NCBI GenBank assembly: GCA_903904665.1
Contig: CAIVDO010000131.1
Coordinates: 1 to 43,368 of the forward strand
Reading direction: 5' to 3'
DNA length: 43,368 nucleotides
DNA from: an uncultured Actinomycetes bacterium
Lineage (GTDB): Bacteria; Actinomycetota; Actinomycetes; Nanopelagicales; Nanopelagicaceae
The translations under genes and the position numbers were made by a program. The notes under the pieces were generated by a model. The model did not search any database, was not told where the DNA came from, and was given only the letters and a program-made list of their open reading frames with translations. Within the stretch, counting starts at the first letter, position 1, and each line of letters starts with the position of its first letter. Positions 1-43,368 of the stretch are shown piece by piece.

Positions 1-126
1 ATGCAGGCTTTGGCTAAGCGTGTCAACGGACGTACTGCGCCAGCTGGTGTTACAACACCTGTTGAATCAGTTTCAGCTGATCGCCGCGGTCCACGTAATC
101 AACCAAAACGCAAACATCGCAAATAG
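1..126 (+). CDS. secF: C-terminal end of a protein, probably SecF (partial, 5' truncated by window)
   Basis: Open frame from position 1 to TAG at 124-126 encoding ...MQALAKRVNGRTAPAGVTTPVESVSADRRGPRNQPKRKHRK*. Basic tail and position just upstream of rel fit actinobacterial secD-secF-rel order. Confidence 0.5.
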   Translation: MQALAKRVNGRTAPAGVTTPVESVSADRRGPRNQPKRKHRK

Positions 127-136
127 TTCTCGCTAA

Positions 137-2299
137 ATGGATACTTTGATTGCACCAGTTATTAGTGCGCTCAAAGAACACCATGCAACGAATAGTTTTG
201 ATGATGTTGAGCGTGCATTTCTAGTTGCCGAGAAAGCCCATGAGGGTCAATTTCGAAAATCCGGTGATCGTTATATAACGCATCCAGTGGCAGTGGCCAG
301 TATCTTGGCAGAGCTCGGACTCAACTCAGAGACAATCATCGCCGCACTTCTACATGACACAGTAGAAGACACTTCCTATTCACTTAAAGAACTACGCCAT
401 GATTTTGGTGATGAGATTGCTGGACTTGTTGATGGAGTTACTAAGTTAGACAAACTAACGTATGGCCCAACTGCAGAAGCTGAAACAGTTCGCAAAATGG
501 TGGTTGCAATGTCTCGGGATATCCGTGTGCTTGTAATTAAGTTGGCAGACCGCCTCCATAACGCTCGCACATGGAGATTTGTTTCATCAGAAAATGCTGA
601 ACGCAAAGCACGTGAAACTTTAGATATTTATGCACCCCTTGCTCATCGCTTGGGAATGAATGCAATCAAGTGGGAGCTCGAAGATCTCTCATTCGAAGTC
701 CTTGAACCAAAGAAGTTCGAGGAGATCTCTCGTCTCGTTGCAGAACGTTCACCTTCGCGCGACAAGTTGACTCATGATGTCATCGAAGTGGTCACAACCG
801 ATCTTGATGCAGATGGAATAAAGGCAACAGTTACCGGACGCAAGAAACATTTCTTCTCGGTGTATCAAAAGATGGTCGTCAGAGGACGTGAATTCAACGA
901 CATCTATGACTTAGTGGGAATTCGAGTCTTGGTTGAAGATGTGCGTGACTGTTACGCGGTTTTAGGTGCGATTCATGCTAGATGGAGTCCAGTACCAGGG
1001 CGATTTAAAGATTACATAGCTATGCCGAAGTTCAACTTATATCAATCACTGCACACAACGGTTATTGGACCAACCGGTAAAGCTATTGAGATACAGATTC
1101 GAACATATGACATGCATTCACGTGCAGAGTTCGGTATCGCAGCCCATTGGAAATACAAGCAGGGACATGAAAATAATGAAAGCTCTCCAGAGATGTTGTG
1201 GTTGCGCCAGCTCCATGAATGGCAGAAGGAGACTGAAGATCCATCAGAGTTCCTAGAGGCGTTGCGCTTTGATTTGGGATCACCTGAGGTATTTGTCTTT
1301 ACGCCTAAAGGCAGCGTTGTAGCCCTACCTGGTGGATCAACTCCAGTGGACTTTGCATTCTCAGTACACACCGACGTAGGCATCAGGTGCGCAGGGGCGA
1401 AAGTAAATGGACGTTTAGTTCCACTTGAATCTAGGTTAAATAATGGCGATGTGGTGGAGATCGTTACTAATAAAGGTGAACATGCCGGGCCTAGTCGCGA
1501 TTGGCTCAACTTTGTTAAAAGCCCACGTGCTCGTTCAAAGATCAAAGCTTGGTTTAGTAAAGAGCGCCGCGAAGAGGCGATAGATGCAGGTCGCGAATCC
1601 ATTGCACGTCAAATGCGAAAAGCTGGATTGCCATTACAGAAAATCTTTGCTGGTCACTCTCTCCTTGAATTAGCTCATGAGCTGCGATATCCAGATATTG
1701 ATGCCTTGTATTGCGCTGTCGGTGATGGGCATGTCTCTGCTGCATCGATTATCGATAAGTTGGTGGTGGCATTAGGTGTTGAGGATTCACATCCAGAGCC
1801 AACGATGGATATTTTTCCTACGCGCATGCCAACCACGCGTAGGTCAAGTAATGCAATTGATGTAGAAGGTGCCGATGATGTTTTAGTCAAGCTTGCACGT
1901 TGCTGCACACCAGTTCCTGGGGATGCCATCATGGGTTTCATAACTAAGGGGAGCGGAGTATCAATCCACCGCAACGATTGTATTAATGCCGCAGATTTGC
2001 TTCGAAATCAAATTGATCGCATTGTGAAAGTCTCATGGCGCATAGGATCATCCAGTATTTTCTTAGTCAACATTCAAGTTGAAGCACTTGATCGCGCATC
2101 ACTTTTGGCAGATGTAACTCGCACACTTTCAGATCAACATGTCAATATCTTGAGTGCATCTGTTAGTACGTCAAAGGATCGAACGGCGATATCACGTTTC
2201 ACATTCGAAATGGCTGATGCAACGCATTTAGATGCCGTGCTTGCTGCAGTGCGCAATATTGAAGGTGTGTACGACGTTTATCGCACCACTAACAACTAG
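137..2299 (+). CDS. rel: Bifunctional (p)ppGpp synthetase/hydrolase Rel (RSH family)
   Basis: HD hydrolase motif (LLHDTVEDT), synthetase motif RFKDYIAMPKFNLYQSLHTTV (RXKD type), TGS (VFVFTPKGSVVALPGGSTPVDFAFSVHTDVG) and C-terminal ACT. Confidence 0.95.
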   Translation: MDTLIAPVISALKEHHATNSFDDVERAFLVAEKAHEGQFRKSGDRYITHPVAVASILAELGLNSETIIAALLHDTVEDTSYSLKELRHDFGDEIAGLVDGVTKLDKLTYGPTAEAETVRKMVVAMSRDIRVLVIKLADRLHNARTWRFVSSENAERKARETLDIYAPLAHRLGMNAIKWELEDLSFEVLEPKKFEEISRLVAERSPSRDKLTHDVIEVVTTDLDADGIKATVTGRKKHFFSVYQKMVVRGREFNDIYDLVGIRVLVEDVRDCYAVLGAIHARWSPVPGRFKDYIAMPKFNLYQSLHTTVIGPTGKAIEIQIRTYDMHSRAEFGIAAHWKYKQGHENNESSPEMLWLRQLHEWQKETEDPSEFLEALRFDLGSPEVFVFTPKGSVVALPGGSTPVDFAFSVHTDVGIRCAGAKVNGRLVPLESRLNNGDVVEIVTNKGEHAGPSRDWLNFVKSPRARSKIKAWFSKERREEAIDAGRESIARQMRKAGLPLQKIFAGHSLLELAHELRYPDIDALYCAVGDGHVSAASIIDKLVVALGVEDSHPEPTMDIFPTRMPTTRRSSNAIDVEGADDVLVKLARCCTPVPGDAIMGFITKGSGVSIHRNDCINAADLLRNQIDRIVKVSWRIGSSSIFLVNIQVEALDRASLLADVTRTLSDQHVNILSASVSTSKDRTAISRFTFEMADATHLDAVLAAVRNIEGVYDVYRTTNN

Positions 2300-3594
2300 T
2301 TAAACTCAGCTAGGCCTTTGAGAGCTTCTTCTAACCACACTTTACGAGCTGCTGCTGATTCACTGGCTTCGGCAGCCTTCTTGGCATTGCCTGCAGCTAG
2401 AGATTTTGCCGCCACCTTCTCGTAGTTTTCAATTGATTCGCTCAGTTGCTTAACTACTTCGCTAGCACGGGCCTTTGCAGCAGGGTCAGTTTTACGCCAG
2501 ATTTCAGCCTCTGCCTCTTTGATTGTGGTTTCAACTGCATGGACACGTGCATCAAGAGTTGCGCGCTTATCGCGATGTGTCATGCCAATCTTGCTCCAAG
2601 CATTGAGATGTTCGCGTAATGCTTTCTTAGCATGATCTAGATCGGCGATAGGAAGAAGCGCCTCGATCGCAACAACTAACTCTTCACGCTTTGCAAGGTT
2701 AGTGGCCATTGTTGTGTCACGCTTTTCAAGGTCGGCGTTTTTAGCCGTGAAAAATTGATCCTGCGCAGCTTTAAAACGCGCCCACATCTTTGCATCATCG
2801 CTTGGCTTACCGCGTCCGGCAGCTTTCCAAGAATCCATAAGGGTCTTAAAGCGCTTAGCTGTAGGAACCCACTCTGTGGAAGTTGCAAGTTTTTCTGCCT
2901 CTTCAATGATCGCCTTCTTAGCATCTACAACGGTTTTTTGAACTGATTCAAGGGCTGCAAAGTGGGTGCGACGGCGCTTATCAAACTTATTTCGAGATGA
3001 TGAAAAACGCTTCCATAGATCAGCATCGGCCTTCTTATCTAGACGAGGCGCAGATTTCCATTCATCGAGCAGTACCTTGAGGCGATCGCCGGTAACTTTC
3101 CAACTTTCAGAAAGAGCCAAGCTCTCGGCTTCAGCAACAATCTTTTCCTTCTCGATGAGAATTTGCTCACGGCGCGCAGCTTTAGCAGCACCTTCGGCAG
3201 CTTTTTTGGCTTCATATGCTTCACGGTGGCCCTCGATTAGTGGCTCGATCTGTTCAACTGATGCAGAGAGAGCATCAAGATCGCCTACGCCGTTGAGTTC
3301 CTTAACTTGCTCGCGCAACTTCTTAACTGCTGCATATGCATCCGATGGAACTAGCGCGCCACTTTTAATTCGGGCGGCAAGTAGTGCAACTTCTGCTGCA
3401 AGTACTTCAAATTTACGCACGAAGTAGGCCAATGCCTCTTGCGCTGTTTTACCAGGATACGAACCCACTGCTTTTTCACCGGAGGATGTACGTACAAAGA
3501 CAGTTCCATCTTCGGCCACGCGGCCAAATGCTGATGGATCTCCGATCAGTGCGGATGCTGCACTAGCTTGATGTGTTGGATTGAATTCGCTCAT
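2296..3594 (-). CDS. DUF349 domain-containing protein
   Basis: Repeated W...F..ARD-like charged helical repeats (LWKRFSSSRNKFDKRRR, MWARFKAAQDQFFTAKN); conserved next to rel/MBL in Actinobacteria; SD GAAAGGA upstream. Confidence 0.85.
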   Translation of the reverse strand: MSEFNPTHQASAASALIGDPSAFGRVAEDGTVFVRTSSGEKAVGSYPGKTAQEALAYFVRKFEVLAAEVALLAARIKSGALVPSDAYAAVKKLREQVKELNGVGDLDALSASVEQIEPLIEGHREAYEAKKAAEGAAKAARREQILIEKEKIVAEAESLALSESWKVTGDRLKVLLDEWKSAPRLDKKADADLWKRFSSSRNKFDKRRRTHFAALESVQKTVVDAKKAIIEEAEKLATSTEWVPTAKRFKTLMDSWKAAGRGKPSDDAKMWARFKAAQDQFFTAKNADLEKRDTTMATNLAKREELVVAIEALLPIADLDHAKKALREHLNAWSKIGMTHRDKRATLDARVHAVETTIKEAEAEIWRKTDPAAKARASEVVKQLSESIENYEKVAAKSLAAGNAKKAAEASESAAARKVWLEEALKGLAEFN

Positions 3595-3767
3595 GGTGTA
3601 GTTCCTTTCAGCGCGTTGTTCTTATCTAGAACGTCGCTATCAGTGTGCGTGCTCACTCAAGGCGCACCTTGGATGAGCGTGAATCGTGCGGAGGTAAAAG
3701 GTACCCTGTCTTGGTGTGTGAGCGTCAATCGCTCCCATTTTTGAGCGTATGCGAAGGGGTAAAAGCG

Positions 3768-4430
3768 ATGCTTGTCGACTCTTTTGCTGCGCCAATGTAT
3801 GCCACTAACTGCTGGGTAATAGCGCCAGGCCCAGGCAGTGAATGCGTAGTAATTGATCCTGGGATGCCTGATGTCTCTGTGATGTTAGATGAGATTGTAA
3901 AGAAACACTCGCTTAAGCCAGTGGCAGTTATTGCCACGCATGGCCATCTCGATCACACCTTTTCTATACAACCTATAGCCGATGGATACTCGATTCCCGC
4001 CTACATTCACTCTCTAGATCGCTTTGCGCTGGCTCACCCTGAACGCATTCACGGGCCAGAATTTGTAGCGACATTATCGGCTATGGAGTTTGCCGAACCA
4101 GGCGATGTAAGAGAATTGCGCAATGAGGAAGTCGTCGAGCTTGTGGGCATGAAATTTAAAGCCATCCACGCACCTGGACACACCGCTGGTTCGCTGGTCT
4201 TTGTTGTTGACGATGAATTATTAATCAGCGGCGATGTTCTCTTTGCTGGTTCGATTGGTCGCACTGATACGCCGGGCGGATCAGCCGAAGCGATGGAGAC
4301 AACTTTGCGCAAGAAAATCATGCCATTACCAGATCACTTAAGGGTGTTGCCTGGGCACTATGAAGAGACGACTATGGCGGCAGAGAAGAAAAATAATCCA
4401 TATTTGACTGCGCTCAAAGGGCGTTACTAA
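3768..4430 (+). CDS. MBL-fold metallo-hydrolase (glyoxalase II-like)
   Basis: THGHLDH metal motif, [30 protein letters not shown]. Start set at ATG 3768 (SD GAAGGGG) rather than the longer ORF start 3645. Confidence 0.88.
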
Positions 4431-5680
4431 TGGCTGGGAAGAAAATTGCCGCGCCAAAGGGCGTCAGTGAATATTTTCCACCGCGATCTGCAGCCTTTGA
4501 ATTTGTTCGCGACTGTTTAATCAACCCAGCGAAAAATGCGGGTTATCAATTAATCGAGCTTCCAGTCTTTGAAGACACAGAGTTATTTACTCGTGGTGTT
4601 GGTGAATCAACTGATGTTGTCTCAAAAGAGATGTACACATTTCTAGATCGTGGAGATCGCTCCATTACCTTGCGTCCTGAAGGAACGGCCGGAGTAATGC
4701 GTGCAGTAATCGAACATGGATTAGATCGTGGGCAACTTCCTGCAAAACTTTGGTACTCCGGTCAGTTCTTTCGGGCAGAGCGTCCGCAGGCTGGTCGCTA
4801 CCGTCAGTTCTATCAAGTGGGTATCGAAGCAATCGGCTTAGATGATGCCGCCATTGATGCTGAAGTGATTGCAATTGCAGATGCTGGTTTTAAGGCTATA
4901 GGTCTTACTCAATACCGTTTAGATATAACTAGTTTGGGTGATGCACAATCGCGTGCGGCACATAGAGTGGATTTATTGAACTTTATTGCAAAGATGAATC
5001 TCGATGAAGCAACCTCAGCGCGTGCTGCCATTAATCCATTGCGCCTATTTGATGACAAGCGCCCAGAGATATCAAAGGCAATGGAAGATGCGCCGCTACT
5101 GATGAATTACCTCAGCGAAAGTTCGCGTCAACATTTTGAGCAAGTAAAGAAGTACTTGGATGTTTTGGGGATTTCATATGTCCTTAATCCACGTATGGTT
5201 CGCGGGCTTGATTACTACACAGGCACAACTTTTGAATTTGTACATGAGTTACTTGGTGCTCAATCTGGAATTGGTGGGGGAGGCCGTTACGACGGCCTTA
5301 TGGCCGAACTTGGTGGCCAGGCCCTTTCTGGTATTGGTTTTGGTTTAGGTGTAGATCGCGCACTTCTTGCCGCGCAGGCCGAAGGTGTAATTAGCCAAGA
5401 GTCATTTGTCTCAGATTTATTTATTATTCCACTGGGCGAACGTGCAAAGGAAAAGGCTTTACAAATCGCTTCTGCATTACGAGCTGGCGGCAAAATCGTT
5501 GAAATTTCCTTTGGAGATCGCGCCCTTAAAGGGTCGATGAAGGGCGCCGATAAGAGTGGTGCGCGATATGTCGTCGTCCTAGGTGACTCTGAAATCACAA
5601 GTGGCACGGTTGAAGTAAAAGAGATGAAAACCGGTGCTACTTCATCAGTTAAGATTGACTCATTAATCAGCGCACTTTAG
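4430..5680 (+). CDS. hisS: Histidyl-tRNA synthetase
   Basis: Class II aaRS motifs ([57 protein letters not shown]). Confidence 0.96.
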
Positions 5681-5703
5681 ATGTAGGGATGTAGAAGGCA
5701 ATT

Positions 5704-7455
5704 ATGTTAAGAACTCACGATGCAGGCTCATTGCGCAAATCCGATGTCGGGACCACAGTTACTTTGGCCGGTTGGGTTTCACGCCGTCGTGATCATGGCG
5801 GAGTTGCCTTTATCGACCTTCGCGATGCCTCTGGCTCAGTTCAGGTTGTTATTCGCGATGAAAATCTAGCTGGATCTCTTCGCGCAGAGTGGTGTCTACT
5901 TATCACTGGTGAAGTTCTAGCCCGCCCTGAAGGAAATGAAAACCTTAACCTTCCAACAGGTGAAATTGAAATTATGGGCGACACGGTTGTAGTCCTGAGT
6001 GAATCAGCGCCTTTACCTTTCCCGATTGATTCAGGAAATGACTCTGAGATCAGCGAAGAAGTTCGTTTGAAGTATCGCTACCTTGATCTGCGTCGTGAAA
6101 AGCCTGCAGCAAACCTGCGACTTCGTTCTAAAGTTACTTCAACAATTCGCCGTGTAATGGAAGATGAAGCTTTCCTTGAGATCGAAACCCCGTATCTAAC
6201 GCGTTCGACTCCTGAAGGAGCACGCGACTTTTTAGTTCCGGTTCGCCTACAGCCAGGTAGTTGGTATGCCCTACCGCAATCACCCCAGCTCTTTAAGCAG
6301 TTACTGATGGTGGCTGGCATGGAAAAGTATTACCAGATTGCACGTTGTTTTAGAGATGAAGATTTCCGTGCAGATCGCCAACCAGAGTTCACACAATTAG
6401 ATATTGAAATGTCCTTTATTGATCAAGAGGATATTTTGGCCGTTGCAGAAAAGATTGTTGCTCGTATCTGGAAAGAGGCAGTTGGATACACAATCCCACT
6501 ACCACTGCAACGCATGACATATGCAGATGCAATGTCTCGATACGGCTCTGATAAACCTGATCTACGTTTTGGTTACGAACTAACGGAACAGACGGCATAT
6601 TTCGCGCAAACAACTTTCCGAGTATTTCAAGCTGCCTATGTTGGAAGCGTTGTTATGCCTGGGGGAGCGGGCTCACCACGACGTGAACTTGATGCTTGGC
6701 AGGATTGGGCAAAAGCACGCGGCGCCAAAGGACTTGCATACATTCTTGTTAATGAGGATGGAACTCTTGGTGGTCCAGTTGCTAAAAATATCTCTGAGCA
6801 AGAATGCGCTGGAATTGCAGCGGCAGCTGGAGCAAAGCCAGGTGATGCGATTTTCTTTGCGGCAGGAGAACGAAGTGCTTCACAAAATCTTCTTGGTGCA
6901 GTTCGCTTAGAGATAGGCAAGCGTTGCAATCTCATTGCATCCGATAAGTGGGAGTTCTTGTGGGTTGTTGATGCCCCAATGTTTGAGCCAACAGATAACG
7001 GTGGATGGACTGCGGTTCACCACCCATTTACCGGACCAAAACCAGAGTTTGCTAAAACATTTGCTCAAGATCCAGCATCGGCCCTTGCTTATGCCTATGA
7101 CATCGTTCTTAATGGAACTGAGTTAGGTGGAGGATCAATCCGTATCCATGATCGCCAGATCCAGAAAGATGTATTTAATGTTATTGGCTTAAGTGATGAA
7201 GAAGCACAGAGTAAGTTCGGCTTCTTGCTCGAGGCATTTAACTATGGCCCTCCTCCACATGGTGGAATCGCACTAGGGCTCGATCGTGTTTGTGCTTTGT
7301 TGACTGGATCAGATTCGATTCGCGAAGTTATCGCTTTTCCAAAGACTGCAAGCGGTGGAGACCCCTTAACTGGCGCCCCAACTCCTATTACTCCGGCGCA
7401 ACGCAGGGAGAGCGGTATTGATGGCGCTCCTAAAGCAGCGCCTCAGGTAGGCTAA
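5704..7455 (+). CDS. aspS: Aspartyl-tRNA synthetase
   Basis: [16 protein letters not shown]...[21 protein letters not shown] fold; class II motifs [32 protein letters not shown]. Confidence 0.97.
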
Positions 7456-7459
7456 CAAC

Positions 7460-7819
7460 ATGGGTCCAGGTGGAGTTGCAACGATAATCGCTAGCTGCGC
7501 GCTGATGATTATTGCGCTAGCTGTTGCATATGTAATTATTCGTGTTGGCCGTTTAATAGATGAAGCGAAAGCTTCCCTAAAAACACTCACTGATGAAACA
7601 GCACCTCTGATTGATGAGGTCAACACAACAGTGACTCTTATCAATGGACCGCTCAAGAGCATTAATCGAATCACCAAGAACGCTGAAGATCTCTCCGATA
7701 AGGTAAATGAAGCTACAACTTCTTTTATGAGCAAGAATGGATCGGCAGTTAAAGTTGCTGGAGCCCTCCTATCTGCTGCATCGATGAAGAAATCTCGATC
7801 CAAGAAGAAGGCTGAGTGA
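7460..7819 (+). CDS. DUF948 domain-containing membrane-anchored protein
   Basis: N-terminal TM helix then VGRLIDEAKASLKTLTDETAPLIDEVNTTV; lies between aspS and alaS. Confidence 0.75.
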   Translation: MGPGGVATIIASCALMIIALAVAYVIIRVGRLIDEAKASLKTLTDETAPLIDEVNTTVTLINGPLKSINRITKNAEDLSDKVNEATTSFMSKNGSAVKVAGALLSAASMKKSRSKKKAE

Positions 7820-7828
7820 TCCTCACAA

Positions 7829-10501
7829 GTGGAATCCGCCGAGATCCGTTCGCGCTGGCTGCGCTTCTTTGAATCAGATAACCGTCAAGGGTTAACGCAT
7901 ACAGTTGTTCCATCGGCCTCATTAATTGCTGATGATCCCAATCTGCTTCTGGTTAACGCCGGCATGGTTCCTTTCAAGCCCTACTTTTTAGGTGAAGTCA
8001 CTGCACCGTATAAACGTGCAACATCAGTGCAAAAATGCGTACGTACTTTAGATATCGATGAAGTTGGAAAGACAACTCGTCACGCCTCTTTCTTTCAAAT
8101 GTGTGGAAACTTTTCCTTTGGGGACTACTTCAAAGAAGGTGCAATTACCTTGGCATGGGAGTTACTGACCCGCCCGATTAACGATGGTGGTTATGGTTTC
8201 GCGCAAGATCGTTTATGGGTAACTGTCTATTTAGATGATGATGAAGCTGCAGATATTTGGCACACCAAGATTGGCGTTCCTAAAGAGCGCATTCAACGCC
8301 GGGATATGGAAGATAACTTCTGGTCAATGGGAGTTCCGGGGCCGTGCGGTCCTTGTTCAGAGATTTATTACGATCGTGGCCCTGCATATGGCGCCGAAGG
8401 CGGACCGATTGCAGATGAGAATCGTTACATGGAAGTGTGGAACCTCGTCTTTATGCAAAATGAGCGCGGAGTTGGTTCTGGGAAAAATGATTATCCAATT
8501 CTAGGTGAGCTACCAGCAAAGAGTATTGATACTGGTTTAGGTTTAGAGCGTATGGCAGCACTATTGCAGGGCGTAGAAAACATCTATGAAATTGATACAA
8601 CGATGCAGATTCTCACTAAAGCATCACAACTAACAGGTGTTAAGTATGGTTCATCGGAGAAATCAGATGTTTCTCTTCGCATCATTGCAGACCATGCTCG
8701 CACTTCGGCGATGCTTATCGGTGATGGTGTCACACCAGGTAATGAAGGCCGCGGTTACGTTCTTCGCCGCATGATGCGCCGCACAATTCGTAACATGCGC
8801 CTGCTTGGTTCTATGGATCCAATCATGTCTGAATTAACTATTGCGGCAATTGGAGCAATGGGTCCGCAGTACCCAGAGTTAGTAAGTGATTCACAGCGAA
8901 TTCTTTCAGTGAGCGTGTCTGAAGAAGAGAGTTTTTTGCAAACACTCAAGAGCGGTACTCAGATTTTTGATGTTGCTAGTGAAGCCCTTAAAAAGAGCAA
9001 GAGTTCAGTTTTACCTGGCGAAGATGCATTTAAGCTTCACGATACTTATGGTTTTCCTTTTGATCTAACCCTAGAAATGGCGCGCGAAGAGGGCCTTGAA
9101 GTTGATGAAGATGGCTTCCGCCGTTTAATGAAAGAGCAAAAGGATCGCGCGAAAGCTGACTCGAAAGCAAAAAAGAGTGGGCACACAGATCTCTCGGTCT
9201 ATCGCCAAGTTGCTGATAAGAGCGGTAAATCTGAGTTCATTGGGTATTCGCACTTATCCAGTGAGTCAAAAATCAATGCGATATTAGTTGATGGCGCACT
9301 TGTCGGATCGGCCGATGCTGATCAAGAGGTAGAAATTGTTTTAGATCGCACACCGTTCTATGCAGAAGGTGGCGGGCAGTTAGCCGATGGCGGAACAATT
9401 ACATTAGCTAACGGTGCAGTAATTGAGATTGATGATGTGCAAACTCCTGTTCCCGGAGTCTTTGTTCATAGAGGTCGTGTACTCAGTGGTTGCGCAGAAA
9501 ACGGTTCTCACGCTGCGGCAACTATCGATATCGAACGCCGCCATGCGATTTCACGCGCACACACTGCTACACATATGGTTCATAAAGCATTCCGTGAACT
9601 TCTCGGAGAAACGGCTACGCAAGCTGGATCTGAGAACTCACCTGGGCGTTTTCGTTTTGATTTCCCGGCTACTGGCGCCGTTCCCGCATCAGTTCTCAAT
9701 GATGTTGAATCACGAGTTAACACCTTGCTTTTAGATAACTTGGAAGTAACTGCCGAGGTAATGTCACAAGATGCAGCCAAGAAGCTTGGCGCAATGGCAT
9801 TGTTTGGCGAGAAATATGGAGATCAAGTTCGTGTGGTGAGTGTTGGCGATTGGGCACGCGAATTATGCGGTGGTACTCACGTCTTGCGTTCAGGCCAATT
9901 AGGTGTTGTAAAACTACTCAGCGAATCTTCAATTGGAGCTGGCGTACGCCGCGTTGAAGCCCTTGTGGGTGTAGATGCTTATAAGTTCCTTGCGCGTGAA
10001 CATATCCTGCTGAACTCACTGACTGAAATCATTAAAGGTGCTCGTGTTGAAGAGCTACCAGAGCGCATCAACTCTTTAATTAACTCAATGAAAGAGATTG
10101 AGAAAGAACTTGGTTCTTTGCGCTCTGCCCAGGCGATGTCTCAAGTTGGCGACATTGCTAAGACAGCAACTGTCATTAATGGAACTACAGTTATTACAGC
10201 GCTTTTAGGTGATGGTATTTCTGGCGATGACTTACGAAAAATCGCCCTCGAACTGCGTAACGGAGCAGCGAACTGCGTTGTAGCACTTGTCAGTGTTAAT
10301 GATTCCAAGCCAGTTTTAGTAGTTGCGGCAAGTGATGGTGCTCGCGCCGGTGGCGTTAAAGCTGGAGCTTTGGTCAAGATCGGATCAACAGTTCTTGGCG
10401 GTGGCGGTGGCGGAAAAGATGATTTTGCCCAAGGCGGAGGAAGCGATGCTGCACAATCAATGGAGGCCTTAGCTGCCATTTCTCAAGCTCTCGTTGGATA
10501 A
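7829..10501 (+). CDS. alaS: Alanyl-tRNA synthetase (GTG start)
   Basis: [12 protein letters not shown]...[18 protein letters not shown], editing-domain [13 protein letters not shown] and CGGTHV, C-terminal [15 protein letters not shown]. Confidence 0.97.
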
Positions 10502-10934
10502 TCACTTTATGCAAAGAGGTCGCCGAGTCGCTTTTGATTATGGCGATGTGCGAATTGGGGTTGCCGTCTGTGATCCTGACGGGATTTTAGCTACGCCGGT
10601 AGTGACGCTAAAGAGAAACGATAAAAAACTTAAAGAACACATCCTGCAAATCTTCACTGACTACGAACCCATTCATATCTACGTTGGTAAACCCTGGCAT
10701 ATGGATGGCCGAGAAAGTGAGTCGGCAATCAAGGCCGTTAATTTTGCCAAGATGCTCAGCGAGATTACATCGTGCCCAGTCACACTCATTGATGAGCGGT
10801 TAAGTACCGTCACTGCAACGCGCAACATGCAGGATTCAGGAGTTAAAAGTAAGGATGCGAGATCGGCAATCGATCAAGCTGCAGCGGTGGCTATATTAAA
10901 TTTTGCCTTAGAGATTGACGCACAACAAGGATGA
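10494..10934 (+). CDS. ruvX: RuvX/YqgF Holliday junction resolvase-like protein
   Basis: [47 protein letters not shown]; overlaps alaS stop. Internal ATG at 10509 is an alternative start. Confidence 0.92.
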
Positions 10935-11962
10935 AGTTATTGAGCCATCCTTTGGCTCGGCTTGCTGCCGCTTTTGCTTGTATAGCCGTGCTTACTCTCT
11001 CTATTCATCTGCTTCGTTCACATGTATCTTCGGCGCCTGATTATGCAAGCGCGGTAATAGTTGATACGTCTGCGAAAGTGATCATAGAAATTCCAGCCGG
11101 TGCAAGTGGTTCAAAAGTCGCAGAGATACTCTTTGAAAAGGATGTTACTAAGTCAGCCCTTGCATATTTTAGAGCAGCAGTTGCTGATCCCCGCTCAGCC
11201 AAGGTTGCACCTGGTGCCCATGAGTTAAATACGAAGATTTCTGCTCGTCAAGCATTAGAACAACTACTAGATCCGGCGCGAATACCAAATCTGATTAAGA
11301 TTTTCGAGGGCGGCTGGAAGAGTGAAGTGATTGATTCAATGCTCAGATATGGATTCACTAAAAATGAGATAGAGCATGCATTTACCAAAGTTGTACTTCC
11401 CCAAGGTTTCACTGATGCCGAGGGCTTACTGTTCCCAGCGCAGTATTCTTTTCCTGCAGGTACAAGCGCCTTAGAAGCCGTACAGGCGATGGTGGATCGT
11501 TTCTCACATGAGGCGACCGGACAACAACTTCTATCGGCACAAGGAAAATTAACCCCAGCTCAATTGCTGACCATTGCCTCTTTGGTTCAAGCAGAAGGTG
11601 ATGCCAAGGATTTTGATAAGGTCTCAAGGGTAATTAGAAATCGTTTAGATATTTCTATGCCTTTGCAATTGGATTCCACCGTGCATTATGTGAAGAAAGT
11701 GCGCGGACAGATCTTCTTGAGCACGAATTCCACTCTTATTAAGTCGGCCTACAACACGTATAGAAAATATGGTCTACCACCGTCACCTATAGGAAATCCG
11801 GGGGCGTTGGCGATAGCCGCGGCCTTAAAACCAGCCGACGGGGATTGGCTCTTCTTTATTACAGTTGCACCTGGAGATACTCGTTTCACCAGATCAAATG
11901 ATGAGTTTCTATCGTGGAAAGCTCTTTATGAGAAGAATCGAAAGGCGGGTGCGTTTAATTGA
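10931..11962 (+). CDS. mltG: Endolytic transglycosylase MltG (YceG-like)
   Basis: N-terminal TM; IPAGASGSKVAEIL; LTIASLVQAEGDAKDFDKVSRVIRNRL; YNTYRKYGLPPSPIGNPGALAIAAAL. Confidence 0.93.
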   Translation: MKLLSHPLARLAAAFACIAVLTLSIHLLRSHVSSAPDYASAVIVDTSAKVIIEIPAGASGSKVAEILFEKDVTKSALAYFRAAVADPRSAKVAPGAHELNTKISARQALEQLLDPARIPNLIKIFEGGWKSEVIDSMLRYGFTKNEIEHAFTKVVLPQGFTDAEGLLFPAQYSFPAGTSALEAVQAMVDRFSHEATGQQLLSAQGKLTPAQLLTIASLVQAEGDAKDFDKVSRVIRNRLDISMPLQLDSTVHYVKKVRGQIFLSTNSTLIKSAYNTYRKYGLPPSPIGNPGALAIAAALKPADGDWLFFITVAPGDTRFTRSNDEFLSWKALYEKNRKAGAFN

Positions 11963-12762
11963 TAGAGGCAGCTGTTTTAGGTTCACCGATCTGGCACTCA
12001 TTGAGTCCGCTGTTGCATACCAGCGCATACAAAGAGTTAGGTGTTCTGGGCCATTATCAAGCTATTGAAGTTGGCGCTGGAGGTTTAGAGAGTTTCATGG
12101 GGCGCGTTGATCACAGGTGGACAGGTTTTTCACTGACGATGCCACTTAAAGAGGAAGCAGTTAAATTCGCCGATCACGTGGAGCCACTAGCTGCTCGAAT
12201 CAATAGTGCAAATACCCTTGTTAGAGATGCTGGCACATGGAGAGCTTTGACAACTGATGTTCTTGGTTTCACCGAAGCGCTCAAAATGCATGGGGTGCAG
12301 GTTTCGGGTTCAGTTGTGATCTTAGGTGCAGGAGCTACAGCGCGAGCAGCAGCTGCTGCTTGTGATGGGTTGGCTGCAGATATCACGGTTGTCAATCGCT
12401 CATTGAATCGAATTGAGGCTATGTCAGAGAGCGTTGAGAACTCTGAACTCAATTTTGTTGATTGGTCACAGATGCATGTCCTAGAAGATGCAGATTTAGT
12501 TATTAGTACGACACCAGCCGGTGTGAGCGATGCAATCGCACTACCTAGCAAAACATCTGCCCCATTTTTCGAAGCTCTTTACAAACCATGGCCAACAGTT
12601 GCTTCCAGTGAATGGTCATTGCGAGGTGGCTTGGTAATCGATGGCTTAGATTTATTAATTCATCAGGCGATGGCACAGATTGAGATTTTTTCAGCGCGCA
12701 CCTTTGATAAGGAATCCATGTATTCCTTGCTTCGAGCAGTTGGTGTAGACGCTCTCAAGTAA
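11959..12762 (+). CDS. aroE: Shikimate dehydrogenase (TTG start)
   Basis: LGSPIWHSLSPLLHTSAYKELG; FSLTMPLKE; VILGAGATARAAAAA; DGLDLLIHQAMAQ. Confidence 0.93.
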   Translation: MIEAAVLGSPIWHSLSPLLHTSAYKELGVLGHYQAIEVGAGGLESFMGRVDHRWTGFSLTMPLKEEAVKFADHVEPLAARINSANTLVRDAGTWRALTTDVLGFTEALKMHGVQVSGSVVILGAGATARAAAAACDGLAADITVVNRSLNRIEAMSESVENSELNFVDWSQMHVLEDADLVISTTPAGVSDAIALPSKTSAPFFEALYKPWPTVASSEWSLRGGLVIDGLDLLIHQAMAQIEIFSARTFDKESMYSLLRAVGVDALK

Positions 12763-12809
12763 TCCACAGCAGCGATATTTGAACTCCTAGGCTCAATTAG
12801 AGTCGCCTT

Positions 12810-13211
12810 GTGATCATCTTTGCCTTAGCACTTCCTATCATCATCGCAGATTGTCATAGCCGCAAAATTCCAAATATCTATCTATATTTCTATACATACG
12901 TCGGTGCAATGATTTGTGTTGTAAAAGGATTTTCAAATCTCATTCTTCTCCTACTTGTCATTGCAATTCTTGCGCTATTGCATCTTTGTGGCATGGGAAT
13001 GGGTGACTCTAAGTTAATTGCTCTGATAGTAGTTTTACTGCAATTTGATGGATTCACGCAATTCTCATCTCTTCTGATCTCTATAGCATTCGTGTCAGGA
13101 GTAGAGATATCGCTATATATGGTGGTATTCAAGGTTGTTGCACGCACAATTGCGATGGCCCCGTCGATTTTTATCGGCACAGCCCTTTATTTGGCAACGC
13201 GCGCAGCCTAA
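12810..13211 (+). CDS. A24-family prepilin peptidase, catalytic domain only (GTG start)
   Basis: Two Asp motifs: [12 protein letters not shown] and [12 protein letters not shown] (GxGD); polytopic hydrophobic; position aroE-pppA-aroC is typical for Actinobacteria. Confidence 0.8.
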
Positions 13212-13230
13212 CTTCTGCAAGAATAGGCAC

Positions 13231-14412
13231 ATGCGTTGGTTAACTGCTGGTGAGTCACATGGTCAGGCACTGAGTGCGATCATCGAAGGCATTCCTGCCT
13301 CTGTTGAAATTACAACTGCCGATATAGATCATCATTTACAACGTCGTCGCTTGGGGTATGGGCGAGGTGCGCGTCAGAATTTTGAAGCCGATAAAGTCAC
13401 GATTCTCGGGGGAGTCAGACTAGGTCTTACCCAAGGTGGTCCCATCGCAATTCAAATCGGTAACTCTGAATGGCCTAAGTGGGAAAAAGTAATGTCAGCT
13501 GATCCGGTTCCTGAGGATGAGATTAAGGATCTTGCTAGAAATGCTCCACTGACTCGTCCACGACCTGGACATGCAGATTTAGTTGGAATGCAGAAATATA
13601 ATTTAGATGATGCGCGGCCCATATTAGAGCGCGCTAGCGCGCGAGAAACTGCAGCTCGAGTTGCATTAGGGGCAGTTGCGCGAAGTTTTCTAGAACAAAG
13701 TGTTGGAATAACTATCCTCTCGCATGTTTTATCAATAGGAAAAGCACGTGTTCCAGAAGGAACATCTCTACCTCTTGCCGAGGATTTATCTCGAATTGAT
13801 GCCGATGTCGTACGTTGCGCCGATGCCGCTACGAGTGCCTTGATGGTGAGTGAGATTGAAAAAGCGCATGCAGATGGAGATACCTTAGGTGGGGTAGTAG
13901 AAGTTCTGGCCTTTAACATGCCTCCTGGACTTGGTTCACATGTGCATTGGGATCGCAGATTAGATGCGCGTTTAGCCGGTGCGTTGATGGGGATTCAAGC
14001 GATTAAAGGTGTTGAAGTCGGCGACGGTTTTGAAACTGCTACTCGTCGCGGTTCGGTGGCACATGATGAAATCGAAAAAGACTCCACAGGTAAAATAGTT
14101 CGACGAAGCGATCGTGCTGGCGGAACAGAGGGTGGAATGTCTAACGGTGAAATTCTACGTGTTCGCGCAGCGATGAAACCGATTTCAACTGTACCTAAGG
14201 CTTTAGATACCATCGATGTAGCCACAGGGGAGAGCGCTAAGGCGATTAATCAACGTTCAGATGTCTGCGCCGTACCGGCTGCAGGTGTTGTTGCCGAAGC
14301 TATGGTTGCACTGGTATTAGCGCAGGCGGTATTAGAGAAGTTCGGTGGTGACTCAGTAACTGAAACTCGACGCAATTTCACTAGCTACATCGCGAATTTA
14401 AATTTCAAGTAA
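13231..14412 (+). CDS. aroC: Chorismate synthase
   Basis: [49 protein letters not shown]; start at ATG 13231, not ORF start 13135. Confidence 0.97.
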
Positions 14413-14414
14413 CA

Positions 14415-14915
14415 ATGCCTAGAGTTATCTTGATCGGTCCGCCAGGATGCGGTAAATCTACTGTCGGCGCAGCGATTGCACGAAGGATTGGCAGCGATTT
14501 CATAGATACGGATTCACTCGTTGAGAAAAACTACGGTCATAAGATTTCGGATATCTTTGTTGATAAGGGTGAAGATTTCTTCCGTGAGCTAGAGTTCAAA
14601 GCCCTAGAAGATGGCCTAAATAACCCACACTGTGTTCTCTCTCTTGGTGGCGGTGCGCCGATTTCACCTAGAGCCCAAGAGCTTCTGAGAACCAAGCAGA
14701 TCCCGACAATATTTTTAGATGTTTCGCTAGCCGTTGCAGCCCCTCGTGTAGGTTTCAATCGAGATAGGCCACTACTCCTAGGAAATCCACGTGCGCAGTG
14801 GCAAGGGCTATCGCAGACACGCAGACCGATTTATGAATCTTTAGCAACTACAGTGATTAAAGTTGACGCTATGTCCGTGAGCGAAATTGTTGATCAGATT
14901 GAAAAGGCGATTTGA
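14415..14915 (+). CDS. aroK: Shikimate kinase
   Basis: Walker A GPPGCGKSTVG; DFIDTDSLVE; LSLGGGAP; RPLL; YE. Confidence 0.95.
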   Translation: MPRVILIGPPGCGKSTVGAAIARRIGSDFIDTDSLVEKNYGHKISDIFVDKGEDFFRELEFKALEDGLNNPHCVLSLGGGAPISPRAQELLRTKQIPTIFLDVSLAVAAPRVGFNRDRPLLLGNPRAQWQGLSQTRRPIYESLATTVIKVDAMSVSEIVDQIEKAI

Positions 14916-15970
14916 TGCATACTATCCGCGTTCATGCCGAGCATGATTATGATGTCGTAATCGGATGCGATTGGCGCCAATCACTTTCCCAGCTTCTGGC
15001 CCCTTACACAAGAGTTGCAGTTGTCTTCTCATCGGCTATGCGAGATCGCGTAAAGGATGCGCAATCACACGATAGTGAAATTCATTACTTCGAAGTGGCA
15101 GATGGTGAAAGTGCGAAAAGCTCTGCAAGTTTGCACTCTTTATGGAACTGGCTAGGAGCTGCTGGCTTTACTCGCTCTGATGTGATTGTAGGCGTAGGCG
15201 GGGGAACTATCACTGATTTAGCCGGCTTTGCTGCTGCCTCTTGGCTGCGCGGAGTTAACTGGATCGCTGTTCCAACTACTCTGGCTGGAATGGTCGATGC
15301 TGCAATTGGCGGAAAAACTGGAATTAATAGTGATTACGGTAAGAATCTCATCGGTGCATTTCACTCTCCGCAAAAGGTTCTTATTGATACTTCGTGGTTA
15401 AGCACGCTTTCAGATCGCGATTTTGCCGCGGGTTTAGCTGAGGTAATTAAGACGGGCTTCATTGCCGATGATGAGATCTTGAAAGCTATTTCGGGTAAGA
15501 AGATTACTGATATTCGCCATGATGAATCAACTGTGCTTGATCTAATAACTCGTTCTGTAGCAGTTAAGGCCCATGTCGTAGGCGGTGATTTCAAAGAGAG
15601 TTTTAATCGCGAGATACTTAACTACGGTCATACTTTGGCTCATGCCATTGAAATTGATAGTAAATATGAGTTACGCCATGGGGAGGCTGTATCGATTGGC
15701 TTAGTTTTCGCAGCTGAACTGGCCGGAGTTAAATCTTTGTTAGATACATCAATTATCGATATGCATCGCCAGATTTTGAGCCAAGCCGGACTTCCAACAA
15801 CATATCCTGCAGCCAAATGGCAAAAACTCTATCCATTACTTGCTCTAGATAAGAAAGCGCGTGGCCATCAACTGCGATTTGTTGCGCTAACGGCTATTGG
15901 CCAAGTAATTCGTATCGAGGATGCAAATGAAAGCGAACTCACCAGGGCATATGAGAGAATCAGCTCATGA
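14912..15970 (+). CDS. aroB: 3-dehydroquinate synthase
   Basis: VGVGGGTITDLAGFAAASWLRGVNWIAVPTTLAGMVDAAIGGKTGIN; NYGHTLAHAIE; RHGEAVSIGL. Confidence 0.97.
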   Translation: MMHTIRVHAEHDYDVVIGCDWRQSLSQLLAPYTRVAVVFSSAMRDRVKDAQSHDSEIHYFEVADGESAKSSASLHSLWNWLGAAGFTRSDVIVGVGGGTITDLAGFAAASWLRGVNWIAVPTTLAGMVDAAIGGKTGINSDYGKNLIGAFHSPQKVLIDTSWLSTLSDRDFAAGLAEVIKTGFIADDEILKAISGKKITDIRHDESTVLDLITRSVAVKAHVVGGDFKESFNREILNYGHTLAHAIEIDSKYELRHGEAVSIGLVFAAELAGVKSLLDTSIIDMHRQILSQAGLPTTYPAAKWQKLYPLLALDKKARGHQLRFVALTAIGQVIRIEDANESELTRAYERISS

Positions 15971-16398
15971 AGATTATGGTGATTAACGGCCCAAATTTGG
16001 CTCGTCTAGATATTCGTGACTCTTCTATTTACGGTGATCTGAACTATGCAGAGCTTCAATCTTTAATAGAAAGCGCTGCAAAGAGCGCAGGCTTTATCGC
16101 AGAGGTTAGACAGAGCAATGATGAAGCCACAATTATTGAATGGCTACATGAGGCCGCAGATGCAAAAACTCCAGTGATTATTAACCCAGCTGCATTTACA
16201 CATTATTCATATGCAATTCGTGATGCCGCCGAACTATTATCGGCTCCCTTGATCGAAGTTCATTTATCAAATCCCATGGCGCGCGAGGAGTTTCGCCATA
16301 CCTCAGTGATTTCAGGTGTTGCACATGGAACTATCGCTGGCTTTGGTCCCAATTCCTATGTTTTAGCGATTAATGCACTCAAAGCCCTGCTCGGCTAG
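15967..16398 (+). CDS. aroQ: Type II 3-dehydroquinate dehydratase
   Basis: INGPNLARLDIRDSSIYG; RQSNDEATIIEWLHEA; NPAAFTHYSYAIRDA; EVHLSN; GFGPNSYVLA. Confidence 0.94.
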   Translation: MKIMVINGPNLARLDIRDSSIYGDLNYAELQSLIESAAKSAGFIAEVRQSNDEATIIEWLHEAADAKTPVIINPAAFTHYSYAIRDAAELLSAPLIEVHLSNPMAREEFRHTSVISGVAHGTIAGFGPNSYVLAINALKALLG

Positions 16399-16500
16399 GT
16401 GCGAAAAAACTAGAGATATTTGCGGGTATCCTTAACCCCTTGCCATTGACGTTCAATGGCCATCATCAATTGACTATAGATATGAGTGGGGTTTTCAATC

Positions 16501-17061
16501 GTGGCAACAACAGCTGATCTTAAAAATGGAATTACTCTTGATATGGATAATGCCCTCTGGACCGTTGTTGAGTTCCAGCACGTTAAGCCAGGTAAAGGTC
16601 CAGCTTTCGTTCGCACAAAGCTTAAGTCGGTTTTGACTGGAAAAGTTATTGACCGCACATTTAACTCAGGTGTCAAAATTGAAATCGCAATTCTAGAAAA
16701 GCGCGATATGCAGTATCTCTACAAAGAGGGCGATGATTTTGTATTTATGGACTCTAAGACTTATGACCAGATGACAATCTCAGCAGCAGTTGTTGGTGAC
16801 ATGGCCAATTACATGTTAGAAAATACGGATGCTGTTGTCGCTGTTAATGAAGGCAATCCGCTATATATTGAATTAGCTGCATCTGTGCCGTTGAAGATCA
16901 CGTATACCGAACCAGGAATCCAAGGAGATCGCTCTTCTGGCGGCACCAAGCCAGCAACAGTTGAGACTGGTATTGAAATTCAAGTCCCACTATTTATCAA
17001 ACAGGACGAGGTTGTCATGGTTGATACTCGCGATGGGTCATATCAAGGCCGCGCTAACTAG
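16501..17061 (+). CDS. efp: Elongation factor P
   Basis: [13 protein letters not shown]...[41 protein letters not shown] at 16501 favoured over ORF GTG at 16486 by family N-terminus. Confidence 0.95.
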
Positions 17062-17483
17062 TGTCTGCTCGCAGTAAAGCCCGTAAGCAAGCTTTAGATC
17101 TACTTTTTGAGGCAGATATTCGCGGCACAAGTTCACTAGATACTCTCAATCTACGTGATGTTGTTGAATCAGGCCCAGATGCTCGACCTATTCGCGATTA
17201 CACCCGATTGCTTGTTGTAGGCGTTAATGAGAACTCTCGAAAGATTGATGAACTGATAACAACCTATGCCCAGGGCTGGGATATGGATCGTTTACCAAAT
17301 GTTGATCGCAACATATTAAGACTTGGTATCTATGAAATTCTTTGGGCCAGTGATATTCCCGACGGTGTAGCAATCGATGAAGCCCTTGATTTAGCCAAAG
17401 AGCTCTCTACCGATGAGTCAGCGGGCTATATCCACGGTGTTTTAGGGCGAATTTCATCCCTAAAGGAAAATCTCTCTATTTAA
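17061..17483 (+). CDS. nusB: Transcription antitermination factor NusB (GTG start)
   Basis: SARSKARKQALDLLFEADIR; PNVDRNILRLGIYEILW; IPDGVAIDEALDLAKELSTDESAGYIHGVLGRI. Confidence 0.94.
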   Translation: MSARSKARKQALDLLFEADIRGTSSLDTLNLRDVVESGPDARPIRDYTRLLVVGVNENSRKIDELITTYAQGWDMDRLPNVDRNILRLGIYEILWASDIPDGVAIDEALDLAKELSTDESAGYIHGVLGRISSLKENLSI

Positions 17484-17961
17484 CTTCGACGAGCAACTGC
17501 TTTAGCTGTAGATAGCTCACTAATTCATCGATGCTACATCCAATGGACAGTGTGAGATATTCAAAATCCTTTTCACGCAAGGAGAGAACCTCGCCGTTGA
17601 AATCCTGGCGCAGATTAATAACTCCAGCTATAAATGAGAGCAAAATCTTGTGCGTCAATGAAACATCACTGCGCTGTGATTGTGTAAATTCACGCACACG
17701 GCGCAGATCGATGATGATCGTGTTGAACGTAGTGTGTGTAGGTGAGTGGCCAGTTAAGAGATAGGCCAGCGGGATTTCATAAAAATCAGCGATCTCATGC
17801 GCCTTTTTCACAGTTAAGGCGCGATCACTGCGCTCATAGGAGCCAAGGGAGATGGCATTTATTCCCCCGCCACTTTGCACTTGAACGTCGATAAGGGTCA
17901 GGCCTCGTGAGCGGCGAATGGAGCGAAGGCGTGCTGCGATTTCATCTAATGGTGAGTTCAT
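17476..17961 (-). CDS. bldD: BldD-like transcriptional regulator (Xre HTH + C-terminal c-di-GMP-binding-like domain)
   Basis: LRSIRRSRGLTLIDVQVQSGGGINAISLGSYERSDRALTVKKAHEIADFYEIPLAYLL and LRQDFNGEVLSLREKD match BldD as I recall it; located between nusB and pyrR. Start chosen at ATG 17961 (TACTCT-N6-ATG); longer GTG start at 17988 is possible. Confidence 0.8.
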   Translation of the reverse strand: MNSPLDEIAARLRSIRRSRGLTLIDVQVQSGGGINAISLGSYERSDRALTVKKAHEIADFYEIPLAYLLTGHSPTHTTFNTIIIDLRRVREFTQSQRSDVSLTHKILLSFIAGVINLRQDFNGEVLSLREKDFEYLTLSIGCSIDELVSYLQLKQLLVEVK

Positions 17962-18027
17962 GGAGTCAGAGTAGGTAGAAGCGGACACACACGAAGGTAG
18001 ATATCCACAGGGAGAATCTCTTGCTGC

Positions 18028-18033
18028 TATAGT
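18028..18033 (+). promoter_or_regulatory. Probable extended -10 element of the pyr operon (TGC-TATAGT)
   Basis: tgcTATAGT about 50 nt before pyrR ATG; no clear -35. Confidence 0.45.
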
Positions 18034-18054
18034 CGGCCCCGCATCCTTTAACGA

Positions 18055-18072
18055 CCCATCCTGCGAGGTGGG
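18055..18072 (+). promoter_or_regulatory. PyrR-binding RNA hairpin in pyrR leader
   Basis: CCCA-TCCTGCGAGG-TGGG: stem with UCCNGNGAGG loop characteristic of PyrR-binding RNAs, directly abutting SD GGGGAAGGAGA of pyrR. Confidence 0.75.
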
Positions 18073-18085
18073 GAAGGAGATTTAC

Positions 18086-18619
18086 ATGAGCGTAGCCCTG
18101 TCCGCACAGGATATTTCACGTGCGTTGACCCGTATTTCCCATGAGATTCTTGAACGCAATCATGGTTCAACCGATATCACGATTCTCGGAATACCAACTC
18201 GTGGAGCACATTTAGCCCAACGAATTGCCTCACTTATGAGTGCAATTGAAGGCAAAGAGATCCCTTTTGGAACTCTCGATATAACTTTGTACCGCGATGA
18301 TCTACGACTTCGCCCACCAAGAACAATAATGCCAACCTCAATTCCATCTATCGGCATTCAAGGTCGAGATGTAGTCCTTATCGATGATGTTCTTTACTCA
18401 GGCCGCACTATTCGCGCAGCTTTAGATGCTCTCGGTGAAGTTGGCCGTCCACGTAGCGTCCAACTTGCCGTTTTAGTTGATCGTGGACATCGACAACTGC
18501 CTATTCGCGCAGATTATGTGGGCAAGAATCTGCCAACCTCAGAGCAGCAATCAGTCAAAGTTCAGTTAACTGAAATCGATGGCGTGGATGAAGTTGTTAT
18601 CGAAGGGCAGGCTAACTAA
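18086..18619 (+). CDS. pyrR: PyrR bifunctional pyr operon regulator/uracil phosphoribosyltransferase
   Basis: [57 protein letters not shown] (PRPP motif); [29 protein letters not shown] at 18086 follows strong SD. Confidence 0.95.
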
Positions 18620-19569
18620 TGCGCCATCTACTCTCGATTAGTGATTTAACTGCCCTAGATGCAATCTCAATCTTAGATACTGCTACCGAGTTAGCACGCA
18701 TCAATGAAGGACAAGTAAAGAAACTTCCAACGTTGCGAGGGCGCACAATAGTAAATCTTTTTGCCGAAGACTCTACGCGTACCCGCATCTCTTTTGAAGC
18801 CGCTGCCAAGCGTTTATCTGCCGATGTAATCAATTTCTCTGCAAAGGGATCAAGTGTTAGCAAGGGCGAATCTTTAAAGGATACTGCGCAGACTTTGCAA
18901 GCAATGGGAGCAGATGCTGTTGTCATTCGACACTCTGCATCGGGTGCAGCGCAACGTCTAGCTGATTTGGAGTGGATGTCTGGAAGTGTGATCAATGCCG
19001 GTGATGGTACGCATGAACATCCCAGTCAAGCTCTTCTCGATGCTTTCACAATACGTAAACATTTAGGAAAAGGTGCCAGTGATTTGACTGGTTTACGCAT
19101 TGCAATTGTTGGCGACGTATTGCACTCTAGAGTCGCCCGTTCAAATGTTCTTCTTTTATCCTTACTCGGCGCCGATGTTGTTTTAGTTGCCCCACCAACG
19201 TTACTTCCTGTTGGAGTCGAAAGTTGGCCCGCATCAGTGTCTTATGATTTTGATCAAGTGATACCTAATGTAGATGCGATCATGATGTTGCGTGTCCAAC
19301 AAGAAAGAATGACCGATCTCTTTTTCCCTAATTCCCGTGAATACTCACGATATTTTGGTCTCAATTCAGAGCGCATGTCGCAGATGGCAAAGCATGCAAT
19401 TGTTATGCACCCTGGCCCAATGAATCGTGGATTAGAGATATCAGCCGATGTTGCCGACAGTGCACGATCTGTAATCGTCGAACAGGTAACAAATGGAGTC
19501 AATGTTCGTATGGCAATTTTGTATGTCTTGCTCGCAGGTGGACCACTGGAAGTAGGTACTAATCAATGA
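18619..19569 (+). CDS. pyrB: Aspartate carbamoyltransferase catalytic subunit
   Basis: [67 protein letters not shown]. Confidence 0.96.
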
Positions 19570-20873
19570 CATCTCAACGTTATTTACTCAAAGGTGGAAA
19601 AGTTCTTGGTGGCGCCGCAGCTGATATTTTGATAGTAGATGGAGTCATTGAAAATATCGCAGCGTCATTGAGCCATGAATCAGCTCGCACTATCGACATC
19701 TCAGGAAATGTTGTCCTACCTGGGTTAGTTGATCTACACACACATCTGCGCGAACCCGGACGTGAGGATTCTGAGACCGTACTAAGTGCAAGTAGAGCCG
19801 GCGCAAAAGGCGGCTTCACTGCACTATCAGCGATGGCAAACACTTCACCGGTTGCAGACACAGCCGGAGTTGTTGAACAGGTTTATCGCCTTGGTCGCGA
19901 AGCTGGATTACTAGATGTATTTCCTATTGGAGCTGTAACACAGGGGCTTAAAGGCGAACAACTCTCTGAAATTGGCGCAATGGCAGATTCAGTTGCTCGA
20001 GTTCGCGTCTTTAGTGATGATGGGAACTGCGTTTTTGATCCGCTAGTGATGCGTAGAGCTCTGGAATACATTAAGAAATTCGATGGCGTCATAGCCCAAC
20101 ATGCACAGGAGCCACGTTTAACTATTGGTGCGCAGATGAATGAAGGAAGCGTAAGCGCACGACTTGGACTTAAAGGTTGGCCAGCTATTGCAGAGGAAGC
20201 GATTATTGCCCGAGATGTTTTATTGGCAGATCACGTCAAATCTCGTCTTCATATCTGTCATGTGACCACAGCTGGGGGAGTCGAAATCATCCGTTGGGCT
20301 AAAGCTCGCGGAATTGCAGTTACTGCCGAAGTAACGCCTCATCACTTACTTTTGACCGACGATTTGGCTAGTTCGTATGACCCGATATTTAAGGTTAATC
20401 CTCCACTTAGAACGACAAGTGATGTCATGGCTTTGCGTGAAGCTTTGGCCGATGGAACTATCGATATCGTGGCAACAGATCATGCACCACATTCAAGTGA
20501 AACCAAAGATTGCGAATGGCAGGAAGCTTCATTTGGAATGATTGGGCTTGAGACTGCGCTTTCAATTGTCAATAAAACAATGGTTGAGAGCCATTTAATG
20601 GATTGGGCGCAAGTTGCAGATCGACTTTCAACGGCGCCGGCGCAAATTGGTAGATATGAACGCCAGGGCCAAGGAGTAATAGTTGGCGCACCAGCGAATA
20701 TAACTGTGATTAATACAACGCGCAGTTGGATGGTTGATCGCGATTTGGTTCTCTCTAAGAGCCGCAATACTCCTTACCATGGCTATGAATTACCTGGCGT
20801 AGTTACCCATACATTCTTTGATGGCGCAGCAACTCTGATAGATGGAAAAGTTATAGACAAGGTGGCGATGTAG
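19566..20873 (+). CDS. pyrC: Dihydroorotase
   Basis: [55 protein letters not shown]. Confidence 0.96.
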
Positions 20874-21989
20874 ATGGCAGTTGCTTATCTTGTTCTAGAT
20901 GATGGCAGAATCTTTGAAGGGCGCTCATGGGGAGCCACAGGTCGTACATGTGGTGAAGCTGTATTTCAAACTGGAATGACGGGCTACCAAGAGACTCTGA
21001 CCGACCCTTCATATCATAAGCAGGTAGTTGTGATGACTGCGCCCCATATCGGGAACACTGGGGTTAATACTGCCGATAATGAATCCTCCAAAATTTGGGT
21101 AGCTGGGTATGTTGTACGAAATCCTTCTTCGTTAACTTCAAACTGGCGTGCAGAAAATGATCTGGAATCTGAGTTGATTAAACAAGAGATCATTGGAATT
21201 CAAAGCGTTGATACCAGGGCTATCACACGTCATTTACGTGATCGAGGTTCAATGCGTGTTGGCATATTTTCAGATCTTGAACTTTCGAGAGAGGAGATGG
21301 TCGTAGAAGTACGCAAATCCGCCCAGATGTCTGGTGCTTATCTTGTTGCCGATGTTTCGACTGCCAAAAAATATGTTGTACCTGCTATAGGTAAGAAACG
21401 TTTTGTTGTTGCCGCCCTTGATCTAGGAATTAAAGCAGCCACTCCGCGAATGCTTTCAGAGCGTGGCGTAGAAGTGCATGTCATGCCGTACAACTCAACT
21501 GTGGAAGATATCAACTCAATTAATCCAGATGGCGTATTTCTATCTAATGGACCAGGTGATCCAGCCACAATGACCCAGACGATTGAATTAGTCCGCATGA
21601 TCTTAGCTGCGCAGATTCCAATCTTTGGTATTTGCTTTGGACATCAAATTCTTGGCCGCGCACTAGGTTTTGAAACCTACAAATTGCAGTTCGGACATCG
21701 TGGTATTAACCAACCAGTAATCGATAAGAACACTCAAAAAGTTGAGATCACTGCGCACAACCATGGTTTTGCTGTGAAAGCGCCCACCGATGCACAGTTC
21801 ACAACTGTCTATGGTCCTGGCGAGGTTACACACGTGAGTCTTAATGATGGGGTCGTTGAAGGATTACAACTTCTCGATGCGCCTGCTTTTTCAGTGCAGT
21901 ACCACCCAGAAGCAGCAGCTGGACCACATGATGCGGCATATCTTTTCGATCGCTTCGTTGATTTAATGGCAAAGAAGGTGAACGCTTAA
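20874..21989 (+). CDS. carA: Carbamoyl-phosphate synthase small subunit
   Basis: [67 protein letters not shown]. Confidence 0.96.
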
Positions 21990-24900
21990 TGCCACTAGAT
22001 CCATCCATTAAGAGTGTATTAGTAATTGGTAGCGGACCAATTGTCATTGGCCAAGCCTGCGAATTTGATTACTCTGGAACGCAAGCATGTCGTGTTCTTC
22101 GTGCTGAGGGAATTCGAGTCATCCTTGTGAATTCAAATCCTGCAACGATCATGACCGATCCTGAATTTGCAGATGCAACTTACGTTGAGCCAATTACCCC
22201 TGAAATTATTGAGCGAATCATTGCTCTAGAAAAACCAGATGCCGTCTTAGCTACTTTAGGCGGTCAGACTGCGCTCAATGCCGCTATCGGTTTATATGAA
22301 CGTGGCACTCTTGCTAAATATGGAGTTGCTTTGATTGGCGCCGATGTTGATGCAATCCAGCGTGGTGAAAATCGTGAACTTTTCAGGGCTATCGTAGAAA
22401 AGGTCGGGGGAGAGTCAGCTAAATCTATTATCTGTCACACGATGGATGAAATCTTCACTGCAGTACTGACTTTAAACTATCCAGTAGTTGTACGTCCTTC
22501 ATTTACGATGGGTGGCCTCGGTTCAGGCATTGCATTTAATGAAGAAGAGTTGCGACAGATCGCTGGAGCGGGTCTGCGACACAGTCCAACTTCAGAAGTT
22601 TTGCTAGAGGAATCAATACTGGGCTGGAAAGAGTACGAACTAGAAGTGATGCGCGATCGCAAAGACAACGTTGTGATCGTGTGCAGCATCGAGAATCTAG
22701 ATCCAATGGGAGTACACACAGGCGATTCAATCACCGTCGCCCCTGCAATGACACTCACTGATGTCGAGTATCAAAAACTGCGCGATCTATCGATGGATAT
22801 TATCCGTGAGGTTGGTGTCGATACAGGTGGGTGCAATATTCAATTTGCAGTAAATCCACACAATGGTCGCATCATTGTTATTGAGATGAATCCTCGGGTT
22901 TCGCGCTCATCTGCTTTAGCATCGAAGGCCACTGGATTTCCTATCGCGAAAATCGCTACCAAGCTTGCTATCGGTTACACATTAGATGAAATTCAAAATG
23001 ACATCACGAAAGTAACGCCGGCCTCCTTTGAACCAACTCTTGACTACGTGGTAGTTAAAGTTCCACGTTTTGCCTTTGAAAAGTTTGCCGATGCCGATCC
23101 ACGCTTGACCACCACGATGAAGAGTGTTGGTGAGGCTATGGCCATTGGTCGCTCGTTCTCAGAAGCTCTGATGAAGGCGCTTCGTTCGCTAGAGCGCAAG
23201 GAAGCTATTTTCACATGGCATGAGATTTCTGCACAAGAAAAGGCCAATCTCCTAGTTTCGATGAAGATTCCAACTGAATATCGTTTGCAGCAAGTTCAGA
23301 AAGCTATGTGGGCAGGGGCTTCTATAGAAGAAGTTTTCGAGTCAACAAAGATTGATCCTTGGTACCTACGTCAGATTCAGATAATCAATGAGCAGGCTCT
23401 GGCTATTTCACAGTGGGGTGAACTAACTGGCGAACTTCTTAAAGAGGCTAAGTCCAACGGTTTCTCCGATAGTCAGATCGGCGCACTTCGTGGCTTAACT
23501 GAGGAAGAAATACGTAGAGATCGCCATCACTTAGGAATTCGCCCTGTTTATAAGACAGTTGATACATGCGCAGCTGAGTTTGAAGCCTTCACCCCTTATC
23601 ACTACTCAAGTTATGAGGAAGAGAGTGAAGTTCGCCCGCGTACAACTCCTGCTGTAATTATTCTTGGAAGTGGACCTAACCGTATTGGCCAAGGTATTGA
23701 GTTTGACTACTCATGTGTGCATGCTTCATTTGTTTTGCGTGAAGCAGGTTTTGAAACGATCATGATCAACTGCAATCCTGAAACAGTTTCTACTGACTAC
23801 GACACCAGTAATAGATTGTATTTTGAGCCTTTAACTTTAGAAGATGTCATCGAAGTTGTTCACGCTGAAACTCAAGCTGGACCTGTTCTTGGAGTTATTA
23901 CCCAACTTGGCGGACAAACTCCTTTAGGTCTTGCGGCAGGTTTAAAGCAGGCCGGCATAACTATTTTGGGTACTAGTCCTGATGCAATCAATTTGGCTGA
24001 AGAGCGCGGAGCTTTCGGCGACATGCTTGCACAGCAAAAACTCACGGCTCCAGAGTTTGGAATGGCCTCATCACAGTTAGAGGCAATCACAATTGCCAGA
24101 CGAATCGGTTATCCCGTATTGGTCCGTCCATCCTTTGTTCTTGGTGGACGGGGTATGGAGATTGTTTATGACGACAACTCATTAGCCGGCTTCATCACAC
24201 GCGCAACTGATATCACGCCAGATCATCCGGTGTTAGTAGATAGATTTTTAGATAGCGCTATCGAGATTGATGTTGATGCCCTCTTTGATGGTGAAGAACT
24301 CTTTCTTGGCGGCGTAATGGAACATATCGAAGAGGCTGGTATTCACAGTGGTGATAGCGCATGTGTTCTGCCATCTATGACTGTGACACCCGATCAATTA
24401 CTTGAAATACGCCAAGCAACAGAGAAGATTGCCCGCGGGGTAGGCGTAAGAGGACTCATCAATATTCAATTTGCGATAGCTGATAGCAAACTCTATGTAC
24501 TCGAAGCTAATCCGCGTGCTTCACGAACTGTTCCATTTGTTAGTAAGGCCACAGGTGTCCCACTAGCTAAAGCTGCCGCTCGAATATCTGTTGGGGCAAC
24601 AATTGCCCAACTTCGCCAGGAGCAGCTTTTACCAACAACTGGAGATGGCCTAGCCAAGGCCATATCTGTCAAAGAGGCCGTACTGCCATGGAATCGTTTC
24701 CGCAGAAGTGATGGGCGAGGTGTAGATGCAGTCCTTGGTCCAGAGATGCGCTCAACTGGTGAGGTTATGGGAATTTCGCCCTCCTTTGGTGAGAGCTATG
24801 CCAAGAGCCAAATCGCAGCTTTTGGTCCATTGCCAAAATCAGGAACTGTTTTCATCTCACTTGCCGATAAAGATAAAGATTCAGGTATTGACGCCGCCCT

Positions 24901-25249
24901 TGGACTTCAACACTGTGGCTTTAGAATCTTAGCCACGGAGGGAACAGGGGCGTTTTTAAATAGCCATGGCGTAACGTGCGTGATTGTGCGTAAGAACTCT
25001 GAGGGTACTGGTCCGATGGGCGAGCCAACTATCGTTGAGATTATTAACTCCGGTGATATTGATCTAGTAATCAATACACCTGTGGGCCGTGGAACGCGTC
25101 AAGATGGTTGGTTGATTCGTACCGCTGCAGTGCAACGTTCTATCCCAATTATTACAACAACTGCTGGCTTTGATGCCGCAGTTGAAGGTATTCGTTTTTT
25201 GCAGAGCAATGAGCTTTCCATTAAATCTCTTCAAAAGTGGTTGGTTTAG
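21989..25249 (+). CDS. carB: Carbamoyl-phosphate synthase large subunit
   Basis: [32 protein letters not shown]; two ATP-grasp halves; C-terminal MGS-like domain. Confidence 0.97.
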
Positions 25250-25251
25250 TA

Positions 25252-26088
25252 ATGGCCACGCTTAATAAAAATGCCGCACAAGTGCGAGCTCCAATTGTTA
25301 GCAATAAGCGCGTTGGGCAATATCACCAATTGATTATTAACATTGGCGAACTAGCTGGTGTGTGTAAGCCAGGAAATTTTGTGGCAATTAATGTGGGCGG
25401 CGAGAATTCGCGCATGGTGCTGCGAAGAGCCTTTGCGATTTCACGTGTCTCGACCAATTCAATTTCTGGCGGCACTATGGAGTTAATTGTCGCTCCACAT
25501 GGCCAAGGTAGTAGGTGGTTATGTTCACAAGGTGAGGGTGCAATGCTCGACATCGTTGTTCCACTAGGAAGTGCTTTTGGGATCCCAACCGAAGCGGTGC
25601 AAGTACTACTTGTAGGTGGAGGATATGGATCGGCTCCACTATTTGGGCTAGCTGAAGTGTTGAACGCTAAAGGCTGTCGCGTGGATATGTTGTTGGGAGC
25701 CAGTACCGCCTCCAAAATATATGCACCCATGGAGGGTAAACGATCAGTTAACTCACTACGCATATACACCGAAGATGGATCAATGGGCCAAAGTGGGCGA
25801 GTCACTGAACCCATTCGCGCATTGATTGAAGATCTCAATATCGCTGTTATTTATTCTTGCGGGCCTATGGCGATGCTCTCTGCTATCGATGAGATTACCC
25901 GAGGCACACATGTAGTACATCAATGCGCAGTTGAAGAGTCGATGGCTTGTGGAATTGGTATCTGCATGACTTGCGTCTTACCTGTTGCAGATGAAGCAGG
26001 TAATGTTTCGATGGTGCGCTCGTGTATTGATGGGCCAGTTATGGATGGTTCCTTTGTGCAGTGGGATAAAGTCGGTAAAACGCTATGA
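25252..26088 (+). CDS. pyrK: Dihydroorotate dehydrogenase electron-transfer subunit (FAD/2Fe-2S)
   Basis: LRRAFAISR flavin motif, VLLVGGGYGSAPLFGLAE, C-terminal CAVEESMACGIGICMTCVLP...C 2Fe-2S cluster; ATG 25252 follows carB stop. Confidence 0.9.
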   Translation: MATLNKNAAQVRAPIVSNKRVGQYHQLIINIGELAGVCKPGNFVAINVGGENSRMVLRRAFAISRVSTNSISGGTMELIVAPHGQGSRWLCSQGEGAMLDIVVPLGSAFGIPTEAVQVLLVGGGYGSAPLFGLAEVLNAKGCRVDMLLGASTASKIYAPMEGKRSVNSLRIYTEDGSMGQSGRVTEPIRALIEDLNIAVIYSCGPMAMLSAIDEITRGTHVVHQCAVEESMACGIGICMTCVLPVADEAGNVSMVRSCIDGPVMDGSFVQWDKVGKTL

Positions 26089-27023
26089 GCGCTTTGGATT
26101 TTTCAACAACACTGGGCAATGCCTGGTTTCCGGCACCGACTTTCACCGCGAGTGGGTGTGCAAGTTCTGGACGTGAATTGGCTCAATTCTTTGATCTTCG
26201 CACTATGGGCGGTGTTGTCACAAAGTCGGTGATGATGAAGGCGCGTACGGGTCGACCAACACCACGTATGGCTGAAACTGCAAGTGGAATGCTCAACTCC
26301 ATTGGTTTGCAAGGCCCGGGTATTGATGCCTTTCTAGCCAAAGATGTTCCATATTTAATTGAACAAAAAGCACGGATAGTCGTATCTATTGCAGGTGAGA
26401 CTGTTGAGGAGTACTCAACTCTTGCTCGCAAACTTCGATCTGTCTCTGGAATAAGTGCCCTTGAAGTAAATATCTCTTGTCCTAATGTAGAAAATCGCGG
26501 TTTAGTTTTCGCTTGTGATCCTGAAGCATCTCGGCGAGTAATTGACGGCGTGCGTCGTACCATCGGTGGTGAATTACCAATAATTGCAAAACTCTCACCT
26601 GATGTGACAGATCTTGTATCTATTGCCCGAGGTGTTGTTGAGGCCGGAGCCGATGGACTTGCTTTGATTAATACCGTTCTAGGTATGGTGATTAATCTAG
26701 ATACCATGCGACCTCATTTAGGTGGCAAAACCGGTGGACTATCTGGCCCTGCGATAAAGCCAATCGCTGTGCGTGCCGTTTACCAAGTCCATGCTGCCAT
26801 GCCGCAGGTTCCAATTCTTGGAATGGGTGGAATATCTAACGGACGCGATGCACTTGAAATGATCGCAGCTGGCGCAAGTGGAATTTCTGTTGGAACAGCA
26901 AGTTTTGGAAATCCAACTGCAATCATGTCGATTCAAAATGAGTTGAAAGATTTATTGATCGAAAAGGGTTTCACTTCACTTCGCCAAGCAATTGGCTATG
27001 CACACAGACCAGAGAGTGAGTAG
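26085..27023 (+). CDS. pyrD: Class 1B-type dihydroorotate dehydrogenase catalytic subunit
   Basis: LEVNISCPNVENRGLVFACDPE; PIIAKLSPDVTD; GLALINTVLGM; GGKTGGLSGPAIKPIAVRAVYQ; paired with pyrK. Confidence 0.92.
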   Translation: MSALDFSTTLGNAWFPAPTFTASGCASSGRELAQFFDLRTMGGVVTKSVMMKARTGRPTPRMAETASGMLNSIGLQGPGIDAFLAKDVPYLIEQKARIVVSIAGETVEEYSTLARKLRSVSGISALEVNISCPNVENRGLVFACDPEASRRVIDGVRRTIGGELPIIAKLSPDVTDLVSIARGVVEAGADGLALINTVLGMVINLDTMRPHLGGKTGGLSGPAIKPIAVRAVYQVHAAMPQVPILGMGGISNGRDALEMIAAGASGISVGTASFGNPTAIMSIQNELKDLLIEKGFTSLRQAIGYAHRPESE

Positions 27024-27026
27024 TCC

Positions 27027-27734
27027 ATGGATAAAGCTGCTCCTATTGTTCTTGCTGTAGATACTAATGATTTAGAGATTGCTAAAGCATGGGTGAGCGC
27101 AACCGATGGCGTTATCTCTGTTGTGAAATTAGGTCTTGAGTTCTATTTGAACTTTGGAAATGATGGTATTAAGGCGATTGCAGATAGCGCTTCAACAGAG
27201 ATTTTCTTAGATCTTAAATTGCATGACATTCCACATACAGTCGCTGGCGCAGCAAGAGCAGTCTCTTACTTGCGACCAAAATATCTCACCGTTCATGCCT
27301 CAGGTGGCAGCGCCATGGTGAGGGCAGCAGTGGATGCAATGCCCTCTACCCAGATAACTGGTGTCACAGTCTTGACTTCATTGTCAGAAAAGGATGTTGA
27401 TGCGATCGGATTTAGATCTCATGCTTTGGATTCAGCAGTTGGATTGGCAAAGATTGCAATCTCTGGGGGAGCGCGTGCAATTGTTTGTTCCCCACTTGAA
27501 ATTTTAGCGATACGAGAAGTTATTGGGGATGAAGTAACGATCATTACACCGGGAGTTCGTCCTAGCGACTCGCCATCAGGAGATGATCAAGCCAGAACTA
27601 TGACGCCTCGCGAGGCAATTGATAGAGGCGCCAATTTAGTTGTAATTGGACGTCCCATAACCCAATCTTTCGTCAATGGGGCCCAAGCAATGCGTGAGCG
27701 GGCCATTGAGATAGCTGGGCACATTCTCAACTAG
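27027..27734 (+). CDS. pyrF: Orotidine-5'-phosphate decarboxylase, type 1
   Basis: IVLAVDTNDLEIAKAWV; VVKLGLEFYLNFG; IFLDLKLHDIPHTV (DxKxxD in type-1 context); ITPGVRPSDSPSGDDQARTMTPREAIDRGANLVVIGRPI. Confidence 0.93.
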   Translation: MDKAAPIVLAVDTNDLEIAKAWVSATDGVISVVKLGLEFYLNFGNDGIKAIADSASTEIFLDLKLHDIPHTVAGAARAVSYLRPKYLTVHASGGSAMVRAAVDAMPSTQITGVTVLTSLSEKDVDAIGFRSHALDSAVGLAKIAISGGARAIVCSPLEILAIREVIGDEVTIITPGVRPSDSPSGDDQARTMTPREAIDRGANLVVIGRPITQSFVNGAQAMRERAIEIAGHILN

Positions 27735-27759
27735 CAACATATGCGGCTAGATTTAGCAC

Positions 27760-28632
27760 ATGGGTGCACCTCCGCAATTAACTCCAGAGCAACGTAGCGC
27801 CGCCCTTGCCAAAGCAGCCCAATCCCGCAAACGAAGAGCAGAGATTAAATCGAGAATTAAAAGCGGCGATTTTTCTATCGATGCAGTTTTGGAGCTATCA
27901 AACTCCGACGAAGCGATTGCAAAGATGCGCGTGCGAGAGTTATTAGAGGCGCTTTCAGGGGTTGGAAAAATCAGAGCGCAGGCCCTCATGGAGAGGTTAA
28001 ATATCTCTGCAACACGTAGAATTGGCGGTCTTGGCCGACATCAAATTAAGGAACTGCGTAACGAATTTATGAAGACAACGCATGCCATTCGACCTGGCAA
28101 ATTAATAGTTTTGTCCGGTCCCGGTGGAGTTGGAAAAAGCACAGTGGCTGCCCTTCTTCGCAAGTCGGGAGATTTCTGGGTCAGTGTCTCAGCAACTACA
28201 AGGGCACCACGTGCAAATGAACTCAATGGCATTGATTACTTCTTTATCTCTGTCGATGAATTTGAGCGAAGAGTGAAAGCCGATGAGTTTCTAGAGTGGG
28301 CACAGTTTGCAGGCAACCGTTATGGCACTCCCAGTATGGAAGTTGAGGATGCATTACTTCGTGGTGAAAATGTCTTACTTGAAATTGAGATTGATGGTGC
28401 TAAGCAAGTCAAAGCCCATCTTCCTCAAGCGATTTTGGTTTTCTTAGAGCCACCATCATGGGAGGAGTTAGTAGCCCGGCTGGAAGGACGCGGGACCGAT
28501 GATCCAGAGCGCAGGGCTCATCGCTTGCAACTGGCCCAAGAAGAGCTTGCCGCAGCCTCATTTTTCGACCATGTCATCGTTAATGACTCGGTCGAGCGAG
28601 TTGTTTCTCAACTGGTATCATTTGCCTCTTGA
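27760..28632 (+). CDS. Fusion: N-terminal actinobacterial integration host factor (mIHF) + C-terminal guanylate kinase
   Basis: One uninterrupted 290-codon frame. Residues ~1-103: [38 protein letters not shown]...[42 protein letters not shown] (mIHF). From M104: [16 protein letters not shown]...[21 protein letters not shown]...[13 protein letters not shown]...[14 protein letters not shown]...GRGTDDPE (Gmk). Confidence 0.9.
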
Positions 28633-28682
28633 GTCCGCATACGGATTCTAAAAGCCACACTAGATCGAAGCGGGGTATAAAC

Positions 28683-28931
28683 ATGGATGGCATCACAAAT
28701 CCACCGATTGATGAACTTTTAGATAAGGCCGGCTCTAAGTACAGCCTTGTTTTGTATGCAGCCAAGCGTGCTCGTCAGATCAATGCATATTATTCACAAC
28801 TAGGTGAAGGTCTCCTTGAATACGTAGGACCACTAGTTGAAACACATGTTCATGAGAAGCCACTATCTATCGCACTTCGCGAGATTAATGACGGCCTGCT
28901 CACGATTGAAAATCTAGAACCAACCGCTTAA
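28683..28931 (+). CDS. rpoZ: DNA-directed RNA polymerase omega subunit
   Basis: [56 protein letters not shown] at 28683 rather than ORF start 28629. Confidence 0.92.
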
Positions 28932-28942
28932 ATCCTATTTAC

Positions 28943-30127
28943 ATGAAGGCCACTAAGCGCGAGGTTATTCTCGGTATTGGTGGAGGAATTGCGGCGTATA
29001 AATCAGCTGATTTACTGCGTCGCCTCCAAGATAACGGGTATCTGGTAACGGTTGTTCCAACTCCCAGTTCATTAAATTTTGTTGGAGCAGCGACATGGCA
29101 AGCCCTTTCCGGCCGGCCCGTTACAACGCAAGTGTGGGAAAAAGTCGAGGACGTACGACATATCTCTTTAGCTAAGCAGGCAGATTATTTCATTATCGCC
29201 CCTGCAACTGCCGATTTGATTGCACGCCTTGCAGCTGGTCGGGCCGATGATCTTCTCACCAATCTAGTTTTAGCTAGTGATGTCCCCAAGATGATTGTCC
29301 CGGCAATGCATCCATCGATGTGGCTAGATGCTGCCACTGTTGCAAATGTTTCAACACTTCGCGCTCGAGGTTTTATTGTCATGGAGCCCGAGGTAGGCAG
29401 ACTTACTGGCTCCGATAGTGGACAAGGGCGTTTTCCAGAAACTGCGGCGATTATCAAGAGTTTTTTATCCATGACAGGCCGCCACCAAGATCTCATTGGC
29501 ACAACAGTGATCGTTACAGCAGGTGGAACCCGTGAAGCTATCGATCCAGTGCGCTTTATTGGCAACCGCTCATCAGGTAAACAAGGGATTGCAGTAGCTA
29601 AGGCTGCAGCATCTCGAGGAGCAGATGTTCATCTGATCGCTGCCAACGTTGATATCGATACGCTACCCGGAGTTTCAATTACCCATGTAGAAAATGCCCA
29701 GCAGATGTTAGAGGCGTTGCTTGAGTCCTTCAAGGATTGCGATATCTTGGTGATGAGCGCGGCCGTGGCCGATGCACGACCAAAGACAAGAGCGTTAGAG
29801 AAGATTAAGAAAGCTATGTTCACTTCGATCGAACTTGAAGAGAACCCCGATATCTTGGCAACACTTAACGCAACTAAGGATAGGCAAATCGTTGTGGGCT
29901 TTGCTGCAGAGACAAGCGAACTACTTGCATCTGCGCAGAACAAACTTGTTAAAAAGGCTTTAGATATGATCTATGTAAATGACGTCTCCGGCGGAGCTAT
30001 TTTTGGACACGATGAGACTGCTGGTACGATTGTGCTTCGTAACGGGGATTTAATCCCAGTTCCACATCAATCTAAAGACACGCTGGCCGATCTTCTCCTG
30101 GATTACGCCCTCAAGCAGTTAGGTTAG
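28943..30127 (+). CDS. coaBC: Bifunctional phosphopantothenoylcysteine decarboxylase/phosphopantothenate-cysteine ligase
   Basis: [68 protein letters not shown]. Confidence 0.95.
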
Positions 30128-30131
30128 GACA

Positions 30132-31322
30132 ATGTCACAACGCCTCTTCACCTCAGAATCAGTAACCGAAGGACACCCAGACAAGATTGCAGATGCGATC
30201 TCAGATGCAGTCCTTGACTCCCTGCTTACACAGGATAAGAAATCACGTGTAGCCGTTGAAACACTCATTACAACGGGACAAGTCCATGTTGCTGGTGAAG
30301 TTACAACTGATGGATATGCCGATGTCATGGGAATTGTTAGAGACACTGTCTTAAACATTGGTTATGACTCATCTGAAAAAGGTTTTGATGGAAACAGTTG
30401 CGGTGTTTCAATCTCCATTGGACAGCAATCTCAAGATATTGCTCAAGGTGTCGATGATGCTTACGAGCACCGCGTAGGTTCACAAGTTGACCCACTAGAT
30501 TTACAAGGCGCCGGAGATCAAGGATTGATGTTTGGATATGCCTGCGATGATACAAAAGAGCTTATGCCGCTACCTATTTGGTTAGCACACGCACTTGCTC
30601 AACAGCTCACAAAGGTACGAAAGTCGGGCTTGCTTCCTTACCTACGTCCTGATGGAAAGACTCAAGTCACTATTGAATATGACGGCGATCGCGCAGTTGC
30701 GCTCAATACCGTTGTTATCTCGAGCCAGCATGCAGAAGAAGTCGATGTAGTAAAGGTTTTAACACCAGAGGTAATTAAGCATGTTATCGATCCAATCCTT
30801 GCAACCATTGATCTGCCCCGCAAAGATCTTCGTACCCTCATCAACCCAACGGGACGCTTTGTTATTGGTGGACCAATGGGAGATGCTGGTTTAACTGGCC
30901 GCAAAATTATCGTAGATACATATGGCGGAATGGCTCGACATGGCGGGGGAGCTTTCAGCGGAAAAGATCCATCTAAGGTAGATCGCTCTGCTGCTTATGC
31001 AATGCGTTGGGTTGCTAAGAATGTTGTTGCTGCAGGCCTTGCTCGTCGCTGTGAAGTGCAAGTTGCCTATGCAATTGGTAAGGCGCAACCTGTTGGCGTC
31101 TTTGTCGAAACCTTTGGAACAGAAAGCGTTCCAGTGTCAAAGATTCAAGATGCAGTTATAGCAACATTTGATCTTCGTCCAGCAGCGATTATTCGCGACC
31201 TAGATTTATTGCGCCCTATCTATTCATTGACCAGCGCTTATGGCCACTTTGGTCGTGAACTTGCGCAGTTTGCTTGGGAGCGCACTAACCGCGTTACTGA
31301 GCTACAAAACGCAATTAAATAA
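30132..31322 (+). CDS. metK: S-adenosylmethionine synthetase
   Basis: [57 protein letters not shown]. Confidence 0.97.
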
Positions 31323-31327
31323 CTACG

Positions 31328-33211
31328 GTGGCAACGCCACGGCTCTTCAAACTTAAATCCCAGGTAGCGGCTGCGCCAACTGGTCCACTAGCTGGCGAGT
31401 TATCTTACGCACGAGTGTGGGTAGACACGGGTGTATTTCATCTAGATACGCCCTTTGATTACCAGGTTCCAGAAGATATCGCCGATGAAGTAAAAGTTGG
31501 AGTAAGAGTTCAGGTAGCTTTTGGACAGCGACAGGTCGAGGGTTTAGTCATAGAGCGAGTTCAAAGCGCACAAGCGCGAAGTAAATTCAAAGCTATAACT
31601 AAGGTTTTATCACCTCATTCAGTTGCCACGATTGGATCCCTACAACTGATTGAAGCCGTTGCCAATAGGTGGGCCAGTAATCCCTGGGAGATTATCAAAA
31701 ACGCAATACCGGCAAGGGTGGCCAGCGTAGACAAAGGCTTTTTGCGCCAGGATGTTCTCTCCAATAGAGCCAATGCAACTGCCACTATTAGTTATGTAGC
31801 ACTAGAGCCATACGTGGATCCATGTATAAAGATCGTTGATTTAGCCATTGAAGCGGTAAAAAAAGCTAGCGTTCTAATCATCGCTCCAGATGAGGCAGAT
31901 ATAGAGCTCCTTGATGAAATTCTGGCAAGCAAGGGCGTCAATGCTCTTCGTATAGATAGTGCAATAGCGCGCTCAGAAAGATATGCCGCCTTTCTCACGT
32001 TAATGCGCACCGATAATCAGATCGTTCTTGGAGCGCGCAATGCAATTTTCGCCCCTCTTCCTCTTGGCTCAACGATAATCGTTGTCAAAGAGTCTTCGCC
32101 CTCTTTCTATGAAGTTCGCAATCCGGGCTGGAACGTGCGCGATATTGCGCTCATGCGAACTGACATAGATCGTGCATCCGTTGTGTTCACTGGTTACGTA
32201 CCTTCTTTAGATGTTGCAGCGCTCATAGAGGCCAAAAAGATAAAATATATAAATACCAACGCAAAGATCGCCGTTAAGAGCTTCTCCTCCGAGGATTCAT
32301 CACTGCTACCTGGTCGAATCTTCGCCGATATTCGCAGCGGCCTTAAAGATGGAGCAGTGCTATTTGTTCTACCTCGCAAAGGTTATGCCAATGGAATTCT
32401 ATGTGCACACTGTAAAAACACTGCTCTATGTCCGTGTGGTGGCCCTTTGCATCTCATTAATAAAGATGCCCAACCTAATTGTAGAATCTGTGGAGCAATT
32501 TCCAACGATTGGTCCTGCAGCTACTGTAAACGCGATAAGAAATATATTGTCTCTCGCGGAATCGATAGAGCAGCCGAAGAGATCTCTAAAGCATTTCCAA
32601 GCTATCCGATTATTCTCTCCTTTGGTGATGTAATAAAAAAACGTGTTGAGGCAAAACGCTCGATCATCCTGAGTACACCTGGGGCTGCTCCTCACGTTCA
32701 AGGCGGATATAGCGCAGTTGTGATACTTGAAGGTATGTCATATTTCAATCACGATGATCTTCGCGCTAATGAAAGAGCAAGTGAACTATTCTTTGAAACC
32801 GTTGCAATGTTAAAACCCGGGGGAGTTGCTCTACTTTCAATAGATGGTTCGCACCCTATTGTTTCAAGCTTGATTCGTTGGAATCCAGTGACTATAGTGA
32901 AACGCGAGTTAGCCCAGCGAAGTGAGATTTCTTTTCCACCATCTGTTGATAGCGCCGTTCTTACTATTCCAACTGCGCAAGCAAGTGCACTGGCAATTGG
33001 AATCAACAAGGCGGTAGAGGATTTACGCTTACCTGCCAATACACGTGTTTTGGGACCTACGAAGGTAGATGCAACCACTAGCAAGATAGTGATTTTATCT
33101 TCTGCAGATTCTAGAAATACTGTCACGGGTTTTCTGCATGAATTGATGCGACGACGTAGTATCGCCAAGAAAGCTGATTCCACCCTTAGAATAAATCCTT
33201 ATTCGCTTTAA
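31328..33211 (+). CDS. priA: PriA-like primosomal protein N', lacking recognisable helicase Walker motifs (GTG start)
   Basis: N-terminal VDTGVFHLDTPFDYQVPEDIADEVKVGVRVQVAFGQRQVEGLV; zinc-binding CAHCKNTALC-PCGG-CRICG-CSYC; no GxxGxGKT or DEEH. Confidence 0.85.
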   Translation: MATPRLFKLKSQVAAAPTGPLAGELSYARVWVDTGVFHLDTPFDYQVPEDIADEVKVGVRVQVAFGQRQVEGLVIERVQSAQARSKFKAITKVLSPHSVATIGSLQLIEAVANRWASNPWEIIKNAIPARVASVDKGFLRQDVLSNRANATATISYVALEPYVDPCIKIVDLAIEAVKKASVLIIAPDEADIELLDEILASKGVNALRIDSAIARSERYAAFLTLMRTDNQIVLGARNAIFAPLPLGSTIIVVKESSPSFYEVRNPGWNVRDIALMRTDIDRASVVFTGYVPSLDVAALIEAKKIKYINTNAKIAVKSFSSEDSSLLPGRIFADIRSGLKDGAVLFVLPRKGYANGILCAHCKNTALCPCGGPLHLINKDAQPNCRICGAISNDWSCSYCKRDKKYIVSRGIDRAAEEISKAFPSYPIILSFGDVIKKRVEAKRSIILSTPGAAPHVQGGYSAVVILEGMSYFNHDDLRANERASELFFETVAMLKPGGVALLSIDGSHPIVSSLIRWNPVTIVKRELAQRSEISFPPSVDSAVLTIPTAQASALAIGINKAVEDLRLPANTRVLGPTKVDATTSKIVILSSADSRNTVTGFLHELMRRRSIAKKADSTLRINPYSL

Positions 33212-33232
33212 TTTTTTTGATAGACTGCCTCT

Positions 33233-33793
33233 ATGTCAATTCAAGAGATTCGCTTATTCGGAGATCCGGTGTTGTTAACACCTGCATCTGCGGTTGTGGA
33301 CTTTGATAAAGAGTTGCGCAATTTAGTGAAAGATTTAACCGACACCATGCTAGAAGCACCGGGTGCTGGGTTGGCAGCTCCTCAGATAGGAGTGCCCTTA
33401 AGAGTCTTTACTTGGCATGTCGATGATGTATTAGGTCATCTCATTAACCCCGTTTTAACTTTAGGCGATGAAATACAAGATGGAGAAGAGGGATGCTTAT
33501 CTTTTCCTGAGATGCGTTATGAAACCAAACGCGCACTGCAAGTGCGTGCACGTGGCTTTAATATGTTTGGAGAGCCTGTAGTCATAGAAGGAACAGAGTT
33601 TCTTGCTCGAGCACTACAGCATGAAACTGACCACCTTGATGGCATCCTATTCATTGATCGTCTATCTCCCGAGGAACGCAAGTTGGCTATGAAAGAGATT
33701 CGTGAGTCAGATTGGTTTAATGCACAATCGCAGTTAGGTAAAAATCCCACTATCAAAACCTCGCCACACTCATTATTTGGAAGGAATACTTAA
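33233..33793 (+). CDS. def: Peptide deformylase
   Basis: APGAGLAAPQIGVPLRV; EEGCLSFPEM; HETDHLDGILFIDRL. Confidence 0.96.
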   Translation: MSIQEIRLFGDPVLLTPASAVVDFDKELRNLVKDLTDTMLEAPGAGLAAPQIGVPLRVFTWHVDDVLGHLINPVLTLGDEIQDGEEGCLSFPEMRYETKRALQVRARGFNMFGEPVVIEGTEFLARALQHETDHLDGILFIDRLSPEERKLAMKEIRESDWFNAQSQLGKNPTIKTSPHSLFGRNT

Positions 33794-34701
33794 TGCGCAT
33801 TGGAGTCGCCGCTACTCCTGATGTCGCACTACCAACGTTGGATTGGTTACTTGCTTCTAAACATGAATTACTGCGAGTTATTACCCAACCAGATCGTCCA
33901 TCTGGACGTGGACAGGCAATAAAGGCCTCGTTGGTGAGTCAGTGGGCCAATCAACATGGCGTTGAACTAGTAAAACCCCTAGCGATCGAGGAGTTAAATG
34001 GCGCGTTAGCGGATTTAGATTTACTCATCACAATCGGTTTTGGCCGTTTACTACCTGAGCAAACTTTCTCAATTCCAACTTTCGGTGCGATCAATCTACA
34101 TTTTTCACTTCTTCCACATTATCGCGGGGCAGCCCCCGTGCAAAGAGCGATCGAAGCTGGAGAAATACGTAGCGGTGTTACCGTCTTCAAATTAGATTCC
34201 GGCATGGATACTGGTCCGATCTATAGCTCTCACTCCGTTGATATTGATCAAAGCGATAGAAGTTTCGAGTTACTTCAACGGCTATCTCAAATCGGCGTGG
34301 TCGCGATCTGCCAGGCGTTAGATTCAATTGAGGCCGCAATTGCGCCAGTTGCACAAGCAGGCACATCGTCAAGGGCGATGAAGATAAGCAAGGAAGAAGC
34401 GCAGATAAATTGGAACTCACCTTCACATATTATCGTCAACAAAATCCGTGGCTTTTATCCTCAACCATGTGCATGGACAGTATTTAGAGGAGCGCCACTA
34501 AAGATTGCACAATCAAAAATATCGCAGGAAACATTAGCTTTAGCACCAGGTGAACTGCGAGTTTTTAACGCTAAAGTTTTGATCGGTACAAGTGATCTTC
34601 CACTAGATCTCGAACTAGTAATACCAGCGGGCAAAAGCGAGATGAATGCTGTGGATTGGTCACGCGGAGCACGTTTTGCAGACGGGGAACGCTGTGGTTG
34701 A
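33793..34701 (+). CDS. fmt: Methionyl-tRNA formyltransferase
   Basis: TQPDRPSGRGQAIKASLVSQWA; INLHFSLLPHYRGAAPVQRAIEAGE; GMDTGPIY; PQPCAWT. Confidence 0.95.
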   Translation: MRIGVAATPDVALPTLDWLLASKHELLRVITQPDRPSGRGQAIKASLVSQWANQHGVELVKPLAIEELNGALADLDLLITIGFGRLLPEQTFSIPTFGAINLHFSLLPHYRGAAPVQRAIEAGEIRSGVTVFKLDSGMDTGPIYSSHSVDIDQSDRSFELLQRLSQIGVVAICQALDSIEAAIAPVAQAGTSSRAMKISKEEAQINWNSPSHIIVNKIRGFYPQPCAWTVFRGAPLKIAQSKISQETLALAPGELRVFNAKVLIGTSDLPLDLELVIPAGKSEMNAVDWSRGARFADGERCG

Positions 34702-36043
34702 AGCGCGCCGCAACAGCTTCAAATCTCCAAAGCCTGATGCCCCACGGTTATTAGCCTTTGATTTAATAGCCGAAGTTAACCGCAATGATGGATATTCAAA
34801 TTTGCTTGTACCGGCAGCTCTTAATGCATCTTCATTGGAAGAGCGAGATCGCAATTTAGTGACAGAACTTGTATATGGAACTCTACGTATGCAAGGTAAG
34901 CATGACTGGGTCTTGGCTCAAATCTCAGATCGTCCGTGGATTGAAGTCGACCCGGGAATAGTTGACGTTGCCCGCTTAGGAGTCCATCAAATTCATGAAC
35001 TGCGTATTCCTGATCACGCCGCTGTATCTGCAACAGTGGAGGTTGCACGTAAGCGGCTGGGTGAGTCGAAAGCTAGTTTTGTAAATGCACTTTTGAGATC
35101 AGTAACGCGCAAGAGCTATGAGGATTGGTTTGCACCACTGAGTCAGATATCAGATAACGTCGAGAGATTATCCATTCAATATTCACATCCAGAGTGGATT
35201 ATCTCGGCTTACTTTGATCTACTCAAAGATTGGCAGATGGTTGAGGCCGAGCTAACGACAAACAATATTCCAGCTCTACCAACTCTTGTTGCCTGGCCCG
35301 GGTATTCAACACAGGCCGATCTTGTTGCGCTAGGAGCCCAACCAACGATTTATTCTGCGTTGGGTGGGCGACTGAAAGCAAATCCAGGAAACTTAGATCT
35401 TATTAAGCATCGTTTAGCTGGAGTTCAAGATGAGGGCTCGCAGTTAGTAGCTAGCGTCTTTGCATCAGCGGCGGCGGGTAGTTCATGGCTAGATTTGTGC
35501 GCAGGTCCTGGAGGCAAGGCTGCACTCTTATCAAGCATCGCTAAAGAGAGAGATATTGCATTTACAGCAAATGAGTTCTCAACCCCACGAGCAGATTTGG
35601 TAAAGAAAGTTGTACATGGTGCCAGGGTGTGGTGTGGCGATGGTCGTGAGGTTGCCTCACGTGGAGAGAGCTTTGATGCCGTTCTAGTTGATGCGCCATG
35701 CACAGGTCTTGGAGCGTTGCGCCGTCGCCCTGAAGTGAGGTGGAGACGCACTCTCTCCGACCTACGAGAACTAACGCTATTGCAGCGCGAACTCATTGAT
35801 GGTGCGGCATCGGTTATGAACTCTGGCGCTATTTTGGGTTATGCAACATGTTCTCCTCATCTAGCTGAAACAACGGTGCAGGTTCTCGATATTGTTAAAA
35901 AACACCCTGAGTTAGAGCAGATTGATGTTTCTGATTATCTGCCTTCACACTTGCACGATGCTGTGCGTTCGAAATCGATGTCGTTATGGACCCATAAACA
36001 TGGCACAGATGCGATGTTTTTAGCCCTATTTCGTAAAAAGTAG
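34694..36043 (+). CDS. rsmB: 16S rRNA (cytosine967-C5)-methyltransferase RsmB (start estimated)
   Basis: NusB-like N-domain; VQDEGSQLVASVFA; LDLCAGPGGKAALL; VDAPCTGLGALRRRPEVRWRR; LGYATCSPHLAET. GTG 34694 plausible; ORF extends to 34646 inside fmt. Confidence 0.92.
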   Translation: MVEARRNSFKSPKPDAPRLLAFDLIAEVNRNDGYSNLLVPAALNASSLEERDRNLVTELVYGTLRMQGKHDWVLAQISDRPWIEVDPGIVDVARLGVHQIHELRIPDHAAVSATVEVARKRLGESKASFVNALLRSVTRKSYEDWFAPLSQISDNVERLSIQYSHPEWIISAYFDLLKDWQMVEAELTTNNIPALPTLVAWPGYSTQADLVALGAQPTIYSALGGRLKANPGNLDLIKHRLAGVQDEGSQLVASVFASAAAGSSWLDLCAGPGGKAALLSSIAKERDIAFTANEFSTPRADLVKKVVHGARVWCGDGREVASRGESFDAVLVDAPCTGLGALRRRPEVRWRRTLSDLRELTLLQRELIDGAASVMNSGAILGYATCSPHLAETTVQVLDIVKKHPELEQIDVSDYLPSHLHDAVRSKSMSLWTHKHGTDAMFLALFRKK

Positions 36044-36067
36044 AGCGCCAGGAGTTAGGCTAAAGTT

Positions 36068-36733
36068 ATGAAGCGAGAGATACGGATTACACCCAGCATT
36101 TTAAATGCTGATTTAAATAACCTTGATACCGAAATCGCCAAGATAGCAAACGTGTCAGATTTAATTCATTTAGATGTAATGGACAATCTCTTTGTTCCAA
36201 ACTTCACCTTTGACTTTGAGAGCGCAACCTCCATTATCAAAAATTGCCCGATAGATGTAGATGCCCATCTAATGGTTGCAGAGGTAGATTCCATTGCTCC
36301 CATGTATGCCCAAGCTGGTTGTGCAAGTGTGACGATTCATGCAGAGGCTACGAAGGAGATTGCTAATACGTTGAGGTCTATACGCAACGAAGGTGCTCGT
36401 GCTGGTTTAGCGATTAAACCAAATACTGCAATCGAGGAGTACGAACAGTTCAGCGATCTCGTTGATATGTTTCTCATCATGACTGTTGAACCAGGCTTTG
36501 GTGGTCAAAAATTTATGGCGAACATGATGGATAAAGTCCGCACAACCCGGTCATTTATTGGTGATCGTCCTATCTGGCTACAGGTTGATGGCGGTATCTC
36601 ACTTGAAACAATAGAAATGGCGATGGAGGCCGGGGCCGATACCTTTGTTGCAGGAAGTGCCGTCTTTAAGGCACAAGATCCCGCCGCAATGGTTACTTCA
36701 TTGCGCCAACTGGCCATGGGTGTGGCAAACTAG
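36068..36733 (+). CDS. rpe: Ribulose-phosphate 3-epimerase
   Basis: ITPSILNADLNNLDTEI; LIHLDVMDNLFVPNFTF; DAHLMV; MTVEPGFGGQKFM; VDGGISLETI. Confidence 0.95.
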   Translation: MKREIRITPSILNADLNNLDTEIAKIANVSDLIHLDVMDNLFVPNFTFDFESATSIIKNCPIDVDAHLMVAEVDSIAPMYAQAGCASVTIHAEATKEIANTLRSIRNEGARAGLAIKPNTAIEEYEQFSDLVDMFLIMTVEPGFGGQKFMANMMDKVRTTRSFIGDRPIWLQVDGGISLETIEMAMEAGADTFVAGSAVFKAQDPAAMVTSLRQLAMGVAN

Positions 36734-36739
36734 CCTCAC

Positions 36740-36862
36740 GTTGTTCCGGGGGTCGGTGTAATTCCGAACCGGCGGTAAAGTCCGCGACCCGATCACATCC
36801 AGTGATCGGTTGATTTGGTGTAAATCCAAAACCGACAGTTAAAGTCTGGATAAAGGGACAGG
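36740..36862 (+). promoter_or_regulatory. FMN riboswitch (RFN element)
   Basis: GGGG-tc-GGTGTAATTCCGAACCGGCGGTAAAGTCCGCGACCC...GATTTGGTGTAAATCCAAAACCGACAGTTAAAGTCTGGAT; closing P1 TGTTCC (36742-36747) / GGGACA (36855-36860). Confidence 0.95.
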
Positions 36863-36901
36863 GGTTTCGGTGTGCATTGTGCATGCCGTTATTCCTCGTT
36901 G

Positions 36902-36927
36902 CTTCCTGGAGCTTTTCTACTAGGAAG
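36902..36927 (+). promoter_or_regulatory. Candidate SD-sequestering hairpin downstream of the FMN aptamer
   Basis: CTTCCT (36902-36907) pairs perfectly with AGGAAG (36922-36927), covering the SD (GGAAGGA) of the GTG start at 36936. Confidence 0.55.
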
Positions 36928-36935
36928 GATCAACA

Positions 36936-37613
36936 GTGTCAGTTATTACATGGTTTTTTGAAAGTAGCCTTCATTTTGGCAGTAAATCAATTGCTGTACG
37001 CGAAATCATCGGCGGAGTTCTAGGTCTCACTAGCGCTATTTTGGGCATGAGACGCAAAGTTCTAGCATGGCCGATAGGAATCTTGGGCGATGCCTTACTT
37101 TTCACAGTTTTCCTCGGAGCAGTCTTTGCTTACGCAGATCAGCCCTCAGGTAATTTCTATGGCCAGGCCAGTCGCAACTTACTACTCATCATTGTCAGTG
37201 TGTATGGATGGATACGTTGGACAAACCACTCTCGCGCCAATGGATTAGAGCAACCAGCTGTAAATCCACGATGGACAACAATGAAAGAAAAACAAGTTCT
37301 AGTACCGATTATCGTTCTCTTCTTCTTCCTCTCTATGCAGATATTTAAAGGATTAGGGGAGTCAGGTAGCTGGTTGTTGGTAGATACATGGATATTTACT
37401 GGCACAGCCCTTGCCACCTATGGCATGAGCCGAGGCTACGTTGAGTTCTGGTTGGTGTGGATCGCTGTTGACTTAGTGGGAGTTCCCTTTGCATTCAAAA
37501 ATGGCTACTACCCAACGGGTACGCTCTATGCAATCTATCTACCCTTTGTTATTTGGGGATTTATCTCTTGGCTTCGTATTTCTAAGCAAGAGAAATTGGC
37601 AACATCGAAGTAA
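36936..37613 (+). CDS. ribM: PnuC-family riboflavin transporter (PnuX/RibM type), GTG start
   Basis: VREIIGGVLGLTSAILGMRRKVLAWPIGILGDALLFTVFLGAVF...FYGQASRNLLLIIVSVYGWIRW; FMN riboswitch directly upstream. Confidence 0.88.
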   Translation: MSVITWFFESSLHFGSKSIAVREIIGGVLGLTSAILGMRRKVLAWPIGILGDALLFTVFLGAVFAYADQPSGNFYGQASRNLLLIIVSVYGWIRWTNHSRANGLEQPAVNPRWTTMKEKQVLVPIIVLFFFLSMQIFKGLGESGSWLLVDTWIFTGTALATYGMSRGYVEFWLVWIAVDLVGVPFAFKNGYYPTGTLYAIYLPFVIWGFISWLRISKQEKLATSK

Positions 37614-37635
37614 CTGGGTCTAGTAAAGTTAAGGT

Positions 37636-37899
37636 ATGAAAACCTTTGAATCCCTCTGGGCCGAGTTAAGCGATAAGGCTGTGCAGCGACCGCAGGGTTC
37701 TGGAACTGTGGCTGCCCTAGATTCTGGCGTACATTCCATAGGTAAGAAGATCTTGGAAGAGGCCGGCGAAGTCTGGCTAGCTGCTGAACACGAGAGTGAT
37801 CAAGCCTTAGCGCAAGAAATTAGTCAACTGCTGTATCACGTCCAGACATTGATGTTAGTACGTGGACTTTCTCTTGATGATGTTTATACCTACCTGTAA
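37636..37899 (+). CDS. hisE: Phosphoribosyl-ATP pyrophosphatase
   Basis: [50 protein letters not shown]; followed by hisG. Confidence 0.93.
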
Positions 37900-37916
37900 A
37901 TGAATCGAGTTTGATC

Positions 37917-38762
37917 ATGTTGCGAATTGCAGTCCCCAATAAAGGCTCATTAGCCGAAGAGTCTATAGAAGTATTAAAAGAGGCAGGGTATCGTCAACGC
38001 AGCGATAGTCGCGATCTAGTACTCATTGATAATGACAATAGCGTCGAGTTCTATTATCTTCGCCCTCGTGATATCGCAATCTATGTAGGTTCTGGAGAGT
38101 TAGAAGCAGGGATTACAGGTCGTGATTTACTCATTGATTCCGGCGCCAGTGCTGATGAACTTCTCTCGCTCAGTTATGGTGGTTCAACTTTTAGATTTGC
38201 AGCACCTGCCGATCGCGACTGGAATATTGCAGATATTGCAGGAAAACGAGTTGCCACCGCCTACCCAGGGTTAGTGAGCGCGCATTTATCGCATTTGGGA
38301 GTAAAGGCTGATGTTGTGCGACTCGATGGCGCAGTAGAGAGCAGCGTTAGGTTAGGCGTTGCCGATTTAATAGCCGACGTAGTCAGTACAGGAAATACTT
38401 TGCGCCAAGCGGGGCTCAAAATATTTGGTGATCCAATCCTGACAAGTGAGGCGGTTGTGATTGCACGTAAGGCAGTAGCGATCCCACCAGAGTTAGAGAT
38501 TTTGATTCGACGTTTACAAGGTGTTGTAACAGCTCGCAAATATGTTTTGCTTGACTACGATATTCCTAAAGCACATGTTGATGTTGCTTGCGCTATAACG
38601 CCGGGTCTTGAATCGCCAACTATTTCGCCATTACAGAAGAGTGATTGGGTAGCAGTGCGCGCAATGGTTCCAAGGAAAGATACTAATCGAGTGATGGATG
38701 AACTCTGGGCCATCGGAGCGCGCGGAATTTTAGTTACTGATATCCACGCCTGCCGGCTTTAA
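37917..38762 (+). CDS. hisG: ATP phosphoribosyltransferase (long form, C-terminal regulatory domain)
   Basis: [42 protein letters not shown]-type motif ([20 protein letters not shown]); C-terminal [21 protein letters not shown]. Start TTG 37911 or ATG 37917. Confidence 0.94.
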
Positions 38763-39958
38763 TTCAAACTTTGTTCAATATCCTCACCAGAAATTCCGAG
38801 AAGATAAAGAACTGAGTCGAGATAAGGGGCTGTGAGCGAACTATCGGCCGCGGCTTTAACTGCTGGTTTAGCATTAAATGCAATACCCAAACCAGCTGCT
38901 GCGATCATATCTAGATCATTTGCACCATCACCGATAGCAATAGTTTGCTCCATTGCGATGGACTCGGTTGCAGCAAACTCTCTCAGAGCCTGTGCTTTTG
39001 CCGCTCTGTCGATAATCGGACCCACTACCTCACCTGTTAACAGGCCCGATTCAATTCCTAAAGTGTTGGCTTTGAAATACTTAATTCCAAGCTCTTGCAG
39101 TAAGGGCGCGATAACATCTATAAATCCACCAGAAACAACAGAGACCGTGTGTCCAAGTGTATGAAGAGTGCTCACCAATGTACGTGCACCTGGTGTTAAT
39201 AGAATTTCACCCTGCACTTCTGCTATTGCAGAGACGGGAAGACCTTTAAGTAATGCAACTCTTGCTTTAAGAGATTGCGCGAAATCTAACTCGCCAGCCA
39301 TGGCTTTTTGCGTAATTGCAATAACTTCATCGGCAACACCGGCTCTTTTGGCAAGAAGTTCGATAACTTCCTGTTGGATTAAGGTCGAATCAACATCTAG
39401 CTGGATCAATTTGCGGGCATGTCTTTGTAGACCACCAGGTTGCACGGCGATATCTACATTATTGTGCGCAGCTATGGGGGAGAGAGTCTGACTGATTGTG
39501 TGTGGGCTTGCTCCAGAAACTACGAACTCGATAGCAGTGACGGGCGATGAAGCTATTCTGGTAACCCGTTCGATATTGGCACCTAGTTCGGTAACTGCGC
39601 CAGATAGCTGGGCAATAGCAGATGGATTTATTGTGCGCGACAAAATAACGATATGCACTAAACCTGTTTTAATGGAAATTGTGGAGCTCTGAGTGAATGA
39701 AAATAGCGTTGCAATATCAACATCTAAAGCTGCCCCACACGCCTCTAGATCTAATGCAATCGCCTCTTCATGGGCAGGGTTGAGGCTAATTAAGACAGTC
39801 AGGATCAATCGATCTTTGATGACAACTTGTTCGATATCTAGAATGCTGATGGAAAATGGGGAGAGGACCTCAAAGAGAGATTGCGTGATGCCTGGCTTAT
39901 CGACACCGCTGAGCAGGATTAGGCCGGTGAATTGCTCGATATCTGCGTTATTACTCAT
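38759..39958 (-). CDS. serB: Phosphoserine phosphatase with N-terminal ACT domains
   Basis: [58 protein letters not shown]. Confidence 0.94.
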
Positions 39959-40045
39959 GATGGCGCCAAGATTATCTTAAAATCACATGGCCTAAATGCC
40001 ATTAATAGCGCATTCAAGGCGCACTAACCACTATCTTTTTGCTCT

Positions 40046-40837
40046 ATGGCAACTTCACCTGTTCTCGAGCTTACTGATATTCGCGTGCATCGTGGTGAAA
40101 AGATCATTCTCGGTCCGATCAATTTTCAAATATTACCGGGGGAGCGCTGGGTAATCCTTGGTCCTAACGGCGCCGGCAAATCGACACTTTTGCAAATTTT
40201 GGCAACAAAGATATTTCCAACTCACGGCACGGTCTGCGTACTAGGTAAAGAAATGGGTCGGGTAGATTTATTTGAACTCAGAACTCGAATAGGGATATGT
40301 GGTGCCCCCATTGCAGATGATATTCCAGTCGATGAGAAAGTTAAGGATGTAGTTTTGACCGCTGCATATGCGATTTTGGGAAGATGGAACGAGGATTATG
40401 ATCTTTGGGATGAATCCCGAGCCATTGCTCTTCTTACAACCTTTGGAGTCCGCGAATTAGGAGAGCGCCTTTATGGCTCCTTAAGTGAAGGCGAGAAGAA
40501 AAGAACACAGATTGCTCGCGCTCTCATGGCAGATCCTGAACTATTACTACTCGATGAACCTGCTGGGGGTTTAGATGTAGGTGGTCGCGAAGATCTCTTG
40601 CGACGCTTTGCCAATTTTGCCTCTGATCCAAGCGCACCTGCAACTATTTTAGTTACCCATCACATTGAAGAAATTCCATTAGGAACAACACATGCGCTAC
40701 TGCTCAAAGAGGGCAAGATAGCTGTCTCGGGTCCGATCAATGAAGTTGTTACATCTGAACATATCTCCGCGATTTTCAATGAGAAGATAACTGTTACGCA
40801 AGATGCTGGACGCTTCTTCGCCCGCTCTTACCAATAA
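40046..40837 (+). CDS. Stand-alone ABC transporter ATP-binding protein
   Basis: Walker A LGPNGAGKSTLL, signature LSEGEKKRTQIARALM, Walker B LLLLDEPAGGLD, H-loop VTHH; no adjacent permease. Confidence 0.9.
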   Translation: MATSPVLELTDIRVHRGEKIILGPINFQILPGERWVILGPNGAGKSTLLQILATKIFPTHGTVCVLGKEMGRVDLFELRTRIGICGAPIADDIPVDEKVKDVVLTAAYAILGRWNEDYDLWDESRAIALLTTFGVRELGERLYGSLSEGEKKRTQIARALMADPELLLLDEPAGGLDVGGREDLLRRFANFASDPSAPATILVTHHIEEIPLGTTHALLLKEGKIAVSGPINEVVTSEHISAIFNEKITVTQDAGRFFARSYQ

Positions 40838-40841
40838 AAAC

Positions 40842-41480
40842 ATGGGACTTTTCGACCAGTTGCATCGAGATTGGCAAGAACTTCTTTTCGATCAAAGAGA
40901 TTTACTGAGTTGCATCGAGAGCAAGATTGATCCCAACAACATTGCTCCTGCTTATGAGAATATTTTAGCTGCTTACAAACTCGCACCCTCTAAGATCACA
41001 GTAGTTATCATCGGACAAGATCCATATCCCACCCCTGGGTATGCTCATGGCTTAGCTTTTTCTGTGGACAAAAAGATAGAACCACTTCCAGCTTCGCTAC
41101 GAAATATTCTCAAGGAAGTTGCAAGTGATTGTGGCAGTGAGCTGGCAACTGATGGAGATCTTCACCGATGGGCAGATCAAGGTGTTTTTCTACTCAATAG
41201 AGTTCTGACAACAACCCCTGGAACCTCTTTGGCCCACGAAAAGATTGGCTGGCAGAGTTTTACCCAACGCAGTGCGCAAATCCTCGGCGCCCTTGGAAGC
41301 GTTGGAATTTTTTGGGGCAAAAAGGCCGATGAGTTATCTCAATACTTTGCACCGGCGTTAACTATTAGATCTGTCCACCCAAGTCCATTATCTGTATATC
41401 GAGGCTTCTATGGCTCCCAACCATTTTCCACAGCAAATGAACTTCTCAAACAAGCAGGCAAAGAGCCAATCTCTTGGTGA
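40842..41480 (+). CDS. ung: Uracil-DNA glycosylase family 1
   Basis: VVIIGQDPYPTPGYAHGLAFSV; GVFLLNRVLTT; HPSPLSVYRGF. ATG 40842 preferred to ORF start 40803. Confidence 0.94.
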   Translation: MGLFDQLHRDWQELLFDQRDLLSCIESKIDPNNIAPAYENILAAYKLAPSKITVVIIGQDPYPTPGYAHGLAFSVDKKIEPLPASLRNILKEVASDCGSELATDGDLHRWADQGVFLLNRVLTTTPGTSLAHEKIGWQSFTQRSAQILGALGSVGIFWGKKADELSQYFAPALTIRSVHPSPLSVYRGFYGSQPFSTANELLKQAGKEPISW

Positions 41481-41482
41481 AA

Positions 41483-41520
41483 AGTTAAAGCCCCGCAGAT
41501 ATTTCTGCGGGGCTTTAACT
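41483..41520. terminator. Bidirectional intrinsic terminator between ung and the NCS2 permease
   Basis: Perfect 17-bp inverted repeat AGTTAAAGCCCCGCAGA-TATT-TCTGCGGGGCTTTAACT in the gap between convergent genes. Confidence 0.9.
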
Positions 41521-41536
41521 CACTGACTCTAAATAC

Positions 41537-42976
41537 TTAGCCGATCCATGCTGTAATTGGCGAAGTCATGAAATAGATCACGAACAAAGCTGCAACGAGC
41601 CATAGCAATGGGTGAACGTCCTTGCGACGGCCCTGTACGGCGCGAATAAGTACGTGAGAAACAAATCCGGCACCGATACCAACAGAGATGCTGTAAGTAA
41701 ATGGCATCAAGATAATTGTTAGGAAGGCAGGAATAGCAATTCCCAAATCTGCCCAGTCAATATCTTTTACCTGTGTCATCATCAAGAAACCGACGATAAC
41801 TAAGGCAGGTGTTGCTGCCTCATAAGGGATAATTGCAACGAGAGGTGAAAGGAAAGTTGCTAGTAAGAAGCAGACACCAGTTACTACTGATGCAAGACCT
41901 GTACGAGCACCTTCACCGACACCAGAAGCTGATTCGATGTATGAAGTATTAGATGAAATACCTGCAGCACCACCGGCAGCGGCAGCAATAGAGTCAACGA
42001 GCAAAATGCGATCGTTATTTGGGACGTTTCCATCCTTGTCGATCAAACCAGCTTCGTGACCAATTGCAGTAACTGTTCCAACAGTGTCAAAGAAATCTGA
42101 AAGAAGCAGTGTAAAGACTAGGAGAACAGCTGATACGAATGAAATCTTGCTAAATGAACCTAGGAGATTGAAATGACCTAGAAGTGAGAAATCTGGAGTA
42201 GATGCGATTGAATCTGGAAGCTTTGGAATATTTAATCCCCAGCCCTTTGGATTGCTCTCTGTTGGTGAAATAAAGCTAGGACCGATCTTAAATGCGCTCT
42301 CAAGGATCACAGCAAGAACAGTAGCTCCGACGATTCCGATAAGAAGAGCGCCCTTAGTCTTGCGCACCATTAATGTGACAATGAGAAGTAGACCAAAGAT
42401 AAAGACAACGATTGGCCATCCAACTAGATTTCCACCATCGCCTAGTTGTACTGGAACTGGACCAGTTCCAGTGCGGCGCACGAAACCAGAGTCAACAAGA
42501 CCGATTAAGGCAATGAAGAGACCAATACCAACAGAGATTGCATATTTGAGTTGCTGTGGAACTGCCTTAAACACTGCAGTTCTAAATCCAGTCAAAACCA
42601 AAACGGTGATGATTAGACCTTCAAGAACAACTAGACCCATTGCATCGGCCCATGTCATCTTTGATGCGATGCCATAAGCAACAAATGTGTTAAGTCCAAG
42701 GCCGGTAGCGATAGCTAATGGGAAGTTACCAACAACGCCCATGAGAATCGTCAAAATTCCTGCAACCAAAGCAGTTGCTGCAGCAATGAGTGGAAGATTC
42801 TGCCCAAAAGCGGTGAAGCCACCGAGGAACTTCTTGTCGGCATCTACTGCGCCACCAATAATGAGTGGGTTAAGTGCGATGATGTAAGCCATTGTGAAGA
42901 ATGTGACGAAACCGCCACGAACTTCACGTCCGACTGTGGAGCCACGTTCTGAGATCTTAAAAAACGAATCCAGCAT
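41537..42976 (-). CDS. NCS2-family purine permease (AzgA-like adenine/guanine/hypoxanthine permease)
   Basis: GFVTFFTMAYIIALNPLI; ATGLGLNTFVAYG; LLVFTLLLSDFFDTVGTVTAIG; NTSYIESASGVGEGARTGLASVVTG. Confidence 0.92.
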   Translation of the reverse strand: MLDSFFKISERGSTVGREVRGGFVTFFTMAYIIALNPLIIGGAVDADKKFLGGFTAFGQNLPLIAAATALVAGILTILMGVVGNFPLAIATGLGLNTFVAYGIASKMTWADAMGLVVLEGLIITVLVLTGFRTAVFKAVPQQLKYAISVGIGLFIALIGLVDSGFVRRTGTGPVPVQLGDGGNLVGWPIVVFIFGLLLIVTLMVRKTKGALLIGIVGATVLAVILESAFKIGPSFISPTESNPKGWGLNIPKLPDSIASTPDFSLLGHFNLLGSFSKISFVSAVLLVFTLLLSDFFDTVGTVTAIGHEAGLIDKDGNVPNNDRILLVDSIAAAAGGAAGISSNTSYIESASGVGEGARTGLASVVTGVCFLLATFLSPLVAIIPYEAATPALVIVGFLMMTQVKDIDWADLGIAIPAFLTIILMPFTYSISVGIGAGFVSHVLIRAVQGRRKDVHPLLWLVAALFVIYFMTSPITAWIG

Positions 42977-43001
42977 GAGTAACGCCTCTCTAATTTTGTT
43001 A

Positions 43002-43054
43002 ACGGGGGTGTTTGCGACCCCGTGCGCCGAGAAACGGCCAACGCACGCCGAGGG
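43002..43054 (-). promoter_or_regulatory. Structured leader of the NCS2 permease (two mutually exclusive hairpins)
   Basis: + strand: ACGGGG 43002-43007/CCCCGT 43018-43023 and CGTGCG 43021-43026/CGCACG 43042-43047, overlapping by 3 nt; direct repeat CGCCGAG at 43025 and 43046. Confidence 0.45.
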
Positions 43055-43063
43055 AATTGTTTT

Positions 43064-43069
43064 AGGCTA
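43064..43069 (-). promoter_or_regulatory. Probable -10 element (TAGCCT) for NCS2 permease transcript
   Basis: Minus-strand TAGCCT immediately after the upstream gene's stop, placing the 5' end just before the structured leader. Confidence 0.4.
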
Positions 43070-43073
43070 GTTG

Positions 43074-43368
43074 TTACTTGCTCGTAAGGCGGGAAACGAC
43101 ACCCAGAGCCACTGCGATGGATTGGCCAATTAAGCCTGCAAAGAGCAGGGTTCCAAGGCCAACGGTGCCACCTAGTAGCCAGCCAAGTACAAAAACCGTA
43201 CTTTCAATAGCCAAACGCACTCGACCCACCCGAATCCGCGTCTTGAAGTGAATACCTGTCATTAACCCATCACGAGGGCCAGGGCCTAATCCACAGGTGA
43301 TGTAGAGGGCTGATGCGGCGCCAACCATTGCTATACCTAAGAGAGCAAAGAGTATGCCGATGAAGTAA
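43074..43368 (-). CDS. YczE-like membrane protein (partial; N-terminus beyond window)
   Basis: Frame stays open through the window end: YFIGILFALLGIAMVGAASALYITCGLGPGPRDGLMTGI...; GLGPGPRDGLMTGI typical of YczE/YitT-type proteins. Confidence 0.75.
   Translation of the reverse strand, partial: YFIGILFALLGIAMVGAASALYITCGLGPGPRDGLMTGIHFKTRIRVGRVRLAIESTVFVLGWLLGGTVGLGTLLFAGLIGQSIAVALGVVSRLTSK

Follow-up and report, generated by a model that had tools for sequence, protein, structure and literature searches.

A single uninterrupted reading frame in the window (the whole 43,368-nucleotide stretch that was analysed) joins a complete actinobacterial IHF (mIHF/sIHF) to a complete guanylate kinase (Gmk), and comparison with related sequences makes it quite likely that the full fusion is the functional product, a bifunctional housekeeping protein formed from merged neighbours. 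The gene (27760..28632, + strand) comprises 290 codons plus a TGA stop, starts with ATG and contains no internal stop when its frame is read in the window. Because an in-frame TAG lies just 5′ of it at 27754-27756, the ATG at 27760 is the earliest possible start. The mIHF domain (27760..28068, +; residues 1-103), with an S13-like helix-two-turn-helix (H2TH) at residues 33-103, was matched by the actino_IHF model NF041260 at residues 5-103 (124.5 bits against a cut-off of 60, model positions 3-101 of 102) and by H2TH_5 (PF22525) over its full length at residues 33-103 (E 1e-24, 86.8 bits). After an interdomain linker of about nine residues (28069..28095, +; residues 104-112), the guanylate kinase domain (28096..28629, +; residues 113-290) was matched by guanyl_kin (TIGR03263; residues 113-288, 216.7 bits against an equivalog cut-off of 160.45) and by Guanylate_kin (PF00625; residues 114-287, E 1e-43). 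Its P-loop and GMP-site residues are intact: the P-loop and S144, R148, R151, Y160, E179, Y188 and T190 were invariant among the 36 sequences compared, and we take these GMP-site residues to correspond to those of the yeast enzyme. The Pfam and NCBIfam matches within a stop-free frame bear out the first-pass annotation, which had read two complete domains in one frame.

The gene lies between pyrF (27027..27734, +; orotidine-5'-phosphate decarboxylase, named from sequence and synteny), from which it is separated by a 25-nt gap, and rpoZ (28683..28931, +; RNA polymerase omega), which is in conserved synteny. In the window's own genome, which is 81% complete, the fusion was the sole mIHF and the sole Gmk found, and no second mIHF above the NF041260 cut-off was detected. 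Elsewhere in the window, an FMN riboswitch (RF00050, 36738-36864, 98.7 bits) lies upstream of a gene of the NMN_transporter family (PnuC/PnuX-like, 36936-37613), which suggests a flavin-regulated vitamin transporter.

The first-pass annotation had proposed a search for the architecture across Nanopelagicales and other Actinobacteria. The fusion is no peculiarity of this sequence: it was found in about 165 of the 196 genomes with a match (201 genomes of the order searched), finished ones included, as well as in two further families, f81 and f79 (families and genera are given by working numbers). Among named organisms, the closest are freshwater actinobacterial MAGs, Candidatus Planktophila and IMCC19121. 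For genera g1, g2, g4, g6, g9 and g16, among the matches listed, every row covering both domains was one stop-free frame. The split state was found in 28 genomes of the order, from genera g5, g7, g8, g11 and g13, while G068 and G096, which look like local breaks, were counted neither as fused nor as split. The mIHF-bearing frame spans about 250-336 codons in fused genera versus 105-123 codons in g5, g7, g8 and g11. A sample of 61 genomes from the order, made up of the window's own genome and 60 that are at least 95% complete, showed exactly one mIHF per genome, and Gmk was single-copy above the cut-off in all 10 genomes tested. Fused and split members of the order share one operon slot, car-pyr-mIHF-Gmk-rpoZ-coaBC-metK-priA.

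Outside the order, the same stop-free architecture occurred in family f81 (11 of 11 sampled, open frames of 260-457 codons) and in two members of family f79, with both NCBIfam models above cut-off and in the same domain order. These proteins differ from the window protein in their linkers and in a more diverged mIHF domain; the mIHF model scores were lowest in f81, at 64-79 bits against the cut-off of 60. In the same class-level search, the remaining f79 members were hit in the Gmk part alone. Elsewhere in the class, mIHF and Gmk are mostly encoded by two neighbouring genes, in many cases sharing a frame and separated by one stop, in agreement with the earlier statement that mihF and gmk are neighbouring but separate genes in Actinobacteria such as Mycobacterium and Streptomyces. 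A fusion in Actinomyces/Schaalia, suspected from whole-query tblastn matches, was rejected because stops or different frames separate the genes there. In family f93, which belongs to the same order as f81, an actino_IHF match was absent from all 11 sampled genomes (0.8-2.7 Mb, 99% complete).

We placed these states on a tree built from eight genes of the neighbourhood (3348 columns). The split genera g8 and g5 occupy the base of the order. One crown clade (g1, g2 and g16) is entirely fused, and the other contains g3, g4, g6 and g9, all fused, together with the fused g10 and the split g7 and g11; the unfused lineage f84 sits between f81 and Nanopelagicales. If gains and losses cost the same, a minimum of five state changes is needed, which may be five fusions or three fusions plus two fissions; weighting each gain at three would permit fewer gains and more losses. 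The g10 fusion has an extra-long linker containing a Met where the gmk start would be, and the linkers appear to favour separate gains of the fusion without settling their count. Overall, the fusion is likely to have originated three times or more, from adjacent genes that were tightly coupled. Among split relatives, the two genes overlap, at ATGA in G032 and G037 and at TGATG in G078; in G126 (L208) and G154 (L202), of genus g7, the mIHF stop TAG abuts the gmk ATG in the same frame (TAGATG), one substitution from an in-frame fusion. Fusion by stop loss or a small indel in a touching gene pair would be a small step. The route that we propose would start from back-to-back, coupled and sometimes overlapping genes in an old operon, in which stop loss or a small indel would cause mIHF to be read into Gmk.

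Both domains are under purifying selection. Among pairs sharing at least 80% identity, the median dN/dS was 0.060 for mIHF, 0.038 for Gmk and highest, at 0.143, for the linker, these ratios being rough with dS near saturation. In an AlphaFold model (pTM 0.59), both domains were mostly above 80 pLDDT and the linker region formed the lowest-confidence block (residues 101-110, mean pLDDT 61), i.e., the protein is modelled as two folded units without fixed mutual orientation. Linker sequence and length vary among relatives, and neither the linker comparison nor the model gave any sign of a conserved interdomain interface. With phmmer, the mIHF part was closest in sequence to S. coelicolor sIHF (4itq, E 3.3e-27) and mycobacterial mIHF (6tob, E 1.3e-24), and Foldseek returned M. 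tuberculosis Gmk (1s4q/1znw, TMt 0.88-0.89, E about 1e-21) as the closest fold to the modelled Gmk part.

In the DNA-binding loop of the mIHF domain, arginines 85, 86 and 88 (sIHF/mIHF numbering) become Arg86, Arg87 and Gly89 in the window protein. The matching residues in the long mIHF numbering, Arg170/171/173, have been implicated in DNA binding. The third arginine is absent from all 84 fused ORFs compared (not all of them independent), those of f81 and f79 included, its place being taken by Gln, Ala, Gly, Lys or Val; most retain the first two arginines. Because this replacement extends to all fused ORFs examined, DNA binding of the fusion may be altered. Leaving aside crown Nanopelagicales, the stand-alone mIHFs examined from the class carry RRxRGLG or RRxKGLG. 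Within the class the contrast is striking, but we rejected the missing third arginine as a hallmark of fused proteins because Gln or Lys at this position is also seen in free-standing mIHFs from other classes and in the split genera g7 and g11; it is a correlation only.

In the reading that we favour, one bifunctional housekeeping protein, with an N-terminal mIHF, a flexible linker and a C-terminal Gmk, would serve as the cell's only mIHF and only Gmk, and would be retained since one polypeptide suffices. We infer that the whole polypeptide is made and that both activities persist. An mIHF bearing a second folded protein appears workable because msIHF-EGFP and other tagged versions of the essential msIHF supported growth of M. 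smegmatis (PMC10028186). Proteolysis may release either domain, a point that we count against this reading. More speculatively, a fixed 1:1 dosage and economy of translation might be what maintains the fusion in streamlined genomes, a default argument against which stands the split genus g7, of similar genome size (about 1.0-1.3 Mb). It is likewise speculative that part of the Gmk pool would be held on DNA as a by-product and not as a dedicated regulatory device.

Tethering of Gmk to DNA, or coupling between nucleoid state and GTP supply, would be plausible. That the fusion is a regulatory device, with Gmk tethered to the nucleoid and GMP-to-GDP flux or nucleotide/(p)ppGpp state coupled to mIHF DNA binding, seems unlikely to us. 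We are similarly doubtful of a nucleoid-bound Gmk that evolved several times and in which mIHF DNA binding and Gmk GDP production would influence one another, as might happen if a Gmk dimer made mIHF bivalent; if true, chromosome compaction would respond to guanine nucleotide supply. GMK, described as a dimer, is a target of (p)ppGpp inhibition in several phyla other than Proteobacteria (PMC6783271), and a dimer could present two mIHF domains. The presence of the fusion in at least three lineages, a Rel-type protein encoded in the genome, and HU as the sole other nucleoid protein found of those searched, with no Lsr2, also speak for a device of this kind, whereas the short, variable and low-confidence linker without a visible conserved interface, the split relatives inside the same order and the absence of the third loop arginine from all fused proteins examined speak against it.

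The search for nucleoid proteins covered HU, mIHF and Lsr2 in seven order genomes (G000 and six relatives): HU was present in all seven, mIHF was fused or, in G025, free, and Lsr2 was not found. The Rel-type (p)ppGpp synthetase/hydrolase gene (137-2299, with a PF04607 match at 836-1168) lies 25 kb upstream of the fusion; the two share the window and nothing connects them. The window of this streamlined genome also contains a gene for an HTH protein (17476-17988, - strand) whose C-terminal domain resembles that of BldD (PF21179, scoring just over the cut-off); in Streptomyces, BldD is a c-di-GMP-binding protein.

A further proposal of the first-pass annotation, that one gene gives two products through initiation at an internal ATG yielding free Gmk beside the fusion, appears decidedly improbable. 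The in-frame ATG (Met104; 28069..28071, +), at best a tentative second start, and the putative internal Shine-Dalgarno AAGGAA (28048..28053, +), which coincides with Lys-Glu codons of the mIHF tail, are both present as described, but they lie 15 nt apart and not about 12. Met104 is kept in nearly all close relatives, and the predicted anti-SD pairing upstream of it (-5.1 kcal/mol) is near the median for real window starts (-5.5); against this, 22% of all window ATGs pair with the anti-SD as strongly. In a codon comparison, AAGGAA gives way to AAAGAG, AAACAG and ACACAG in relatives. Met104 itself is confined to a subclade and absent in other fused genera, and the junctions of fused L056, L057, L140, L150, L154, L156, L168 and L173-L175 contain no ATG, GTG or TTG. 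Judged from these comparisons, the fusion does not in general yield free Gmk by internal initiation, and the two-product claim is poorly supported.

It is very improbable that the mIHF half is decaying into a remnant that has lost DNA binding and serves as a mere N-terminal extension of Gmk. The missing third loop arginine, common to every fused lineage, and the low mIHF scores of f81 would fit such decay, but the mIHF dN/dS of about 0.06, the 124.5-bit match of the window protein, the net charge (+9 versus +7 for sIHF) with Arg86 and Arg87 kept, and the failure to find another mIHF in the genome all argue against it. Finally, a sequencing or assembly artefact deleting a stop codon between two genes, which the annotation had named as a possible refutation in the form of a frameshift, can practically be dismissed: although many Actinobacteria have mIHF and gmk in a shared frame, separated by one stop codon, the same junction recurs with no length change in independent assemblies at 87-89% amino-acid identity, and its length is identical across many such assemblies, including finished single-contig genomes.

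Both halves of the protein are well-known families; mIHF is essential in mycobacteria and Gmk in most bacteria. The fusion makes these two essential functions one polypeptide in a widespread freshwater group, with their ratio fixed and with a Gmk that may sit on the chromosome. It would also constitute a large part of the recognised chromatin toolkit, since only HU and the fusion were found of the nucleoid proteins searched. Repeated fusion alongside close split relatives offers a natural comparison for asking whether a functional link exists between nucleoid proteins and nucleotide metabolism or whether the two are simply neighbours. In a literature search that left subscription papers largely outside its reach, we found no published report of the mIHF-Gmk fusion, its breadth, its repeated origin or its sole-copy status. 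NF041260 is typed equivalog_domain by NCBI, which suggests that curators allow for mIHF within longer proteins.

The mihF gene of M. tuberculosis is followed by gmk and rpoZ, and its deletion has a polar effect on both (PMC6155035); the mIHF part of the window protein occupies the same operon place upstream of gmk-rpoZ. It aligns end to end over about 102 residues with mIHF (Rv1388, M. tuberculosis, 6tob) and sIHF (SCO1480, S. coelicolor, 4itq and 6bek), with which it shares the H2TH domain and the equivalents of Arg85 and Arg86. Unlike these proteins, it is not free-standing (typically about 105 aa) and forms part of a 290-aa ORF, and the equivalents of Arg88 and of the turn residue Pro65 are Gly89 and Ser66. 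With Gmk (Rv1389; 1s4q, 1znw), the fusion shares the fold, the P-loop and the GMP-site residues, whereas a predicted DNA-binding domain at its N-terminal end takes the place of the free N-terminus.
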